64,000 nucleotides of DNA from a virus, in the IMG/VR virus record IMGVR_UViG_3300023243_000009, positions 1 to 64,000 of that record. One strand, written 5' to 3'. Positions 1 through 64,000 of the stretch are shown here, piece after piece. The stretch's first letter is position 1, and every line of letters starts with the position of its first letter. The notes below the pieces were generated by a model. That model searched no databases. It saw only the letters and a list, made by a program, of their open reading frames with translations, and was not told the origin of the DNA. Position numbers and translations under genes: made by a program.

Positions 1-490
1 CTTCTGACATATCTTCAAGGTCAATTTCATCATCTTCCATATCCATATCTTCTTCCGAATCCATATCCATATCTTCTTCCGAATCCATATCCATATCTTC
101 ATCAGATTCTTCTTCTTTGAGGGTTTCTTTTTTAGAGGTTGATTCTTCTAATTCATTTTCGAGTTCTGCTAAGATTTCATCTAAATCCATGTCTTCATCC
201 ATTTCACGTTCGTATTCTGTTTCTCTTTCGGCTTTATTATCACCTCTAAAACCACTACGCATTACAGGGTTTGACATTTTTTCCTCGACCTTAACATCGT
301 CTTTAGCTTCTTCCATCTCGTTGTAATCTTCTTCCATTTCTTCTCTTTCCATTGCTTCTATTTTACTAGAGAACATTTCTTGGACTTTTGGGGAGAATGC
401 TTCTTCGAGAGCGAATTTAGCATTTGCTATCGCAGATTCTTTGATTGATTTAGCATCAGCGATTGCTTCTTTTAAAAAGTTTTTATTCAT
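1..490 (-). CDS. Prohead core scaffold-like protein (T4 gp22 position), C-terminus outside window
   Basis: Open from the ATG at 490 to the left window edge, so the C-terminus is missing. The first ~160 residues start MNKNFLKEAIADAKSIKESA and become extremely acidic, with repeated DMDMDSEE blocks. It follows the gp21-type protease gene in transcription order, exactly where T4 places gene 22, the main prohead scaffold, and acidic helical composition fits a scaffold digested after assembly. No domain is recognised; the call rests on synteny and composition. Two hairpins lie just upstream of the start. Confidence 0.6.
   Translation of the reverse strand, partial: MNKNFLKEAIADAKSIKESAIANAKFALEEAFSPKVQEMFSSKIEAMEREEMEEDYNEMEEAKDDVKVEEKMSNPVMRSGFRGDNKAERETEYEREMDEDMDLDEILAELENELEESTSKKETLKEEESDEDMDMDSEEDMDMDSEEDMDMEDDEIDLEDMSE
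37..108. repeat. 24-bp in-frame tandem repeat in scaffold-like gene
   Basis: Two exact 24-base copies (37-60 and 61-84) plus a third partial copy (85-107). On the coding strand each encodes DMDMDSEE. Such repeats expand and contract by replication slippage, so the number of acidic blocks may vary between related phages. Confidence 0.85.
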
Positions 491-517
491 TTTTCCTAAA
501 TTTTTTGTTGGGAAACT

Positions 518-584
518 ACGTTTATTGAGAAACGTAATAGGGATTATTTAATAATAATTTATCATGTCATATAAGAGATGACAT
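518..584 (-). promoter_or_regulatory. Two hairpins in the leader of the scaffold-like gene
   Basis: Inverted repeats at 518-523/530-535 (acgttt ... aaacgt) and 564-570/578-584 (atgtcat ... atgacat) lie between the protease terminator and the scaffold-like ATG at 490. They would form hairpins in the leader of that gene. A role in mRNA stability, processing or translation is inference. Confidence 0.4.
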
Positions 585-610
585 ATTGTGATAATACGTA
601 TGTGGAGGGG

Positions 611-643
611 GGTAAAACACAAAAAGCACTCAAAAAGAGCGCT
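611..643 (-). terminator. Rho-independent terminator after prohead protease gene
   Basis: On the minus strand, AGCGCTC - TTTTT loop - GAGTGCT (7 bp with one G-U pair, 625-643) is followed by a T-rich run, TTTTTGTGTTTTACC. It sits about 50 bases after the protease stop codon and before the scaffold-like gene, so it may modulate read-through between the two. Confidence 0.65.
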
Positions 644-690
644 CAATGTTTAAAATCCACAGGTGGAGATGTTTTTTCGTATTATTTATT

Positions 691-1293
691 TTATATAATA
701 GGACATACCCCATAGGAACATAATATTTCACCTAATATGGTACTTACTTCTTGGTATCTATCTTGTGCTTTAAATTCTTGACTTTCTTTTACTAAATTCA
801 TAAATGAATCGGGATTTGATGGGGTTGAAACAAAATCCCAACACAGCAATTCAAAATCATCTTGCACTTCCATTAACCCACCTACATCTTTAAGTGAACC
901 CATTCCTCTAGATGATACACCCACAGTAATACCACTTTCAACTAATGCTTTAAGTATGTTTCCATTTGGGGTGGGTAATATTTCTATCTTACCCATCACA
1001 TTATCCCCATCCCACCACATATCTGCAATGTTATGGGATACGTTTTTGAGATTGATTACTGATGATTCTGGGTGATCTAATTCCCCCATAGCTCTGTGTT
1101 CTTTAACTAATGGGAGATATTTAGCTATTTCTCTTTCCCATAATTCTCTTGAGTAATATCTACCATTTCCATTTTTAACCTCGGCTGTGGCTAAAATACC
1201 CTCAACTAAAGGAAGTCCTCTATTGGATTTATTTTCAGACAGTCTTGATCTAACTGGTTTGAAAATGTGGGTTTCTACAAGGATTTTTTTCAT
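691..1293 (-). CDS. 21: Prohead maturation protease, T4 gp21-like (peptidase S80)
   Basis: This serine protease of the prohead core would cut the scaffold, capsid and internal proteins during head maturation, typically after [L/I]xE in T4. Two family motifs are visible: GELDHPESS with the presumed catalytic His74, and GVSSRGMGS with the presumed catalytic Ser at 127 or 128. The length of 200 residues fits gp21 (about 212). It lies between the portal-side head genes and the scaffold-like gene, as in T4. The C-terminus ends in an unusual Cys-containing tail (CSYGVCPII). A terminator follows. Its target consensus recurs near the N-termini of several proteins encoded at 14.2-15.8 kb. Confidence 0.92.
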   Translation of the reverse strand: MKKILVETHIFKPVRSRLSENKSNRGLPLVEGILATAEVKNGNGRYYSRELWEREIAKYLPLVKEHRAMGELDHPESSVINLKNVSHNIADMWWDGDNVMGKIEILPTPNGNILKALVESGITVGVSSRGMGSLKDVGGLMEVQDDFELLCWDFVSTPSNPDSFMNLVKESQEFKAQDRYQEVSTILGEILCSYGVCPII

Positions 1294-1307
1294 GTTAGGT
1301 TTTAAAT

Positions 1308-2387
1308 TTATGTTCTATCATTTGTTCGTAATTTATCTAAAACTGCTTCGTATTCACCATCCGACTCATCATCTTCACTTACCATTTCTTTTTTGGTATA
1401 AGATTTACCACACATTTTTTCATACAATTTTTCCATCACTGTTTTTCTTTTTTCTAAAAGATTGATTTCTTTTTGCATTTCTTTAATTTTCTTTTTATCC
1501 ATTAACTCAGATAAGCTGTCATCTTCAGATACCATTGAGATTCTTTCATTTTTACTTGAAATGATGTCATCCAGAGCTTCTATTTGTATTTCTAAGGTGG
1601 CAATCCTACCATTTTTATCTATTTCGGCTAATTTAGAATCTGTTGTTTCTTTTTTAGCCTTTTTTGGTGATTTCTTTTTGGGATTTTTTTCTCCTAATGG
1701 CATATTCTCCATTAAATCTACTAATGATATCCTTTTATTTTCTTTAATTGTTAAATAACCCGTACCTGTTTCTCCTTTTGGAAATTCTTTTTTAGTTGCT
1801 TCACCATAACCCCCACCCACACCTGGGTTTTTTATTTGAGTTGGTTTAAGCCCGGGTTGGTCTTTACTATATCCAATTCCTTTAATGCCGAATTGAGCTT
1901 CCTCAACATAATATTGTGGGTTATTATCAATGTTTTTAATAACTAAAGCAATTAATTCTTGTTTTGTTTTACCAACATTAGCTTCATCTATAAGTTCCGT
2001 GTAATATCCTTGACGGAATTGTTCACCTGATACATTATTGAGAAGTTTATCATCTTTATAATCATATCCTTTATCAGGAGCCTGGAGGTTTGTTACTTGT
2101 TTAGATGTTTGTTTCTCAACAGCTTTAACCTTTGCTTCTTCTTCAGAAATTATATTCATATTTTTATCAAATATAGAGAACCAATCTGGTTTTTTATTTG
2201 AGGTGGTTGCTACACCCCATAGATTTTCTGATATAATAGAACGTTTTGTAAGGATTGAAGTGGCTTCATCAAAATCAGCTGAGTTGCGAACTAAATTTGG
2301 GTAGTTTTTTTTAACTTCCTTAAGGAAAATTTCCTTACTTCCTTTACCTTTTTTAATTAGGTTGTATTGGTTTTGTAGTGTTTTCAT
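1308..2387 (-). CDS. Head-region protein, Lys/Glu-rich with C-terminal coiled coil
   Basis: Unrecognised 359-residue protein between portal and protease genes, 14 bases upstream of the protease start. The N-terminal ~60 residues (QNQYNLIKKGKGSKEIFLKE, then FDEATSILTKR and IISENLWG) look like a compact helical module. A Gly/Lys-rich middle follows, and residues ~250-330 are heptad-like and highly charged. The motif MVSEDD occurs twice near the C-terminus. Location suggests a prohead core or head-completion protein, perhaps a substrate of the neighbouring protease. That is inference from position only. Confidence 0.7.
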   Translation of the reverse strand: MKTLQNQYNLIKKGKGSKEIFLKEVKKNYPNLVRNSADFDEATSILTKRSIISENLWGVATTSNKKPDWFSIFDKNMNIISEEEAKVKAVEKQTSKQVTNLQAPDKGYDYKDDKLLNNVSGEQFRQGYYTELIDEANVGKTKQELIALVIKNIDNNPQYYVEEAQFGIKGIGYSKDQPGLKPTQIKNPGVGGGYGEATKKEFPKGETGTGYLTIKENKRISLVDLMENMPLGEKNPKKKSPKKAKKETTDSKLAEIDKNGRIATLEIQIEALDDIISSKNERISMVSEDDSLSELMDKKKIKEMQKEINLLEKRKTVMEKLYEKMCGKSYTKKEMVSEDDESDGEYEAVLDKLRTNDRT

Positions 2388-2390
2388 TTA

Positions 2391-3278
2391 TTATTCTTTT
2401 AATAGGTCTTTAATATCTTTTATATAATCCAAAACTAAATCTGTTGGTTTAATAACTGTATATGATGAAGGGTTATTATTATAGTAATTAATAGCTTCAT
2501 TTTTAGCGTTACTTAACATCTTATAAATATCATTCATTTCATGTTCGATTAAATCAAACGCATTAATTCTTTCACTTTGAAAATCCTTAGAGGTTTGACT
2601 AACTTCAAATAAATCTACAACTTCTAACCCTGATCCTTTAATTTTTTTTGGAACTAGCCTATATTTAAACTGTTTAATATAAGCATTATCTTTAACACCA
2701 TCCTTAGATGATTTAGGACCTGGTCCTAAACTAGAACCTGCATTTTCTTTAACTTCTTTATATCCTACTTTGGTATAAGCTTTATCATTTGTTTTTTGAC
2801 CCTTTAACCTAAAAGCGTAAGGGGTTGAATATTGTCCCCCCACACCACCCGAAAAGTTGGATGAGCCTACTCCCCCACCAGTACCAGATATTTCTCTTAA
2901 TTGATCTTTTATCTGTCTATATTGGTCGGGGTAGCTTGTTCTAAGGTGTGTTCTATATTTATTGAATATATCTCTGAAATCGATTAGGATATTTTGAATT
3001 ATTTCATCATTACGGGCGTCATCTGTACTTAGAAGTTGTTTTAATGATTTTAAAGCAGTATACATTTTCTCTAATGAATCACCAAAACTAGCTAATTTAA
3101 TAACTTTATGGGTAACACCATTAGTTACTTTATCTACATTTGTAGTTTTATAGTAAGTATCTAAATTACTAGTAAAGAAATCATGTTCAACATCAATAGG
3201 CCCATACTTATCCTCAAGTCGTTTGAGTAAAGCTTGGTCTACGTCTTTAGGTTTAAGTTGTTCATTTATATTATCCAT
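2391..3278 (-). CDS. Head-region structural protein, unknown function
   Basis: The 295-residue product is not recognised. N-terminal ~130 residues are helical and charged. A glycine-rich linker (GTGGGVGSSNFSGGVGG, about 131-147) follows, then a C-terminal domain with alternating hydrophobic strands and a helical end. It overlaps the upstream gene by 8 bases and is 3 bases from the next start, so it is translationally coupled in the portal-to-protease operon. Candidate for a minor capsid or prohead core protein. Confidence 0.7.
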   Translation of the reverse strand: MDNINEQLKPKDVDQALLKRLEDKYGPIDVEHDFFTSNLDTYYKTTNVDKVTNGVTHKVIKLASFGDSLEKMYTALKSLKQLLSTDDARNDEIIQNILIDFRDIFNKYRTHLRTSYPDQYRQIKDQLREISGTGGGVGSSNFSGGVGGQYSTPYAFRLKGQKTNDKAYTKVGYKEVKENAGSSLGPGPKSSKDGVKDNAYIKQFKYRLVPKKIKGSGLEVVDLFEVSQTSKDFQSERINAFDLIEHEMNDIYKMLSNAKNEAINYYNNNPSSYTVIKPTDLVLDYIKDIKDLLKE

Positions 3279-4131
3279 GTACCTTTTTTAATTCCCCCAA
3301 CAATGAGTGATATTGTAACAAATTTACTAAACTATCGCTTTTAATGTTTGAATTTTTATCTAGTTCTTTGATTAATTTAGAAACTTCTATTAATTTAATT
3401 TTTACAACTTCACTTTTAGTGACCTTAATCTCTTTTTGAATTGTTTCAATTATAAAAGCTACCTCTTTATTATAAAAGGCTTTAAGTGAAGGTGTATTGT
3501 CTACGGATTCAATAAATTCTTTAAGGACCCCTTTTTGTCGTGGGTTTAGTGAAGAATATTTTTCATTGAACTTTTCTAGTAAAACATAATATGTTAGAGT
3601 ACGTAAATCTTTATCATAAGATTTAAATTCTTCAATTATGTCGCCTTTAACATCATCTCTTTCAACTGGTGCTTTTGTTAAAAATTCTAATAATGTAACT
3701 TTATTATCTATGATTTGGTTAGGGTTGATTAGTCTATCAGTGTTGTATGTCTCGAATAATGTATAAAGAGAGGCTTGTGCCTTATAATCATTTAATTTAG
3801 TTTTAAATAAATCTTCTACATTATAATGTTCCTTTAATTCACTAATTAGATTATATTTTTCCTTTCTAATTCTAGTCCTATTAAGTTTTTTAGATGTTTC
3901 TAATATTGTAGAAAGTATAACATTAGCTCGGTTTTCATTTAGGTTTTTAGACTTAAATATAGTTTCATACAATTTATACTCCTTTCCTAATTCTGTATTA
4001 ACGAAATATTTTTTCAATATTCCTATAGAGGGTGAATCTTTCCCAGATAAAGTCTCTGAGGTGATTTTCCTCACTAAGACTTCAAATAGAATCCCAGTGT
4101 TTTTGTATTTCGAGTGTTTTATATACATCAA
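3271..4131 (-). CDS. Head-region protein, all-helical, unknown function
   Basis: A 286-residue, Lys/Leu/Glu-rich, predominantly helical protein (MMYIKHSKYKNTGILFEVLV at the start). No known catalytic motif is seen. It starts 3 bases after the stop of the short gene upstream and overlaps the next gene by 8 bases, so it belongs to the same cotranscribed head block. In T4 the portal-protease interval holds the small genes 67 and 68; here it holds four genes, three of them much larger. Confidence 0.7.
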   Translation of the reverse strand: MMYIKHSKYKNTGILFEVLVRKITSETLSGKDSPSIGILKKYFVNTELGKEYKLYETIFKSKNLNENRANVILSTILETSKKLNRTRIRKEKYNLISELKEHYNVEDLFKTKLNDYKAQASLYTLFETYNTDRLINPNQIIDNKVTLLEFLTKAPVERDDVKGDIIEEFKSYDKDLRTLTYYVLLEKFNEKYSSLNPRQKGVLKEFIESVDNTPSLKAFYNKEVAFIIETIQKEIKVTKSEVVKIKLIEVSKLIKELDKNSNIKSDSLVNLLQYHSLLGELKKVHG

Positions 4132-4134
4132 TCC

Positions 4135-4350
4135 TTATTTTTTCTTTATTTCCCTGTATACTGATAATAGACCTTCGATTTCGTCCAAATATCGAGTCGC
4201 ACTATCTATTTTTGAGCTCAACACATTTACTAAATGTAATTCTGATGTGAACTGTCTCGGGTTATTAGCCAAAGGGATTTGTTTTTTACTAGGCTCATTC
4301 TTAAGAAGTTGTTTCTTAATATCTAAAAGCGTTTTAATCGTTTCCTTCAT
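4135..4350 (-). CDS. Short helical protein behind a late promoter, directly after portal gene
   Basis: A 71-residue helical protein (MKETIKTLLDIKKQLLKNEP ... LLSVYREIKKK). It occupies the place of T4 gp67 (prohead core), but no sequence similarity is claimed. A late-promoter-like ATATTTATAA lies at 4367-4376, 17 bases before the ATG, so the portal-distal head genes can be transcribed from their own late start. Confidence 0.7.
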   Translation of the reverse strand: MKETIKTLLDIKKQLLKNEPSKKQIPLANNPRQFTSELHLVNVLSSKIDSATRYLDEIEGLLSVYREIKKK

Positions 4351-4383
4351 ATCAATCCTTATTTATTTATAAATATATTAGAA

Positions 4384-6273
4384 TTACTGTCCCTTAATAT
4401 TTTTTTCATCAAGTAACGATTCATGGGATTTGTCTTGTTCGAATACTAACTTTTTACTATTTACTGGTATTTGATTCAACATACCTTTATGTTGGATAAC
4501 TCGTAAATTATTCTCCATTGTTAGTGGGGTATTTTTAGTGTCATTATAATCTTTCTTCATCCCACCAACACCTAGTCTATCCTTACCAAAATTATCATCT
4601 TGAGTATTACGTTTTGACACCTTTTCTTTTGGGCGACCTAGTGGGTTTTTCTCATCATATACTTCTGGTTTTGGGATATTTCCTGGATCTGATTCCATTC
4701 TACCCTTACCATATAGAGAAGCTAAATCATGAGGTGTACCGTATGATTTACCAGTTTCAACAGGGTCATTACCTTCAGCTTCAATTTGATTTATACGGAA
4801 CTTACGTTTAGCATCTTCTCTAATTAAATCCCTGAAATCATCATATTGATCTTCACTCAAATGGAATAGATGATCATAAATAAAATCAGTTGGGAAGAGA
4901 TTAGTTTCTGTCATTTGAGCCGCTAAGTCCATTTTTTCTTTCATCAATGCAACTCTTTCTTGGTCATATATAATCGAAGGGGTTGTTAATGATAATTCAA
5001 AATTAGCTAATTGTTCTTCTCTATAACCCTGTGTATACAGGTGAACTAATGCTATTTTGTATAATTCGGATACTACAATTCTTTGAATACGTTCGATTGT
5101 GCGAGCGAATCTAATATCTTGCGCCGCGAGTGTGGCTTTGCCATCTGTATTTTCATCATAACCCATAAAGGCTTTAGGTACTTTAAGAGCGGCAAATAGT
5201 TTATCTCTTAAGTAGTTAACATCCTCAATACCATCCCACTGTAGGCCATTTGCACTTTCAATTTTAGTACTTGAATCATTTCCTCTAACAGGGATGTAAT
5301 AATCTTCAAGTAGATTTTGCATGTTATATCTTAAATTATACTCCCCGGTTTTCTCATCAACGTGGGGTGTACGTTTTAATTTACTTAATGTTTTTTCCAT
5401 AAATGCATCTACTTCATTTGGAGGTATTGCCCCAACATTCATGTAGAAAATACGTTTTTCAGGGGCACGAACAATTCTATGAATTAACATTGCATCCTCC
5501 ATTAAAACATACTGTTTAAACAACTTACGTGCGGGTTCAATATAACTCCTACCATAAGGTAAGAAGTTCATATCCGTTAATAAACGAAAGTGAGACATTT
5601 CATAATTGTCAAATATAATTGAGTTTGCTCTGTCTTGTGTCTGTCCTGGTACGTTGTAATATCCTGTATCGGATGCTGATATTCCTTCGGGGTCAAATCG
5701 GAATCTAATTTCATTTGGGTTATCTTTATTTACACCCTCTAGTCTTTCAATATGAAATGCTGTGTAAGGTATAACATTATAAATACCAAATTTCTCAGCG
5801 ATTTCTAATTTTAAGAAAAAGTCACCATATTTGCAAAGATTGCGAACCCAAGGCCAGAGGTTGAATTCAATATTTAATACATCATAAAATAAATTATAAA
5901 GTATTTTTTGAATATCTTCATCAGGGGATTTAATTTGTAATACTTCACCCATATCATTTTTAAGGGTGGATTCATCAGCAATTATGTCTAGAGCAGATGC
6001 TATAATTGCATCTGTATCCATTGCATCATACTCCGAATAAAGCATAGGTCTTAAGTACTGGTAATTGAATCCAGATTGCTGACCATATAGGGAGGTGGAT
6101 GAATTAGTGTAGATTTTATTAAACCTATCAACTAGTGAATTTGTTTCAATTTCACCCGATTGTTGAATTTTATTTATATCAAAAACATTTAATTGGTTGT
6201 CTCCAGTATTGCGAATAATTACATCTGTAGAAAATAATCTTTTTAATCTCGGGAATAATCCTTTATCTGCCAT
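4384..6273 (-). CDS. 20: Portal protein, T4 gp20-like
   Basis: This is the dodecameric portal vertex protein, the channel for DNA packaging and ejection and the docking site for terminase and neck. The 629-residue length is close to that of gp20 (524) with an added polar C-terminal tail. Features typical of the family include LYSEYDAMDTDAIIASALDI near residues 77-97, the WPWVRNLCKYGDFFLKL segment, and the stem/clip region around MLIHRIVRAPEKRIFYMNVG. It follows the terminase gene by 20 bases and has a late promoter motif at 6285-6294. In T4 the sheath and tube genes lie between 17 and 20; here they do not. Confidence 0.95.
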   Translation of the reverse strand: MADKGLFPRLKRLFSTDVIIRNTGDNQLNVFDINKIQQSGEIETNSLVDRFNKIYTNSSTSLYGQQSGFNYQYLRPMLYSEYDAMDTDAIIASALDIIADESTLKNDMGEVLQIKSPDEDIQKILYNLFYDVLNIEFNLWPWVRNLCKYGDFFLKLEIAEKFGIYNVIPYTAFHIERLEGVNKDNPNEIRFRFDPEGISASDTGYYNVPGQTQDRANSIIFDNYEMSHFRLLTDMNFLPYGRSYIEPARKLFKQYVLMEDAMLIHRIVRAPEKRIFYMNVGAIPPNEVDAFMEKTLSKLKRTPHVDEKTGEYNLRYNMQNLLEDYYIPVRGNDSSTKIESANGLQWDGIEDVNYLRDKLFAALKVPKAFMGYDENTDGKATLAAQDIRFARTIERIQRIVVSELYKIALVHLYTQGYREEQLANFELSLTTPSIIYDQERVALMKEKMDLAAQMTETNLFPTDFIYDHLFHLSEDQYDDFRDLIREDAKRKFRINQIEAEGNDPVETGKSYGTPHDLASLYGKGRMESDPGNIPKPEVYDEKNPLGRPKEKVSKRNTQDDNFGKDRLGVGGMKKDYNDTKNTPLTMENNLRVIQHKGMLNQIPVNSKKLVFEQDKSHESLLDEKNIKGQ

Positions 6274-6284
6274 TTTTTATTTTT

Positions 6285-6294
6285 TTATAAATAT
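6285..6294 (-). promoter_or_regulatory. Late promoter ATATTTATAA before portal gene
   Basis: The minus strand reads ATATTTATAA 11 bases before the portal ATG, matching the T4 late consensus TATAAATA in its extended, reverse-readable form. It overlaps the last bases of the terminase gene. Presumed target of the gp55-like sigma factor encoded at 49884-50597. Confidence 0.65.
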
Positions 6295-9056
6295 TATAAA
6301 AGCCATTGAATGCTTTCATTTTTACCCCCAATTTCTTGTGTGTAGGGGTTGGTTATACTATTATGTGAATATACCCCACTATAGTTTGATTTATTGGATT
6401 TTATCCCACCTAATGTTGCTCTAGCCATATCTAAACTCTGTTGTTGGAATTTTAATGAAGTATCTCTCAGAAACATACCGACTGAGAATGGCATAACCAA
6501 GTCATCATTGTAGCCACTTTGGGCTTCTGGTCTTCCATTCTTCCAAACGAACACTTTCATCTCTTCTACTAAACGTTTTGAGCGAATTGTTACTGATCTA
6601 TCACCAACAAATTCTCTGAATTTATTAATGCAAAGGGGTCTAGTTCTCATTGACATTGTAAATCCTGGGATCATTTCACTATTACCTTCATAAACACGAA
6701 GATATGATTCTGCCGTAATTTGGTCTCCTTTTGGTGAGTGGTATAAATTATTATACTCTCTCTCTTGTATTGCATCTAGAGTTGCCCATCCAATATTAGC
6801 ATTTTCTACTACCAACATCCCATTATTATATTCTGTAGCTAAACCTGTGAGGAAATAACCGAATTCTTTTGGGGGTAATTGGCCTTTATATTCTGCAACT
6901 TGTGTATTTGTTTGTATATCTATCACATGACATGCCGAGAAATCTTTACCATCTCCCCGGGCAACATCTGCTATAATCATATATTCTCTAGAGTAGTCAG
7001 CTGGTTCCCAAATCCATAAGTTTTGGTCTACACCTCTTCTCTCTAATGGTTCTTTTACAGTTGTTGAACTTATAAATTCTAACCATTCACTATAAAATAC
7101 AGTATCACCTGATGTGTTAAAATCACAGTCACAATTATGTACTATTCCATATTCTGTTACATATGTATGAGTATTTTCTATTTCTAGGTTAAATACTTCT
7201 AATGTTCTAGGAGAGGGGGTAAGTTTTAAACTTGTAAGAGGTTCAGATATAAATTCAAAATTACTATTTGAATTAGATTTCCCTATAGTATTAATTCTAC
7301 TCCAATCCTTTATCCTTTTACTAAATATCTTTTCATCCGAATTTATAATACTGTTAGTCCAAGTTAATGTAAAGTTATCTCTCCAACTATCCTTATCAGG
7401 GTTATTTGGGTTTTGTGATTTACCTTTTTTTAAGGTGACATTATGGATTCCTAAGATATTAGAAATATATAACATATCATATATTAATTTTTCGGATGTA
7501 AGGAGGAGTTGGACATTATATTCAGATTTTAACATCCCATCTCCAACTAACACCCCATCAAGTATACCTTTTAAGGTTTCTTCATTAGATGTAGAATATA
7601 AAAATTTACTTATATGTTTATTATAACTATATTTTCCCCCTTGAATACATAATTTTATAAAATTGTGGAAAATTTGATCTTTTATATATAATTTACTACT
7701 ACCCTCCCAAATTTTAGAAGTATAATATGAAAAATTTGTTATATTAAATTTCTCAGTTAATATTCTTTCAATTTCTAAAGGAAAACCTTCTCTTTCTGTC
7801 TTCCCATTAAATGAAAACTCAACTTTATTTTTAGCTAAAGATCCTTCTGATAAAAAACAGCCTATTAAAAATCCTAAATCATAATCAATTTTAATAAATC
7901 TGTTAATTTTACTAGTTTTTGTAAGCCATATAAATTTATCATCAATTTTTAAAGGGAATGATTTTGGAGAATTAGAAATAATATAATTTGAAAGATCAAT
8001 AGTTTTACATTCAACTTTGTATTCATCTACTTTAGGGAAATACTTAACCTTATTATTAGAATCTATAATTGAACCTACGTCTTCCCATTCTCCTAACATA
8101 TTGAGGAATGGGTGGTTTAAGGTGGTATATTTTTGAATGTTATTTAATCCCCCCTTTATTTCTATGGATTTGTCTGTAATATGGGAATGTTTTTTTATTA
8201 CTTTATTATAAGACCCATCATGGCTTAATACTAAATCTCCCAATTTAATATTTTTTATATATTGAGGGCCAAATTTTGTATATATTATTGTATCTTTACT
8301 AAAACATTCTTGTGCTGCTAGTCTAGGATCACCTAATAAGGTATCTTGAGCATCTCTCCATGTTTGGTCTCGTTCAGGGTGAACGTACCATGGAAGTTTA
8401 ATTGGTAAGAAATCGTTTTCTCCGGATTCTGCTTTAACCCATGTTTGATGAAACCAATTACCAGTACCATATGGGGTAGATAGTACAATAGCTCCACCCC
8501 CCGTAGCTAGAGTTTGCTGTGCAGAAGCCCACGTTTCACCAATGTTATCAATGAAGGCTGCTTCGTCAATTATTAGTAAAGATACTGCTTCTGAACGTGC
8601 TGCATCGGCATTTGAGGATTTTGCTTGTATTTTCGACCCATTAGAAAGTCTAAGGGATAATTTGTTATTTTCTACAGAGTCTACTTTTAACCATGAGGGT
8701 AAGTTTTCCCACATAAATTGTACCTTGGTTACTAAGTTTTTAGCTGTTGCTTGTGTTGTTGCTAGTGCTAATATATTTTTATCCTTATGGAAGGTCATTA
8801 ACCAAAGACCATAACCTGATACTAGAGTTGATATACCTAATTGTCTAGATTTTAATATAGTACTATAATCGTTGTTTTGAAATAACGCTAATACTTTTTC
8901 TTGAAAGGGGTACAGGTTAAACTGTATACGACCCCGTTGTGGGTGTTGTATATAACAGTATTTACGCATAAAATGTATGGGGTCTTTACAACATTTTAAA
9001 TACTCATGTCTAATTATTTTTTTAAAATCTTCAGCCATTATTTTCCAATTTTCCAA
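6294..9056 (-). CDS. 17: Terminase large subunit (T4 gp17-like) containing an intein
   Basis: The packaging motor ATPase and nuclease. The 920-residue ORF contains a 391-residue intein (residues 251-641), leaving a 529-residue mature terminase (T4 gp17: 610). The ATPase domain shows a Walker A variant SRQLGIST at 70-77 and a Walker B with catalytic Glu, LLIIDEAAFID at 160-170. The C-terminal RNase H-like nuclease begins with IIADVARGDGKD (Asp697). The intein sits between AAQE and CDCDF, in the linker before the nuclease. The start overlaps the previous gene by 19 bases. The terminase can function only after protein splicing. Confidence 0.95.
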   Translation of the reverse strand: MENWKIMAEDFKKIIRHEYLKCCKDPIHFMRKYCYIQHPQRGRIQFNLYPFQEKVLALFQNNDYSTILKSRQLGISTLVSGYGLWLMTFHKDKNILALATTQATAKNLVTKVQFMWENLPSWLKVDSVENNKLSLRLSNGSKIQAKSSNADAARSEAVSLLIIDEAAFIDNIGETWASAQQTLATGGGAIVLSTPYGTGNWFHQTWVKAESGENDFLPIKLPWYVHPERDQTWRDAQDTLLGDPRLAAQECFSKDTIIYTKFGPQYIKNIKLGDLVLSHDGSYNKVIKKHSHITDKSIEIKGGLNNIQKYTTLNHPFLNMLGEWEDVGSIIDSNNKVKYFPKVDEYKVECKTIDLSNYIISNSPKSFPLKIDDKFIWLTKTSKINRFIKIDYDLGFLIGCFLSEGSLAKNKVEFSFNGKTEREGFPLEIERILTEKFNITNFSYYTSKIWEGSSKLYIKDQIFHNFIKLCIQGGKYSYNKHISKFLYSTSNEETLKGILDGVLVGDGMLKSEYNVQLLLTSEKLIYDMLYISNILGIHNVTLKKGKSQNPNNPDKDSWRDNFTLTWTNSIINSDEKIFSKRIKDWSRINTIGKSNSNSNFEFISEPLTSLKLTPSPRTLEVFNLEIENTHTYVTEYGIVHNCDCDFNTSGDTVFYSEWLEFISSTTVKEPLERRGVDQNLWIWEPADYSREYMIIADVARGDGKDFSACHVIDIQTNTQVAEYKGQLPPKEFGYFLTGLATEYNNGMLVVENANIGWATLDAIQEREYNNLYHSPKGDQITAESYLRVYEGNSEMIPGFTMSMRTRPLCINKFREFVGDRSVTIRSKRLVEEMKVFVWKNGRPEAQSGYNDDLVMPFSVGMFLRDTSLKFQQQSLDMARATLGGIKSNKSNYSGVYSHNSITNPYTQEIGGKNESIQWLL
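7134..8306 (-). mobile_element. LAGLIDADG intein in terminase large subunit
   Basis: The insertion starts at Cys251 (block A, CFSKDTIIYTKFGPQ) and ends VHN641 followed by Cys642, the expected N- and C-splice junctions. Block B is visible as YTTLNHPF (His315). Two LAGLIDADG-type helices, LGFLIGCFLSEGS (about 394-406) and LKGILDGVLVGDGML (about 495-509), indicate a homing endonuclease domain. Removing it restores AAQE-CDCDFNTSG, continuous with the terminase family. All splice residues are present (Cys1, penultimate His, terminal Asn, +1 Cys), so the element looks splicing-competent. Both second acidic residues of the endonuclease helices (E and D) are present, so nuclease activity is plausible. 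Confidence 0.93.
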
Positions 9057-9634
9057 TACATACTACCCGATAAAACAGGTTGGAAATTAGGGTTAATTCC
9101 TATCCCCAAACCATATATTTGTTTTTTCTTTGTTCTTAACAGCAACTTACCACCTAAATAATTAATTTGATTTGCTCTACCCATTAAACCTAAACCCCAA
9201 TAAAATTCTCGTTGGTTGGTATACACTGTATTTGTAACCGTTGTAATCGGTATTAAAAAATTAGTCGCCACACTGCGTGAGAATATTGTATTGCGCGTTA
9301 TAGTATCATTAATTACGGCATAACCCATGGTATCTATGTGTATAGTGTCATTATAAACATACTTGGTATAGTAATCTTTTAAAATTGCTAAGGTGTCTAC
9401 TAATGATGGTACTGTGTCTGTTCTAGTTATTATTTTTTCTTTCCATTTAGGAATATATTTAGGGGTATATTTAATAATTGTGTCATATTTAACTTCAACT
9501 TTTGTTATTGTTATAGGTTCAGATATGTTTACCCCACTACCACCACTACCCCCACTACAACTACGCATTATGAAGATAATACCAATTAATATTACTATCA
9601 GTAAAGTTTGAATATTTTTAAAGAAGTCCTTCAA
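9038..9634 (-). CDS. Membrane-anchored envelope protein, possible spanin-like
   Basis: 198 residues. An N-terminal hydrophobic helix (about residues 10-24, LLIVILIGIIFIM) is followed by a Cys, a GGSGGSG linker and a long Thr/Ile/Tyr-rich extracytoplasmic segment with paired TKVEVKYDTIIKY and TDTVPSLVDTL stretches. The last ~60 residues look like amphipathic beta strands (GLGLMGRANQINYLGGKLLL, then GLGIGINPNF). Single-anchor topology plus a periplasmic arm is compatible with a lysis or envelope-contact protein, but no family was recognised. It sits between the coiled-coil gene and terminase, overlapping both (17 and 19 bases). Confidence 0.65.
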   Translation of the reverse strand: MKDFFKNIQTLLIVILIGIIFIMRSCSGGSGGSGVNISEPITITKVEVKYDTIIKYTPKYIPKWKEKIITRTDTVPSLVDTLAILKDYYTKYVYNDTIHIDTMGYAVINDTITRNTIFSRSVATNFLIPITTVTNTVYTNQREFYWGLGLMGRANQINYLGGKLLLRTKKKQIYGLGIGINPNFQPVLSGSMYWKIGK

Positions 9635-10121
9635 GTTCTTTTTTGATTTTAGTAAGTTCTTTTAAACGGTTAATTAATTTTTCCTTTTCCTCACCTAAAT
9701 CAGCATTTTTCCACCTATTAAGTACAGTTTTCATTTCTTGTGAATTTTGTTGGAGTTTATTTGCTATTTTAGATATGGAGTCACCTTTTTTAGCTGATTT
9801 GGATGCTTTTTTATCCATAGTATCCTCATCCTCTTCTTCATTTAAACCATCGTATTTTCTTTGTTTTAAAGCTGATTGAATGGCATATACAGCATCTTGT
9901 TCACTATAACCATACCTTTTAGACATGGCAGTGATAAAACGGGATAATGCTTTGGTTATTTCGGGGTTGATTGATTCTTTCATAAGGTCTTTAGTTATTT
10001 CTAATTCCTTATTTAATTTAGATTGTGCTGATGTTTTGTCTTTAATGTCTTCTGCGGTTTCTTCTGAGAGTATTGATTTTATTTCTGTTTGAATTTGGTG
10101 TCGTAATTCTGATTTTTTCAT
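9618..10121 (-). CDS. Coiled-coil protein upstream of terminase; candidate small terminase
   Basis: 167 residues, highly charged and helical. The N-terminus MKKSELRHQIQTEIKSILSE resembles other phage-internal leaders here and contains an LxE site. The middle (RFITAMSKRYGYSEQDAVYAI) may be a small helical fold. The C-terminal ~60 residues form a probable coiled coil (MKTVLNRWKNADLGEEKEKL, then INRLKELTKI). T4 gp16 (small terminase, 164 residues, coiled coil) lies just before gp17, so size, fold class and position agree. There is no sequence-level proof, and one gene intervenes. A late promoter is at 10137-10146. Confidence 0.6.
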   Translation of the reverse strand: MKKSELRHQIQTEIKSILSEETAEDIKDKTSAQSKLNKELEITKDLMKESINPEITKALSRFITAMSKRYGYSEQDAVYAIQSALKQRKYDGLNEEEDEDTMDKKASKSAKKGDSISKIANKLQQNSQEMKTVLNRWKNADLGEEKEKLINRLKELTKIKKELEGLL

Positions 10122-10136
10122 TATGGTATATTTTTG

Positions 10137-10146
10137 TTATAAATAT
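10137..10146 (-). promoter_or_regulatory. Late promoter ATATTTATAA before packaging operon
   Basis: ATATTTATAA on the minus strand, 15 bases before the ATG at 10121. It would drive the coiled-coil, membrane, terminase and portal genes late in infection. Confidence 0.65.
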
Positions 10147-10676
10147 CATGAAAAAATTGTTAGTTTAATTTGCTCTATACGTTCTTCAGTAGTTCCATAT
10201 AGTGTGTTAAGGTTTTTAATACGATGGTTGTAACAATTTAGTAAATTATTAATTTCTAAATCAATTTTATTCCTATAATCTGGGTTTGTCTCCCGAACAC
10301 CATTATCTTCAATTTCAACCCCTTTAGGTGAAATGTAAAAGATATAATCATATTCTCCTATTAATAGGGAAGCTAAGGCCTCAAAATCGTCTTTTTGATA
10401 TATACTCATGGATGAGGATGATTTGGAGAAAGCCATAACATCAATTATAGTTCTATCTGTAATGATATCATCACACATCAATTCACAGGCTCGTTCAGCT
10501 AAAAAAACACATTGCCCTTTTAAAGTTGAATCTGTGTTTAATGGTATTCCCCTTCCCATTAAATATTTAGAACGTTCTGTTGTAAATGTGTAATCCTTAA
10601 ATTCTGGTAGCTCCTTAAGAGCATTTACTAAAGTAGTTTTGCCAATACTTTGAGTCCCGGTAAATCCTATCTTCAT
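10146..10676 (-). CDS. P-loop nucleotide kinase-like ATPase (AAA_28 / NadR-kinase type)
   Basis: 176 residues with an N-terminal Walker A GFTGTQSIGKTT (4-15), a lid-like basic region and an acidic DRTIIDVMAFS strand typical of small-molecule kinases. The overall pattern (GxxSxGKTTL, then TERSKYLMGRGIP, then YDYIFYISP) fits the AAA_28 family, which includes the ribosylnicotinamide-kinase domain of NadR. The substrate cannot be read from sequence; nucleoside, nucleotide or nicotinamide riboside are options. It is followed closely by packaging genes, with a late promoter at its 3' end. Confidence 0.75.
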   Translation of the reverse strand: MKIGFTGTQSIGKTTLVNALKELPEFKDYTFTTERSKYLMGRGIPLNTDSTLKGQCVFLAERACELMCDDIITDRTIIDVMAFSKSSSSMSIYQKDDFEALASLLIGEYDYIFYISPKGVEIEDNGVRETNPDYRNKIDLEINNLLNCYNHRIKNLNTLYGTTEERIEQIKLTIFS

Positions 10677-10708
10677 ATTATATTTTTTAAAATGTTCATA
10701 ATTTTAAT

Positions 10709-11395
10709 TTATTTCCAAAAATACATAAAACTTTGGGCATATCCAAGGTGAATGTGATGGTTTTTATATCCTTTATAAGTTATACCTTTTATAAATTCTA
10801 ACCTTATACTATTTCTTTCATTGTCCCCAATTTCAACATCTTCATGATATTCTATAAAGATTTTGCTTATTTTATCCCATGTTTCTTGTTTTACATTTTC
10901 AAATGAAGTTTTTTCGTGACCCTCAATATCAACCTTCATATAGTCGATGTGGGTGATGTTATTATTTTCAAAAAAACTATCCAGTGTAAAACAGGGTCGG
11001 GGTACATCTTCCCACCAATTAGGCCATTTTGGGATATCTATCTCACCGTTGAAGTTTGCAATGGCTATATTAAACACTTCCCAATTTTCACCTTTATTCA
11101 TTTCAAGTGCTGCAAATACCCCAGGATCTGGTTCAACACAATATAATTTAGAAGCACCTTTTAATTCAGCATTAATAGAAGACATACCAATATTTGCTCC
11201 TAAATCAAGGTAAACATCTCCGGGTTTGATTCCAGGACCTCTGGCATTTAACTCGTCATGTATTAAATTACCCCAAGCCATAGCTCCCTCCCAACCATAA
11301 CGATTTGTTAAATCTGAAATATTACCTGATGTATCCCATTTAGTAATGTCGATTTGTTTTTTATCTTTAGTGTAGAATTGTTTACCCCTTACCAT
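10709..11395 (-). CDS. FkbM-family SAM-dependent methyltransferase
   Basis: 228 residues with SAM-binding motif I DVYLDLGANIGMSS (60-73), the adenine-side acidic VEPDP (87-91), and the conserved FkbM stretch HIDYMKVDIEGHE with later IFIEYHE. These enzymes O-methylate sugars or small molecules, so modification of a glycan (host surface or virion) is plausible but the substrate is unknown. It starts 2 bases before the end of the upstream short gene's spacer and is probably cotranscribed with it. An auxiliary gene rather than a core T4-like gene. Confidence 0.85.
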   Translation of the reverse strand: MVRGKQFYTKDKKQIDITKWDTSGNISDLTNRYGWEGAMAWGNLIHDELNARGPGIKPGDVYLDLGANIGMSSINAELKGASKLYCVEPDPGVFAALEMNKGENWEVFNIAIANFNGEIDIPKWPNWWEDVPRPCFTLDSFFENNNITHIDYMKVDIEGHEKTSFENVKQETWDKISKIFIEYHEDVEIGDNERNSIRLEFIKGITYKGYKNHHIHLGYAQSFMYFWK

Positions 11396-11397
11396 AG

Positions 11398-11667
11398 TTA
11401 ATTTCTATATGTTATTCCCTTAGGTGGTGCTTGTTTGTAAAAAGGTAATCCTTCTCTCTCGGACATTATTTCAGTATATTCTTCAGCTCCATATTCAATG
11501 CCGTTTAAGTAAAATGATTTTTTCCACTTTGAATCTTTATTTATAGGAACAATTGCGGGACCATCGTACCTATGATGTTTAAAATGTTTACTGTCTTTTG
11601 CCTTAATTAAATAGTGCCTAGCACCTTGATACTTAATTACTTTTTCTTCATATAACTTTTCGCTCAT
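11398..11667 (-). CDS. Small DGPA-repeat (MORN-like) protein
   Basis: 89 residues. Contains RYDGPAIVPIN followed by KKSFYLNGIEYGAEEY, one unit of the DGPA-x(n)-W/FYLNG-x-EY pattern found in phage MORN-variant proteins. Function is unknown. It sits 2 bases upstream of the FkbM methyltransferase gene, suggesting a two-gene unit. No signal peptide or membrane segment. Confidence 0.65.
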   Translation of the reverse strand: MSEKLYEEKVIKYQGARHYLIKAKDSKHFKHHRYDGPAIVPINKDSKWKKSFYLNGIEYGAEEYTEIMSEREGLPFYKQAPPKGITYRN

Positions 11668-11737
11668 AATATTTTAAAATAAGTTTTGATTTAATTCTTT
11701 TTATCTAGTATTCTTAGTATAGGTAACCCTGGAACTA

Positions 11738-12526
11738 TTATACCTCGTTCAAAAATGATTCGGCCACATAAACACCCTGCGAACCCGCAACAGTGATCCC
11801 TCTAGCAGATAATGCGTCTCCTACAAAATGAACGTTAGGATATTTAGTTAAAGACAAATCCTTATAATTAACTAGGGGTTCTGCTGACAGATATTTTACT
11901 TCTGGTACATATACACCCCAATCATCTTTTAATGTAGGAAATACTTTTTTCATATCCTCTATAAAATCTTCAATATACGAGTAATAACCCCCCATTGTTT
12001 CTCTTACATATTCCATACCTGCTTCATCTATTTGGGTAGCTGATACATTTTCACCTTCTGATGTTGTTGTAGGTTTACGTGTAGGACTATAATATAAACC
12101 TGTGCCTCCTATTTGTAATTTTTTAACTACATCTCTTGACCACTCAAATGGGTTTTCTATTCCTTGAACCTCCATTAAAATTCCAAAATTTGTCATGTTG
12201 TTTCTAAAAGATTCATCCTTTTTAGCATGACCATTATAGCTATGATTACCATATGTTTCCTCAACAGCAACATAGGCTGCGTTGTTGTTTGTACAGAATG
12301 AACGAAGTGATACTCCTTTATCCTCGTACTTACGATATAATTTGAAGTCATAGGATACATCAATCAATTTTTGAAAGTGTTTTTGTGGTGCTTCAAATCG
12401 AACACCTATTTGTACTGGTTTTGGTTCTGTAGGTAAGTCATATTTTTCAGCTAATTCTTTACCAAAGTCAATACCTGATTTGCCTACACCAAATATAAGT
12501 TTATCATATTTTATTGTTTCTTTCAT
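11738..12526 (-). CDS. FAD-dependent dehydrogenase, C-terminal half of split gene
   Basis: 262 residues matching the C-terminal two thirds of the COG2509 type of FAD-dependent dehydrogenases. It starts with the beta strand/loop KYDKLIFGVGKSGIDFGKEL, continues through the family-typical VQIGVRFE, VSLRSFCTNNNAAYVAVE, NGHAKKDESFRNNMTNFGIL, and ends with HFVGDALSARGITVAGSQGV, the FAD-contacting C-terminal motif. The missing nucleotide-binding N-terminus is encoded at 13574-14098, beyond two inserted genes. It has its own ATG preceded by an A-rich leader, so the halves may be made separately and assemble, unless the insert is removed from RNA. Confidence 0.85.
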   Translation of the reverse strand: MKETIKYDKLIFGVGKSGIDFGKELAEKYDLPTEPKPVQIGVRFEAPQKHFQKLIDVSYDFKLYRKYEDKGVSLRSFCTNNNAAYVAVEETYGNHSYNGHAKKDESFRNNMTNFGILMEVQGIENPFEWSRDVVKKLQIGGTGLYYSPTRKPTTTSEGENVSATQIDEAGMEYVRETMGGYYSYIEDFIEDMKKVFPTLKDDWGVYVPEVKYLSAEPLVNYKDLSLTKYPNVHFVGDALSARGITVAGSQGVYVAESFLNEV

Positions 12527-13589
12527 ATCTATTTGTTTTTATATATCTCTAACCATGAAAATTTCATCTCCCCCAAATGAAGATAAATCTGGTTTTGTTT
12601 TAAATCCAAATTTAGAATAAAACTTTATTAGTTCTTCTTGAGTAAAATTTGTTTTAGTATCATAATGCCCACCTACGGATGCTCTAAGAGCAATAGGTAT
12701 ATCATTTTCTTCAGAGTATTTAATAGCACTTTTCAGTATATCAGTTCCATATCCTTTTCCTTGAGATTGAGGGGAAATTGAAATATCATCTATGAATAAA
12801 GCTTCTTCACCATCAGATAATTGTTCTAAACCAAACTCTATAGTTCCATAAGGTTTAGAAATTTTTACATAATTTCCAGTTTCATGAAATTCATAAGATC
12901 TACCCCAATCAATATTTTCTATTAAAAATTTTATAACTTCTTCTTTTATTAGTTTTTTTATTTTATTTTCCATTTTTTATATGTTTTAGCTTTCCCTTTG
13001 ATTAAATTATATATTCCTTTATATTTAAAATTATATCTATTTTGGAAATCATATCTTATCCCTTCAAATATCTCTTGAGTTTCTATATTATAAAATTTAT
13101 ATATAGTTGGATCAGCAAATTTAATTTTTGTTTCTATAGTATGTTTAGGTTTTCCAATTTGTTTTTGATTTTTAGTTTTTCTTACTTTTTCACTCATTTT
13201 CCAACCCTTAGGTGAACCTATTTTTATTCCAAGTTTTTTAATTCTTATAGTTCCCTTATCTTTCCTAACTTTGGTTCTATTTTGTTTTTTACCTATTTTT
13301 TGTTTTCTAATTAACTCTATAACTTCATCAGAATGTTTTTCTAAACCTCCACCTCCTCTATTTTTATTTATTAACTCAAAATTCCACCCCTTAAATTGTT
13401 CAATCCAATAACATTCCCAAAATTTCCAATTTTTAGTATTTACTTCATCTAATATTTTAAAAGTTATATTACTACCATATTCTCTCAACCAGTCAGCTTG
13501 TCGGTTTTTTGGATTTACAGTTTTTCCTATATAAAAAGGAAGTTTATTTCTTTCTAAATAATATATAAATGTTTTATTTTTTATACGGC
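12514..13589 (-). mobile_element. GIY-YIG/GNAT insertion splitting the FAD dehydrogenase gene
   Basis: About 1.08 kb between the two dehydrogenase halves, containing the GIY-YIG gene and the GNAT gene. A 10-base direct repeat, TAAAATATGA, lies at each boundary (minus strand; plus coordinates 13590-13599 and 12504-12513) and is read in the same frame in both halves (VKYE and IKYD). This could be a target-site duplication, a recognition-site remnant or chance. An intron cannot be excluded, but no group I core was identified by eye. Confidence 0.6.
12539..12973 (-). CDS. GNAT-family N-acetyltransferase with N-terminal leader
   Basis: 144 residues. The acetyl-CoA-binding motif is clear: LFIDDISISPQSQGKGYGTDILKS (the QGKGYG loop), followed by IPIALRASVG and a C-terminal FYSKFGFKT, all standard for GNAT enzymes. 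The substrate is unknown. The N-terminus MENKIKKLIKEEVIKFLIEN is helical and ends in LIE, similar to the leaders of putative internal head proteins here, so packaging is possible. It overlaps the GIY-YIG gene by 16 bases and lies inside the split dehydrogenase, apparently cargo of that insertion. Confidence 0.85.
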   Translation of the reverse strand: MENKIKKLIKEEVIKFLIENIDWGRSYEFHETGNYVKISKPYGTIEFGLEQLSDGEEALFIDDISISPQSQGKGYGTDILKSAIKYSEENDIPIALRASVGGHYDTKTNFTQEELIKFYSKFGFKTKPDLSSFGGDEIFMVRDI

Positions 13590-13593
13590 TCAT
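12958..13593 (-). CDS. GIY-YIG homing endonuclease with NUMOD DNA-binding modules
   Basis: 211 residues. The nuclease core shows FIYYLERNKLPFYIGKT (9-25; Tyr, Ile, Gly, Lys of the GIY-YIG fold), Arg31 and the metal-binding Glu60 (FWECYWIEQF), then NKNRGGGG. A NUMOD3-type basic motif (HSDEVIELIRKQKIGKK, about 87-103) and a C-terminal NUMOD1-like module (YKFYNIETQEIFEGI, then YNFKYKGIYNLIKGK) make up the DNA-binding part. Its start overlaps the end of the dehydrogenase N-terminal half by 20 bases in another frame. A free-standing or intron-type homing enzyme that appears to have invaded the dehydrogenase gene. Confidence 0.93.
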   Translation of the reverse strand: MSRIKNKTFIYYLERNKLPFYIGKTVNPKNRQADWLREYGSNITFKILDEVNTKNWKFWECYWIEQFKGWNFELINKNRGGGGLEKHSDEVIELIRKQKIGKKQNRTKVRKDKGTIRIKKLGIKIGSPKGWKMSEKVRKTKNQKQIGKPKHTIETKIKFADPTIYKFYNIETQEIFEGIRYDFQNRYNFKYKGIYNLIKGKAKTYKKWKIK

Positions 13594-14098
13594 ATTTTAC
13601 TTCATTCGTATCAAAATCAATATCCGTTACTTTATGTTCCCAGATAAAATTAACACCCTTCGATAATAAATATGTATACCAGTTCTTTCCTATACAAGAA
13701 AGGTAATCTGTACCTACATGCCATACGGGGAATAAACGTAAACCAAAATATGGTTTAATAAAATCGGGTTCAGCGATGGGATTAGAACATTGTACTTCTT
13801 CGGGTTTAGGGTGGAAACGTTTAAAGTTATTTATAACTTGATCCATTAACTCCATTGCTTTTTCTTCACCACAATACTTAGATAATTGACCACCAATTGA
13901 AGTATGATAAGTTAATTTTCCATCAGACCAACCACCTGCTCCTAAAAATCCTTCCATTACCTCACTATATTGTCTAGCATATGGGTCTTTACCCATATCA
14001 ATGATAGTAATTTTACCTTTATACCCGTTGTCAATTAGTTTGGTAGCGGCGTTTACATTTGCTACTCCCGCTCCTACCATTACTATATTCTTGCTCAT
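13574..14098 (-). CDS. FAD-dependent dehydrogenase, N-terminal half of split gene
   Basis: 174 residues. The N-terminal Rossmann motif IVMVGAGVANVNAATKL (4-20) and the acidic end of beta-2 (IDMG) bind FAD. The sequence continues through the family-typical GGWSDGKLTYHTSIGGQLSKY and stops shortly after NEVKYEPYKK, exactly where the C-terminal half at 11738-12526 resumes. Its terminal codons overlap the GIY-YIG start. An early-type promoter (TTTG - 20 - TATATTAA) lies in the leader at 14099-14150, overlapping a terminator. A phage dehydrogenase of this kind is unusual; it might alter redox or metabolite state of the cell (inference). Confidence 0.87.
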   Translation of the reverse strand: MSKNIVMVGAGVANVNAATKLIDNGYKGKITIIDMGKDPYARQYSEVMEGFLGAGGWSDGKLTYHTSIGGQLSKYCGEEKAMELMDQVINNFKRFHPKPEEVQCSNPIAEPDFIKPYFGLRLFPVWHVGTDYLSCIGKNWYTYLLSKGVNFIWEHKVTDIDFDTNEVKYEPYKK

Positions 14099-14150
14099 AT
14101 TGATACTTTATTTATGTGTTAATATACGAAAAAAAATGACGCAATCCAAA
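14099..14150 (-). promoter_or_regulatory. Early-type promoter of split dehydrogenase operon
   Basis: TTTG (plus 14147-14150), 20-base spacer, TATATTAA, then leader ACACATAAATAAAG before the ATG. Same -33/-7 pattern as the other early promoters here but with a different leader. The -33 box is the loop of the overlapping terminator hairpin. Confidence 0.65.
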
Positions 14151-14160
14151 TGATTGCGCC
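14130..14160 (-). terminator. Rho-independent terminator of the LxE-leader protein cluster
   Basis: The minus strand forms GGCGCAATC - ATTTG - GATTGCGTC (9 bp with one G-U), followed by ATTTTTTTTCG. A strong intrinsic terminator for the genes at 14235 and upstream, placed directly before the dehydrogenase operon. Confidence 0.85.
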
Positions 14161-14234
14161 ACAGATGCTAATTTTATTTTAATATTTCAACGGGCTATGA
14201 ATCCGTCTGTATGTTTTATTTTATTTTATTTTTA

Positions 14235-14822
14235 CTATATTCTATCCCCCATAACATCAGCAAAATCTGAAGCATATTCTTCATAACTTACTTCTCTACT
14301 TCTTCCGTCTTTTGCTTCATCACTATATCTATCTTGGATAGCATTATGAACTTCTATTGCATTACCTCCTGTTCTATCATTTTTCATAAAATCAATAACA
14401 TCTGGGTATTTGCTTCTTAGGATTTTATTAATTCTCATGTTATGAGTTCTATCTAAATGCACTTTGTCTGGTTGTCCTCTTTCAAATTCCATTCCAGTGG
14501 GGGTTTTAGAACCAAATGTTTTATCCATCGCACTATAAGGCATATAACTATAATTTTTATCTTTAAAATACCCAACTATTTCTTCACCTGGTTTGTCTTT
14601 AAGATCCCTTGCTAACTCATCGCCTACCATAATACCTGGGCCTATTTCTAAGTACATAAATATAGCTTTATCTCTATCACTATATGATTCTATATCTTCA
14701 ATATCTTTAAAATCCTCAGGTGTAACCATAGAAAGATATTTATTTATAAATCTTGAAGATACATCTTCTTTTACTATTTTACCTTCAGTAAGGAATTGTC
14801 TAAATCTGTATAATTCTTTCAT
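14235..14822 (-). CDS. Putative internal head protein with capsid-targeting-like N-terminus
   Basis: 195 residues, unrecognised body. The N-terminus MKELYRFRQFLTEG parallels the T4 internal-protein leader MKTYQEFIAEA: about a dozen residues, aromatic and hydrophobic, ending in [L/I]xE before a small residue. The predicted cut is after Glu13 (LTE|G). The rest is mixed alpha/beta and charged, with HLDRTHNMRINKILRSKYP and a helical C-terminus (YEEYASDFADVMGDRI). Last gene of the cluster before the terminator. Effector role after ejection is inference. Confidence 0.7.
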   Translation of the reverse strand: MKELYRFRQFLTEGKIVKEDVSSRFINKYLSMVTPEDFKDIEDIESYSDRDKAIFMYLEIGPGIMVGDELARDLKDKPGEEIVGYFKDKNYSYMPYSAMDKTFGSKTPTGMEFERGQPDKVHLDRTHNMRINKILRSKYPDVIDFMKNDRTGGNAIEVHNAIQDRYSDEAKDGRSREVSYEEYASDFADVMGDRI

Positions 14823-14833
14823 ATTATTTTATT

Positions 14834-15586
14834 TTAAAAGTCTATATCGTCAGGAGTTGTTCCTTTAAATTTAGCATCAAATTCCTCTGATTTGTGGGGT
14901 TGTGAATCAAGTCCCCTTACAGAACTCATTAATTCCCCATTAGGTATTTTTATTATGTATATTTCATTACTACCCGGAGAAATGTTTACTGTATCCATAA
15001 AGATATGTTCGTCTTCGTTTCTATCGAAACCAATATATTCAAGATCGTGCCATTCGTCCATTCCTGGTTCGTGTACTTCGTAATCTTGTCCACGTTCAAG
15101 TTGGCTATCGTATTCGTTTATGGTACCTTCTGTAAGGTATTGTCTAAATGCGTTTAATTCTTTCATATTTATTCTTTCTTTTAAGTCATAGTAACCACTT
15201 TCTTCTCTTTCTTTTTCCGCCTCTAATTGAGATTTGTAATATTCATCTATTAAAGGAAAAATTTCAGTTTCAGATTTAATATCTTTACCCCATAAGTCAT
15301 CACCAAACGTCTGACCATTTTTTGTTATGAGTAATAAACCTGCTGAGAAGTTATCATCGCCAACGCCTATTTCTATATCGCTTATACCAGTTAATTTATT
15401 ACCCTTAGTTATTCTAGGGTTATAATTAGCATCTTTAAGCATCTTAAATATTTTTCTCATTGGAAGATTAACACCTGTATCCCCTCCTACCATCGTAGCT
15501 ATGTAAGGGTTTTCTTCAGTATATTTAAAATCTTCCTCAAATATCTTACCTTCAGCTAAATATTTTTTTAAATTAAAATTATCCAT
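14834..15586 (-). CDS. Tandem two-module protein with two capsid-targeting-like leaders
   Basis: 250 residues that read as two proteins in one frame. Module 1 starts MDNFNLKKYLAEGKI (cut predicted at LAE|G) and runs to about residue 138. Module 2 then begins NMKELNAFRQYLTEGTINE, a second leader of the type found at the N-terminus of the downstream gene. Either a fusion occurred by loss of a stop codon, or the internal ATG also serves as a start. If gp21-type protease cuts at both LxE sites, two mature proteins would be released in the prohead. Neither body is recognised. Confidence 0.72.
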   Translation of the reverse strand: MDNFNLKKYLAEGKIFEEDFKYTEENPYIATMVGGDTGVNLPMRKIFKMLKDANYNPRITKGNKLTGISDIEIGVGDDNFSAGLLLITKNGQTFGDDLWGKDIKSETEIFPLIDEYYKSQLEAEKEREESGYYDLKERINMKELNAFRQYLTEGTINEYDSQLERGQDYEVHEPGMDEWHDLEYIGFDRNEDEHIFMDTVNISPGSNEIYIIKIPNGELMSSVRGLDSQPHKSEEFDAKFKGTTPDDIDF

Positions 15587-15592
15587 TTATTT

Positions 15593-15805
15593 TTACATTC
15601 TTCCAAATTCGAAAGCAATTCCAAATTCTTGGCCTATTTCTTCCATTACATCCTGAGGGTCAAGTTCGTGGTATTTGATTATATCTTTTATTTTTTCCAT
15701 AATCATCTCATCAGTGTAATCTTCTTCACTGTTAGCATAATCATTTTTATAGTCTTCATTTAACTTACCTTCAGCTAAATATTTTTTTAAATCAAATTTA
15801 TCCAT
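15593..15805 (-). CDS. Short putative internal head protein with LxE leader
   Basis: 70 residues. The N-terminus MDKFDLKKYLAEGKLNED is nearly identical, in protein and in DNA, to that of the downstream gene at 15586, evidence of recent duplication of the leader. The body is acidic and helical (MIMEKIKDIIKYHELDPQDV). Predicted cleavage after LAE leaves a 58-residue mature protein. Overlaps the upstream cupin-like gene by 8 bases. Confidence 0.7.
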   Translation of the reverse strand: MDKFDLKKYLAEGKLNEDYKNDYANSEEDYTDEMIMEKIKDIIKYHELDPQDVMEEIGQEFGIAFEFGRM

Positions 15806-16046
15806 TTATTTTTATTTTTAAATCGGTTGTTCCTTTTAATACTCTGTGTACTTGACCCTCTGTTATAAATATACGATCCCCCTTACTAATACCCAAAGGT
15901 AACTGATCGTCCATCTGTATTGACCATCCTTTACCATCGAGAACTTCTATATGTCTATCTTCTTTATCTTGATGCCAAACCAACTCCATAGGGTTTATAT
16001 CTTTAGAAAAAGTTCTTATGTTACCTTTATTTTCGTATGGGTTCAT
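15798..16046 (-). CDS. Small cupin-like protein
   Basis: 82 residues with a cupin-like progression: LVWHQDKEDRHIEVLDGKGW, then LPLGISKGDRIFITEGQVHRVLKG. The pattern of His/Glu, a GD turn and a late GxxHR resembles single-domain cupins found in T4-like phages. Metal and substrate are unknown. It overlaps the next gene by 8 bases and abuts the previous one, so it is cotranscribed with the LxE-leader genes, but it has no such leader itself. Confidence 0.65.
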   Translation of the reverse strand: MNPYENKGNIRTFSKDINPMELVWHQDKEDRHIEVLDGKGWSIQMDDQLPLGISKGDRIFITEGQVHRVLKGTTDLKIKING

Positions 16047-16363
16047 TATTGTGTTAATGAATCTAAACTAGCTCTAAAGAAATTTACTGATGGGATTTTT
16101 CGTATAATATTAACTAGACGTTTTAAATCTTCTGTTCTGTCAAATCTTTCAAATGGGAAATTATCTACTTTGATATTAAATTCTCCTTTATAATTTAAAT
16201 TATTGTATGAGGCATTTCTATCTTCGATATCTTGGGGTGTAAACCCCACAGTTGTTACTCCCTCTATGGAACGAATGTCAGACAATATTTCAGCTTGTGA
16301 CTTATCTGTGGTGTTTAAGGAGGCTGGTCCTACTATTTTATATGTTTTGCTTTCTTTTTTCAT
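16046..16363 (-). CDS. Small ferredoxin-like-fold protein, unknown function
   Basis: 105 residues. Secondary-structure pattern beta-alpha-beta-beta-alpha-beta is suggested by SKTYKIVGP, AEILSDIRSIEGVTTVGF, EFNIKVDNFPF, TEDLKRLVNIIRKI and PSVNFFRAS. This kind of fold occurs in many small regulators and structural proteins. Function is not recognised. Its stop overlaps the start of the cupin-like gene by one base. Confidence 0.65.
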   Translation of the reverse strand: MKKESKTYKIVGPASLNTTDKSQAEILSDIRSIEGVTTVGFTPQDIEDRNASYNNLNYKGEFNIKVDNFPFERFDRTEDLKRLVNIIRKIPSVNFFRASLDSLTQ

Positions 16364-16364
16364 A

Positions 16365-18224
16365 CTACCAGAATGTGTTTTGGTTTGCTCCTAATCCTAA
16401 AGCCTGAGCATAGCGAGGGGTATTACACGACCAGTATCCGGCTTTAGTTCTATCTTTTTTATCTTTACAATTATGACGTGCTGCAAAAGCATTACGTGCC
16501 TCTTTGTTTTTAATTTTAGCTCTTAAACCACCGGATCCAAAAGTTACTTTTTTAATTTTATCTCCGTCTTTAACGTAAACATAATATGCCTTAGGCCCAC
16601 CTCGTTTTGGTTTATTTAATGCTACTTCTTTACCTTTAAATTCTGCTTCGCTTACTGCTGAAAAATCTGGTCCTCCTGATTGTGAAGATATTTTAATATC
16701 GTTTTTAGTAATATATTTTAATATGTACTTTTCTTCAGGTTTTAGGTTGTTTTTACTAGCGAATCTATCTACAGCCATTGATGAAGCATCATCTCCATAT
16801 TCTTTTGTAAATTTTAATATCAATGATTTTGCTCTACCCTTTGGTGAAGATGGGTTATCTAAAAATTTATCGTATATGTCTTGTTTAGCTTCTTGTAAAG
16901 CTTCCTTAACACCAACTTTAATTTTATCTTTTAAGACTTCAGCTTTTTGTTCGTCAGTGCAGTTTTTGTAATCGCAATCAAATTTACGACGTGCAATTAA
17001 ATCTAATCTAAGTAATTCTTCTTGATTATATTTTCTATCTTCTTTTAAGTCTTCTTTATGGTATAGTTTTTCACTTTTACCATTAGGACCACTTCCATTT
17101 TTATCGTGAGGGTTACCTGACATTAGTGAACCATCAGGCATTTTGTGTAGTTTACCTTTCCATTCTTTACCATCTTTAGTATAATGTGGAACACCTTCTT
17201 TTTCATTTAATGATTCTAAAAAGTCAAAATGACTACTAAGATTGTTTCTAAATATGTCAAAATCACTTCTATCAAATCCTAATATTTGACCATTATTTAA
17301 ATTTCTATAAACACCTTTTCCACCTTGTTCTTTACCTGTGTATCTCCACATCCCGCTTGAAATAGATGTATCTTGGTATCTTATGTTTTTATTTAAATCA
17401 AAATCTGGGTAGTTAGAATCTGATTCATTTAATCTAGATAATTGTTTTTCTAGTTTTTTTATCAATGCCTCTTTTTTCTTAGGATCTGATGGATTGGATA
17501 ATTTATTAGAATTTTTTAAATTCCATAATATACCTTCTATCTTTTCTCTATCAATTTTATCCTCATTCATAGACATATTGTCTATTTCATCACGAACCCA
17601 TTCTTTTTCACCTGATCCTAATTGATCATAATCCATACCAAATTCTGATTGGGATGCTTCATCATAACGGAATAAAAGGGAATGGCCAATTTCATAATCC
17701 ATAGATTCATTAATATAGGGTTTAGATGTTTTTTCCCATTTATCTCCTGCCCAACTATATTTAATAGTTTGTTTTTTATCTTTACCAAACTTAGTAACGT
17801 CAACAGAAATAGCATTTCGTTTAACCATTTTATCCATAAAATCTTGGACTTCTTCAAATGAATCTAAATTTTCTTTAGTTTTTTTATCTCCTAGATTTGC
17901 TACTACCTCATAGTAAGCTTCATTTAACATAGGTAAATCTAACGGTACCGATTCTCCTTCATATAAACCAAATTCACCTAAATGTGTTTTAATTAATGCC
18001 TCGTCTTCTTCACATAAATTAATTACATTACGTGAATACATTTTTCTAGCTTCTCTAATTAAAGATAAGTGTTTATCTGAACCAATGCGATATACTGTTT
18101 CAAATAATGGTACTTTTTTATCTATATGATATTGAAGTCCTTCCGATAGTAAAGATTTTACTTTACTTTCTGTTAATAGTGGTCCATTATTAGTTCCACA
18201 AGTATTACATCCGCATTTACACAT
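16365..18224 (-). CDS. Large modular virion-associated-type protein with Cys motifs
   Basis: 619 residues. A Cys-rich N-terminus (MCKCGCNTCGTNNG) precedes two LxE sites (PLLTES, SLLSEG), again like targeting leaders. The middle contains HYTKDGKEWKGKLHKMPDG and SLMSGNPHDKNG. The C-terminal ~70 residues (KVTFGSGGLRAK, RHNCKDKKDRTKAGYWSCN) match a small module appended to many phage proteins, a R-H-x-C ... YWSC motif that may bind metal. No enzyme is identified. Position among LxE-leader proteins suggests a packaged multi-module protein. Confidence 0.65.
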   Translation of the reverse strand: MCKCGCNTCGTNNGPLLTESKVKSLLSEGLQYHIDKKVPLFETVYRIGSDKHLSLIREARKMYSRNVINLCEEDEALIKTHLGEFGLYEGESVPLDLPMLNEAYYEVVANLGDKKTKENLDSFEEVQDFMDKMVKRNAISVDVTKFGKDKKQTIKYSWAGDKWEKTSKPYINESMDYEIGHSLLFRYDEASQSEFGMDYDQLGSGEKEWVRDEIDNMSMNEDKIDREKIEGILWNLKNSNKLSNPSDPKKKEALIKKLEKQLSRLNESDSNYPDFDLNKNIRYQDTSISSGMWRYTGKEQGGKGVYRNLNNGQILGFDRSDFDIFRNNLSSHFDFLESLNEKEGVPHYTKDGKEWKGKLHKMPDGSLMSGNPHDKNGSGPNGKSEKLYHKEDLKEDRKYNQEELLRLDLIARRKFDCDYKNCTDEQKAEVLKDKIKVGVKEALQEAKQDIYDKFLDNPSSPKGRAKSLILKFTKEYGDDASSMAVDRFASKNNLKPEEKYILKYITKNDIKISSQSGGPDFSAVSEAEFKGKEVALNKPKRGGPKAYYVYVKDGDKIKKVTFGSGGLRAKIKNKEARNAFAARHNCKDKKDRTKAGYWSCNTPRYAQALGLGANQNTFW

Positions 18225-18227
18225 AAT

Positions 18228-19322
18228 TTATATTTTTAAACGTGGTATTAAATCTGCGGGGAAAGAAACTTTAATTTCACTTCCTATTTTCCCCACAAAA
18301 TCTCCCCCATTATAATATTTAAAATTTCCATCTAAATCTGAAAATAAGACACCATCAAATTTTTCGATGTCATAATAAGCTTGGGCTAATTGTTTAGCTA
18401 ATTCTATTACAAATTCTCCGGATTTAAATTCGCTGTCAGTTAAAAAATCATTAGAGTTTAAATCTAAAGTACGATACATTTTTTTAAGTGTATCATTAAA
18501 ATTTTTGGAAAATAAAACTTTATCCCCCCCAAATTCATTATATTTTTTATAAAAGGCATCGATCTTTTTAGCCCAAGAACCGGCCACACCAGGTTCATTT
18601 AAAGATAATATTTCTTTTTCTTGTTCAGGTTCCAAATCTAGGGATTTAATAAAATTTAAAAGATAAGGTTTAATTGAAGTTGAAAAATCTCCTCTATTAT
18701 AAATTCGTGGAGATACAACAGCACCAGTATTACCTGTACGTGATTTTAATTCTACTTCTTTACCATCAATATCTAAATCCCCCTTAGATTTTGCTTTTTT
18801 GACATTACCAAAAAATATAGATAAGAAACTCTCTCCAGGTCCTAAAGAAACAGTACCTTTAATAGAATCTTTCATATCAAAAAACAATTTTTTTAATTCT
18901 TCAGGAGTAAAACCTGGGATTTGGGTGTAATAGTTATTGCTTGTTAAATCAATTTTAGGTGGGTTAATGGCTAGGGCAGCAAACTCCCCTAATTTATCCA
19001 TATTTTGAAGTAAAGTAATAAAGTAATTTATATCTTTTTCCGTTAAGTTCTTTGTACTTAAATACCCATCTAAGTTTTTTGAAAAACCTGCGGATTTAGC
19101 TAATTTAAAAATTTTTTTTAGGGTGTCTTCATCTTCAACCCCTTGAATAAAATCAATGAGTTCTTGTTTATTAAATTGAGGTTTTTCCTCTTCTTTTATC
19201 CTATACATATAACTTTCAACTATAGAAAATAACATTTCTGTATCTTTAGGGTCATCCATATCGGGGTAACCTTTTGGAAATTTCCAACTATGTTCTTTTA
19301 ATATTTTATCAAATACGTCCAT
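18228..19322 (-). CDS. Protein with PD-(D/E)XK-nuclease-like motif
   Basis: 364 residues. Around residues 160-195 the sequence GPGESFLSIFFG, then KGDLDIDGKEVELKS, gives the order E164 - D182 - E191-L-K193, which fits the restriction-endonuclease-like core. The flanking N-terminal ~120 residues are helical, and the C-terminal half contains KVLFSKNFNDTLKKMYRTLD and a mixed alpha/beta end. A nuclease role (DNA processing in the head, host DNA attack, defence) is possible but the motif alone is not proof. Four bases from the next gene. Confidence 0.6.
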   Translation of the reverse strand: MDVFDKILKEHSWKFPKGYPDMDDPKDTEMLFSIVESYMYRIKEEEKPQFNKQELIDFIQGVEDEDTLKKIFKLAKSAGFSKNLDGYLSTKNLTEKDINYFITLLQNMDKLGEFAALAINPPKIDLTSNNYYTQIPGFTPEELKKLFFDMKDSIKGTVSLGPGESFLSIFFGNVKKAKSKGDLDIDGKEVELKSRTGNTGAVVSPRIYNRGDFSTSIKPYLLNFIKSLDLEPEQEKEILSLNEPGVAGSWAKKIDAFYKKYNEFGGDKVLFSKNFNDTLKKMYRTLDLNSNDFLTDSEFKSGEFVIELAKQLAQAYYDIEKFDGVLFSDLDGNFKYYNGGDFVGKIGSEIKVSFPADLIPRLKI

Positions 19323-19769
19323 TTATATTTCTTCTAGTTCGGGTTTTGCTTCAGGTTCTTTGGAGGTTGATTCTGTATCGTCCCCTAAATCTCCAGCATC
19401 TTTTGATGAAGCGCCATAAGATAAAATTCGAGATACGGATTGTGCCGCTCTTTCTTCTTCATCTAAATTAAGTAAATAATATTTTTTACCCTCAATTTGC
19501 GCTATCCATGTTCTGTCAGTGAATATAAGTAGAAAATTTTGCCCATTCAACAGATTTACACGAAAAGTTGTAGGACGTGGTGCTACCCAATCTAAGGATT
19601 CTAAAAATTTATCAAAATCTGTTGAAAGTAGATCTACGATTACTGATTTAAGTTCAGGGAACTTTGAAAGTTCATCATATGCTAATGCCTTATCATCAGA
19701 TTTTAATTTATCTTGATATAAGGGCTTAGCTAGATTTTTTATTTTATCTCTTAGTTCTGACTTTGTCAT
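19323..19769 (-). CDS. Unknown protein, acidic C-terminus
   Basis: 148 residues. The N-terminus [20 protein letters not shown] resembles that of the product of 9618-10121 (MKKSELRHQIQTEIKS). A compact alpha/beta region includes PTTFRVNLLNGQNFLLIFTD and WIAQIEGKKYYLLNLDEEE. The last ~35 residues are acidic and low-complexity. Directly abuts the nuclease-like gene, so the two may act together. Confidence 0.6.
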   Translation of the reverse strand: MTKSELRDKIKNLAKPLYQDKLKSDDKALAYDELSKFPELKSVIVDLLSTDFDKFLESLDWVAPRPTTFRVNLLNGQNFLLIFTDRTWIAQIEGKKYYLLNLDEEERAAQSVSRILSYGASSKDAGDLGDDTESTSKEPEAKPELEEI

Positions 19770-20920
19770 TATTTAAATGTATTATTGGCATTTTTTAACA
19801 TAGCAATCATTTTCTTAATTTTAAGCTGTTGGTCTATGGGAAGTTTTTCTAATCTATCTTCCTCTTTTGCTTTAGCCCATTCTTCCTCAGACATTCCTTC
19901 ATTAGTAGATTTAAGATTTAATTCTTTTGCTTTAGATTCAGCTTCTTCCCTAGATTTAAATCTATAAGTTCCAGTTATACTTTTATTAGTAGTTTTTGAA
20001 CCTGATTTAACTTCGGTTTTACCTGTATCTTTATTTGTAACTAAATAATAAATTTGAGAAGATTCATTTATATCTCTGTTGATTGCGGGTTCAGATATCA
20101 TAGCATCAATTTGATCTACTTTTTCTTCACCGTCTAAATAATGTTTAGCCGATACCATTAAATCGCGTGCCTTAATCACTTTACCTTGCCACCAATGTGG
20201 GAAGTCTACTTCACCACCTTGATCGTATTTATCTAACATTTTATACAGTTCACCTGCGTATTTTGCAATGCGGTATAAATCTTTTTTTAGCATTCGTGGT
20301 TCATTGTCTTGATGTCCTACATCTAGATCTTCATTCATTTTTCTTATTAAATGAAGTTCTTGTTCTTTATCCCATTTGTAGTTTTTAGAATCGAAGTCTT
20401 TTAATTTTTTAGCTTTTTGGTATTCTGCAGGTGATAACGCGTCTTGTTTAAGTAAATTATTAGCTTCATTAATATCTTTTTCATCGCTACTAGCACCAAA
20501 TGTTTTATGAACTAAATTGTCTAGTTTAGTGTGGGATTTGTTTTCTTCTTTTGCACTTAGATCTTCTCCAATTTCACCTTTAGACATTTGAGCTACATAA
20601 GCGGCTTTAGGGTCTTTGGGTAATGTGTCTATTTCTCCACTTCTAACCTTCTGCATGAAGTATATTTTAGCTTTATCGTCTAATAATTGCTCATTAGTGG
20701 TTTTAGGTTTTGATAAAGTGGATTTAATTAATTCTTTAATATTTTCTTTGTTCATGTCTTCTACTTTTTTCTTAGCTTGTTTAGTTGCTATACCATACAT
20801 AACTTTCTCCGCATCCTTACCATACTTTTTAACTAAGGATTTCTTATTTTGTTTTAGCCCTTGAAGAGCACTTTCGCGCTTTTCAAGTTCATTTTTAGTA
20901 AGTTTGCGTTCGTTAAGCAT
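19769..20920 (-). CDS. Modular phage protein with DVGHxDxEPRMLKKxLYR module
   Basis: 383 residues. Two modules common in marine T4-like phages are visible. One is an N-terminal basic helix pair, [20 protein letters not shown]. The other is a central segment from [20 protein letters not shown] through [17 protein letters not shown] to [17 protein letters not shown], helical with conserved Trp/His. Near the C-terminus [20 protein letters not shown] resembles a short sequence-reading module. Function unknown; probably in the virion. One-base overlap with the downstream gene. Confidence 0.65.
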
Positions 20921-20923
20921 GTT

Positions 20924-21742
20924 TTATCTATTTACAACGTGTGTTCTAGTGAACATTGTAATAGTGTTACCAATTTGATCTGCTAATTTTTCATCCCCAA
21001 TAGCATTAGCATTATCAAATGCAACTTTAAGAGCATTTTGTATGTCTTGTTCATCTTGAGTTAAACCAGCTTCTGGGTCAATAGCATCTACATCTCCTCC
21101 ACCTACATCTTCTCCTTCTTCTTCATCCCCAACTTCTACTTCAACATCCTCTTCTTCATCATCTTTAGCTTCAGCTAAGTTTCCAGAACCCATATTAATG
21201 TCTTGTGAAAATTCTTGCATTTGGTATGATAAGTATTCAATTACATCACCCACATCAAATGCATCCCCATTATCAACCATATCTTCATAAATTTCACTAA
21301 ATTTATTTAGAAATTGACTTTTTAATCTTTCATTAGTTAAACCATCAATACGAGAAAATACTTCGCCCGTTATTTCATTTAATTGAGACATTAATTCATC
21401 TTCTAATGTAGTATCTTCTTCATTTAAAGTTGAAAGAATATCTTCTTTAATTTTTGCCTTTAATTCAGATACCTTCATCTTAGTTGGAGATGAGGTTTCT
21501 TCTAAACCCTTATCCGCTATATAGTTTTTAAAATCTTCAACATAATCCTCTACGTCCTCAAATTCATCATTTGAGTTTTTTAAAGAGACCATGTATTGAT
21601 TAATTTCTGAGTCTGAGCCTACAGATGTTAATGCTGCTTTTATATCCCCATCTATGCCTTCAGTTAGTGTAGATTTAGATTGGTTTTTTAAATTAGTTAA
21701 GGGATTATTCCTTAGGTATTCTATGTAATTAAATTCAGTCAT
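20924..21742 (-). CDS. Acidic putative head-internal protein with LxE site
   Basis: 272 residues, strongly acidic. The leader MTEFNYIEYLRNNPLTNLKN ends in STLTEG at about residue 29, an LxE site. A second (STLNEE) occurs near residue 108. Residues ~190-225 are a nearly pure Asp/Glu/Gly/Val run (DDEEEDVEVEVGDEEEG). Helical C-terminus. Acidic low-complexity composition is typical of prohead core and internal proteins. Late promoter at 21754-21763. Confidence 0.65.
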   Translation of the reverse strand: MTEFNYIEYLRNNPLTNLKNQSKSTLTEGIDGDIKAALTSVGSDSEINQYMVSLKNSNDEFEDVEDYVEDFKNYIADKGLEETSSPTKMKVSELKAKIKEDILSTLNEEDTTLEDELMSQLNEITGEVFSRIDGLTNERLKSQFLNKFSEIYEDMVDNGDAFDVGDVIEYLSYQMQEFSQDINMGSGNLAEAKDDEEEDVEVEVGDEEEGEDVGGGDVDAIDPEAGLTQDEQDIQNALKVAFDNANAIGDEKLADQIGNTITMFTRTHVVNR

Positions 21743-21753
21743 TTTAATTTTGT

Positions 21754-21763
21754 TTATAAATAT
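21754..21763 (-). promoter_or_regulatory. Late promoter ATATTTATAA
   Basis: ATATTTATAA on the minus strand 11 bases before the ATG at 21742; start of the late operon running toward 14.2 kb. Confidence 0.65.
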
Positions 21764-21781
21764 TATTATATTGGTTGTGCA

Positions 21782-22483
21782 TTATCCTTTAAAATCTGTT
21801 TGTTTTTTACCTTTAAATTTAATATTCCCTTTACATACTTTTACAGCACGTCCAGATAAATACGCTGAGGATTTTTCACCAGCAGATTTTCTAGATTTAA
21901 TGTAATCTTGTCCTCTTTTACAAAGTGTAGATTCGTTTAGCCCCATCCCTTCTTCTTCAGTGTCCTTAATAATTTGCATTAAGATAGTAGATAAAGTATC
22001 TTTATCTAAGCCTTTAGTTTTTCCACCTGGGAAGTATTTAGAATACCCTTCAGGGTTTTCCATTATAAATTTAAGGGTCTCTTTAATGGGGTTTTTAGAG
22101 GTTTCATTTAAATCACCTACAATTTTAAAGTTTTTACCCTTATATGCTTTTAGCTTAGCTATTTTTAGAGCTTCCTCTTCAGACGAAGCTTCAACTTCTA
22201 TTTCTTCATCGTCATAGTCATCATTTTTATATATCCAATATTGCACTACATACTTTTTATTAGCTACCCCATCTTCATTTAAAGCTAAATCCGTAAATGC
22301 ACTAGCAATTATATATTTTAATTGGGATTTTTCTATAGAACTCTCGAATTTATCAGGGAATTCTTTAGTAATTTGGTTACATAAAGTATCAACTCTTTGT
22401 TTTGCTTTTAAATCTGCATCCTCTAGGTTATTTTCCAGTAAGTTATTTCGATTCCAAGCGTATATGTCAAAATTATCTTTCAT
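21782..22483 (-). CDS. Putative virion-associated protein with Cys-containing C-terminal module
   Basis: 233 residues. N-terminus MKDNFDIYAWNRNNLLENNL. The middle YVVQYWIYKNDDYDDEEIEV, followed by ASSEEEALKIAKL, looks like a small alpha/beta domain. The C-terminus LCKRGQDYIKSRKSAGEKSS, then AYLSGRAVKVCKG, is a basic module seen at the ends of several phage proteins, with two Cys that could pair or bind metal. Function unknown. Late promoter at 22498-22507. Confidence 0.62.
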   Translation of the reverse strand: MKDNFDIYAWNRNNLLENNLEDADLKAKQRVDTLCNQITKEFPDKFESSIEKSQLKYIIASAFTDLALNEDGVANKKYVVQYWIYKNDDYDDEEIEVEASSEEEALKIAKLKAYKGKNFKIVGDLNETSKNPIKETLKFIMENPEGYSKYFPGGKTKGLDKDTLSTILMQIIKDTEEEGMGLNESTLCKRGQDYIKSRKSAGEKSSAYLSGRAVKVCKGNIKFKGKKQTDFKG

Positions 22484-22497
22484 TATTATGGTATATG

Positions 22498-22507
22498 TTA
22501 TAAATAT
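22498..22507 (-). promoter_or_regulatory. Late promoter ATATTTATAA
   Basis: ATATTTATAA on the minus strand 14 bases before the ATG at 22483. Same spacing class as the promoters at 10137, 26533 and 46859. Confidence 0.65.
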
Positions 22508-22513
22508 GTAAAG

Positions 22514-23089
22514 TTAGGATTTAAGCGATCCTAGGTATTCTATTACGGATGTTTGGTATTCTTCTACTTTGGATTTATCTAGTTTACCAACCCATTTTTC
22601 TACATCTCCTTGTTCAGATATAAAGGAATCATTAGAGGTATTTAGTTGTTCTTGAACCCATATTTTAAATTCCGCTATGCGATTATCAATTTCGTTATTT
22701 TTGATTTTACGTTCGTATTTTTCCCATCCACCATCTTTTCTAATTTCATGTTCCATGTCTATAACACAATTGAAACATTTTTTATGTAAATTGTAAAAGG
22801 GTTTATCGTTACGGTTTTTCATTACTTTTTTACAATTAGGACAAAGTAAGGGCATAACGTGTGCCTTCTTTGCTTTATCTAATTTTGTAACGTTTTGTTT
22901 TATACCATTTTTTATAGTCCAAGTTCTCCCATCAACTTCCCAAATATCTCCTTCTTTATGAAATTCCTCAGCTTTAGAGAACCCAACACTAGAGTTGGAT
23001 TTTTCTCCCTGTTTACCAGTCATTAAATTACGTAAACGTTGAACATCACGTTCTTGGAATTGTTTTTTTAAAACATTTTCTTTACTCAT
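22514..23089 (-). CDS. Zinc-ribbon protein, unknown function
   Basis: 191 residues. A four-Cys zinc-binding motif is visible: LLCPNCKKVMKN with CxxC, then KKCFNC with CxxC about 20 residues later. The N-terminal part (KKQFQERDVQRLRNLMTGKQ, then EGDIWEVDGRTWTIKNGIKQ) looks like a linker plus a small beta unit; the C-terminus is helical. Similar zinc-ribbon proteins occur in T4-like phages. Last base shared with the start of the fusion enzyme gene. Confidence 0.7.
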   Translation of the reverse strand: MSKENVLKKQFQERDVQRLRNLMTGKQGEKSNSSVGFSKAEEFHKEGDIWEVDGRTWTIKNGIKQNVTKLDKAKKAHVMPLLCPNCKKVMKNRNDKPFYNLHKKCFNCVIDMEHEIRKDGGWEKYERKIKNNEIDNRIAEFKIWVQEQLNTSNDSFISEQGDVEKWVGKLDKSKVEEYQTSVIEYLGSLKS

Positions 23090-25719
23090 TATAGTTTTAA
23101 TTTTTGTAACTGTTTAATTGTATCAAAGGTGTTGATGTGTAAAATTCCAACGCCACCTGCCTCTTCCCACTCTTCTATATTTTTTGCCCTATCATCAATT
23201 AATATTGAGGTAGGTGTTGCCAATTCCTTTTTCTGGGTTGCGTATTTTAAGATTAGTTGAGTACCTGGGATTTTGTGTTTTACCCATACTGCTTTACCTA
23301 TTCTTGAGGATTGATCTCTAGAGGGTGCTGATAGAAGTTTAGGTTTATATTGGTTAATGTAGTCCCATAATTGTTTTCCATCAGACATCCATTTTAAACC
23401 AGCCCAAAACCCAACACCTGCTTTTTTAATTGGATCCCAAAATTCTTCCCCTTCGGGTTTAAATTCACCTTGTAAATCTATACCTGTTAATTCTTCATAC
23501 CCACGTTCAAAATCAGCTAGTACACCATCTAGGTCGCAGTATATTTGGTATTCATTTTTCTCTTCTCTCAATCTTCCTAATTCCATAGCATATGTATTTA
23601 TACCAAAGGGGTCTTTATTATTATTTTCATTTTGAGGTAATGATATTATAATGGTTTCTCCATCCTCTTTTATATTAAAATTTTTAGATGTATGATTTTT
23701 TACTAATCTTTTAGAAAATATATGTCGAGAATGGGATATGGGTTTAATATATAATTTATTAGATAAACCTTTATTTTTTGTGAAAAAAGGTAATATTTCA
23801 TCCCTATAGATTTTAGCTATAGTATTTCTACGTTTTAAATTATCCATCCCTGTTGTATTAGGAGGAAGATGTGGATCATATGTTGGATCTGATAAATTGT
23901 TGTCTTTAAACCATCCTGTTTTAAATTCAAAATAGGGATTACTACTTAAAGGAGTAAAAAATATTCTAGCAAAATATAAATTGTTGTATGAATCTTTATA
24001 AGTAAAAAAACCTTTTACATTAGATTCAACATATTCAAATCTTTCACCATCAGGATTAACAACTTCAGACATTAATTGATCTTCTTCTTCAAATAAAATT
24101 TCTTCATTTAAACTGTCAGTCCAATTCCTGAATGTCATTGTACCTTTTAAATTGGCTTCAGCTTCAATATTGTTTAGGTTATCGTCTTCTTGTGTATTAG
24201 TTGTAGTGATTGCACCCAATCTACCCTCTAAATTTTGTATATGGTGGACCATTTCATGTGCAAATGAACGTACAATATCCTTGGGATGTCTGCCCTCGGT
24301 GTATAATGTGATTGTTTGGTTGTTCGGGTTATAATACGCGGTTTTACCTAGAAATTCACGTGCATTATCACGGTTACCGTTTACGAATTTAACTTTAGGT
24401 AAAGGTTTGATGTTCATACCCTTAGTTAACATATGTTTAGTTAATTCTAATATTTTTTCCTTAACATCTATATCTTTAGAATATGAAGCATTTTCGTTAA
24501 GATTTTTTTTACGTTTTAAAACTATAAATCTCCCTTTGCCTTGTGGGGTATCAAATCCCAGACTAACATCCTTTCTAAAATATCCGGGTATATTATTGGT
24601 TTTTGTATTTGTTAAATTAGCATATATTTTATGGTAGTTTTTACTCCCGTCATTATCTAATGATGCTATCCCAACGTATTCCGGTTTTTGTTTTTCTATA
24701 AAATCTACTATAACCTTATACATAGTAGATAATATTTTTATGTAATTTTCTTTACCACCTTGAGGAATAGATGTAGTGTTTTCTTCAGGGGTAAATTGGA
24801 TATTATAAAATAATCCTAGATCTTTATAAGGGTTAGGAATATTTTTAATACTATAAGTATAGGTAATATTTCCTACTTTAAAACTACCCCCTGTTAAATC
24901 TCCACTTATTTCTACAGCATTATCTTTGGATAATGAGATTTCGTTTAGAGTGTACCATAAATTTTCGGTTAGAGTTTTTTGATAGTTAAATTTAGAGATA
25001 TTTAATTCAAGGGTGGAATTTTCATTTAGAAATGGGGTATTATCATGCCCACATTTGTGACATATAAATAAATCGTCTCCTCCATCTTTTATATCCCAAC
25101 TCCAATCACAATTATCACATTCGATTTTTCCGCCTACTATAGCTTCAGTTACAATGTTATTTAACATGACAAATATATCTGTTTTTTCTTTATCGTTTAA
25201 AAAATCAGGTAAAAAATTATTTAATTTTTCTGGGGAAATTTTGGCGGCATTTCGTGCGGATGTTCCAGATATACCTCCGGTTGTGATTATAGTACGAAGT
25301 TCTAGATTTGGATATTTAGACATACCACTGGTACGTGAAGCTATATCTTTAAAATCATCTTCGTTTTCTTCTCTTGCCCCTATAATCCAAAGAACTTCAG
25401 TATTTGGGTTTTCTTTAGCATAGTTGTAAACTAGTTGGATTGGAGGTTTAGTGGCTTCTATGTATTTTACTTTAAAAGGTAAATATTTCCCATATATTTC
25501 CCATATCTTTAAAGATATTTCTTGGGATATACCATCTCTTTCACCTTTACCTATGTATACTATTACTTCATCCATTTCTGGGTTTTGGTCTATAGCTTCT
25601 TGTAGAACTTGAAAATGGCCCTTAGTGGGTGGTTTAAACCCCCCAGCATACACCCCAACACTCTTTTGTTTTTCTTCTTCAGGTAAGAGATTTTTAATTA
25701 ATTCATTAACTAAATTCAT
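23089..25719 (-). CDS. Four-domain fusion: nucleotidyltransferase - zinc ribbon - zincin - HAD phosphatase
   Basis: 876 residues. Residues 21-185 are a HIGH-type nucleotidyltransferase: GGFKPPTKGH (26-35) and ISGTSAR (150-156), as in NMN/pantetheine/cytidylyl transferases. Residues 200-226 form a zinc ribbon (C201, C204, C220, C223). Residues ~415-525 contain a metallopeptidase signature HEMVH (488-492) with a downstream Glu-rich EAEAN (519-523), fitting a glu-zincin. Residues 724-876 are a HAD hydrolase of the 5'-nucleotidase type (DLDGVLADF with D729/D731, SAPS at 797-800, LIDDRAKN at 840-847). Regions 235-410 and 545-720 are unassigned. Candidate bifunctional nucleotide or NAD-metabolism enzyme with its own protease. 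Confidence 0.85.
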   Translation of the reverse strand: MNLVNELIKNLLPEEEKQKSVGVYAGGFKPPTKGHFQVLQEAIDQNPEMDEVIVYIGKGERDGISQEISLKIWEIYGKYLPFKVKYIEATKPPIQLVYNYAKENPNTEVLWIIGAREENEDDFKDIASRTSGMSKYPNLELRTIITTGGISGTSARNAAKISPEKLNNFLPDFLNDKEKTDIFVMLNNIVTEAIVGGKIECDNCDWSWDIKDGGDDLFICHKCGHDNTPFLNENSTLELNISKFNYQKTLTENLWYTLNEISLSKDNAVEISGDLTGGSFKVGNITYTYSIKNIPNPYKDLGLFYNIQFTPEENTTSIPQGGKENYIKILSTMYKVIVDFIEKQKPEYVGIASLDNDGSKNYHKIYANLTNTKTNNIPGYFRKDVSLGFDTPQGKGRFIVLKRKKNLNENASYSKDIDVKEKILELTKHMLTKGMNIKPLPKVKFVNGNRDNAREFLGKTAYYNPNNQTITLYTEGRHPKDIVRSFAHEMVHHIQNLEGRLGAITTTNTQEDDNLNNIEAEANLKGTMTFRNWTDSLNEEILFEEEDQLMSEVVNPDGERFEYVESNVKGFFTYKDSYNNLYFARIFFTPLSSNPYFEFKTGWFKDNNLSDPTYDPHLPPNTTGMDNLKRRNTIAKIYRDEILPFFTKNKGLSNKLYIKPISHSRHIFSKRLVKNHTSKNFNIKEDGETIIISLPQNENNNKDPFGINTYAMELGRLREEKNEYQIYCDLDGVLADFERGYEELTGIDLQGEFKPEGEEFWDPIKKAGVGFWAGLKWMSDGKQLWDYINQYKPKLLSAPSRDQSSRIGKAVWVKHKIPGTQLILKYATQKKELATPTSILIDDRAKNIEEWEEAGGVGILHINTFDTIKQLQKLKL

Positions 25720-26519
25720 TAAGATAAAAATTGTTTTATTTTGGATTGTGCCTCCTCTTTAGATACAGAGCTGTTGATAATATTAGCTACAGATTCATCT
25801 TTAAGTAAATTTGTAGTTTCTTGATTTAATTCTTCTTTAGCTTTATCTGAACGAATTTGTGATTTAGCATCTTTAGGTTTAGTATTTTCAGGAGCAAATG
25901 GTGTTAGATATTTTTTAATAATTGATTCTACATCTCCTAATTTTTCATCCTCTAAAGTATTTGCTACAGATACAAAATTAATACCAAATAACTTTTTATA
26001 AGATTCATAATTTTTTGTTACATTAACCCACGTACGCAACACTATAGCGGGGGCTAAACTTCTATCTTCACCCCCGGATTTTTCAAATCTATCTTGATTT
26101 TGTTTAAGTGAGCGTTCTAAATCTGTGTAAACATATAACATAAATACATCATAACCTGCTTCTTCTAATTTGTTTTTTAGTTCTGAGGTTTGGTTAAATG
26201 AAGAGGCTGTCCCGTCTAATATAAAAGATTCTTTATTTTCTATAGCATTAGGGATTTGTTCTTTTTTGAGTTTAGATGTTGCCTGTGCCATTGCTTGGGC
26301 TGCTTTACTTCTAGATTCGGCATCATGAGATTTTAAATCTAAAGATACATTTGATTGTTTAAGTAAATCTATAAAAGTATTATCTAAATTAAACGTAGTT
26401 AAATTACCTAAATTTAAACCTTTCAAAATAAACCCTTTACCAGCACCCGGGGCGCCAGCTAATATGATAGTTTTTGGGCTACCTTGTATTTCTTTTAAAA
26501 GTTCCATTAAACTTACCAT
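25719..26519 (-). CDS. Zeta-toxin-like P-loop kinase
   Basis: 266 residues. Walker A AGAPGAGKG at 21-29, a DGTASSFNQ strand and basic lid region (KQNQDRFEKSGGEDRSLAPA, then IVLRTW) fit the zeta-toxin/AAA_33 kinase group. Possible substrates are nucleotides, sugars or RNA/DNA ends; none is indicated. The C-terminal ~60 residues are a charged helical tail. One-base overlap with the fusion enzyme, so coexpressed with it. Late promoter at 26533-26542. Confidence 0.8.
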   Translation of the reverse strand: MVSLMELLKEIQGSPKTIILAGAPGAGKGFILKGLNLGNLTTFNLDNTFIDLLKQSNVSLDLKSHDAESRSKAAQAMAQATSKLKKEQIPNAIENKESFILDGTASSFNQTSELKNKLEEAGYDVFMLYVYTDLERSLKQNQDRFEKSGGEDRSLAPAIVLRTWVNVTKNYESYKKLFGINFVSVANTLEDEKLGDVESIIKKYLTPFAPENTKPKDAKSQIRSDKAKEELNQETTNLLKDESVANIINSSVSKEEAQSKIKQFLS

Positions 26520-26532
26520 AATATGTATTTTA

Positions 26533-26542
26533 TTATAAATAT
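26533..26542 (-). promoter_or_regulatory. Late promoter ATATTTATAA
   Basis: ATATTTATAA on the minus strand 13 bases before the ATG at 26519. It marks the switch from the DNA-metabolism genes on its right to late-expressed genes on its left. Confidence 0.65.
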
Positions 26543-26565
26543 ATAGTTAAATAGGTAAAAACATT

Positions 26566-27351
26566 TTAAACATAACTATAAGCTAATTCTGAAAGTTCAG
26601 AGTTAATCTTGATATCTTGAGATATAGAATTTATACCTAATAGTTTGTTGCCTTTTAAATCTAATAATCTAAAGGGTTGTGTTAAGTTTTCTTGTATACG
26701 ATTAAACACATTCCATAAATTGTTACCTTCATCTTCAGATCTTACAGCTTTTAACAATTGAGAGGATTCTATAACTTTTTTATTACCAAATCTTTTTTTA
26801 GCTGATTTTAAAGCAAAATTAAATATTTCTTCAGGTGTTAAATCTTTCTTTTTTAAAAATGAAAATTCTTTTATAACTTCACTGGTTTGGATGTTTAAAT
26901 CACTTAATATTTTGTTTAAATTATAATAATTAGATTCATTATGATTTATGTTTTGTGCTTGAAGTGTATCTCTGCGTATCATACCATTTGAACAAACAAG
27001 CCTAAATACACCTAAATTTAAATCTAGGGGAGATGAACCATCACATGAATTACCTATTGTTAAATTAGCAATAGCTTCAGTTTTACCCTTAGAATTTAAC
27101 ATGCTAAAATCAGGATGTTCCATTTTTATAGTATGATCTTTAATTTGTTTTGTTTTTGGGTTTAGATTTTGGTATGAACCTTTAATTTTCCAACCTTTAT
27201 CTTGTAAGTTTTCAATTACATCTAAAGTTTCAATTTGAAAAGGTTTTGAACTTACCATTTGATTTGTACGATAATGTTTATCCAATGATGGGGTAAATGC
27301 TATTAACTTATCAATATTATTATTTAGTGTAATAAATTGTTTTTTAGTCAT
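26566..27351 (-). CDS. DUF932-type protein, paralogue 1
   Basis: 261 residues of the DUF932 (phage/plasmid LGT_TIGR03299-like) type. Diagnostic segments: FRLVCSNGMI (central), then the C-terminal AVRSEDEGNNLWNVFNRIQE. A second copy, the product of 53449-54252, shares RSEDxGxxLWxVFNRxQEN and FRxxCxNGxx. Family function is not established; members often sit near replication and recombination genes, as here next to the RecA-like ATPase. Likely cotranscribed with the 44-residue ORF upstream from the promoter at 27499-27554. Confidence 0.8.
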   Translation of the reverse strand: MTKKQFITLNNNIDKLIAFTPSLDKHYRTNQMVSSKPFQIETLDVIENLQDKGWKIKGSYQNLNPKTKQIKDHTIKMEHPDFSMLNSKGKTEAIANLTIGNSCDGSSPLDLNLGVFRLVCSNGMIRRDTLQAQNINHNESNYYNLNKILSDLNIQTSEVIKEFSFLKKKDLTPEEIFNFALKSAKKRFGNKKVIESSQLLKAVRSEDEGNNLWNVFNRIQENLTQPFRLLDLKGNKLLGINSISQDIKINSELSELAYSYV

Positions 27352-27363
27352 TTTTATATTTTT

Positions 27364-27498
27364 TTAGTTTTTAGAATATGTAGGTTTAACATTACCTTTT
27401 TTATCTACAATATAACCTGTTGGTTTTTGTAAATTTTGTTTTTTATTATAGCTACCTTTTAAAGTTTTACCACTACTACCTCCTGAACAATTTCCCAT
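27364..27498 (-). CDS. 44-residue basic protein behind an early-type promoter
   Basis: Reads MGNCSGGSSGKTLKG, then GYIVDKKGNVKPTYSKN, then stop. Gly/Ser/Lys-rich with one Cys. Support comes from an early-type promoter immediately upstream (TTTG - 20 - TATATTTA) and tight placement 12 bases before the DUF932 gene. No function recognised. Confidence 0.55.
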   Translation of the reverse strand: MGNCSGGSSGKTLKGSYNKKQNLQKPTGYIVDKKGNVKPTYSKN

Positions 27499-27554
27499 AT
27501 TTTATATTTTATATTAAGTGATTAAATATACGAATAATTTTTAAAGTAACCAAA
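27499..27554 (-). promoter_or_regulatory. Early-type promoter
   Basis: TTTGG (plus 27550-27554), 20-base spacer counted from TTTG, TATATTTA, on the minus strand. Lies just inside and after the stop of the RecA-like gene; would drive the 44-residue ORF and the DUF932 gene. Confidence 0.65.
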
Positions 27555-27555
27555 T

Positions 27556-28392
27556 CTATTCGCCATCGTTTATTAAAGGATAAGAATAATGTACTGAATC
27601 TTTATATATTGAAAAGTTTAATCTAAAATCTTTATCACAATCTCTATTTTTAGAGAAATGCATACTTCTTTCTAAACCGTCTTTTGAACGTTCTACATGA
27701 CACATAGCATCCGTCATATGCTTTAATCTATTAGAACCAGCAAAATCCCCCGCTTTAGTTTCTTGTTGAATATTTACAAAAGAAGTATAATACTCTCCTT
27801 TATTTTGACCTTTTTTATTCTTATCCTGTAAACTTAATAACCATATTTCAGCTGCCCCCATTGTTGACTTTTGAGAATCACGATACATATCTAATACTTC
27901 GGCTAAAGAATCGATTGCTATAACATCGTAACCTTGATTAAAAATGTATTCTAAAACATCTTTAACTTCATGGGAATGGTTTTTTAAAAATAAAGTTTGA
28001 ACACAATCAAATTTAGGTAAACGTTTACAATATTTGTAGTAAGCGATTTCATCCATTTCACCACTTACAAACAAACATTTGTAACCCTGCATTGTTAAGG
28101 AGGACATCATATCTAACACTATGGTAGATTTACCGGAACCGGGACCACCAGCAAATATCATATTGGTACCAGGCATTAAACCCCCACCAGTAGATAAAAT
28201 AATATCTAATTCACTATTAGTTTTTAAAGGACGAAATAATTCTTTTTTAAATTCTAATTGATTACCTCTTATTAATTTAATAGTTGAAGGGTCAAATATG
28301 GGATTTGAAGATATTATTTTTTTTCTTCCCCTAGTTTCAATACGTGATTTAGGACCATGTTTAACTACTTTACTACCCGTTTGTAAATTCAT
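27556..28392 (-). CDS. RecA/RadA-superfamily ATPase
   Basis: 278 residues. Walker A GGPGSGKST (82-90) preceded by TGGGLMPGTNMIFA as in RadA/Sms, KaiC and DnaB-type RecA folds; catalytic Glu in FVSGEMDE (about 112); Walker B VIAIDS (157-162). No N-terminal zinc finger or C-terminal Lon domain, so it is only the ATPase core plus a basic N-terminal tail. Candidates are a recombinase in the UvsX role, or a helicase-like ATPase. It is preceded by the conserved early promoter cassette at 28393-28454. Confidence 0.82.
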   Translation of the reverse strand: MNLQTGSKVVKHGPKSRIETRGRKKIISSNPIFDPSTIKLIRGNQLEFKKELFRPLKTNSELDIILSTGGGLMPGTNMIFAGGPGSGKSTIVLDMMSSLTMQGYKCLFVSGEMDEIAYYKYCKRLPKFDCVQTLFLKNHSHEVKDVLEYIFNQGYDVIAIDSLAEVLDMYRDSQKSTMGAAEIWLLSLQDKNKKGQNKGEYYTSFVNIQQETKAGDFAGSNRLKHMTDAMCHVERSKDGLERSMHFSKNRDCDKDFRLNFSIYKDSVHYSYPLINDGE

Positions 28393-28454
28393 AACCTTTA
28401 TTGTTTTAATTGTTATTATACCTGAATATACAAAATTTCTATGGGGTAAACAAG
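28393..28454 (-). promoter_or_regulatory. Early promoter cassette of RecA-like gene
   Basis: Minus strand: CTTG - 20 - TATATTCA, then GGTATAATAACAATTAA and AACAATAAAGGTT directly before the ATG. The only copy of the long leader cassette outside the 54-62 kb region, indicating this ATPase is expressed with the early set. Confidence 0.75.
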
Positions 28455-28470
28455 TTTTTATATGGGTGTT

Positions 28471-28815
28471 TTAAGCCCCTATTGTTCTTGTAATCGATGT
28501 AGGAGTAACCTGGGAATCTATTTGTGATTGGATAGAAGTTTCTATTGAAGTTACTTGCTCTTCACCCATAACGGATTTTGTCCAACCAACAACTACGTCG
28601 TTTGTTAAATCCTCAAAAGGTACAAATTCTCCTTCAGGGTTAACCGTTAGCATTTGTGTGCCTATGTTACTTGCGCTATAAGCATTACCATCCGAATCTA
28701 ATTGGTCTGATGTTCCTGTTACTATCCAATGGATGTTATATACTACGTTGCTTTCATCACCTTCTAGAGGGTGTACGTCTACTGTTCTGCAATTCCATGT
28801 ATAAGTTGTTGTCAT
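28471..28815 (-). CDS. Conserved small phage protein (DUF7936-like)
   Basis: 114 residues. Begins TTTYTWNCRTVDVHP and continues NVVYNIHWIVTGTSDQLDSD, then FVPFEDLTNDVVVGWTKSVM: a beta-rich domain with a conserved W-T-G pattern and VxGW, common in marine phage genomes. Function unknown; often near structural or replication genes. Family naming is from memory and should be treated as provisional. Flanked by the nuclease gene upstream and the RecA-like promoter downstream. Confidence 0.65.
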   Translation of the reverse strand: MTTTYTWNCRTVDVHPLEGDESNVVYNIHWIVTGTSDQLDSDGNAYSASNIGTQMLTVNPEGEFVPFEDLTNDVVVGWTKSVMGEEQVTSIETSIQSQIDSQVTPTSITRTIGA

Positions 28816-28846
28816 AATTTTATAGGTTGTTTATATGTTATAAGTA

Positions 28847-29626
28847 TTAAATTTTTCTTTGGGATGACGTTTTAAATGTAGAAGTGTAAGGGGTTAATTT
28901 AGGGTTTTCTAAATCAAATAATGCCTTAACGTGTCTAAATATTTCTATATTTTTTTCTTGTGTGCGGGGTGACTCATATATCTCCCAATTTTTACCCTTT
29001 AGGCGTTTTCCTGTTTTATCTTCACCTCGGGATTTAGATTTTAACCATAAAACCCCTACTCTGTCTACTTTTAAACCATAACACTCTTCATAACATTGGG
29101 CATAAAGTGCCCCCTGTAAATCATAGGTTGTTTGTAGCTGGTTAGATGTTTTGAAATCTATGATCCATCGTTCTGTTTTTCCTTCAAATTCCAATTCACA
29201 CACTAAATCACAAGTTCCTGCAACTTGGAGTATATCTGAAAATAAATGTACTTCAGCTTCTATTAATACGGGGTTATATGTTTCCCAAAAATCTACAAAT
29301 CTAAGGAACATTTGCCAAATCAATGCGGACATTTTGGGGTTACCATCGGGGTATAGAAATGTGATTTCTTCTCCGTTTAACCAATCCTCAATCATTTCGT
29401 GAACTTGTGTACCTTCGGCTGCTGCTTTTTTAACAATATGTTCAGAAGCGTATCCTACCTTTTTAAGCCAATCTTCAAAATATTTACCTTTAGGATAAGA
29501 ACCTAAAACATGAGTTATAGAGGGGTAATAATTACCATTTCGTCTATAATACCTTGAATCCGGCATCGTAACTTGTTGGTAATCCTTTGAAATTTCTAAT
29601 AATCTTTTATATGATTTTTTTAACAT
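28847..29626 (-). CDS. Cas4/RecB-like PD-(D/E)XK exonuclease
   Basis: 259 residues with the full RecB-family nuclease pattern: GTQVHE (His76), AEVH (Glu125), AGTCDLV (Asp140), IIDFKTS (Asp157, Lys159), and motif YDLQGALYAQCY (Gln171, Tyr175). No Fe-S Cys quartet is apparent, so it is closer to phage RecB-like exonucleases than to Cas4. Likely processes DNA ends during recombination-dependent replication with the RecA-like protein and primase in the same block. Overlaps the primase gene by 7 bases. Confidence 0.88.
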   Translation of the reverse strand: MLKKSYKRLLEISKDYQQVTMPDSRYYRRNGNYYPSITHVLGSYPKGKYFEDWLKKVGYASEHIVKKAAAEGTQVHEMIEDWLNGEEITFLYPDGNPKMSALIWQMFLRFVDFWETYNPVLIEAEVHLFSDILQVAGTCDLVCELEFEGKTERWIIDFKTSNQLQTTYDLQGALYAQCYEECYGLKVDRVGVLWLKSKSRGEDKTGKRLKGKNWEIYESPRTQEKNIEIFRHVKALFDLENPKLTPYTSTFKTSSQRKI

Positions 29627-30549
29627 AATTGTAATTTTTTTTCAAGTAAAATTGAATAATTTAAAGGATATGTATTTTGGATTAAATTAATAAAACTATT
29701 AAACCCCATTTCTGAAGGGTCTTTATCTTGTAGATCTACAAGGTATACTTCTTTCCCCTCAGCCATTAATTTTTCACAAAATTTTAAAGATTGTTTTATA
29801 GCATCTTTATCTAGGGCAATGTAAATTTTATCTACTTTTGATGTAGCTAATTTTTTCATAACGGCTTGTGGTATATTTTTACCTAAAAGAGGAATTACAT
29901 TTCGTTTTATAGTCATAGCATCAAATAAACCTTCACATAATATAATAGGGATATCCCAATTAATTAAATGTTCATTAGATATTATATTCCTAGATGTTTC
30001 GGGGTTCATATATTTATATGAAGAATTATCATAAGATCGGGCTGTGAAATAGTTTAAAATTCCATCTTTATCATATGTTGGGATTATAATACGATTTTTA
30101 TATTTACCTGTAGAACAATACCCTATATTATATTTGATAATATCAGATTGCGTTATATTGCGTTTTTTTAAGAATGCTAAAGCATGCCTCGCCATAATAT
30201 CTGTTTTTGTTGGGGGATTAATTAAGCTAACGTATTCTGGGGGTAATTTTAATATATCTATGTTGTGATAGGTTCGTGTTGTTATAGATGATTTAACAAG
30301 TGAGTTAAGTTCTTGGATTTTAGGGGAATCTACCTTAATTTGTTTGAATAAATTATATATTGTAGTACCTCTCATATCACAGGACCAACAATGCCAAGGA
30401 TTTTTTCCCTCTTTATTTTCAGTTAAATTTGCTTCAAGTTTCTTTGATTTATTACAAAAAGGACAATCGTAAGCATAATTATTTCTTGCTGTGGGTTTAC
30501 CCGTGCCTAAAATAGAATTTACTAATGTGACTAATAGTTGGTTTACCAT
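29620..30549 (-). CDS. 61: DNA primase, DnaG/T4 gp61 type
   Basis: 309 residues. N-terminal zinc finger with C29, C32 (DCPFC) and C54, C57 (HCWSC). Toprim catalytic core with ILCEGLFDAM (Glu206) and YIALDKDA (Asp247, Asp249). Synthesises RNA primers for lagging-strand replication; the partner helicase is not obvious in this window. Shorter than gp61 (342). Translationally coupled to the RecB-like nuclease. Confidence 0.93.
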   Translation of the reverse strand: MVNQLLVTLVNSILGTGKPTARNNYAYDCPFCNKSKKLEANLTENKEGKNPWHCWSCDMRGTTIYNLFKQIKVDSPKIQELNSLVKSSITTRTYHNIDILKLPPEYVSLINPPTKTDIMARHALAFLKKRNITQSDIIKYNIGYCSTGKYKNRIIIPTYDKDGILNYFTARSYDNSSYKYMNPETSRNIISNEHLINWDIPIILCEGLFDAMTIKRNVIPLLGKNIPQAVMKKLATSKVDKIYIALDKDAIKQSLKFCEKLMAEGKEVYLVDLQDKDPSEMGFNSFINLIQNTYPLNYSILLEKKLQLC

Positions 30550-30567
30550 GAAGGGTAATATATGAAA

Positions 30568-31044
30568 CTATTTTTTAGTATCCAAGAAATCCTTCCTAAA
30601 AAATTTTCCTAAAATGTTGTCGTTAATGTAACTATTATTACTCTCTAATACTCCTTTATTAAACAAGTATTTACATTCATAATACGTAAGTTGTTTTTTG
30701 TCTCCTACCAATTGTAATATTTCTCTTTTGAATTCACTCTGGTTGCCTTCTTTAACTAGTTGTAAAATTTCTTTTTGAGAGCCATGATACGTTTTCCAAT
30801 CGGATTCGGTTATGGTTTTCTTTTTAGATGGTACTCTACCTCTTAAACCTTTTTCTTTTCTTTCCTCCTGTAATAATATTAATTCTTTTTTTCCTAATTT
30901 TACATTACGTTCAAAGTATAATACTTTTTTACCTAGGTATTTTTTATCTGTTGGGGTGTGAGTTACCTCATATATGAAACCGTAAGTTCCTTCGGGAAAA
31001 TTTAATATATTAAGTATTTCTTTATTTTGATATAACCAGTTCAT
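30568..31044 (-). CDS. GIY-YIG-type nuclease
   Basis: 158 residues. TYGFIYEVTHTP (20-31) and KKYLGKK (34-40) give the GIY-YIG halves; YYECKYLFNKGVLES supplies the catalytic Glu and YINDNILGKF the C-terminal Asn motif. WKTYHGSQKEI is typical of a phage subgroup. No NUMOD modules, unlike the enzyme at 12958-13593, so it may be a free-standing repair or homing nuclease. Lies at the border between tail and replication genes. Confidence 0.8.
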   Translation of the reverse strand: MNWLYQNKEILNILNFPEGTYGFIYEVTHTPTDKKYLGKKVLYFERNVKLGKKELILLQEERKEKGLRGRVPSKKKTITESDWKTYHGSQKEILQLVKEGNQSEFKREILQLVGDKKQLTYYECKYLFNKGVLESNNSYINDNILGKFFRKDFLDTKK

Positions 31045-31053
31045 AAGCTATTT

Positions 31054-31836
31054 TTATATTACAACTTTTAATACCCCCGCGGTATGGTAAAAAGCACCTA
31101 AAGTTAACCCCCCCGATAAGGCCGCAGCATTGTCAGCATACCCCGGAAGACCAACAACTTGTAACTTTGATGTAATTGTGGATGAGGTTGTATTTACCCC
31201 AACATTACCTAGATGATCAATACGCATTTTTTCAGAATCGTTAATCCTAAATTGTAAGTTTATGGTTGAACCATTGCTAGAAGCGGGGTTTGCACTTATT
31301 ATGGAACCAGTAGTGTGATTAGATAATTCTAGAGTACCATAACCCGATGGAGAAGAATGGTCTATATTAAGTGAGGTTACGAACCTCCCATCCCCATTTA
31401 CATCTAGTTTTGTAGAAGGAGAAGGGATACCTATACCTACACTGCCATTTTCCTGTATTGTAATAACTTCCCCTATACCACCCCCAGCATAAAATTTAAA
31501 TTTTGCACTGTCAAATCTTATAGTATTTGAAGCTAGTCCATCATTTTCTAGTATCCATCCTTGGTTTCCTTCTATAAAATTATTACTACCAAGGGTAGAA
31601 TTAATTTTTACATGATTAAAATAAGAAGTACTTCCCGAAAGATAAAGATTTAAAATTGGATGGTTTATATTATACCGCGGAGAGGATATAACCCCATCTA
31701 CCATGTCCAGAGATCCGGAGATGCTTAAAGCATAAGCATCAGCAGCTGTGAAAGCATCAACGGTTTGTTTTATATGTTCTGGTTTTATTACTAAACCATT
31801 AAGTATTTCAGATTCAAAATTAAGTATTTTTGCCAT
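31054..31836 (-). CDS. Short tail fibre protein
   Basis: 260 residues. The middle has fibre repeats typical of trimeric appendages: VITIQENGSVGIGIPSPSTK, LDVNGDGRF, then KMRIDHLGNVGVNTTSS. N-terminal ~60 residues probably attach to the virion. The G-x-V-G-I-G/N-T signature is shared with many phage tail-fibre and head-fibre shafts. No C-terminal chaperone domain is evident. Likely receptor-contacting or decoration role. Confidence 0.75.
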   Translation of the reverse strand: MAKILNFESEILNGLVIKPEHIKQTVDAFTAADAYALSISGSLDMVDGVISSPRYNINHPILNLYLSGSTSYFNHVKINSTLGSNNFIEGNQGWILENDGLASNTIRFDSAKFKFYAGGGIGEVITIQENGSVGIGIPSPSTKLDVNGDGRFVTSLNIDHSSPSGYGTLELSNHTTGSIISANPASSNGSTINLQFRINDSEKMRIDHLGNVGVNTTSSTITSKLQVVGLPGYADNAAALSGGLTLGAFYHTAGVLKVVI

Positions 31837-31866
31837 CGCTAATATCGTATTTTATTATATGTTTTT

Positions 31867-32817
31867 TTACCTATCTATATTTATAAGAATTGTTGTATCC
31901 GTTGTTCGGGATGTAGGTAGTGGTTTTGCTAATTTACCTACTGCTAATAATTCGTAATCCGAGTTATATAGACCTATGGTTGTTATATAAGGATCGAAAT
32001 ATGATCCTGTGAGATAAGGATACAAATTCCCTTGGCTTCCTGAAATTGTTGTTGGGTTAAGGGAATAATTAAATTCATTTTCTGTTAAAGTACATTTATA
32101 TTGGGTCTCAAATAATTCATATGAACTTGAGAATGAACAAGTTACTTCACTAGATGAGATAAAGGAATTTATAAGTGTTTCATTTTGATAAATTCCTAAA
32201 TTATATAATGCTTCGCCATATGTAACATCGGGTTTGTTAGATATTGTTATGATACCATGTTGGTATACAATATTACCTAATATATAATTGTAATTTGAAC
32301 TACCATTGGGGGCCCAAAGTAATCTACCCTCACCATCGTCTTTAATAGAACCAGAAGTATTATGTTTTAATAAAAAGGATTGAGGTTGGATATAATCCCC
32401 ATAAAGTTTAGAGGGTATTGAAATAATACCTATTGAATGTGTTGGTAATACCTTATTAGACCAAACAGTGTTTTGCTCGTAATTATAGTAGTTTGTTTGT
32501 TGGATTGGGCCTGTAATAGTACCATCAGTATTAAAACTGGCAGTTACCGCATCTTGGATAAACCCCCTACTACCAGAAATATAGTTTCCGTAGTAGAGGT
32601 GTTTTACAGAATTATACAATAAAACTTCATACTGCTCAGACCCAGATATTTTCCCAGTTATTGTTTTGGTTGATAAAAAATTACCATTTTGACCAATAAA
32701 TCTGTCAATACCAACATCTGAGCCTGTTAAATTATCTCCAGAAAATGAAAATCCTTTATTAACTTCAAATGGAGTTATAATTATGTCCTGTGAATTGAAT
32801 TGTTTGTAAGCGCCCAT
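31867..32817 (-). CDS. Tail/baseplate appendage protein, paralogue A
   Basis: 316 residues. N-terminus MGAYKQFNSQDIIITPFEV and C-terminus EFNYSLNPTTISGSQGN, then TTIGLYNSDYELLAVGKLAK, are shared with the upstream-encoded neighbour (32823-33896), showing an ancient duplication. The middle parts differ, as expected for appendages with divergent receptor- or partner-binding regions. Beta-rich; Ser/Gly/Thr-rich linkers. No known enzymatic motif. Five-base spacing from its paralogue. Confidence 0.75.
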   Translation of the reverse strand: MGAYKQFNSQDIIITPFEVNKGFSFSGDNLTGSDVGIDRFIGQNGNFLSTKTITGKISGSEQYEVLLYNSVKHLYYGNYISGSRGFIQDAVTASFNTDGTITGPIQQTNYYNYEQNTVWSNKVLPTHSIGIISIPSKLYGDYIQPQSFLLKHNTSGSIKDDGEGRLLWAPNGSSNYNYILGNIVYQHGIITISNKPDVTYGEALYNLGIYQNETLINSFISSSEVTCSFSSSYELFETQYKCTLTENEFNYSLNPTTISGSQGNLYPYLTGSYFDPYITTIGLYNSDYELLAVGKLAKPLPTSRTTDTTILINIDR

Positions 32818-32822
32818 TCATT

Positions 32823-33896
32823 TTAGAAATCTAATTTAACTCTTATAAGTGCTTCTTTTGTAAAATCCTTAGTAAGAGGTTTGGATAATTTAGCTACAGC
32901 TAATAATTCATTTGAATCGTTATACATCCCAACAGTAGTAGGGAACGTTTGAGGGTTATCTATAAAATAATCATAAATAATTTCTCCAGTTGAACCCGAT
33001 ATAAAAGATGGATTTTCTGAATAGTTAAATTCTGAGTTTCTTGTTCTTACAAATATAAAGTCTGAAGTGATTGTTTCTTGAGAATTTAATTGAAATATGC
33101 TACCACTAGCATCCCCAACTGACCCTGAAATGTGTAGAAAAAGTTTAGAAGGATTATCAGCTGCGGTATTTGAACCTGTATTAGTTAACAAGTTAATCCC
33201 ACACCCATTATCAGTACCAGATAATCCTGGAGGTGAATTATCGTCTAAAGCTGAGGCATTTAATAGAATTGTTGAGATATCGGGGAGGAATAAACCGTAG
33301 GACCCACTATGTGAGTACCCATTTCCTTTATAAGGAAGTCCATCTGATCCACTAATAATTTGATATGCTCTTTGAGTACCATAATATGTGGGTAAATTTA
33401 CATATCTTGAATCATCAGTTAAATGTAAAGGTGATGTTAAATTACTATTACTACTTGATAGTACTAAATTTAAAGAACCAGGAAATAATTTTTCTTTATA
33501 TCTTGCTCTTTCTATACTTATAACATAAAAATCATTGTTTGGGGCTCCAGTAAATGTAGGACCAAATGTAAAATCGGAGTTTTCGTCTTCTAATACTAAG
33601 GTACGATATTGACCATAGATTGTTGTGGTTGGAGAAACATTTGTAACTGAGGTGTCAAAATTTAAACCACCACCCCCTAAAGAATTGGCATAAGCTATGG
33701 AAAATTGAACCGCGGATGATTCTTCAGTTGAAGAAGTTTGATAAACATTCAAATAATAGGGTCCAGAGGATCCTTCTTTTTGTACAGATGAAGTATGATA
33801 AGTGTCTAGTGATACTGAGTTGTTAGACCATACTGTAGAGGTAATGGTATTGGCACTTATTACAAAATCCTCAGGGTCAAATCTTTTAAAGCTCAT
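32823..33896 (-). CDS. Tail/baseplate appendage protein, paralogue B
   Basis: 357 residues. Starts MSFKRFDPEDFVISANTITS and ends with EFNYSENPSFISGSTGE, TTVGMYNDSNELLAVAKLSK, mirroring paralogue A. Beta-rich with numerous SGS turns. The common ends probably form the virion-attachment or oligomerisation platform. One base from the next gene start. Confidence 0.75.
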   Translation of the reverse strand: MSFKRFDPEDFVISANTITSTVWSNNSVSLDTYHTSSVQKEGSSGPYYLNVYQTSSTEESSAVQFSIAYANSLGGGGLNFDTSVTNVSPTTTIYGQYRTLVLEDENSDFTFGPTFTGAPNNDFYVISIERARYKEKLFPGSLNLVLSSSNSNLTSPLHLTDDSRYVNLPTYYGTQRAYQIISGSDGLPYKGNGYSHSGSYGLFLPDISTILLNASALDDNSPPGLSGTDNGCGINLLTNTGSNTAADNPSKLFLHISGSVGDASGSIFQLNSQETITSDFIFVRTRNSEFNYSENPSFISGSTGEIIYDYFIDNPQTFPTTVGMYNDSNELLAVAKLSKPLTKDFTKEALIRVKLDF

Positions 33897-33897
33897 A

Positions 33898-34575
33898 TTA
33901 TGTTAATTGATTTTGTGTTATTATTACGGGGATTGTTACTCTTGCTCCACTATCTAAACCAATTACGGTTAATGTAGTTTTTAATTGGTTTTTATCTGGG
34001 TTAGAACTAAACAAGGTATTAATAGTTGTAGCTGTTATATTAAATTGGGTTCCAATTATAGTTTTAGATACATTTGTACCTAAAGTAGTAGTAGAAGTTT
34101 GGTTTTGAGTAGTTGCTGCTGTTGTATTAATACCTACACCATTATATTGAGATAATAATCTTATATCTCCTATAGTAGCGGCATAACCTCTAGTTTCAAA
34201 TGCTTGAGTATTACCTAAATAATTTAAGGTTTGAGGGGTTATAGATAATTGAGCACCTTGTTTTAAATTAATGGTAGCATACCCTAAATTAAGTACAGGT
34301 AATTTAGCTGTACCCCTAGGTAAAGTAACTAATTTATATTTCATGATTTGTTGCTCATCAGGAAATGCTTCTAGAAGAGGCATATTATCAATTGCTTCTC
34401 CATAGTAGGCAGAACCTGAAGGGTGAGTTGGATTATAAAGAGTATAATCTATCTCATCATCCGATAGTGCGAATTGTGTGATTCTAAAAGAACCATCATT
34501 TTTTGCTAGTAATTCTCTACCTTTTTTGGTAAGTATAGCGTCTACTGTTAGCACGCTGTTATTTAAATATCCCAT
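33898..34575 (-). CDS. Conserved baseplate/tail-associated protein
   Basis: 225 residues. The start GYLNNSVLTVDAILTKKGRE and ITQFALSDDEIDYTLYNP are a conserved pattern in T4-like phages of marine bacteria (KGRELL ... F..SDDE..Y). The C-terminal half is Thr/Asn-rich beta structure. Probably a structural component associated with tail fibres or baseplate. Late promoter at 34595-34604. Confidence 0.7.
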   Translation of the reverse strand: MGYLNNSVLTVDAILTKKGRELLAKNDGSFRITQFALSDDEIDYTLYNPTHPSGSAYYGEAIDNMPLLEAFPDEQQIMKYKLVTLPRGTAKLPVLNLGYATINLKQGAQLSITPQTLNYLGNTQAFETRGYAATIGDIRLLSQYNGVGINTTAATTQNQTSTTTLGTNVSKTIIGTQFNITATTINTLFSSNPDKNQLKTTLTVIGLDSGARVTIPVIITQNQLT

Positions 34576-34594
34576 TTTGTTATATAATTATATG

Positions 34595-34604
34595 TTATAA
34601 ATAT
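34595..34604 (-). promoter_or_regulatory. Late promoter ATATTTATAA
   Basis: ATATTTATAA on the minus strand 19 bases before the ATG at 34575, directly after the stop region of the giant tail gene. Confidence 0.6.
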
Positions 34605-34605
34605 G

Positions 34606-37600
34606 TTATTTTATTACTCCTTTATCAATTAAATCCGTTACTATTGAAGATCCACTATTTTTAATATAATCCGTTGGAAAAGTTGGATAAATTATACCAT
34701 TAGCTTCAGACCCAGATGATTCTGCTGAATATGGGAATTGGGTATCTAAGATGAAACTGCTAGCTTTTGGAGTAAATCTTCGTATTAAAAAGAAATCTTT
34801 ATTTATACTTTCAGGTACTTCACTATCTAGTACTATTTTTATTTTACCTATTCCATCCACTATATTATTTTCAGGTGGTACTACTGATTTGATAATGTAA
34901 GTATAATTTTCGTTATTTCCAAATCGTATTTCATCTCCTGGGAAAAATTCTATAGGTGATGTAATTTTTGGGAATTGTGTTCCAGATGGTTCTACTCCAC
35001 TATCAAAATATTCACTAGGGCCGGGGACATATTTAAGTGGGCCCTGGTAGAATTTGCCACCATATGCTTCATTTATATTTGAAGAAGACATTATTAGTAT
35101 ATTTTTATCTGTAGAGTTTGGATATACCCAAAATGGAGAAGTTCCTTTATTGTCTCCTGCTAATAAAGATGTTCTTTCTCCAATTGTAGAAAGTTTAGAT
35201 GGAAATTTAAGACCTTCATAATCCGCGGGATATAATATATTGGGTCCAAATTTCTCTTTTTTAGGTTTTTGTATTTCTATTTTTACTTTAAAGTGTATAG
35301 AATCATTAGTTTTAAATAAAAATTCACCACTATTTGCTTTTATAACAAATTCTAAACCATTAATATCCCCTTTGAAAAAAGCACCACCTTTACCTTGAGT
35401 ATATACTCCTTTTTGTGTTAAAAATGAATTTAGAGGTACATTTTCAATTAATGCATAGTAACTTCCTCTTTGGGGGTTGTAAGCATTTATTGTGTCTGTT
35501 TTATATAAATTTCTTTTGCGTGTAAATGTGGTAGAGATTGGGCTAACAAATCTTATTAAATTATTAATTCCTGAACCTATTATGCTACCAGCATTAAATG
35601 GTTCTTTACCTGTTCTATGTACTATTAAACTTATATCTTCTAAATTAAATTCTACAGGAGTACTACCACTTACCATTTGAACATCAAAGGCTAATTCAAC
35701 TCCACCTGATTCATTTAAGAAACTAGTAGCAAATGAAGTTTGCATTGAAATACGTTGTGGGTTTTTATCAACACTTTCGCTGCCGTTGTCTCCAAATATT
35801 ATACTACCATTTACTGTAGTATAAGGATCTATATAGTTTGAACCAGCATTAAAAGGATCAATAACAACTTCTTCCGTAGGGTTTATTATTTGTGTATAAT
35901 TTGATGTTTTGCTGGTATATATTATGTTATTATTATCATAAGAGGATGTACCTTGAGCCGTGAAAGAATAATCTACGATTGTATTTATATCATTGTTATC
36001 ATACATACTAATACGTCCTGACCCTGTTAATGGGATTTCAAGAGCATAACCTGCACTTGAAGTTTGAGAATATAATATAGGGGTGGGTTTTGAAGCTAAT
36101 TTATAAATAGGATAACTATCATCTAGTTCCTGAGCATATTGGCTTGAAGATATAAAACCGATTGATATAGGGTTAGATATAGGGAATGTTTTTTCTAATA
36201 TATTGACACCATATCCCTCTAAACTTGGAGGTACGGCGTTGCTTTGTTGGTCTAATAAGTATGTTAATTCTAAAGATATTTTATCGTTTACTAAAGGATA
36301 TAAATCTTTTATGTTTTTAAAATAACCAAAATAAGCATCTTTTAATTCAATTACAGGGTTTTTACCATAAGTATCTACATCTTTAATACTCCATATATTG
36401 TATTGATTCCCGGTTGTTTTAGTACCATTATACCTAGGTCTAATAGATCGGGTGCTAGTATAATTTGAATCTGGGGTTTGAGCCTTATCTGCTGTGTTGT
36501 TTAATATTTGATCAAAATTAACAGGTGAAATTGAACCACTGATGTTATTATAACTGACATCCATTATAAATGAGTTATCTCTAATATCATTATAGTTATT
36601 TAATGTTGGTTGACAATCTAAAGCTAAATTAAATGGTAAAATACCTTCACCAAAATATGAAGGAATTATAAATCCACTTGAAGTTGGGATTTTATAAATA
36701 TTATTTGTTGGTGGTGATGATAAAGGAGCATATATAGATGAACTAGGTGATATGCTCATAGTATAACTTGTAATAGCTAAACCGGAATTAAATGTTGGTT
36801 TTATGACTTCTACAGCCATTCTAAATACATCATCATATTCAAAGGGGAATTCAAATGAACCTGTTAAAGTCACGTTCCCAGAAGATGATGAGTTTGGTAC
36901 TATAAATTGTTGGGATAATATTACATCCCCCATTTGGGTTGGGTTATCATAATTTCCTTTTTCTATTAATAATGAACCAGTTAAATTGTAAGCCCCGTCC
37001 TCTGAAGATGTTAATGCTTGTGTGATTAAAATTTTAGATTCTAAATCACCTGTTTCTAAAAAAGCAACATTAAAAGATTCATTATTTGTATCAGAATTGT
37101 AATCATAGTTACTCATTGAATATTCAATAAAGTACATATCATCTATACTATTTATATCAACTATATTAATAGTTGGAGAGTCAGGAAATATAAACTCTTT
37201 ACCTCCAAAAATAGGTTCTAAAATTGGGGTATCAGATGATGCGATAGTACTTACTGTACCAGTAGAATTAATCTTTTTTAAATGAGCCTGGATTTTGATT
37301 TCTGGGTGTCTACCCCCAGGTGATGAGAAGGAAGAGGTGAATCGTTGTGGATTAGATGGTGTTCCTTGGAAAGTAGTAGAATTAAAGGTATTTGGGATTG
37401 ATAAATATGAATTATTACCACTAAACCTTGCGTAAACTGACCCGTTAAAGGTAGATATGCGGTATTCAAAACTAGGTTCGGGGGATTTTAGTACTATTCT
37501 AAAAGCCATATGATTATAAGTAATACCAGAAAAAGTAGGTGGTTCTGGGATTTCGCCATTACTAATAACTATTTGTTTATTAGCATTGGATTGATAAATT

Positions 37601-40600
37601 TGGGGTAGTGTATACCAATTCTGGGTATTATTTGTGCTTCCGTATGCACGAGTTTGGATAGAAGCAGTATAATTAGATATACTAGCAGATATATTAAGAT
37701 TATATTTTATATAAATGTCATTTAAACTATCATTGTCTCTTAAAAAATATTCTTCAACACCATCATAAGATACTTCAATAGCTCCATCTTGATATACACC
37801 TTGTTTATTATTGGGGGAAACGGAACTTGACCAATTTACAATCGTGTCTTCAGGAAAAGATGAGGTAAAATTAGCATTTGGAGTAGATGACATTGTAGTT
37901 AAATCACTCCCAGATAATGGAGTCCAACCCGGAATAGCGGGAGATAAAATTCTAGGGGTTCCACCAATTTTTAATCTTGGAAAATGGAAATCTATAGATG
38001 CTGTTCCTGCTATTTTAATTTTGGGGTGACCTCCAATTTGATTAACAGATGAACCAGAATCCCCAGGGATTTGATTATTGTACTCTGATTTGAAAAAAGT
38101 ATTACTTACATCTACAGTTAAGGGTGAGGGTTTAAATACACCACTTTCAACCCCAAAATTAGAAAATGTAAAATTTTGATCCGTTAATGTAGCTCCGGTA
38201 TATTTGGATGATGAGTGGTAAATATTATTTTCGGAAATTATAACCCCCCCAGTTCCTAGAGAGGATGCGCTATATGATATGGATGCAGAAAAAAACCAAG
38301 GAATATTTGAAGTTCTTTTTGGATTATATGAACCAAAATTAAACTTTGATATGTCTGAAGTTATATTATTTTGGGGTGTTAAATCAGATCCGGAGTTAAA
38401 GAAAGATTGGGAATCATTCCCTGGATTATCCCAACTCCAAAAATATTGTTTTTGATAGTTATCACTTCTAATAAAATTACCCTGTTGGAGATTGTCATTG
38501 CCTACACCTATAGAGTCAGAGGTTCTATAATCCCCACTGACATTTAAACTCCAATTTTCTGAACCGGCACTAGTTGATGAAGTTATAGGGTAAAATTCAG
38601 TTACAATATCAGTAGTTAGGTCGGTAGTAGATGTTTTTATGTTATCTCCTTGAGTTTGTGAAATTCTTAATAAAGTACTATTTGCAAATTCAGTTACACC
38701 CTCAATTACATATTCTGCTACATTATTGTTGCTTCTAACAACAGCATCGGGAGTGATCCATTTAATTGAATTAGAATTAATTAAAAAATCTCCAATAGAT
38801 TTATTATTAATATCTTTATTAGATAACTTTATATATTTTACTTTAGCAATAGGAGGAGAAATAGAAATTTGTTCGGAAATGATCCACGCATCCCCGGATT
38901 TTGGGGAATTTTTGTTAAGTAAAATTTCAGTTTCGGTAGTAGTACCTTGAAAATAAGTACCATCTCCACTTGTTAAACTAAAAACAATAGGATTAAAAGA
39001 AATGGAATTATCTGTTACTTTTAAGTAAGGACCACATCCAGGGTTTAGGATTTGATCTGTTACTATTAAACTAGACCCACTAAATTCCCCATTATATAAT
39101 TCTCTTTGATCATGTATTTCTATATTTCCATATCCTACAAATTCTCCACTATTATTAATAGTATTAGATATTGAACCCTCAATAGTTTCACTATAGCTTT
39201 GAGTTAAGTTAAATTGATTATTTAAACCATATGCAGAGGCTGAGGGTGAGGTTTGTAAACCATTATAACGTTCTAAAGATCCCCCAGTTCCACCTGTGAA
39301 TTTATATATCGAAGAACCACCATTAGCTTCATATTGACCCACATCACCGGAACCTGTACTATAGTTTCGGGATTGGGGTTTTATTGAGCCACTATAAGTT
39401 TCATTAGACCAAGATACTTGAGCAGGTCTTTGTTTATTTCTTTCTAAAATATGTTGTTTTACTACTACACCCGAGCTTAAACTTGTACGTGCGGGAGTGA
39501 AATCTTTAATCATCTTAAATAAAGAATTATCAAAGAATTTTATTAATCTAATGAAATCAACAACGTTATAACTGTTAATATATTTTTCAAAATAAGCGTT
39601 TCTTAATGTATCTAAAGCAGGATAACTACGTTCATTCGAAGATATATGTCTAGGGTCTCCAATATAATCACCTATGTTAAAATACCCGAGTTGTGCATTA
39701 ATGTCATCATTAATTTGATCTTGAGGTGAGAATGCTACCTCTAAATAATTTACATCAGGTGTGTAGCTTGAACTTACAAAAGATTCTTGTTGTACTGATT
39801 GGAATGGGGATAATACTTTAATATCTCCATTTGACCCCGATGGAGATTCTGCAATGTCGTTACCTATAAGAGCAATTTTATCTGTTACTCTACTTTTTAT
39901 ACCTGATGGAACTTGGTCTTGGTATGTGTTTTCTATATTAGATACCCATTCAGCATTATTAATATAGAATGAACTATTGCTAGAAAAAGATTGGGTAATT
40001 TGAGATAAAGATCCTGTTACTTTTGGATGTATAGATGTTCTACTTTCTGTATTCAATTCCGTTCCTAAATCTGCTCTAAAAAATAATTCATTAGGGGTAC
40101 TATTAGTTGTAGTACCTTCAATAGAATAGGGGTTTAATACAAAATCATGAAAAGTATTTTGTGGTATAGCAGCATTAAAATATCTTAACTCTTGGAATGA
40201 ACCAGAGAAGGGTTGATATACATTAGAACCCAGAATAACATTTGTATCTTTATTTAAGAAACCTACCGTAGATTGTGAATAATGTGAAGAATCATATCCT
40301 GAAATATAATCTGACATATTAAATCCTACCCTACCATTAATTTCATTGGCTACATATAAAGTAGAGTTTGTGTTGGTATCCCCCATCGTAACTTGTACTG
40401 ACCACCAATCTTGGTTAAAGGCAGGGAAGTATATGCTAGAGGATATTGTAGGGTCGCTCGCATAAGCAGGTATCCATTTTAAAGTACCCCAAGTGTCATA
40501 TTGGTCAATAGATGAACCCGAATATGAACTACTAACTAAGCCTGAGCCTGTGTATTCTAATATTAGATTTCCCCCATCATCTGTTGACCATAACGATTGT

Positions 40601-42582
40601 GAATATCTAATATCGGTACTAGCTACGTTATTAATAGCTGGAGGGATACCTGGGGTTTTGAATCTAAGTTGAATAGTTTGTGGGGTTCCACCTCCGAAAT
40701 TGACATTTGAAAGTAAGGAAGATGATAAAAAGTTGTCTGATGTTTCTCCTGTATTAAATGCGTAGTTAAATACATTTTGTTTTAGATCCCAGTCTTGAGA
40801 CTCATTTCTATCTTTACCCCCAAATTCGTTTACTCTTAAAATAGTATCAGGAATACCATATGAAGTAATTAATGCTCTTAAACCAGCTACTGTACCTTTA
40901 GTTTTAAGTAAATATGGTAAATTATGATAAATACGTTTATAAATGCGTTTGTTTACATCACTTAATGGCACTATATCATTTGAAGCAGAAATTTGAGTAT
41001 CAACGTATTCATACCCAGAAGGAGTAGGTAAACTACTTGTAATTTCAGGGAAGGGAAATAAACTACCTGAAGGAGTTATTCCTAAAAATGCGGAGTATAA
41101 ATCATCATTATTAAAGTTATTAGAATATAGTTTAACTCCAAAATCTTTAATGGCATCAGCTATTAAATCTTTAGATATACCATAATCTAAACGGTTATCA
41201 GCATTAAATTTATTTGTAATGTCTTTAGTATACAACCAAATATTATCATAATGTTGAGCCACCATATCAATAAAAAGTTCATACTTTATATTTTCAGAAT
41301 CTTCTTTTAAATACTCAGGAATGGAATTATATAGTCTATCTGGGTTTTCTTCATCAAATAAAGAAGCGGATAGAGCTAACCCACCATAATTGACATTACT
41401 TTCATCTGCACTACCTAACCAAGTTAAAACTTCTAGGTTTTCTGTTGGATATAAAATAAAGGGAGGGGTAGAGTTAGATTTTGGGTAGGAATAACTTGAA
41501 CCACTATTAAAATACATAAAATATTCAAAACCATCAAAGTTCTGGATTAGTGTGTCTATGTTTGAATTTAATAGACCAACACTTGAAATATAAGATACAG
41601 AAGAAGTTGTAGCACTTGTTATATTTGAAGATATAGTATTTAATTGGTTACTATAATTTTCAATTAGTCCTACTTTATAATAGAAATTTTCTAATCTAGT
41701 TAATACTGATGAGAAATGAGTGAAATCATTGAAATCTTCATAATTAACGTTTATGTTAATTTCCTTAGTATTTAGTAAATTTTTAATTTGGTTAACTGAA
41801 CTAGTTACGTTTGAGTTTAATAATTCACTATATGAAAAAAGTTGACTAGAGTTCCCAGTTTCTTGTTTTACGTTTAAATTGAAATTAGGACCTGCTATAA
41901 ATTCAAAATCATCTTCAATAGTAGGAGTAAAGGGGAAATCAACTTGATATGCCTGGGGTGTAGATAATATTTCAACAACCCATAATTGTGATTTTAAATC
42001 AAATTCCTCAGGTAAGGGTTCGTATAATTTTATTAGAACCGTAGGGTCTTCAGTATTATTATTATCTAAGGATATATTATTAGCTATTACAATTTTATTA
42101 TCTCCAAAATTAAGATAAAAATCAGCAAAATAGGGAGTATTATCTCTATACCCTATAAATTCATTAGTAGAAGATACAATAGAAGTATTAGTAATAGTAT
42201 TACTATCTAACCTAATTTCAGTTCTATCAGAGGAAACTTCAGATATAAAATATGTTTCATTTATGTTAGAACTTAATCTTTTTCTATAAAAATTATAAAC
42301 GATAGAATAAATACCTATATCATATCCTAAATTTTCAAGATCTAATTGAGGGTTTAATAATACATCTCCTTGTTTAACATTAAAAGATGTTAAAGGGATA
42401 GTACTTGAAGGGTATATTTTAGTTTGATTTTCATCATATATATAAAACTCTATATAATCCGTTGATGATGAAAATTCTGTGTCTAAATCAGACACGGCTA
42501 TTAACTCGACATCAGAAGTTTTATAATCTTGAACTTCAAATGTAGTTGGGTCTAATTGTAATATTGTAATTTCCTCGTTCAT
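34606..42582 (-). CDS. Giant tail/baseplate protein (2658 residues)
   Basis: Largest gene in the window. N-terminal ~250 residues form beta domains (MNEEITILQLDPTTFEVQDY). Around residues 530-600 a conserved helical region YKRIYHNLPYLLKTKGTVAG, LRALITSYGIPDTILRVNEFGG resembles a module of baseplate-wedge/tail proteins in T4-like phages. It is followed by a lectin-like segment (QTIQLRFKTPG, SLWSTDDGGNLILEYTG). The rest is long, Ser/Thr/Asn/Gly-rich, beta-structured, with many SGS turns. Position beside gp6-like wedge genes suggests a gp7-like wedge fused to long adhesive extensions, or a large side fibre. No transmembrane region or protease motif seen. Confidence 0.8.
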   Translation of the reverse strand: MNEEITILQLDPTTFEVQDYKTSDVELIAVSDLDTEFSSSTDYIEFYIYDENQTKIYPSSTIPLTSFNVKQGDVLLNPQLDLENLGYDIGIYSIVYNFYRKRLSSNINETYFISEVSSDRTEIRLDSNTITNTSIVSSTNEFIGYRDNTPYFADFYLNFGDNKIVIANNISLDNNNTEDPTVLIKLYEPLPEEFDLKSQLWVVEILSTPQAYQVDFPFTPTIEDDFEFIAGPNFNLNVKQETGNSSQLFSYSELLNSNVTSSVNQIKNLLNTKEININVNYEDFNDFTHFSSVLTRLENFYYKVGLIENYSNQLNTISSNITSATTSSVSYISSVGLLNSNIDTLIQNFDGFEYFMYFNSGSSYSYPKSNSTPPFILYPTENLEVLTWLGSADESNVNYGGLALSASLFDEENPDRLYNSIPEYLKEDSENIKYELFIDMVAQHYDNIWLYTKDITNKFNADNRLDYGISKDLIADAIKDFGVKLYSNNFNNDDLYSAFLGITPSGSLFPFPEITSSLPTPSGYEYVDTQISASNDIVPLSDVNKRIYKRIYHNLPYLLKTKGTVAGLRALITSYGIPDTILRVNEFGGKDRNESQDWDLKQNVFNYAFNTGETSDNFLSSSLLSNVNFGGGTPQTIQLRFKTPGIPPAINNVASTDIRYSQSLWSTDDGGNLILEYTGSGLVSSSYSGSSIDQYDTWGTLKWIPAYASDPTISSSIYFPAFNQDWWSVQVTMGDTNTNSTLYVANEINGRVGFNMSDYISGYDSSHYSQSTVGFLNKDTNVILGSNVYQPFSGSFQELRYFNAAIPQNTFHDFVLNPYSIEGTTTNSTPNELFFRADLGTELNTESRTSIHPKVTGSLSQITQSFSSNSSFYINNAEWVSNIENTYQDQVPSGIKSRVTDKIALIGNDIAESPSGSNGDIKVLSPFQSVQQESFVSSSYTPDVNYLEVAFSPQDQINDDINAQLGYFNIGDYIGDPRHISSNERSYPALDTLRNAYFEKYINSYNVVDFIRLIKFFDNSLFKMIKDFTPARTSLSSGVVVKQHILERNKQRPAQVSWSNETYSGSIKPQSRNYSTGSGDVGQYEANGGSSIYKFTGGTGGSLERYNGLQTSPSASAYGLNNQFNLTQSYSETIEGSISNTINNSGEFVGYGNIEIHDQRELYNGEFSGSSLIVTDQILNPGCGPYLKVTDNSISFNPIVFSLTSGDGTYFQGTTTETEILLNKNSPKSGDAWIISEQISISPPIAKVKYIKLSNKDINNKSIGDFLINSNSIKWITPDAVVRSNNNVAEYVIEGVTEFANSTLLRISQTQGDNIKTSTTDLTTDIVTEFYPITSSTSAGSENWSLNVSGDYRTSDSIGVGNDNLQQGNFIRSDNYQKQYFWSWDNPGNDSQSFFNSGSDLTPQNNITSDISKFNFGSYNPKRTSNIPWFFSASISYSASSLGTGGVIISENNIYHSSSKYTGATLTDQNFTFSNFGVESGVFKPSPLTVDVSNTFFKSEYNNQIPGDSGSSVNQIGGHPKIKIAGTASIDFHFPRLKIGGTPRILSPAIPGWTPLSGSDLTTMSSTPNANFTSSFPEDTIVNWSSSVSPNNKQGVYQDGAIEVSYDGVEEYFLRDNDSLNDIYIKYNLNISASISNYTASIQTRAYGSTNNTQNWYTLPQIYQSNANKQIVISNGEIPEPPTFSGITYNHMAFRIVLKSPEPSFEYRISTFNGSVYARFSGNNSYLSIPNTFNSTTFQGTPSNPQRFTSSFSSPGGRHPEIKIQAHLKKINSTGTVSTIASSDTPILEPIFGGKEFIFPDSPTINIVDINSIDDMYFIEYSMSNYDYNSDTNNESFNVAFLETGDLESKILITQALTSSEDGAYNLTGSLLIEKGNYDNPTQMGDVILSQQFIVPNSSSSGNVTLTGSFEFPFEYDDVFRMAVEVIKPTFNSGLAITSYTMSISPSSSIYAPLSSPPTNNIYKIPTSSGFIIPSYFGEGILPFNLALDCQPTLNNYNDIRDNSFIMDVSYNNISGSISPVNFDQILNNTADKAQTPDSNYTSTRSIRPRYNGTKTTGNQYNIWSIKDVDTYGKNPVIELKDAYFGYFKNIKDLYPLVNDKISLELTYLLDQQSNAVPPSLEGYGVNILEKTFPISNPISIGFISSSQYAQELDDSYPIYKLASKPTPILYSQTSSAGYALEIPLTGSGRISMYDNNDINTIVDYSFTAQGTSSYDNNNIIYTSKTSNYTQIINPTEEVVIDPFNAGSNYIDPYTTVNGSIIFGDNGSESVDKNPQRISMQTSFATSFLNESGGVELAFDVQMVSGSTPVEFNLEDISLIVHRTGKEPFNAGSIIGSGINNLIRFVSPISTTFTRKRNLYKTDTINAYNPQRGSYYALIENVPLNSFLTQKGVYTQGKGGAFFKGDINGLEFVIKANSGEFLFKTNDSIHFKVKIEIQKPKKEKFGPNILYPADYEGLKFPSKLSTIGERTSLLAGDNKGTSPFWVYPNSTDKNILIMSSSNINEAYGGKFYQGPLKYVPGPSEYFDSGVEPSGTQFPKITSPIEFFPGDEIRFGNNENYTYIIKSVVPPENNIVDGIGKIKIVLDSEVPESINKDFFLIRRFTPKASSFILDTQFPYSAESSGSEANGIIYPTFPTDYIKNSGSSIVTDLIDKGVIK

Positions 42583-42601
42583 ATATTAAAATCTATTCTA
42601 T

Positions 42602-43036
42602 TTAAGAAGGAATGTTTGTTATTTGGTCTGTTATACTTTTTAATTCAGAATTTAATTTTTGAAATTCGTTAGTTTCTGAAGCTGATATGGTTTCGGAAAT
42701 TGAACCTGAGAGGGCCTGTATGTTTGCTTTTAATAAATCTTGGCGTAATAAAGTGATTTCGGCTTGTAATGCTTCTATTTCTTCATTGTTTTGATTGAAG
42801 TTAATATATTCCCCACTTTGTTCTACTAAGTATCTATGGGAATTGGTAGACCCTTCAGGTGAGATTTCATAGAATAATTCATTATATAAATTAAAAAATT
42901 CCGTAAGGGTAATTTGATTTTGAATATCTTCTTGGATAGTAGTTACCCCCAATTCTCTAAAGCTAGTGTTTATAGTTTTAGTGTATTGAGATTTACTAAA
43001 TACTTCTTTTTTTAAATCTATTTTAGATTCTACCAT
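42602..43036 (-). CDS. Baseplate-operon coiled-coil protein
   Basis: 144 residues; helical. Middle: ITLTEFFNLYNELFYEISPE, SHRYLVEQSGEYINF; the C-terminal ~60 residues form a predicted coiled coil (EIEALQAEITLLRQDLLKAN). Sits between the giant tail gene and the DNRLRE-like protein gene. Possibly a connector or chaperone for the giant tail protein. Confidence 0.7.
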   Translation of the reverse strand: MVESKIDLKKEVFSKSQYTKTINTSFRELGVTTIQEDIQNQITLTEFFNLYNELFYEISPEGSTNSHRYLVEQSGEYINFNQNNEEIEALQAEITLLRQDLLKANIQALSGSISETISASETNEFQKLNSELKSITDQITNIPS

Positions 43037-43038
43037 AA

Positions 43039-44187
43039 TTATCCATTAATAACTTTAAAGTAATATTTATCATCTTTTATAATAGTGCTACCTGAGATAG
43101 TAGTTTGTATTAAAATCTTATAATATCTTTCAGGTTCTAACCCATTCATATATATATCAAAGTAATTTCCTTCTTCATTGCATGATATTTTAGTAGAATT
43201 AGGATCGAAATCTATAATATATTCATTAGTATCCAAATCCTGCAGGGCGTATAAAGAGTCACTATTTAAAAACTTATTATTAGTATAAATAGAAGAGGTT
43301 TGATAGGCACGGGTAGGGTATTCTTCTCTAACATTTAATTTAAACCTATTAATGCTGTTAATATTAAAAGTTCCAGGATTGTTATTTACAGAAACGTGTA
43401 AATCGGGTGTTGTTATTTCTTTTAAACTCCCAGTTAAGAATGATTGGTCATCCCACTTAAGTTCTAATTGTGGTGGGTATATAGTATTGGTATCTACAGA
43501 ATAAAATTGCATAATAGGTTGAACACTATCGTTTTGATTAAATTCTATAACATCCTCCCATTTCACAATAAACCCATTGTTAGGAATAGAGGTATAACCT
43601 CCTATTGAATTCGAGCTTGAGTACCAAACCTTTACAATATCACTTACATCTACATCTAGATCTTTATTAGATCTTAAATCAAAGGTTTGAGATGGGTTTA
43701 ACAAAGTATTATTTGGGTCTGAGGATCCTGTGAACCAGGTTCCACCACCTAAATAACTTCCAGAGAAGGAAGAGGTTATATAACTACCAAATCCACTAGT
43801 AGGCCATAAATTACCATTTTCAAAATCCGAATACCTCCAACTTACACCATTAACCGTAAAGGGTGAGTCTAAATATGTTCCAGTACCATTATTCCATTCG
43901 CGTGCTACAGGATATACTTCTAGATTAGTGTTAGATATAATCCCTTGAGCTGTAGCTATATAAGTTTTTAATCTACTAGAGAAGTTAGTGTTTCCTATTT
44001 TATTATTAATAACGTCTTCAATTTCACTTTGACTAAATTTTATTAGGAATCTGAATACTTGGGGTAAAGATTTATAGTTTAAATTTAAATTTCCTATCTC
44101 TATAATAGGATCTATCCCAGCATTCATTGTAGGGTAAAATGAATATATAGATGCGTCTTGAATGGGGAATAATTTATATACTGCCAT
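43039..44187 (-). CDS. Baseplate-associated protein with DNRLRE-like beta domains
   Basis: 382 residues. Begins AVYKLFPIQDASIYSFYPTM with NAGIDPIIEIGN, the pattern of DNRLRE/carbohydrate-module-like beta domains (DA-x-I-x...N.G....L.vG). Contains VDVSDIVKVWYSSSN, also characteristic. C-terminal FNINSINRFKLNVREEYPTR region looks like a second beta domain. Placed directly after the gp6-like wedge gene (13 bases), so a wedge or fibre-attachment role is likely. Confidence 0.72.
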   Translation of the reverse strand: MAVYKLFPIQDASIYSFYPTMNAGIDPIIEIGNLNLNYKSLPQVFRFLIKFSQSEIEDVINNKIGNTNFSSRLKTYIATAQGIISNTNLEVYPVAREWNNGTGTYLDSPFTVNGVSWRYSDFENGNLWPTSGFGSYITSSFSGSYLGGGTWFTGSSDPNNTLLNPSQTFDLRSNKDLDVDVSDIVKVWYSSSNSIGGYTSIPNNGFIVKWEDVIEFNQNDSVQPIMQFYSVDTNTIYPPQLELKWDDQSFLTGSLKEITTPDLHVSVNNNPGTFNINSINRFKLNVREEYPTRAYQTSSIYTNNKFLNSDSLYALQDLDTNEYIIDFDPNSTKISCNEEGNYFDIYMNGLEPERYYKILIQTTISGSTIIKDDKYYFKVING

Positions 44188-44200
44188 TTTTATTTTTTTA

Positions 44201-46036
44201 TTATAATGTTATTACTCTACCTTTAATATCCTCATTTGGGAATTTAACTTCAAATATACTAGGGTCTAATGAAGGGTAAATTACTCCGTTTTGGGTTGCT
44301 CCTTCTATACTATATGCATATTGGGAATATCCTGATAAAGCACCAGTTTTATTATGGATTTGGATGTTTTTAACTGTTTGTACTCCCATAATATTGTCTA
44401 GTAAATTATATAAATCTCTTAATACTATAGGTTGGTTTATCTGCCACCTGTTTATATTAAAGTAATCTTGTAGGGAACTTATACATTTAGCTAAAACCTC
44501 ATTGTTGTTATAATTAGGTAAAGTTAGGATTTCAAATTCACACCCTATATTAAGTATAAAAGCATCTTTAATACTCAAAGAATCCCCTATCATTCTATAT
44601 TGATTTATATAAGTTTTTAGGTTATTCTTTAAGGTAGAGGAAGCGGTAATTAATTTTTTAAGAGAATCATAAGTTAAAACATATAAATCTAGTGTTGAAT
44701 TTGCTTCATTTGCTTTTGGTTTTTGAATAAATGCCTTAGAAATAACCCCGTATCTACCTGACATGCTAAGTGCTCTAACTAAATAGTCATCAGCGGTTAC
44801 ATTACGTAACTGGCTATTGAAGTTGGATATTGTATTTTGTCTTAATTCTTCTATATTATCCCCATCTTGCCCCCCGCTTGCGGCTAATTCGTTATTAGCT
44901 GCTAGTGAACTAAAAATATAATCTGCAGTAGTTGGGTTTAAATTAGTATTTAAAAATGTAATATTATTTGTATTTAAATTAGTTAAAGTATTTGAAGAAA
45001 CATTAGAAGTTACACCACCACCCACTAAGTACCTTACTGTTAAGGTAGTATTAGAAGGGGCAATACCATAAGTATTTGTAAAAATAAAGTTAGTTGGGCT
45101 ATATGCTGTGGTTAATTTATTTTTTTCAAATGGTAAACCTAAACCCACATTATTAGGATTAGGTAAAATTTCCTCATCATTATCTCCAGGCTTCCCAGCA
45201 CCAAATTGAAGTTGGAGGGTAGTAGGGGATAAAAAACGAGTCGCAAATCTACGTTGTACTTGCTTTGTTTGTAATATGTAAGGAGTATCTAAATTAGAGG
45301 AGTTATTAGGATTATTTACGTTAGTATTTTTAATACCGTCAAATATTAATTCCTGTCCTAAATAATCTACCTCATACCATTTATTATTTTCAGAATCAAA
45401 TACATCTATTATTTCAGCAATATTAGAGTTATTTATTTCTACCGTTGGAAATTCTTGATAATTCCCGAAGCTAATGTTAGTACTACTTATGTTACCGGAT
45501 GTTGCTTTTCGTGTTTTCTTTAATAGAAAATATGTAGGTTCACCAGAAGAAATTTGGGCAATTGATACTGTAGTAAGATCTAAGGAATTGGATACTGAGA
45601 AATCAATTGTGTCTTCTATAATGAAGCTAACCCCAGTTGTTGAAGTTACAGTAGTATTTTCATTTACATATAAGGCATAAGTATAATCGGGAACCATCTC
45701 ACTATTAATATTAATAGAAGGCAATAATTGGTAAAAATCAATATTTACTATTGCTAGACCTGTAACTTTAGGTCTATAACCAAACATATATGCAAGTTCA
45801 TATAAATTATTATCTTGACGAGCGTATTGTAAAAATGTTTCTTGTACTTGGTTATCCAAATAAAAAGATAAAACATCCCCTACATACGCCGCTTGTTCCA
45901 TAAACATAATACCGGGGGATGCCGGGGAAAAATCTGTATATGTGTTAGGGAAATAAGTTTGGGAAAAATTAATAAGTTGTGACCTATAGTCATTAAAATC
46001 CTTATTAATATAATTTATGTCTCTATTTATTGCCAT
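44201..46036 (-). CDS. 6: Baseplate wedge protein, T4 gp6-like (baseplate J family)
   Basis: 611 residues (gp6: 660). The N-terminal segment DFNDYRSQLINFSQTYFPNT with FSPASPGIMFMEQAAYVGDV, LSFYLDNQ is diagnostic of gp6/baseplate J. The central GGQDGDNIEELRQNTISNFN, LRNVTADDYLVRAL is the conserved J-like core. The C-terminus LRDLYNLLDNIMGVQTVKNI fits the wedge dimerisation region. gp6 forms the inner baseplate ring that reorganises at contraction. The gp25-like gene overlaps its start by one base, as in many contractile systems. Confidence 0.93.
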   Translation of the reverse strand: MAINRDINYINKDFNDYRSQLINFSQTYFPNTYTDFSPASPGIMFMEQAAYVGDVLSFYLDNQVQETFLQYARQDNNLYELAYMFGYRPKVTGLAIVNIDFYQLLPSININSEMVPDYTYALYVNENTTVTSTTGVSFIIEDTIDFSVSNSLDLTTVSIAQISSGEPTYFLLKKTRKATSGNISSTNISFGNYQEFPTVEINNSNIAEIIDVFDSENNKWYEVDYLGQELIFDGIKNTNVNNPNNSSNLDTPYILQTKQVQRRFATRFLSPTTLQLQFGAGKPGDNDEEILPNPNNVGLGLPFEKNKLTTAYSPTNFIFTNTYGIAPSNTTLTVRYLVGGGVTSNVSSNTLTNLNTNNITFLNTNLNPTTADYIFSSLAANNELAASGGQDGDNIEELRQNTISNFNSQLRNVTADDYLVRALSMSGRYGVISKAFIQKPKANEANSTLDLYVLTYDSLKKLITASSTLKNNLKTYINQYRMIGDSLSIKDAFILNIGCEFEILTLPNYNNNEVLAKCISSLQDYFNINRWQINQPIVLRDLYNLLDNIMGVQTVKNIQIHNKTGALSGYSQYAYSIEGATQNGVIYPSLDPSIFEVKFPNEDIKGRVITL

Positions 46037-46443
46037 TATGAAAAGCTTAATTGTAATTCATCATTAATTGTAGTATTGGGTATACTATAGTTAATAATAA
46101 CGTTAATACTATTATATGTTAAATTTTCTAACACTTCTATAGAATCTACAAGAATATTAGGAAAATTTTGATTAATTTTATCTTGAATGTCTTCCTTAAT
46201 AAATTCAAGATTCCCTTCGGTTATTTGAGTAAAAATATATTGTCTTAATCCGGCACCAAATGTAGGATTCCCGGGACGTTCTCCAGGATTTGTTAGAAAA
46301 TAATTTATTAGATTATTTTTAATCGCATCTTTAGTTAAAAAGTTAGAAGAAAAAGCAACCTCACCATTAAATGGAATATCTACTCCTAAAGCTTTTCTAG
46401 GATTTAAATCTTCGGGAAATATTTGCTTTGAACCAAATGCCAT
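46036..46443 (-). CDS. 25: Baseplate wedge protein, T4 gp25-like
   Basis: 135 residues (gp25: 132). Family signature NPGERPGNPTFGAGLRQYIF (about 80-99) preceded by the helix DAIKNNLINYFLT. gp25 bridges gp6 and the sheath-initiating parts of the baseplate. Stop overlaps the gp6-like start, so the two are co-translated. Confidence 0.95.
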   Translation of the reverse strand: MAFGSKQIFPEDLNPRKALGVDIPFNGEVAFSSNFLTKDAIKNNLINYFLTNPGERPGNPTFGAGLRQYIFTQITEGNLEFIKEDIQDKINQNFPNILVDSIEVLENLTYNSINVIINYSIPNTTINDELQLSFS

Positions 46444-46451
46444 TTTTTATT

Positions 46452-46844
46452 TTATTTTTTCATTAAATTCATTATTTGATCCATTGATACCTCTCCTTGT
46501 GGTAAACTACTATTTGGGTTTGAGGTATCCATGTTACTATTTATTTGTAATGGCATATTATTGGTTGTTGCTGATATAGTACCATTTGCTCCCGGAGTCA
46601 TTCCTCCTAATATATTTTGGATATTTTCTCTCATAGCCATTCTATTATCTTCGGACATAGAAGTTTGCATTATAGGGTTCATTTTACTTGGAGGGGCTAC
46701 ATCGGTTGTAGGAATTCCCATTCTGTTTTCATAAACAGTTTGTTTTGGAGAACGTATAGCTTCCATAAGAATATCTTTAATTTCTTCTTGGATTGCTTCT
46801 TTTACTGCCTCTTTTACGATAGTTTTCAATTGACTCAGTTTCAT
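46452..46844 (-). CDS. Small protein with charged amphipathic N-terminus
   Basis: 130 residues. N-terminal amphipathic helix (MKLSQLKTIVKEAVKEAIQE, then EIKDILMEAI) contains LxE/IxE-like sites, followed by a Pro/Met/Asn-rich unstructured tail (PPSKMNPIMQTS) and a short C-terminal helix. Resembles the leaders of putative internal proteins but is placed in the baseplate operon, so it may be a structural adaptor. Late promoter at 46859-46868. Confidence 0.6.
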   Translation of the reverse strand: MKLSQLKTIVKEAVKEAIQEEIKDILMEAIRSPKQTVYENRMGIPTTDVAPPSKMNPIMQTSMSEDNRMAMRENIQNILGGMTPGANGTISATTNNMPLQINSNMDTSNPNSSLPQGEVSMDQIMNLMKK

Positions 46845-46858
46845 ACGTATATGATTTA

Positions 46859-46868
46859 TTATAAATAT
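46859..46868 (-). promoter_or_regulatory. Late promoter ATATTTATAA
   Basis: ATATTTATAA on the minus strand, 14 bases before the ATG at 46844. Starts the gp25-gp6 baseplate transcription unit. Confidence 0.65.
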
Positions 46869-46872
46869 TAAA

Positions 46873-48261
46873 TTAGTTAGCTTTTAAATTATTACTTTGA
46901 ATGTAGAATATAAGTTCATCAATTAAAATTTGATCACTTGCACTAAAAGATGGTTCTCCTTTTAATAAAATAACTCCTTGTTTATCTTTAGCAATTGCAA
47001 ACCTACGCTTTAAAGTACCAACTTCATCTTTATCTTCTACAACACTAAAATAAAACCCGTTTAAATACGGTTTTGGGGTTTCTATATTATCTCTTTCATT
47101 TTCTTCTCTTAAGGCTATTAGTTCGGGGGAAAGTGATTCTAAATCTGCTTCTAGAGAACATTCCCCAATCATATTATCTATTTTTTTAAGATAAATTAAA
47201 ACTATTACTAAAGCCGCTACTAAAAATGCCAATGAAATTATAATCTGTTTATTTAATTTTTTATTATCTTCAGCAATTTTATCTAATTTATCCTTTATCC
47301 TATCAAAAGCCCCTATTATTGAATAAGGTAAACCAACTCCTGGGGGTACTGCTAAAGGGAAAGCTAGGGATTGAATTTGATTTATAATGCCTTTTAGTAT
47401 AAATGAAATATTTAATACTGCTACCGCTAACGCACTATTTACTACTATAGTAGAGTATATTTGATTTAATTGTCTTACAATTCTATTTCTTTTTCTAATG
47501 GCATCCTTTAAGGAATCAGGTGAAGGACAACTTATACCTTTAGTTATATCTTGGGTTTTTACTACCCCGAATATTATAAATATTTGAATTGCTAGGGGTA
47601 TTAATCTTAATTTAATAACATTTGTAAGTTTACTTATAGCTTGACGTCGTAATATAATAATATTATCAACAGCTCCTAAGGATATTTTAGTAAGTTCATT
47701 TATTCCAGCATCTAAAGCAATTTGAACCTTTTTATCTTCATCCTCTGAGAGTTTATTTATATTAATTAAGCCAAAGGTAGGTAAATCTGTTTTAATATTA
47801 TTACCTCTATTAATTAAAATTTGTTGTGAGGGGGCAAAATTTTCTTTAGTATAAAAAAATTGTGTTTTTAATACTGATTTTTCGCTATTTTGTTCTTGAT
47901 TTCCTACTATTGCAACTTCTATTATAGTTTTATATTTTCCTTGAAAATCTGTTATTGGTGGTGTACCAATAATATTACACAATATTGGAACTATTTTTAC
48001 ACCCTCTAGAGGTTCACCTATACTTTGATCAAATATTCTACCGGAGATTTCATACTGTTTAATTCTAGGAGTGTTTTCTTTTATAAATTGTTTTCTTCTT
48101 TCTTTATCTCGAAGAAATAATTCTAATTCTACATCACTAACATCTAATAGACGTAGTCCAGATTCAGTATTAAGATATGATGTAGCCAAATCAATTAAAC
48201 CTTTTTTTGAAGATTTTAATGCTTTACCAGCTTTGGTTTCTTTCTTTTCTTCTTCAGCCAT
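46873..48261 (-). CDS. Baseplate-region protein with carboxypeptidase-regulatory-like domain and three hydrophobic helices
   Basis: 462 residues. Residues ~70-120 (YEISGRIFDQSIGEPLEGVK, ITDFQGKYKT) look like a beta-sandwich of the carboxypeptidase-regulatory-like type. Three hydrophobic segments follow: about 217-234, 269-290 and 339-358 (IISLAFLVAALVIVLIYLKK). The C-terminus (GFYFSVVEDKDEVGTLKRRF) is beta-rich. Membrane-spanning helices in a baseplate-hub operon suggest a component that is buried in the tail and inserts in the cell envelope on contraction, analogous to tape-measure behaviour. Function is inference. Located between gp25-like and gp5-like genes. Confidence 0.7.
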   Translation of the reverse strand: MAEEEKKETKAGKALKSSKKGLIDLATSYLNTESGLRLLDVSDVELELFLRDKERRKQFIKENTPRIKQYEISGRIFDQSIGEPLEGVKIVPILCNIIGTPPITDFQGKYKTIIEVAIVGNQEQNSEKSVLKTQFFYTKENFAPSQQILINRGNNIKTDLPTFGLININKLSEDEDKKVQIALDAGINELTKISLGAVDNIIILRRQAISKLTNVIKLRLIPLAIQIFIIFGVVKTQDITKGISCPSPDSLKDAIRKRNRIVRQLNQIYSTIVVNSALAVAVLNISFILKGIINQIQSLAFPLAVPPGVGLPYSIIGAFDRIKDKLDKIAEDNKKLNKQIIISLAFLVAALVIVLIYLKKIDNMIGECSLEADLESLSPELIALREENERDNIETPKPYLNGFYFSVVEDKDEVGTLKRRFAIAKDKQGVILLKGEPSFSASDQILIDELIFYIQSNNLKAN

Positions 48262-48264
48262 AAT

Positions 48265-49512
48265 TTATATAGTTTTAGTTGTTTTTGATAGAAAAGAATC
48301 TACATTTTTTAATATTTTTTCTATAGTAATTTGTGTAGAAGAAGCGGCTAAAGCCGCAGGACCTAGAGTTGGTTCTAATGTTAATGCTCTACACAATATA
48401 CTTAGGGAATTTAAGAGGAATTCAAATTCTTTTACAAAATTATCCCCCAATATTAGGGATTGATTAGCTTTCGTATCTCCTAATTTAACTAAATTTGCTT
48501 GGATATTAATATTTCCTTTTTTAGAATATAACCCAATATCCTCAATAGATGAAAGTGAAATCGACTTTTTAGAGTTTAATATAAGATGGTCACTATTAGT
48601 ATTAAACACTAACCTCCCAGAATTTAATATAACTTGATTTTTTTTATATTGTCCTATAATTTCAGGTGATGTTGATGAAATAGCAGGGAATGAATTAATA
48701 TCGGTGTTTAATGGTATATTTTGTGTAGAAGTTAAATATATAGACCCTAAATCTTTATTTATATTTTCTGTAAGTGGGATCCATCCTTCTTCGGATGAAT
48801 CAAGAGGTTGACCATTGCGAATTATAGTAATAGGATCTCCATCTTTACTACTACCTCCTGACCAGTTGTTTTTAATACTTCCTTGGGTTTTAGCGGTACT
48901 ACCTAAACGTATAGAAGTTCCAAATCTTCCTTCAAATATGTTATCACCCGCAAAGGGTAATAAAGGGTGAATATCAGATTTTTCTACAAAACTCCCCCCA
49001 ATTTTGGGTGAGTTAAGATTTATTTCAGTTGAATTGTCTGTTACTCTACGTACCGAGCCTTGTTCTATGGATTCGTAGTCTTTTTGTTGTGACTCAGGAG
49101 TTAGAGTTGCATGAATAACATTAGGGTATGCATTATGGTGGGGATGATTCCATAAATTTAAAGGGTTCAGATAATAATACGAAGTTGTGTTGCTTACTTG
49201 ATCTATATTTCTATCTGAGAGTTCGAATATTAAGACTATTTCGTTTATTAGGGGGTAATTTTTTAAATATGGGATTAAGGGGGTAGCAGAAGTAGTAGTA
49301 ATATCACCCCCCGCATTTATGTCAATGGATTCAAATTCAATTGTACCGATACCATTCCATTCTCCATACTTTTTAAAATTAGGGTGAGTATTATCTAATA
49401 TAATATCTTTAACTCTATAGGATTGAATTTTATTTTCAGTAGAGGAAAATATATTATTTGAAGAAGATTCGTTTTTTGTTGTAAAATTAGCAAGCCCAAA
49501 TTTAATCGCCAT
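48265..49512 (-). CDS. Baseplate spike/hub protein, gp5-like candidate
   Basis: 415 residues. IQSYRVKDIILDNTHPNFKK, GEWNGIGTIEFESID resembles the OB-fold N-terminus of gp5/VgrG-like spike proteins. FEGRFGTSIRLGSTAK and DGDPITIIRNGQ are a conserved pair in T4-like gp5 homologues. Repeating LILNSKKSISLSS, IGLYSKKGNINIQANLVKLG suggests the start of a beta-helix. No lysozyme domain (gp5 in T4 has one). Likely membrane-piercing spike or hub. The N-terminal end overlaps the next gene by 11 bases. Confidence 0.75.
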   Translation of the reverse strand: MAIKFGLANFTTKNESSSNNIFSSTENKIQSYRVKDIILDNTHPNFKKYGEWNGIGTIEFESIDINAGGDITTTSATPLIPYLKNYPLINEIVLIFELSDRNIDQVSNTTSYYYLNPLNLWNHPHHNAYPNVIHATLTPESQQKDYESIEQGSVRRVTDNSTEINLNSPKIGGSFVEKSDIHPLLPFAGDNIFEGRFGTSIRLGSTAKTQGSIKNNWSGGSSKDGDPITIIRNGQPLDSSEEGWIPLTENINKDLGSIYLTSTQNIPLNTDINSFPAISSTSPEIIGQYKKNQVILNSGRLVFNTNSDHLILNSKKSISLSSIEDIGLYSKKGNINIQANLVKLGDTKANQSLILGDNFVKEFEFLLNSLSILCRALTLEPTLGPAALAASSTQITIEKILKNVDSFLSKTTKTI

Positions 49513-49852
49513 CTTTTTCTTTAAAATTTTTATTTAAATTTTCTAATTCTGCCATTAATTCCGCCTTTTCATCCTCCGTAATACCATCGCTACTATCGCT
49601 TGTAGTATTATTTAATACACGCTGTATTATAGTTGCCATTTTAATTAATTGTTCATCGTTTTTTATGCCAATTTCCATATATTCTTTAATGAGTGGAACA
49701 AGTAACATAGCATCACCTATATCTTTAATAAGAGGCTTCAATTCCGAAATTAATCCCGATATTTGTTTTTCTTTGGATTTTTGATTATCATATATTTCCC
49801 CCAAAATGTCGGAGAATTTCTTTTTTTTAAATACAACTTTATCTAATGACAT
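49502..49852 (-). CDS. Small helical protein at start of baseplate operon
   Basis: 116 residues. Helical, with charged stretches (MSLDKVVFKKKKFSDILGEI, QISGLISELKPLIKDIGDAM) and a C-terminal coiled-coil tail. No domain recognised. Overlaps the spike candidate gene by 11 bases; late promoter at 49865-49874. Could be an assembly chaperone for the hub. Confidence 0.65.
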   Translation of the reverse strand: MSLDKVVFKKKKFSDILGEIYDNQKSKEKQISGLISELKPLIKDIGDAMLLVPLIKEYMEIGIKNDEQLIKMATIIQRVLNNTTSDSSDGITEDEKAELMAELENLNKNFKEKDGD

Positions 49853-49864
49853 AATGTAATTTTA

Positions 49865-49874
49865 TTATAAATAT
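49865..49874 (-). promoter_or_regulatory. Late promoter ATATTTATAA
   Basis: ATATTTATAA on the minus strand 12 bases before the ATG at 49852, inside the 31-base gap after the sigma factor stop. Separates the sigma factor gene (upstream operon) from the baseplate genes. Confidence 0.68.
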
Positions 49875-49883
49875 AAAGGATAA

Positions 49884-50597
49884 TTAAAATTTAGTATAAC
49901 CGTTATCTAAATAAAAAGCATATTGAGATTTAAATATGGTATGGAGTTGATTTGATATTTTTGTAATTTTTGGTGTTTTGACATCTATTATTTCTCTTAT
50001 ATAGATATAAAGTGCTTTTTTATTAAATATTTTAATTTCTTCTCTTCTTCTAAATAACTCTAATATTGCATCTGCTACCTGGGCATCATTCTTTTTGGGG
50101 AAGAATTTAAATAAATTTTCTTCAACATGGGTTACATATAAATCCATATATTTGTCTAAATCACTTTTAGCTTCTTCATCTCCTATATTGTATATATAAT
50201 TTGAATCTTCATTAGTTAAAACAGTAAGATCTACTTTGTTTATTTTTTTAGTATAATTCTTAGTATTATACAATATAAGCCATCTTTTTACTATAGTACC
50301 AAAATAAGAATATGCTTTTGAACCTCGAGAGACATCAAACATGTGAATTTTAGATAAGAGAAAAGTAATTATCTCATGTTGTAAATGTTCTAAATTCTCA
50401 ACTTCAGTATGGTAGAATTTAAAGGTATGGATTATATTTTGAGTAAGTTTAAAAAATGCGTAGTGAATATATTCTCCATATATTTTACTTCGATATTCGA
50501 AGTCAGTTGACAGGTTATATAGTACAATATAATCTTCTGTTTCTTGTGTAAAATAATTTTTACTTTTTGGTTTTCTTTTTTTTGGAACAGTTTCCAT
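49884..50597 (-). CDS. 55: Late-transcription sigma factor, T4 gp55-like
   Basis: 237 residues (gp55: 185). The family signature is clear: SKNYFTQETEDYIVLYN, FFKLTQNIIHTFKFYHTEVE, LQHEIITFLLSKIHMFDVSR, GSKAYSYFGTIVKRWLI, which correspond to a reduced sigma-70 region 2 that recognises a -10-like TATAAATA box. It would direct host RNA polymerase to the ATATTTATAA motifs found upstream of structural genes in this window. The gene itself is in the operon that begins at the early promoter at 54253-54315, as expected for a regulator made before late genes. Confidence 0.92.
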   Translation of the reverse strand: METVPKKRKPKSKNYFTQETEDYIVLYNLSTDFEYRSKIYGEYIHYAFFKLTQNIIHTFKFYHTEVENLEHLQHEIITFLLSKIHMFDVSRGSKAYSYFGTIVKRWLILYNTKNYTKKINKVDLTVLTNEDSNYIYNIGDEEAKSDLDKYMDLYVTHVEENLFKFFPKKNDAQVADAILELFRRREEIKIFNKKALYIYIREIIDVKTPKITKISNQLHTIFKSQYAFYLDNGYTKF

Positions 50598-50603
50598 AAT
50601 TTT

Positions 50604-50876
50604 TTATTTGATTATAAGTTGAGAAAGTTGATTGTGGAGTATTTTAATCTCATTAAAAAACCACCCAATTTCATCATCACCTCTAAATGTTTCCTTAGCA
50701 TCAATCTCTAATAATCTTGCTTCCGTATATTCTAATTGGGTTTTGAGGTTTTCCAAAAAATTAGATTGGGATATCATTATGTCTTCTGCTTTTTCTAGTT
50801 TACGTAAAAGGTTAAAGGTCGTATATCCTAAGATTACGACCAATATTCCTAATGTACTTAATATTATGTATATCAT
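50604..50876 (-). CDS. Single-span membrane protein with coiled coil
   Basis: 90 residues. N-terminal transmembrane helix (about 2-24, IYIILSTLGILVVILGYTTF) followed by a coiled coil (LRKLEKAEDIMISQSNFLEN) and an acidic end (FRGDDEIGWFFNEIKILHNQ). Architecture resembles the plus-strand product at 54481-54873. No signal peptide cleavage expected. Overlaps the HD gene by 4 bases. Confidence 0.7.
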   Translation of the reverse strand: MIYIILSTLGILVVILGYTTFNLLRKLEKAEDIMISQSNFLENLKTQLEYTEARLLEIDAKETFRGDDEIGWFFNEIKILHNQLSQLIIK

Positions 50877-51652
50877 AAACTGTCTAACATGCTTTTTAAC
50901 CCCGAACTTGATTTAGTGCTAAGAGCTTTTGATTTGATATTGGGTTTTGTATCCAATATAAAATTCTTCTTTGGCGACCCCACACTATCTTTAACATCTC
51001 CCCGTAACTTTGGCAACCACTCGATTTCAAATTCAATTCTTGCGGCCATTAAATCGGCTTGATGCAAAATAAAGGGTAGAGATGTACGAGGTTTTTGCTC
51101 TACCATATAACCCATTAAATATTTCTTATTAGCATCATCGTATAAACCATCATGGGTCTGGATTGCTACCATCTCATTGAATGAATATGGAATCCCGTGG
51201 GATTGAAGTAAAAATAACCCTCTATCAGGAACTGAGGCAAAATCTATTTTGGTATTAAACATGTAATCTTCACCCAATTTATCTCTTCTCCACTGATCTG
51301 TCTGAGGTATATATGAATCATGTTTTTCATCACCCATTTTACCTAAATCATGATTCAGGGCGGAAAATACCAATTCTTCAACGGTGAAAGTAGACATATC
51401 AGCACCCTCACTGTCCCATAATCTTGCTTGCTTTAAAGCACAACGTATAACACGATTAACATGATCTACATACCCACCAGGAAATGCATTATGGTATTCC
51501 TTCTTATGGGCTGCGGGCATTAATATGATGCGATCCTGAAATTTATTGTAAAATTCATGTAATTTTTCTTTACGTGGGGAACTAACATAGGTATCAATAT
51601 ATTTTTTTAAAGTATCCCAGTTTAATTGTATTTGCTCTGCTGTTAAGGTCAT
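50873..51652 (-). CDS. HD-domain phosphohydrolase
   Basis: 259 residues. Metal-binding HD motif: GGYVDHVNRVI (His64), NHDLGKMGDEKHD (His101, Asp102) and LPFILHQADLMAARIEFE (later Asp). Such enzymes hydrolyse nucleotides or nucleotide signals; the substrate is not readable. An HD protein of this form is widespread in T4-like phages. Overlaps the small genes on both sides by 4 bases, showing tight translational coupling. Confidence 0.85.
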   Translation of the reverse strand: MTLTAEQIQLNWDTLKKYIDTYVSSPRKEKLHEFYNKFQDRIILMPAAHKKEYHNAFPGGYVDHVNRVIRCALKQARLWDSEGADMSTFTVEELVFSALNHDLGKMGDEKHDSYIPQTDQWRRDKLGEDYMFNTKIDFASVPDRGLFLLQSHGIPYSFNEMVAIQTHDGLYDDANKKYLMGYMVEQKPRTSLPFILHQADLMAARIEFEIEWLPKLRGDVKDSVGSPKKNFILDTKPNIKSKALSTKSSSGLKSMLDSL

Positions 51653-51774
51653 AACCTATTTTTTCGTTTATTTTTTATTATAATTAACTTAATTAGTCGT
51701 ACTAAAATTCTAACCAATTCCCCTGTAGGGTTGTGGGCTATATATCTAGTTCTAGATTTTTCGGGGAAAATCAT
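51649..51774 (-). CDS. 41-residue basic protein
   Basis: Reads MIFPEKSRTRYIAHNPTGEL, then VRILVRLIKLIIIKNKRK and a short tail. The C-terminal part is a short hydrophobic helix flanked by Lys/Arg. ATGA overlap with the HD gene downstream and one-base contact with the gene upstream support expression. Confidence 0.55.
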   Translation of the reverse strand: MIFPEKSRTRYIAHNPTGELVRILVRLIKLIIIKNKRKNRL

Positions 51775-51971
51775 TAAAACCTATTTATTTCATTTGGGGA
51801 TATAGGTTCGTTTTCCACTTTGTCTCTTAATTCTTCTACTATATCCAAAGCCTTATTAATACTTAACTTATATACTTCTATTGGCTCTTGGGTGTTTACT
51901 ATTCTTTGTAGATTTATTAAAGTTGATTCCAAATTATCCAACTTCTTATTTATTAAATTTCTATTTCTCAT
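51774..51971 (-). CDS. Small coiled-coil protein
   Basis: 65 residues, heptad-rich (KKLDNLESTLINLQRIVNTQ, INKALDIVEELRDKVENE). No family recognised. It lies in the HD/sigma operon; function unknown. Confidence 0.6.
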   Translation of the reverse strand: MRNRNLINKKLDNLESTLINLQRIVNTQEPIEVYKLSINKALDIVEELRDKVENEPISPNEINRF

Positions 51972-52015
51972 TTTTTCTTCTTTTTTTATTTCTCATTATT
52001 ACCTTTTTAAAACAT

Positions 52016-52465
52016 TTATGTTTCTAAGTTACAAAGAGAGTTTTGAGTAGGCACGTTATTTTTTATAACTTGTTGAATTTTGAAAAGATGTGAACATTTT
52101 TCATATTCTTCATATTCTTGAAAATAAAAAATAGAGTCATTTAGTGATTTATTAAGATAATTTGAATTAAATTCTAAAATACAAGATATATCTACTTTAT
52201 CCTCTGGGTCTATGTCTTTGATAAAACCCCATGCCCTATTAAAAATAATATATTCAGAAGCCTCTTTAGTAGATACCATATCATACTCAGGTTGTTCCTT
52301 TTGAAGAAATTTTTCTAACTTACTGTGGAATATATAGTGATTTAAAATTAACTTGGTAAACATTCCTATTTTTTTATATTTGGGGTTTATATCTACCATT
52401 TTAATAGTATTTTCTATGTTTTTATCTTCAAATAATCTAAATATTTTTTCTTTATCTATTTTCAT
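52016..52465 (-). CDS. Unknown helical protein
   Basis: 149 residues. Helical, Lys/Glu/Ile-rich: MKIDKEKIFRLFEDKNIENT, MFTKLILNHYIFHSKLEKFL, EEYEKCSHLFKIQQVI. No catalytic motif seen. Possibly a regulatory or host-interaction protein of the early/middle operon. Confidence 0.6.
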   Translation of the reverse strand: MKIDKEKIFRLFEDKNIENTIKMVDINPKYKKIGMFTKLILNHYIFHSKLEKFLQKEQPEYDMVSTKEASEYIIFNRAWGFIKDIDPEDKVDISCILEFNSNYLNKSLNDSIFYFQEYEEYEKCSHLFKIQQVIKNNVPTQNSLCNLET

Positions 52466-52628
52466 TATTTTTTAATTTATAATAAACAACCCCTTTTATT
52501 TTACCCCAAGATGGTTTATTTTTAACCAAATAAATAAAACCCAATAACAAACCCCACCCCGTATAACAACTTTCGTTATTTATAAATTCTGAGTTGGGGT
52601 TGTTGTGGGGGGGGGTAAAATATTTCAT
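52452..52628 (-). CDS. 58-residue ORF, doubtful
   Basis: Reads MKYFTPPHNNPNSEFINNES, then a hydrophobic segment WGLLLGFIYLV and a basic tail. It contains a run of nine C on the coding strand. A late-promoter motif (52632-52641) ends only 3 bases before its ATG, so a transcript from that promoter would be leaderless or start inside the gene; the ORF is weakly supported. It overlaps the next gene by 14 bases. Confidence 0.3.
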   Translation of the reverse strand: MKYFTPPHNNPNSEFINNESCYTGWGLLLGFIYLVKNKPSWGKIKGVVYYKLKNNENR

Positions 52629-52631
52629 ATA

Positions 52632-52641
52632 TTATAAATAT
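52632..52641 (-). promoter_or_regulatory. Late promoter-like ATATTTATAA
   Basis: Minus-strand ATATTTATAA near the 3' end of the 55-residue gene at 52645-52812. It could give a late transcript for the genes from 52465 leftward, including the sigma factor, as a positive feedback. Inference. Confidence 0.45.
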
Positions 52642-52644
52642 GTG

Positions 52645-52812
52645 TTAATCAAACCCATCTATGTTGGAGATTATTTCACTTTTACATTTATTTAAAACAT
52701 CGTATTCACACACAACATCCCCTTTATTAGGGTTAAGGGGGTGATATCCCCATAATTTCTCCATTTCTAACTCAATATCTATTAATTCTTGTATTAATTC
52801 TAGTTTATTCAT
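52645..52812 (-). CDS. 55-residue acidic protein
   Basis: Reads MNKLELIQELIDIELEMEKL, WGYHPLNPNKGDVVCEYDVL, then KCKSEIISNIDGFD. Helical start and a Cys-containing second half. ATGA overlap with the upstream membrane-protein gene supports it. Confidence 0.6.
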   Translation of the reverse strand: MNKLELIQELIDIELEMEKLWGYHPLNPNKGDVVCEYDVLNKCKSEIISNIDGFD

Positions 52813-52973
52813 ATTTTATTATTAAAAAGTGATTTTAAAAATATTATTAGGGTTAAAGGCCATATCATTATATTTAATATTTTTTCTAAAGGGGTGATTT
52901 CACCCTCCATTTTACAAATTATATATTCAAACCAAATCCCCCACATTAAAGCAAAAGTAAAATAATATATCAT
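52809..52973 (-). CDS. 54-residue two-span membrane protein, holin-like in form
   Basis: Two hydrophobic helices, YYFTFALMWGIWFEYII (about 3-19) and ILNIMIWPLTLIIFLKSLF (about 32-50), joined by a short acidic loop. Size and topology are compatible with a small holin or inner-membrane effector, but no family is recognised and the operon is early-type. Overlaps its downstream neighbour by 4 bases and lies 2 bases after the upstream gene stop. Confidence 0.55.
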   Translation of the reverse strand: MIYYFTFALMWGIWFEYIICKMEGEITPLEKILNIMIWPLTLIIFLKSLFNNKI

Positions 52974-52975
52974 AT

Positions 52976-53449
52976 TTATTTAAATTTATTACCAATTTCT
53001 TCTATTGATCTTATAGCTTCTTCTAACTCAATATGGAAAAATTCCCTTTTATTATTTATCCTATAAGATTCTAATTTTTTATGGGTTGTTCTTTCTACCA
53101 TCTCCCCATTAAAACATTTATATGCCCATTCCACTATAAAGGGTCTAATAACACCTGTTGATGAAGAAATCTGTTTTGCTCTTTCCTCAGGTAACAATTT
53201 TGTATATCCTATTTTTAAATGGGTTTTGGGCAAGTCTGGGTTAGATAAAATATAAACCCATTGATCTCCTTCACTTTTATCAGCATACAATCCATATTTT
53301 TTATTGGTAAAATACGTTACTTTTTCCCACCCCTCACCCCTGTTACTAGGGGTGATAGTATAAAAAGAGGCATTGGTAATTTCCTCATTCCCATAATTCT
53401 CTTTTAAAGGTATAAAACCTTTTGCTTCTTGTTCTGTAATTTTTTTCAT
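52976..53449 (-). CDS. T5orf172/MUG113-type GIY-YIG-related protein
   Basis: 157 residues. WVYILSNPDLPKTHLKIGYT, LPEERAKQISSSTGVIRPFI, then ERTTHKKLESYRINNKREFF is the T5orf172 pattern, a GIY-YIG-superfamily DNA-binding or nuclease domain. The canonical Y..I.KIG.T core and later R/H/E residues are visible. Role unknown; could target host DNA. One-base overlap with the DUF932 gene. Confidence 0.82.
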   Translation of the reverse strand: MKKITEQEAKGFIPLKENYGNEEITNASFYTITPSNRGEGWEKVTYFTNKKYGLYADKSEGDQWVYILSNPDLPKTHLKIGYTKLLPEERAKQISSSTGVIRPFIVEWAYKCFNGEMVERTTHKKLESYRINNKREFFHIELEEAIRSIEEIGNKFK

Positions 53450-54252
53450 TATACAGCGAATTCTAAAGCTTTAGAAAACATTTTCATATTCAAATCTTGA
53501 TCTTGTTTGAAGTTTTTAATACCTCTAGCTTGACGAGATTTACCTTTAATTGTAAGATATGAAAAATTACCTTCTATAATATTTTCCTGTACACGATTAA
53601 AAACAGTCCATAAATCAGATCCTTTATCTTCTGAACGTTGATATTCCAAAACCTCATCAACTGCTGATTCTGAATAAGTATTGCTTGTACCCTTGATTCT
53701 TAGGTCAAGAAAAGATTTTGCAAGATTAAACATTTGTTCCTCTTGAAGTTGAATTCCTTTCATAGTATTCATAGCTTCAACAGTTAATGGTAATCTTTCA
53801 ACCATCTCACGAATTGTAACTTGTAATTTTTCAAATGTATAACCCATATGACGAATCTTATAATTCTCAAACTCCTCAGTAGATATAACTAAACCATTCT
53901 CACAAATCATCCTAAACAATCCCGCTGTAAATTGAAATGAATTTTTACCATCATGTGAATTAGTAAGTAAAATTTGAGGAAACACTTCATCCCCATCTTT
54001 ACCATTAATAACAACCTCAGGATTTCTAAACACAACCAAATGTTTTTGAAAACCTATATTCTTACGTGCTTTAACTTCCTTAACATCGACTACTCCCCAC
54101 CCTAATAATTCCATATCTTTAATAACATGGTCTGTTGGAATATGAGTATACTTTTCAGATGTAGATGCAGAACCTATCTTAGTAAAAATACTAGGTGCAA
54201 TTACTTTTAACTCCTCTAAACTCTTAAACTCTAAATTTCTTAAATCTAACAT
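53449..54252 (-). CDS. DUF932-type protein, paralogue 2
   Basis: 267 residues. Shares FRMICENGLVIS and RSEDKGSDLWTVFNRVQENI with paralogue 1 (26566-27351). First gene behind the early cassette at 54253-54315 and head of a long operon that runs to the sigma factor. Function of DUF932 is not established. Confidence 0.82.
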   Translation of the reverse strand: MLDLRNLEFKSLEELKVIAPSIFTKIGSASTSEKYTHIPTDHVIKDMELLGWGVVDVKEVKARKNIGFQKHLVVFRNPEVVINGKDGDEVFPQILLTNSHDGKNSFQFTAGLFRMICENGLVISTEEFENYKIRHMGYTFEKLQVTIREMVERLPLTVEAMNTMKGIQLQEEQMFNLAKSFLDLRIKGTSNTYSESAVDEVLEYQRSEDKGSDLWTVFNRVQENIIEGNFSYLTIKGKSRQARGIKNFKQDQDLNMKMFSKALEFAV

Positions 54253-54315
54253 ATACCTTTATTGTTTTAATTGATTAACATACCGGAATATACGAATTAC
54301 CTCCGGTGTATCCAA
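54253..54315 (-). promoter_or_regulatory. Early promoter cassette, head of DUF932-HD-sigma operon
   Basis: Minus strand: TTGG - 19 - TATATTCC, then the conserved leader with AAAACAATAAAGGT before the ATG. Because it would drive the operon leading to the gp55-like gene, it may set the timing of the early-to-late switch. Confidence 0.75.
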
Positions 54316-54448
54316 GCCTAGTGTGCATTACTTTTAAAAACAACCGTAAACTCTGTCTTTACATTCTCCCACACCCCAATCAAAATATCCGTATATACTA
54401 ACCTCATGTTATATTTCTTATAAAATTATGTGGAAACCCACATTTTCT

Positions 54449-54457
54449 TATTTATAT
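54449..54457 (+). promoter_or_regulatory. Late promoter-like box on plus strand
   Basis: TATTTATAT on the plus strand, 23 bases before the ATG at 54481. Resembles the late motif with one change at the last position. The intergenic region 54316-54448 holds no other recognised feature. Confidence 0.45.
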
Positions 54458-54480
54458 TACCGCAAAAACATAACACAAAC

Positions 54481-54873
54481 ATGGAAATATTATTTTTTAT
54501 TAACGGTATATTATTTTTAGGAATGATTGGTGGAATACTATTATTACGCCAAATGAACATTTCTAATAAGGATTTGGAAAAACAAATCCAAGATCAAATC
54601 AATTCCTCATACATTAATAATGGTAATTTGTGGGATGAATTAACATATATAAAAAATTTAGTACTGGATATACAATTTAATATGGAAAAAGACCAATACG
54701 AAAATTTAAGCAATTTGAAAAAGGGTATGGAAATATTACAAAGTGATACTAAAAAGGATAGGGAAAGGATTAATTTCCTATATACTAATAGTGATAAAAT
54801 AAATGGGTCGGTCTTTAGTGAAATCCAACAATTAAAACAAAACATTAAATCCATAAGCCAAAATTATAACTAA
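54481..54873 (+). CDS. Membrane-anchored coiled-coil protein, only plus-strand gene
   Basis: 130 residues from the ATG at 54481 (an in-frame ATG at 54430 would add 17 residues before the helix but has weaker context). N-terminal transmembrane helix (EILFFINGILFLGMIGGILL) followed by a long coiled coil (about 30-130: KDLEKQIQDQINSSYINNGN, ERINFLYTNSDKINGSVF). Same plan as the product of 50604-50876. Codon use and composition match the other genes. A late-like box precedes it and a bidirectional terminator follows at 55150-55180. Function unknown. Confidence 0.65.
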   Translation: MEILFFINGILFLGMIGGILLLRQMNISNKDLEKQIQDQINSSYINNGNLWDELTYIKNLVLDIQFNMEKDQYENLSNLKKGMEILQSDTKKDRERINFLYTNSDKINGSVFSEIQQLKQNIKSISQNYN

Positions 54874-55425
54874 ATTTAATGGGGGTGTAAACTCTACGTT
54901 ATTTTGGGTTTTATTCGTTTTATATGGTTATGTAGATAGAAGCATGTGTAATTGTATTGAGACAACCATTTATATTTTAAATAACGTGTTAAACGTAAAT
55001 GAATTTTATGTTCACTTTGTTTAACTGAGTATATATGAGTGGGGAAACGGGTTTATAGGTTGTAGGTAGTATATATTTTCCTCGACGCCAAAAAGGTTTT
55101 AGAAAAAAAAGGTTGCAATTTTTATGTTTTTTAAATATTTGGCGTTAAATGGAAAAAAGGCCCCCTTTATGGGGGCTTTTAATATTGTGTGGTATATGCG
55201 TATATATTAATCGGTGGTGAGAGGTTGTAAAAGAGTTGTATGTGTGCATACACCCCTCCTTTTACATATACCCCATATATGGACGCCAACGCGCATGGGA
55301 TAATATATATAATATTGCGCAACGCATATATGCGCCCGTACGGGGTACCGTATAATGGATTTATAAGTAATTCAACCATACCCCCCAGGGGCTTTAACTA
55401 CAGCCCCCCTCCTTTATACATGGCC
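54874..55425. other. Non-coding region with inverted repeats
   Basis: About 550 bases with no convincing gene; short ORFs on both strands are Tyr/Pro/Ile-rich shadows. Contents: an inverted pair ACGCCAAA/TTTGGCGT near 55084-55092 and 55138-55146, a strong terminator hairpin (55150-55182), AT-rich alternating stretches, and a short GC-containing palindromic patch (GCGCATGGG ... TTGCGCAACGC ... ATGCGCCCG) around 55285-55345. Candidate for a replication origin, a small RNA or a regulatory hub between early and plus-strand genes; no assignment can be proved from sequence. Confidence 0.4.
55150..55182. terminator. Bidirectional intrinsic terminator
   Basis: AAAAGGCCCCC - TTTAT - GGGGGCTTTT forms a stem of about 10 bp with A/T runs on both sides, so it can stop transcription from the plus-strand gene and from the minus-strand early genes. 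Confidence 0.85.
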
Positions 55426-55719
55426 TTAATATTCATTTACACCCATATACAATTTTAAATCCTCATATCTATATTTTACAGTAACCTGCTTCCCCATCAC
55501 ATACACAAACCCAAGAAATGCCTTGGGACCAATTACCTCTATATTTAGGTGATAATCGTTTATCACAATATCCCCACTGATAGATGATCTGAGTTGCTTA
55601 TATATACTACCTGGCATTTTAACATTCTCCCCCGACACGTAGTTGTATGTTGATTCACCCCTATAGGTATTAGGTGATATTGTAAATTCTTTTCCAATGA
55701 TAAATTCCTCTCTAGTCAT
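55426..55719 (-). CDS. Unknown small early protein
   Basis: 97 residues. Beta-rich: EFIIGKEFTISPNTYRGEST, VINDYHLNIEVIGPKAFLGF, VYVMGKQVTVKYRYEDLKL. No family recognised. Single-gene unit behind an early promoter cassette. Confidence 0.65.
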   Translation of the reverse strand: MTREEFIIGKEFTISPNTYRGESTYNYVSGENVKMPGSIYKQLRSSISGDIVINDYHLNIEVIGPKAFLGFVYVMGKQVTVKYRYEDLKLYMGVNEY

Positions 55720-55781
55720 AACCTTTATTGTTTTAATTAATTTCTATACCCGAATATATGACTCCCCTATTGGGGAGCCAA
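55720..55781 (-). promoter_or_regulatory. Early promoter cassette
   Basis: TTGG - 19 - TATATTCG on the minus strand, then GGGTATAGAAATTAATTAA and AACAATAAAGGTT before the ATG. In this copy the spacer contains a perfect hairpin CTCCCC - AATA - GGGGAG between the -33 and -7 boxes, a possible operator or remnant terminator. Confidence 0.78.
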
Positions 55782-55793
55782 TTTTAATATTAG

Positions 55794-56348
55794 TTATTTT
55801 AATGAACTTCTGTATCTGTAGTGTAAACATTGAACATCCCCACCACATAATGTTCCGAATGTGATGAATGCTTTGTTGTCCACTGTAGCATTTACTTCTG
55901 CTCCTACGCTTCTAACTCTAACATTAATGTTACTTGCAGTCATATCATTAGTTAAGTGTTTAGCCAAGGCACGTTCCAATTTAACCATATTTCCACTAAC
56001 GAATTCCTCTGTGTAACGTACTTCCCATCCATCACGAGATTGTGTTATAATGTTTTGTAACATGTAACCTAATGATTTGATGTTGTTTAATAGGGTATTA
56101 GCTTCCTTAGCATCATATGTAGTTGGGGTAACGTATTTTTCACCATCCCATTTTTTACACTGGGTCATATAAATGTATTTAACCGTACTAGCATATGGGT
56201 TGAAATTATCATAACTTACAACCCCCCCATCAACTTCCAACCATGATTTGTATTTATCATATTTGGATTTCATTGATACTACCTGTGTAGCCGCTAATTC
56301 ACTTACTATAACACCTGCCTGTAATTTAATATCATTTAATGCATTCAT
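55794..56348 (-). CDS. Unknown early protein
   Basis: 184 residues. N-terminal helix (MNALNDIKLQAGVIVSELAA) followed by mixed structure (WLEVDGGVVSYDNFNPYAST, TPTTYDAKEANTLLNNIKSL) and a C-terminal beta part (NVRVRSVGAEVNATVDNKAF). No motif recognised. Monocistronic behind its own cassette. Confidence 0.65.
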   Translation of the reverse strand: MNALNDIKLQAGVIVSELAATQVVSMKSKYDKYKSWLEVDGGVVSYDNFNPYASTVKYIYMTQCKKWDGEKYVTPTTYDAKEANTLLNNIKSLGYMLQNIITQSRDGWEVRYTEEFVSGNMVKLERALAKHLTNDMTASNINVRVRSVGAEVNATVDNKAFITFGTLCGGDVQCLHYRYRSSLK

Positions 56349-56411
56349 AACCTTTATTGTTTTAATTAATTTCTATACCCGAATATACGAAAAGTAAATG
56401 CGGCAACCAAA
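56349..56411 (-). promoter_or_regulatory. Early promoter cassette within a terminator hairpin
   Basis: TTTG - 20 - TATATTCG with the same leader. The -33 TTTGG lies in the loop of the hairpin at 56396-56428. Confidence 0.78.
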
Positions 56412-56428
56412 TTAATGGCGCCGCATTT
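56396..56428 (-). terminator. Hairpin terminator overlapping early promoter
   Basis: AAATGCGGC - 15-base loop - GCCGCATTT (9 bp), followed on the minus strand by ACTTTTCG. Ends the one-gene unit at 56443-56682 while its loop provides the -33 box for the next promoter. Confidence 0.65.
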
Positions 56429-56442
56429 TCTAATAATTAAAA

Positions 56443-56682
56443 CTACAGTTGGTTATGAAACATCTGTATTTTTTCGTTGTCATGTTCACTATATACTCTT
56501 AAATTTAAGTAAGCACCATACCTACTATAATCCCCAATATATGAGGTATCCATTCTAATATCCTTATTGTAACCAAAACAGAAATCATACTCCTCTTGAG
56601 TAAGATATTCCTGTGTGTTCATTATTTTTTCAAATCTAAAATATTCTTCTGCTGCTAAAAATAAACTTTCTTCACTTATCAT
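56443..56682 (-). CDS. Unknown small acidic early protein
   Basis: 79 residues, rich in Tyr/Glu (LFLAAEEYFRFEKIMNTQEY, DFCFGYNKDIRMDTSYIGDY). Possibly an acidic host-interaction protein; no family recognised. Confidence 0.6.
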   Translation of the reverse strand: MISEESLFLAAEEYFRFEKIMNTQEYLTQEEYDFCFGYNKDIRMDTSYIGDYSRYGAYLNLRVYSEHDNEKIQMFHNQL

Positions 56683-56745
56683 AACCTTTATTGTTTTAAT
56701 GGATTAATATACCCGAATATACGAATCATTCATCGGGGAGCCTAA
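56683..56745 (-). promoter_or_regulatory. Early promoter cassette
   Basis: TTAG - 20 - TATATTCG on the minus strand with conserved leader. The upstream flank (AAATAAATTAGGCTCCCCGA) is repeated at 57693-57716. Confidence 0.72.
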
Positions 56746-56746
56746 T

Positions 56747-56884
56747 TTATTTCATTATTCGTTTCATACGATCGTTAAATTTCTTCATTTCCTCCCCCAA
56801 CAACGTTTTATTACTTTTATTTAATTTTTTACTTGACCTGCCTGAATATTCGTTTTGGGCTGATGTGTGGGAGGGGTGTTTCAT
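56747..56884 (-). CDS. 45-residue basic protein
   Basis: Reads MKHPSHTSAQNEYSGRSSKK, LNKSNKTLLGEEMKKFNDRM, KRIMK. Strongly basic. ATGA overlap with the upstream gene supports translation. Function unknown. Confidence 0.5.
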   Translation of the reverse strand: MKHPSHTSAQNEYSGRSSKKLNKSNKTLLGEEMKKFNDRMKRIMK

Positions 56885-57648
56885 ATGTTACGGGTTAAAA
56901 ACGATTTTACGTTTGTCATTCTTACTTTGCAAAGTGTTAAAAAATATTCTTTTTCAATGTCGTACTTTTCTGTTTCTTTATTCCATTCTGACTTTATAGT
57001 TTTTAATTCTATAGTTGCGGATTTGCCTGATGGTGTTTTGCTTATAATCTTTATGCCCTTTATATTATTGACACATTGATTAAATCTAACATACATATCC
57101 CTTAAAGGAAACCCAAATTCAAACTCATTATTTTCATTTATAGTGGTTTCAGTAATTAGTTGTTCCAATGTTTCAACTTCTCTTATTAGAAGAAACTTTT
57201 CTTTATTACTGTTTCTAATATTATCTTGGAATTTTTCTATAATTTTATTGTAATCAAACAATATACTGCTCTTAAAATGCAACAATATGCTGCCTACCTT
57301 ACCAATCGTTATCATTCTTCTTAATTCAAATTCTGAATTAGTGAATGTTGAATAAAATGATGTCTCTATTTCATTTATAATTTCATCTTTAAAATTCTTT
57401 GTCTTAAAGTACAAGGTAATTATTTCTCTCCTACAATTAGAATCCTCTTGACATCTAATAAGCTCCGCCCTATCACGTGATACGCTAAGTATATCTCCTT
57501 TTTTTAATGTGCCCTCAAAATATTTATGTAAGCTTTTAGATAATTCCTCTTCCCTTAGGGATTTAAAAAATGATGAATTTATATTTGCTTCTTTTAATTT
57601 CCCATTTAATTGAACTAATTCCTTTTTTAAATTTTCAATATTTGACAT
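56881..57648 (-). CDS. Unknown early protein with coiled-coil N-terminus
   Basis: 255 residues. N-terminal coiled coil (NIENLKKELVQLNGKLKEAN), then alpha/beta regions (FEGTLKKGDILSVSRDRAEL, TIGKVGSILLHFKSSILFDY) and a C-terminal beta stretch (KIISKTPSGKSATIELKTIK). No recognised motif. Confidence 0.65.
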   Translation of the reverse strand: MSNIENLKKELVQLNGKLKEANINSSFFKSLREEELSKSLHKYFEGTLKKGDILSVSRDRAELIRCQEDSNCRREIITLYFKTKNFKDEIINEIETSFYSTFTNSEFELRRMITIGKVGSILLHFKSSILFDYNKIIEKFQDNIRNSNKEKFLLIREVETLEQLITETTINENNEFEFGFPLRDMYVRFNQCVNNIKGIKIISKTPSGKSATIELKTIKSEWNKETEKYDIEKEYFLTLCKVRMTNVKSFLTRNI

Positions 57649-57711
57649 AACCTTTATTGTTTTAATTAATTTCTATACCCGAATATACGAATCACCCATC
57701 GGGGAGCCTAA
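57649..57711 (-). promoter_or_regulatory. Early promoter cassette
   Basis: TTAG - 20 - TATATTCG on the minus strand with conserved leader before the ATG at 57648. Confidence 0.75.
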
Positions 57712-57771
57712 TTTATTTCATTATTGTTTTATTCTCGTAAAAACGCTTACACAAATAAGTTAGCAACAAGG

Positions 57772-57948
57772 CTACATTTCGTCTTCGATATGATTATACA
57801 TTAACTGCATCACCCAAGCGTTCTCAAACTCATACATACCACAAGTAGAGCAAGCCTCATCCATTGTGTCATAGTAGTTTATTTTACCTTCTTCATTTTT
57901 CATAAAGTCCATATTTCTAAGGTCTACTATTACATATTGTCCTTTCAT
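57772..57948 (-). CDS. 58-residue small early protein
   Basis: Reads MKGQYVIVDLRNMDFMKNEE, GKINYYDTMDEACSTCGMYE, FENAWVMQLMYNHIEDEM. Contains CSTC and the shape of a small alpha/beta fold seen in other phages (VIxxxxxxDFMKNExG). Last gene of the operon starting at 58320; 5 bases after its neighbour. Confidence 0.6.
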   Translation of the reverse strand: MKGQYVIVDLRNMDFMKNEEGKINYYDTMDEACSTCGMYEFENAWVMQLMYNHIEDEM

Positions 57949-57953
57949 TCTAT

Positions 57954-58166
57954 TTATTTTTTATAATCTAATATTTCTTTTTCGGTTGCTTCTAACATAC
58001 GAATTAACTCATCTCTTAATTCCTCTAATGTATGCCCACCGGCTGTTATTCCGTTTTTAGTATAACCGTTAACCTCTCTTTTAGAGTCATAATGTACTTC
58101 GTGGATCTGATACCAATCGTCATCCCCATCAGCTTTTTCTTGTCTCATTACTCTATGATCCCACAT
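57954..58166 (-). CDS. Conserved small phage protein
   Basis: 70 residues. MWDHRVMRQEKADGDDDWYQ, IHEVHYDSKREVNGYTKNGI, TLEELRDELIRMLEATEKEI follows a pattern found in small conserved proteins of diverse phages (WxHRVM, then YxIHEVYYD, then G.TLEEL). Function unknown. Confidence 0.68.
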   Translation of the reverse strand: MWDHRVMRQEKADGDDDWYQIHEVHYDSKREVNGYTKNGITAGGHTLEELRDELIRMLEATEKEILDYKK

Positions 58167-58167
58167 A

Positions 58168-58320
58168 TTATTCTACTAATTCATTAATTTCTGTATCAAA
58201 ACAGGTATTTAGACTATCCCCATACTCGTAAGCAGCGGTTAATTTTTTAAAAGACTTTATGCCACCACGGTTTATATCTACTCCGTTACTTAAATATGGA
58301 ATTATTGTGTATATAATCAT
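58168..58320 (-). CDS. 50-residue small early protein
   Basis: Reads MIIYTIIPYLSNGVDINRGG, IKSFKKLTAAYEYGDSLNTC, FDTEINELVE. First gene behind the cassette at 58321. One base separates it from the next gene. Confidence 0.6.
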   Translation of the reverse strand: MIIYTIIPYLSNGVDINRGGIKSFKKLTAAYEYGDSLNTCFDTEINELVE

Positions 58321-58383
58321 AACCTTTATTGTTTTAATTAATTTCTATACCCGAATATACGAAAGGTTTATTGGGGAGCCTAA
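58321..58383 (-). promoter_or_regulatory. Early promoter cassette
   Basis: TTAG - 20 - TATATTCG on the minus strand with the full conserved leader; the -33 overlaps the stop codon region of the upstream gene at 58380. Confidence 0.78.
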
Positions 58384-58544
58384 TTTAATCTATAATATTT
58401 TACTTTATCAAACCCACCATTACTTAAAGTCCTAGTATAATGGGTTGGCTGGTACTTATCCGTTGATTGGTGATGTTTGGAGAGTACATTCATGTAAACT
58501 CTTTCAAACACCCCATCAACCTCTTCTTCAGTGATTTTTTCCAT
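58380..58544 (-). CDS. 54-residue small early protein
   Basis: Reads MEKITEEEVDGVFERVYMNV, LSKHHQSTDKYQPTHYTRTL, SNGGFDKVKYYRLN. Follows the gene at 58546 with one intervening base, so cotranscribed from the cassette at 58831. Confidence 0.6.
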   Translation of the reverse strand: MEKITEEEVDGVFERVYMNVLSKHHQSTDKYQPTHYTRTLSNGGFDKVKYYRLN

Positions 58545-58545
58545 A

Positions 58546-58830
58546 CTAGATACTAACTAATGATAAACGGGTGCGCATTGAATTGCTTTTAATCCCCTCA
58601 TAAAATCGTTTACCCCCTATTACAACATTTGAATTACGTGTTGCTAATTCACTATTAAACTCCACACTTGAAAAGTGATAATAGGGTTGTTTATTAACTA
58701 ATACTTTTAATATACTTGTTCTACCCTTGATAACGGGCTGATCTACTGTTTTAATCTTCATTCCCTCTTTTACGATTGAAGATGTGTTTTCTACTGTTGG
58801 TGATTCCGAAATTTCAAAAATGTTTATCAT
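58546..58830 (-). CDS. Unknown early protein
   Basis: 94 residues, Ser/Val-rich beta structure (MINIFEISESPTVENTSSIV, KTVDQPVIKGRTSILKVLVN). No family recognised. First gene behind its cassette. Confidence 0.62.
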   Translation of the reverse strand: MINIFEISESPTVENTSSIVKEGMKIKTVDQPVIKGRTSILKVLVNKQPYYHFSSVEFNSELATRNSNVVIGGKRFYEGIKSNSMRTRLSLVSI

Positions 58831-58892
58831 AACCTTTATTGTTTTAATTAATTATTATACTTGAATATACGAACAATATGCTGCTAATCCAA
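58831..58892 (-). promoter_or_regulatory. Early promoter cassette
   Basis: TTGG - 19 - TATATTCA on the minus strand with conserved leader before the ATG at 58830. Confidence 0.75.
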
Positions 58893-58935
58893 TATTTGTT
58901 GCAATAACAGCATACAAAATCTTTAATTTAATGTT

Positions 58936-59304
58936 TTAACTAAATGTAACCCATTCACCTTCTAAAGTGAATACTCTTCCATATTCTTCAAAATCGGAGC
59001 TTTCTAAACCACTTATCGAAGCCACAACCTCTGCTTTACTTAATACTTCACCTCTATCTCTATGATAAGCTACTGTTATACCCCTTCTAGGACTATTAAA
59101 TGAATGTCCACCTTCAATTGATACTTGTTCCCCTAAAATACTGATATCACCTAGGTTAATTAATGATTGAACTTTTTCTCTATTAGTATAGTGTTCTTTT
59201 AAAGTAACACCTACACCATCTTCACTACCATCATTGTGACAGTAAATTGAACTTACCGTTTTATCTTGATTTTCAATTGCAATTCTTGACCTTTTTTTAT
59301 AACC
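58936..59304 (-). CDS. Conserved phage protein without normal start; possible -1 frameshift product
   Basis: The frame is open from 59304 to the stop at 58936 and encodes RSRIAIENQDKTVSSIYCHN, DGVGVTLKEHYTNREKVQSL, GITVAYHRDRGE: the conserved small phage family that normally begins M-x-RSRIGxE. No ATG, GTG or TTG occurs in the N-terminal part of this frame. The upstream gene (59253-59486) reads through the same bases in the +1-related frame and contains the slippery heptamer A-AAA-AAA (59292-59298), where a -1 shift would join ...FRVIKK to RSRIAIE. Alternatives: an ATT start at 59283, or an A-run indel in sequence or phage. Confidence 0.65.
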   Translation of the reverse strand, partial: GYKKRSRIAIENQDKTVSSIYCHNDGSEDGVGVTLKEHYTNREKVQSLINLGDISILGEQVSIEGGHSFNSPRRGITVAYHRDRGEVLSKAEVVASISGLESSDFEEYGRVFTLEGEWVTFS

Positions 59305-59486
59305 CTAAAATTTTTCTTAGGATCAATTTGGGCGTGCTTAATACCCACTATATCACCTAATCTAATAGATTCTTTAGTCCTCTGTGCTAATTGATTTTTT
59401 TTAATTTCAACCTTATTTTTAATCTGATTAAACTCATCTGGGTTTGAATTTATAATGAATTCTAACACTTCGTTTAAATTTAACAT
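59253..59486 (-). CDS. Small early protein, possible upstream partner of frameshift pair
   Basis: 77 residues: MLNLNEVLEFIINSNPDEFN, IKNKVEIKKNQLAQRTKESI, DIVGIKHAQIDPKKNFRVIK and a basic end. VGIKHAQIDP ... FRVIKKG suggests a small beta unit like a KOW/SH3 element (inference). Its last ~20 codons overlap the RSRIAIE frame. Promoter cassette at 59487. Confidence 0.65.
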   Translation of the reverse strand: MLNLNEVLEFIINSNPDEFNQIKNKVEIKKNQLAQRTKESIRLGDIVGIKHAQIDPKKNFRVIKKGQELQLKIKIKR

Positions 59487-59549
59487 AACCTTTGTTGTTT
59501 TAATTGATTCCTATACCCCAATATACGAAAGGTTTCCGAGATAACCAAA
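59487..59549 (-). promoter_or_regulatory. Early promoter cassette
   Basis: TTTG - 20 - TATATTGG on the minus strand; leader variant AACAACAAAGGTT before the ATG at 59486. Confidence 0.75.
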
Positions 59550-60055
59550 TGGGTATTAAGGGGATGACGCATGTGGGGATCATTACTATTCCAGTCACAA
59601 CCCTATTTAACATTTATCTACATTTCTTTGCAATCTATAACACATTTACACCTATAATATGTGGCTGTCTATAACTCATGGTCATCTACAATATAAGGCC
59701 ATCTATAATATGTGGCTGTCTACAACTTTATTGTATTATGTTCCAACTTCCATATATTTTTTTGTGAATAATAAAAATGCTCACGTGTGGGGGAGGGGGA
59801 TAATGCAAGGGTGTGTATATACTTTTAGAGGTTTTAGAAATTGGTTGGAATCGATGTGGGAGGGTTAGCGTCTCCACCAACCCACCCCACATATTATTCC
59901 CACTTTGGTCACATACCCCATATGCTTTAAATATAGAATAACATATATTCATCTATCAACCCACACTTTAACAGTGTTGGTCACATTTACACATAAAAAT
60001 AAACATCCATTAATCTCAACACCCAATCATCTACATAATACGGGGCCATATACAA
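59550..60055. other. Non-coding region with direct repeats
   Basis: About 500 bases with no convincing gene. A 20-base exact direct repeat (ctataatatgtggctgtcta) is at 59652-59671 and 59703-59722, and a degenerate relative (catctacataatacgggg ... ccatatacaac) appears near 60029-60057. The sequence is rich in CATCTA/ACAT words. ORFs across it on both strands are low-complexity and not believed. Confidence 0.45.
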
Positions 60056-60193
60056 CTAATAATCGAGGTTTGATATATCTCTTATAGGTACCACATTATC
60101 ATCAATTGGTTTGGGTTTAACACGTTGTATTTTTAATGTTTTCCTCCACTCCATAATTTGGTTAATACGTTGTTTTGCACTTGATTTACTCAT
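60056..60193 (-). CDS. 45-residue basic protein
   Basis: Reads MSKSSAKQRINQIMEWRKTL, KIQRVKPKPIDDNVVPIRDI, SNLDY. Basic N-terminal helix with an acidic tail; could bind nucleic acid. Last gene of the operon that starts at 61751. Confidence 0.5.
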   Translation of the reverse strand: MSKSSAKQRINQIMEWRKTLKIQRVKPKPIDDNVVPIRDISNLDY

Positions 60194-60282
60194 GATTTAT
60201 TTATTTGATTTATTTGATTTATTTTTCTTCCCACACATATATTTCTCATCCCCGTCACTGGAATTTTATTTATATATCTCCT

Positions 60283-60393
60283 CTATGTTTGTTTTTGTTT
60301 TCCTCGTTTTGGTTTATATTCAGATACACCAGTATCCAATATTTTTTGACTATTATTTTCTGCTAGTATTTTTCTATACATTAATGACTCCAT
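60283..60393 (-). CDS. 36-residue ORF, weak
   Basis: Reads MESLMYRKILAENNSQKILD, TGVSEYKPKRGKQKQT. Basic C-terminus, in frame with the operon direction, but short and unsupported by any family. Confidence 0.3.
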   Translation of the reverse strand: MESLMYRKILAENNSQKILDTGVSEYKPKRGKQKQT

Positions 60394-60418
60394 TTCGCAT
60401 CCCCAATAACTTTGCTTT

Positions 60419-60631
60419 TTATACATCTTCTATTATTTTAGCATCCTCTATTACCTCACATATAAGAAATTTACTACCCATTTGCAACACATGGTTACAA
60501 TTTTTCTCATGCACATACAAACCTAACACTTGTTGGTTTACACTTCCATCTTTATTTGCAAAATTATGAGTTGATATTTCCTCAATTATTTTGTATGCTT
60601 TACCCTCCTTGTACATTATGTTATAGTTCAT
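60419..60631 (-). CDS. Unknown small early protein
   Basis: 70 residues: MNYNIMYKEGKAYKIIEEIS, VNQQVLGLYVHEKNCNHVLQ, then KFLICEVIEDAKI. Compact alpha/beta appearance. Seven bases after its upstream neighbour. Confidence 0.6.
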   Translation of the reverse strand: MNYNIMYKEGKAYKIIEEISTHNFANKDGSVNQQVLGLYVHEKNCNHVLQMGSKFLICEVIEDAKIIEDV

Positions 60632-60637
60632 GTTTGT

Positions 60638-60979
60638 CTAAAAATTTTCATTTAAATCATTATCAATTTCTAAACCATCCTCCCCATAATATTCATCTAA
60701 TAATTCTTCATCACTACATAAACATGCATCACATATGGGTCTCATAACCTGAGTGTTTAATAATTCATCATACACCAATAATTCTGCCTCTATCGCGGGA
60801 TCTAAATCAATAAAAGCCCAATTCGACTCCATTCCCCACACTTTGCTTCTCCCCAATTTATTTATCTTATCCTCCATAAATTCAAGGATAGGTATATACG
60901 GATTAGATGATGGTGGGTTGTTAGTTAAGCATCCACACCACCCACAATTGTTGGTATTTTTTGATTTATTTTCCTCCAT
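60638..60979 (-). CDS. Small protein with Cys pairs
   Basis: 113 residues. CGWCGC near the N-terminus and CDACLC about 75 residues later could form a zinc site. The rest is acidic (DEELLDEYYGEDGLEIDNDL). No family recognised. Confidence 0.62.
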   Translation of the reverse strand: MEENKSKNTNNCGWCGCLTNNPPSSNPYIPILEFMEDKINKLGRSKVWGMESNWAFIDLDPAIEAELLVYDELLNTQVMRPICDACLCSDEELLDEYYGEDGLEIDNDLNENF

Positions 60980-60982
60980 ATT

Positions 60983-61213
60983 TTATAATAATAAATGTTT
61001 ATTTTCCAAATACATCCAAAATCTTTCAAGCCATAGGTTGATTTTTACTCCTTCTACTTCATCTTCTCCTAACATGCCATTGAGTTTTCTGCTAGCAGTA
61101 TATGCTATACCCATATCGATGCAGTCTCGAGCTTTATCCTTATCACCTAATTTAAAAAAATGTTTTGCTTGGGACAAACAGTGATGTAATATTTGTTTTT
61201 CTATTTTTGCCAT
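60983..61213 (-). CDS. Unknown small helical early protein
   Basis: 76 residues: MAKIEKQILHHCLSQAKHFF, KLGDKDKARDCIDMGIAYTA, GVKINLWLERFWMYLENKHL. Helical; the first two helices resemble a TPR-like pair (AKHFFKLGDKDKARDCIDMG). Confidence 0.6.
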   Translation of the reverse strand: MAKIEKQILHHCLSQAKHFFKLGDKDKARDCIDMGIAYTASRKLNGMLGEDEVEGVKINLWLERFWMYLENKHLLL

Positions 61214-61344
61214 AATTTTATTTTGTCTGTATTTATTTGAACTAAGTTATTATTCATTTTTACTAAAATATTACCGTTGAAATGAATGCCAAAGCATTTC
61301 TTTTTAATTCCCTCGAAGTTAACCCAATCTCCTTTCTTTACCAT
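61201..61344 (-). CDS. 47-residue SH3/KOW-like small protein
   Basis: Reads MVKKGDWVNFEGIKKKCFGI, HFNGNILVKMNNNLVQINTD, KIKLWQK. The KGDWVxF ... GNILVKMNNNLVQI pattern suggests a small beta-barrel. Starts at the stop of the upstream gene (one-base overlap) and overlaps the next gene by 13 bases. Confidence 0.55.
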   Translation of the reverse strand: MVKKGDWVNFEGIKKKCFGIHFNGNILVKMNNNLVQINTDKIKLWQK

Positions 61345-61751
61345 TACAATTTATATTTTTGCTTGTAAACGTTGATTAAAGAATTCCCAACTCCTAATTC
61401 TAACACTTCAGCTGTATCCGGTATCCCTACTAACTTTAGGGAGGTTATGATATAGTCTATATTTTCATTAAAAATTTTCATTTTTATTTTAGAGTTAACA
61501 CGATTGGAATTTTTATATACTAAAACTACTACTTGGTTATTGTATGGTTTCTTTTTTTCAACCAATACCTTAGGATGTTTGTACCCCTTAGGTGGTGTAT
61601 ATTCTGTTTTATATGGACCATTAGGTACTTTATGTTTATTATAATACCATTTTGATACTCCCCCTATTTCAGGTTTTGAAGGAACTTCACACATAATCTG
61701 GGTGTACTTTATTAATGGTGATTTCTCTTCTATTGGTCTGCCTTTATTCAT
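61344..61751 (-). CDS. Unknown early protein, first gene of operon
   Basis: 135 residues, basic middle with a Tyr/Pro-rich segment (KWYYNKHKVPNGPYKTEYTP), followed by alpha/beta (IDYIITSLKLVGIPDTAEVL). No family recognised. Operon continues to about 60056. Confidence 0.62.
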   Translation of the reverse strand: MNKGRPIEEKSPLIKYTQIMCEVPSKPEIGGVSKWYYNKHKVPNGPYKTEYTPPKGYKHPKVLVEKKKPYNNQVVVLVYKNSNRVNSKIKMKIFNENIDYIITSLKLVGIPDTAEVLELGVGNSLINVYKQKYKL

Positions 61752-61814
61752 AACCTTTATTGTTTTAATTAATTATTATACTTGAATATATGAAAAGTAA
61801 ATGTGGTAGCCCAA
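61752..61814 (-). promoter_or_regulatory. Early promoter cassette
   Basis: TTGG - 20 - TATATTCA on the minus strand, then AAGTATAATAATTAATTAA and AACAATAAAGGTT. Rightmost copy of the cassette. Confidence 0.75.
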
Positions 61815-61873
61815 TTTGTTAGCGGATGTATTGTTTTTTAAGGTTGTGTGGGGTACCCATCGTTGTAAAAAAT

Positions 61874-62191
61874 TTAAATATTAAGTTCTTGATAGCTTAC
61901 CTTTTTCCCAAGCAATTTAACCTCTATAAACCAGTCAACATTATTACTTTTTAAAAATTTATTCCATTCTTTTTCTTTTTGCTTATAAACCGCTTTTGTT
62001 AAGTGTTTATGCCAATTTTCAAAATTCATTATATTAAACCGGTGTTCATTAATAACTATATTTTTACTATTTGCCTCACTTAACAAAAACTTCATATACA
62101 AGTCTTTTATATTAGCTTTATCGCATTCCCAAACATTGCTAACTTCTACCATATCCCATTGTTTATCGTGTATTTGTGTAATGTATATCAT
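61874..62191 (-). CDS. Unknown small protein
   Basis: 105 residues, Lys/Asn-rich (MIYITQIHDKQWDMVEVSNV, DLYMKFLLSEANSKNIVINE, WNKFLKSNNVDWFIEVKLLG). No early cassette precedes it; repeat-rich intergenic DNA does. Confidence 0.58.
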   Translation of the reverse strand: MIYITQIHDKQWDMVEVSNVWECDKANIKDLYMKFLLSEANSKNIVINEHRFNIMNFENWHKHLTKAVYKQKEKEWNKFLKSNNVDWFIEVKLLGKKVSYQELNI

Positions 62192-62346
62192 AATTTAAAC
62201 TTTTAACAACAACGTACAAAGAAAATAAACTACTATTCGCTTTCCGTTGTTCATTGTTTATTTGTGGGTTGTCGGTATTTCCGACATACCTCTATTTTTT
62301 TTAATCGTTTACTTTACTTGTACAAATCCGTTGGCAGTAATAACTA
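62192..62346. repeat. Imperfect palindromic intergenic element
   Basis: CAACGTACAAAG ... ATAAAC (62210-62232) faces GTTTACTTTACTTGTACAAA and CCGTTG (62308-62333), with an inner hairpin (GTCGGTATTTCCGAC). The outer ends contain AAC and GTT. The form recalls attC-like or other recombination sites of Bacteroidota, but the exact integron consensus GTTRRRY is not met. Confidence 0.5.
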
Positions 62347-62580
62347 CTAAGAGTACCATTTACCAATTTTCTCAAATTCTTCTACTACATCTTTACAATC
62401 TAATTGTTCTAATAAATCACAAAGCAATCCGTCAGCTATACAATGGCTTTTTGCATAATCCCTCTGTCCTTGTCTTTCTTTTAGTTCACTAATTACTGCT
62501 TTTTTAAAATCTAATTGTTTTTTGGTAAGTGCCATTTTATTAATATTTGTTTTTAATTTATCCGTTACTACTGCCAACAT
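62347..62580 (-). CDS. Small protein flanked by inverted repeats
   Basis: 77 residues, basic/helical (MLAVVTDKLKTNINKMALTK, KQLDFKKAVISELKERQGQR). The second Met (MALTKKQLDFKKA, at 62535) is a plausible alternative start. GTTGGCAGTAATAAC begins just before the stop (62330-62344), and its near-exact inverse (one mismatch, 62564-62578) lies at the start. Confidence 0.55.
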   Translation of the reverse strand: MLAVVTDKLKTNINKMALTKKQLDFKKAVISELKERQGQRDYAKSHCIADGLLCDLLEQLDCKDVVEEFEKIGKWYS

Positions 62581-62596
62581 CTTTTAAAGAAAAAAA

Positions 62597-62719
62597 CTAA
62601 TTTATCCTTTTTAATAAACCAATTCTAACAAGTGGGTTATTGTTTTGGCTTTCAACTAATCTTTTACGATAATCTTGTAAACTTTCGTTTTTCTTTGGCA
62701 CTTTTATTAATTTTCCCAT
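62597..62719 (-). CDS. 40-residue basic protein
   Basis: Reads MGKLIKVPKKNESLQDYRKR, LVESQNNNPLVRIGLLKRIN. Basic and helical. Preceded by an A/T-rich leader without an identifiable promoter. Confidence 0.45.
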   Translation of the reverse strand: MGKLIKVPKKNESLQDYRKRLVESQNNNPLVRIGLLKRIN

Positions 62720-62780
62720 TTTTTACTTATTGTTTTAATTTATTCGTTTCTTTCCTTAAAAGGGTACGTTGTATTTAATG

Positions 62781-63038
62781 CTAATCTTTAGGCACATTAG
62801 CACAAACAGTTCCTTCTTCTTGGTGTGTTTGGTTAACAAGTGGATTGCCTCTTACGCTTAAATTAAATGGCTCAACATAACCTTCTTTAGCAAAATACCA
62901 TTTACCTTCATACTTAAATTCAAAACCGCTATCACGCATACAGATAGCCATTTCTTCACCATCACTTGTCTTTAATACAACAGATTTAAATACTTCTTCA
63001 AGTTGCATTATGTTTTTTTCGTTTACTGTAATTTTCAT
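62781..63038 (-). CDS. Unknown small protein
   Basis: 85 residues: MKITVNEKNIMQLEEVFKSV, VLKTSDGEEMAICMRDSGFE, WYFAKEGYVEPFNLSVRGNP. Alpha/beta; no family recognised. A long palindromic element lies upstream of its start. Confidence 0.58.
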   Translation of the reverse strand: MKITVNEKNIMQLEEVFKSVVLKTSDGEEMAICMRDSGFEFKYEGKWYFAKEGYVEPFNLSVRGNPLVNQTHQEEGTVCANVPKD

Positions 63039-63079
63039 TTCATTTATAATTTATAGTTAATAACCCGCACTAAAATACA

Positions 63080-63215
63080 ACACCGTACAAAATTAATTGC
63101 TTGGTTTTGGTTTACTTGCGAACGTCCTCGCATCCTTTAACTTTATTTTTTATTTATTGGTTTTAGTGTTTTTTTTATCGCAACAAATCTTGTACGCGCA
63201 CGTTGTAACAAATTA
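63080..63215. repeat. Long imperfect palindrome with recombination-site-like ends
   Basis: ACAACACCGTACAA at 63080-63093 faces CTTGTACGCGCACGTTGTAA at 63190-63209, and a central hairpin GCGA - ACGTCC - TCGC lies at about 63118-63131. About 135 bases overall. Similar end sequences (ACAACAACGTATA, ACAACGTGTATA) recur at 63300, 63450 and 63859. Confidence 0.55.
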
Positions 63216-63257
63216 TTTTTTATTAGGTTACTTTTCTGTTTGCAAATTATCGTAATT

Positions 63258-63377
63258 TCATTCCTCTTTTTCTTGGTCTGTTTGCAAAAAATCACTTGTA
63301 ACAACAACGTATAAATCATTATTACTGCTTAATGGGTTTCTAGAATAAAATTCATCTTTAAAATCTACTGGTCTCAT
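63258..63377 (-). CDS. 39-residue ORF
   Basis: Reads MRPVDFKDEFYSRNPLSSNN, DLYVVVTSDFLQTDQEKEE. The 3' half overlaps a repeat end (ACAACAACGTATA), so this may be a coding segment fused to repeat DNA. Confidence 0.4.
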   Translation of the reverse strand: MRPVDFKDEFYSRNPLSSNNDLYVVVTSDFLQTDQEKEE

Positions 63378-63467
63378 AATTAAGTTTTAGTTTATTTATC
63401 CGTAACAATGTTTATACGCATAAGTTGTAGTGCATTAAAACGACACCACAACAACGTGTATAGGTAA

Positions 63468-63647
63468 TTATTGCCCTTGCTTCACTATCTTATAACCAAG
63501 TTCGTGCAAATCTTCAAGCAAACGAATAGTCATAGTTGTTTTAGGTGTTTTCTCAAAAAACTCATAACCTCGCTCTTTTATTATGTGCAGTAATATGTTT
63601 TGCTCTTCAGCATTTGCACCTCCAAATAATTGTTCTATCTCTTTCAT
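63468..63647 (-). CDS. 59-residue small protein
   Basis: Reads MKEIEQLFGGANAEEQNILL, HIIKERGYEFFEKTPKTTMT, IRLLEDLHELGYKIVKQGQ. Helical; ends at a repeat copy (ACAACGTGTATA) on the plus strand. Confidence 0.55.
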   Translation of the reverse strand: MKEIEQLFGGANAEEQNILLHIIKERGYEFFEKTPKTTMTIRLLEDLHELGYKIVKQGQ

Positions 63648-63710
63648 AATTTATTTTATTTTAATTAAATCGGGCAAAAACTACCCATACATAAACCGTT
63701 AGCAGTAATA

Positions 63711-63911
63711 TTAAATATCAATTGATTTAATTAATCCTTCCAGTTTTTCACGTGCGCCATCCCTAATGCTATGATAACCCCCAAGTTTGTTTTTACATAT
63801 ATCCATTGTGTTAATTAATGCATTTATCATTTGTGCTTTATCAGCCATACTAATGCTAACAACGTGTATATCACATTGCTGTTCTGTTTCTAGGTCTTTA
63901 CTTTTATCCAT
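63711..63911 (-). CDS. 66-residue small protein
   Basis: 66 residues: MDKSKDLETEQQCDIHVVSI, SMADKAQMINALINTMDICK, GGYHSIRDGAREKLEGLIKS. Helical. A repeat end (GCTAACAACGTG) lies within its 5' third, and GTTAGCAGTAATA lies just beyond its stop. Confidence 0.5.
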   Translation of the reverse strand: MDKSKDLETEQQCDIHVVSISMADKAQMINALINTMDICKNKLGGYHSIRDGAREKLEGLIKSIDI

Positions 63912-64000
63912 TTTATTTAGTTTATTACTTATTAAAAATTATTGTTTATCTACTCGCAACGCTACATACACAAATACGTTATATGCAATGCTAAATGTTT

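Follow-up and report, generated by a model that had tools for sequence, protein, structure and literature searches.

An 876-residue phage protein is an array of cassettes bordered by L/I-x-E motifs and a candidate capsid-targeted polyprotein

We found that the 876-aa protein encoded on the minus strand at 23089..25719 of the window (the whole 64,000-nucleotide stretch analyzed here, positions 1 to 64,000 of IMG/VR record IMGVR_UViG_3300023243_000009) is a string of cassettes, and that the cassettes in its relatives' proteins meet at L/I-x-E motifs, mostly LNE or LTE. The domain content and the module-border rule are strongly supported. We infer, with a probability of roughly two in three, that the protein is a capsid-targeted polyprotein, which the prohead protease would cleave into its individual enzymes for ejection into the host. 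This reading builds on features observed directly, namely the domains, the enrichment of the sites, their coincidence with borders, leaders resembling the T4 capsid-targeting sequence (CTS), and the presence of a protease gene. More broadly, and at slightly better than even odds, a large marine T4-like clade may use the prohead-protease site as a universal module border: L/I-x-E-flanked domains would be inserted, moved, and split among several capsid-targeted genes as plug-in virion payloads, with the protease as their common unpacking step.

The reading frame is uninterrupted from its ATG start, and the plus strand across the same interval contains many stops. A preliminary description had noticed four signatures in this single protein, and all of them were found (GGFKPPTKGH and ISGTSAR; CDNC...CHKC; HEMVH...EAEAN; DLDGVLADF...LIDDRAKN). 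Its domain calls were backed by PHROG matches, family profiles, invariant catalytic columns, and an AF2 model in which the nucleotidyltransferase (NT), zincin, and HAD parts are folded. Single-sequence Pfam matches all stayed under the gathering cut-off (M91, E=0.015; NT5C, 0.06; CTP_transf_like, 0.14), but family profiles and PHROG supported the domains; the motif residues were invariant or nearly so in alignments of 25–30 homologs. An assembly error joining separate genes was rejected because an identical copy exists on another metagenome contig and diverged homologs are also fused. Two further globular regions, X1 (residues 262–404) and X2 (residues 548–700), had been overlooked.

All parts described below lie on the minus strand. 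Residues 1–16 (25672..25719) form a CTS-like N-terminus, MNLVNELIKNLLPEEE, as judged by the T4 CTS rules (PMC9026906). The NT domain follows at residues 20–187 (25159..25662), supported by alignment, profiles, and model; it carries TxGH and SGTxxR, corresponding to the (H/T)xGH and SxTxxR motifs. CTP_transf_like was matched by 13 of 25 NT family members in a Pfam scan, and the family profile matched PPAT/NMN adenylyltransferases in the PDB at 1e-5. By sequence, the domain appears nearest to phosphopantetheine and nicotinate/nicotinamide nucleotide adenylyltransferases, the profile being equally near PPAT. The zinc ribbon cassette (residues 194–229; 25033..25140) comes after VTE, which is LNE in relatives, and was assigned from weak profile support together with two conserved CxxC pairs. 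At the opposite end, the HAD domain (residues 722–876; 23092..23556) appears nearest to 5'(3')-deoxyribonucleotidases: residues 721–876 matched the PHROG 5'-3' deoxyribonucleotidase at E=2.8e-25, the family profile matched 5'(3')-deoxyribonucleotidases in the PDB at 4e-7, and DxDG, Lys, and DD occupy invariant family columns. Foldseek of the AF2 model, whose underlying alignment used full-length sequences, matched PPAT/NadD and HAD structures. A CTS-like linker, NKDPFGINTYAMELGRLREE, precedes the HAD domain (residues 701–720; 23560..23619).

The zincin cassette (residues 410–536; 24112..24492; HEMVH...E) has H78, E79, H82, E109, and E111 invariant across 30 homologs, i.e., HEXXH plus a downstream Glu. 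The family gave weak matches to several zincin Pfams, among them MPTase-PolyVal (PF18818), which was matched by 6 of 30 members with a best E of 0.011, below cut-off; a search of PDB sequences with the zincin profile yielded no relative. The zincin assignment is supported mainly by the invariant HExxH...E and these weak matches to several families. X1 (24508..24936) was modeled with a pLDDT of 77, and its top Foldseek matches were nearly all GNATs (probability up to 1.00, TM-scores of approximately 0.4), so that in the model it is a GNAT-like fold. X2 (23620..24078) is probably a diverged copy of X1 and in other phages is a stand-alone gene of 178 aa. Five [LI][NT]E sites, all in low-confidence linkers of the model, punctuate the chain: LNE at residues 231–233 (25021..25029), LTE at 250–252 (24964..24972), and LNE at 258–260 (24940..24948), at 407–409 (24493..24501) directly ahead of the zincin, and at 537–539 (24103..24111) directly behind it.

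A scan of IMG/VR viral contigs returned 94 relatives, of which 80 were kept. Their conserved core locus reads kinase, then NT-[cassettes]-zincin-[cassettes], then HAD, fused or separate; a minority of loci carry the HAD as a fusion, most of the rest encode it on its own downstream, and in one protein (L174) it stands at the N-terminus. The inserted cassettes include zinc ribbons, a second HExxH domain (MP2), and ART-like, GNAT-like, ParB-like, and other domains, with the ART, ParB, and some GNAT labels resting on motif reading and weak matches. Among 53 non-redundant multi-domain proteins, we counted 22 architectures. The order NT, zinc ribbon, zincin, HAD that had attracted attention is real in this protein, but it is one of at least 22 permutations and not a fixed architecture. 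Outside viruses, a bacterial genome scan with the zincin profile returned five MAG contigs only, some named Flavobacteriales or Winogradskyella, a weak hint of the host.

In the window, the upstream P-loop kinase gene (Zeta_toxin/AAA_33; 25719..26519, minus strand; Zeta_toxin PF06414, E=1.5e-18) is co-directional with the 876-aa frame and overlaps it by one base; its N-terminus is MVSLMELLKE/IQG. A kinase-NT fusion, with the kinase N-terminal to the NT, was seen once (L017). The word TATTTATA lies 14 nt upstream of the kinase gene. On the coding (minus) strand it occurs approximately 12–20 nt upstream of eight gene starts, including those of the portal, the kinase, and tail-region genes (6286-6293, 10138-10145, 21755-21762, 22499-22506, 26534-26541, 34596-34603, 46860-46867, and 49866-49873), and it is possibly a late promoter or an AT-rich start signal.

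The borders between cassettes were then quantified. LNE occurred 55 times in 8029 linker positions as against 2 times in 22573 core positions, and each of its five permuted tripeptides occurred 1–11 times in linkers. Across 127 junctions, 68 carried [LI][NT]E (shuffled mean 12.8, maximum 24) and 105 carried LxE; the zincin-MP2 junctions among them carried no motif. At P2 of the linker [LI]xE sites, N (66 vs. 8.7 expected), T (18 vs. 6.1), and S (17 vs. 7.3) were enriched; to our knowledge, a preference for N or T at this position is not a known feature of gp21. For an unbiased test, every local alignment with 60% identity or more within a set of 214 proteins was examined for the points at which homology stopped. 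Of the 582 breakpoints, 100 fell within 3 residues of [LI][NT]E (random 21, maximum 34) and 286 within 6 of [LI]xE (random 119, maximum 149), border counts that are partly inflated by common ancestry. Homology starts peaked on the tripeptide's first letter and homology ends on its last. Because BLAST continues through a tripeptide that the cassettes share, the exact position of this peak is partly a product of the method, unlike the excess around the site.

Shuffles and letter permutations argue against a composition effect. LNE is encoded by 12 DNA spellings, and genome-wide its DNA word showed no enrichment (21 vs. 20 for the reversed control on the same strand), which argues against a DNA word or recombination signal and points to selection on the protein. 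In the literature searched, whose coverage is incomplete, no description of L/I-x-E-bordered cassettes was found; as far as that literature shows, the border rule is undescribed. We class the protein itself with polyvalent or internal head proteins.

The same borders could mark an uncut multifunctional protein, in which LNE and LTE are flexible hinges or favored recombination borders and the domains remain linked, whether in the virion or in the cell. We consider this unlikely, at perhaps one chance in five. Some junctions lack the motif, and the N4 virion RNA polymerase shows that a multidomain protein can be packaged without being processed (PMC5512222). However, the motif is order-specific, with LNE far above ENL, ELN, and NLE, and is nearly absent from folded cores; it also recurs at the end of CTS-like leaders on free-standing genes and fits the known specificity of the protease family that the phage encodes.

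The border grammar extends beyond the 876-aa protein. A second cassette array of 619 aa (16365..18224, minus strand; family B) has the same grammar and five [LI][NT]E sites. Its minimal homologs of approximately 185 aa have a single junction, e.g., VPLDLPM-LNE-AEYQGK, at which longer homologs carry extra cassettes, most of them ending in [LI][NT]E. Family B cassettes recur in unrelated genes directly after LNE (AKQDIYDKFLDN... in L210; EEGVPHYTKDG... in L211), and in L252 a zinc ribbon is fused to family B. On the same strand, genes at 19769..20920, 20924..21742, and 21782..22483 are rich in [LI][NT]E. A region homologous to the first of these is fused into gp079 of Flavobacterium phage vB_FspM_immuto (immuto; NC_055915), which joins regions that are separate genes in the window. 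CTS-like starts were seen at 14235..14822 (MKELYRFRQFLTE/G), 14834..15586 (MDNFNLKKYLAE/G, with an internal LTEGTINE repeat of the leader), 15593..15805 (MDKFDLKKYLAE/GKLNE), and 18228..19322 (MDVFDKILKE/H), all on the minus strand. In the protein of 14834-15586, the leader NLKKYLAEGKIFEE recurs internally as AFRQYLTEGTINEY, as if two leader-led proteins had been fused.

These genes also bear on the zincin. The preliminary description had suggested, as one possibility, that the metallopeptidase processes its own protein, and release by embedded zincins has been proposed for polyvalent proteins by Iyer et al. (PMC5512222); the invariant HExxH..E signature speaks for this reading. Nevertheless, we consider this the weaker reading and improbable, since the junctions bear the L/I-x-E motif of a T4-type prohead protease, the same borders occur in zincin-free proteins (family B, L210, L211), and the zincin itself is one exchangeable cassette. 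Several of 20 long contigs (e.g., 282 and 139 kb) have a gp21-type protease, LNE-bordered family B genes or cassettes, and no zincin match, a suggestive result given the possible incompleteness of these contigs. We regard the zincin as a probable payload and not as the general processor; a delivered effector, or a cutter of a subset of sites, is the more likely role.

In T4, gp21 cleaves after L/I-X-E, and within the CTS the targeting function maps to residues 4 and 7 and processing to residues 8 and 10 (PMC9026906). The window encodes a gp21-type head maturation protease at 691..1293 on the minus strand (phrog_207, E=7e-59), the candidate processing enzyme; terminase, portal, and protease genes all lie within 25 kb of the 876-aa frame on the same strand. 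Core-like proteins adjoining the protease are enriched in [LI]xE (12 vs. 5.4 and 16 vs. 5.7). Conserved LLE, ILE, and LVxE occur in the major capsid protein (MCP) propeptides of relatives, among them L090/L091, which have the same protease sequence as the window. In immuto, the protease itself carries LTE and LNE close to its termini. In other contigs (L246 of G001, 282 kb; L239 of G004, 80 kb), the prohead protease domain lies within an 830-aa open frame, perhaps a fusion of the protease to other head domains.

The leaders of free-standing kinase and HAD genes (MISLVQLLKE/A, MGKLVDLLE/A, MESLKELLKE/G) fit the T4 CTS spacing of 4, 7, 8, and 10, as do the NT leaders. A CTS-like leader was present in 7 of the 21 genes of the 9.6–26 kb block (0.28 expected) and in 2 of 107 genes elsewhere in the genome (1.2 expected), one of these two being a stand-alone gene that matches X1. 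HADs located in replication or metabolic surroundings begin without an L/I-x-E leader, as seen in Cr30 and OLIVR1, where the neighbors are genes for ribonucleotide reductase or RNA polymerase, and in phiM12. The NT of several deep relatives starts at residue 2 without a leader, which counts against the polyprotein reading. The earlier suggestion that the protein may be packaged is favored by genomic context and by the CTS-like N-termini, and packaging itself is a prediction from these features.

Under the polyprotein reading, the N-terminal helix MNLVNELIKNLLPEE would act like the T4 CTS and direct the protein to the core of the prohead. As the head matures, the gp21-type protease would cleave after the glutamate of L/I-x-E (mostly LNE or LTE) in the flexible linkers and free the nucleotidyltransferase, zinc ribbon, GNAT-like, zincin, and HAD modules within the head. 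The modules would then be ejected with the DNA and may have nucleotides, cofactors, or proteins of the host as their targets at an early stage of infection. Cleavage, packaging, ejection, and substrates are here predicted from sequence. The L/I-x-E sites would also mark where modules join or leave a protein, change their order, or pass from one gene to another; as the sites set the module borders, evolution could add a payload with the delivery system unchanged.

Ordinary auxiliary metabolism in the cytoplasm, in which an unpackaged fusion of an adenylyltransferase (NMN/pantetheine type) with a deoxyribonucleotidase would supply nucleotide or NAD pools late in infection, is very improbable. 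The annotation of the immuto relatives as NadR and NT5C and the intact catalytic motifs speak for it; against it stand the CTS-like leaders, a locus that has replication genes on one side and TerL/portal on the other and is surrounded by [LI][NT]E-rich genes, a constant cassette turnover unlike that of a pathway enzyme, and the lack of NAPRTase/NadV in the phage genome searched. NAD synthesis by phages has been discussed as a counter-strategy (PMC9503650). We rejected a complete NAD salvage route, which is unsupported because no NadV or NAPRTase was found in the phage genome searched.

If the polyprotein reading is true, reading the stretches that lie between L/I-x-E sites within CTS-led genes near the head cluster provides a sequence rule to spot virion-delivered effector modules in uncultured phages, and many hypothetical proteins become testable effectors or counter-defense factors. 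It would also account for the fast change of injected payloads in T4-like phages and supply natural precedents for loading phage heads with multiple cargoes.

Other observations concern the genomes at large. In the window, the terminase large subunit frame (6294-9056, 920 aa) has PHROG terminase matches at both ends (24-251 and approximately 673-876), and the long part between them matched nothing, which hints at an intein or insertion. In G000, the frame at 108664-109677 begins with an intein-end-like stretch, VYDITVQDNKNFYANGAVVHNC, and the next frame (109689-110333) is GIY-YIG nuclease-like by eye. Also in G000, two 215-aa genes with the same N-terminus (129415-130062 and 130826-131473) flank a third gene and are an apparent duplication or assembly repeat. 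A near-identical pair of phosphoesterase-like genes (MKIWHIGDTHTYH...) lies close together at 98012-98692 and 99697-100377 of G000, and in the same record GroEL-like and GroES-like proteins were recognized by eye at 78873-80495 and 80685-80978.

Finally, we compared the protein with known systems. NadR shares the NT fold motifs, but its kinase fusion is absent here, the kinase being a separate upstream Zeta_toxin-like gene. In immuto, gp088 is a homologous NT-zincin-MP2 protein and the HAD is a protein of its own, gp087; their genes occupy the equivalent place, with primase/exonuclease on one side and TerL on the other. The gp088 protein has an extra N-terminal region that resembles, by eye, a Pol-beta-type nucleotidyltransferase. 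It has few LNE sites, a scarcity that counts against the polyprotein reading, and gp079 has four. Among the ejection proteins of the giant phages SPN3US and phiKZ, a diverged gp21-like protease processes many head proteins at a short motif and cleaves behind its final E (PMC7411985); the motif is AXE in SPN3US. There, cleavage mostly removes propeptides and does not liberate multiple enzymes from a single chain.

Polyvalent proteins (Iyer et al. 2017, PMC5512222) are likewise large phage proteins that join unrelated enzymatic domains with a zincin as hub; they are predicted to be packaged and injected, and they share ART, GNAT, ParB-like, and zincin modules with the cassette loci. The class comprises 2–15 domains of disparate activity, of phage or plasmid origin in a packaging-gene context; the present protein has NT, zinc ribbon, one or two GNAT-like, zincin, and HAD domains and lies among packaging genes of a phage. 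A text search of PMC5512222 found no mention of NMN or adenylyltransferase. Release there was proposed to come from embedded zincins, whereas here the linkers contain L/I-x-E sites of the prohead-protease type, which coincide with the module borders, in a T4-like myovirus. The internal head proteins of T4, IPI-III and Alt (PMC9026906), share leader positions 4, 7, 8, and 10, the L/I-X-E cleavage motif, and variable payloads; correspondingly, we found an N-terminal CTS-like sequence ending in L/I-x-E and a gene for a gp21-family protease. Each T4 protein is a single payload trimmed at its ends, whereas the protein described here strings several shuffled candidate payloads together with internal sites.
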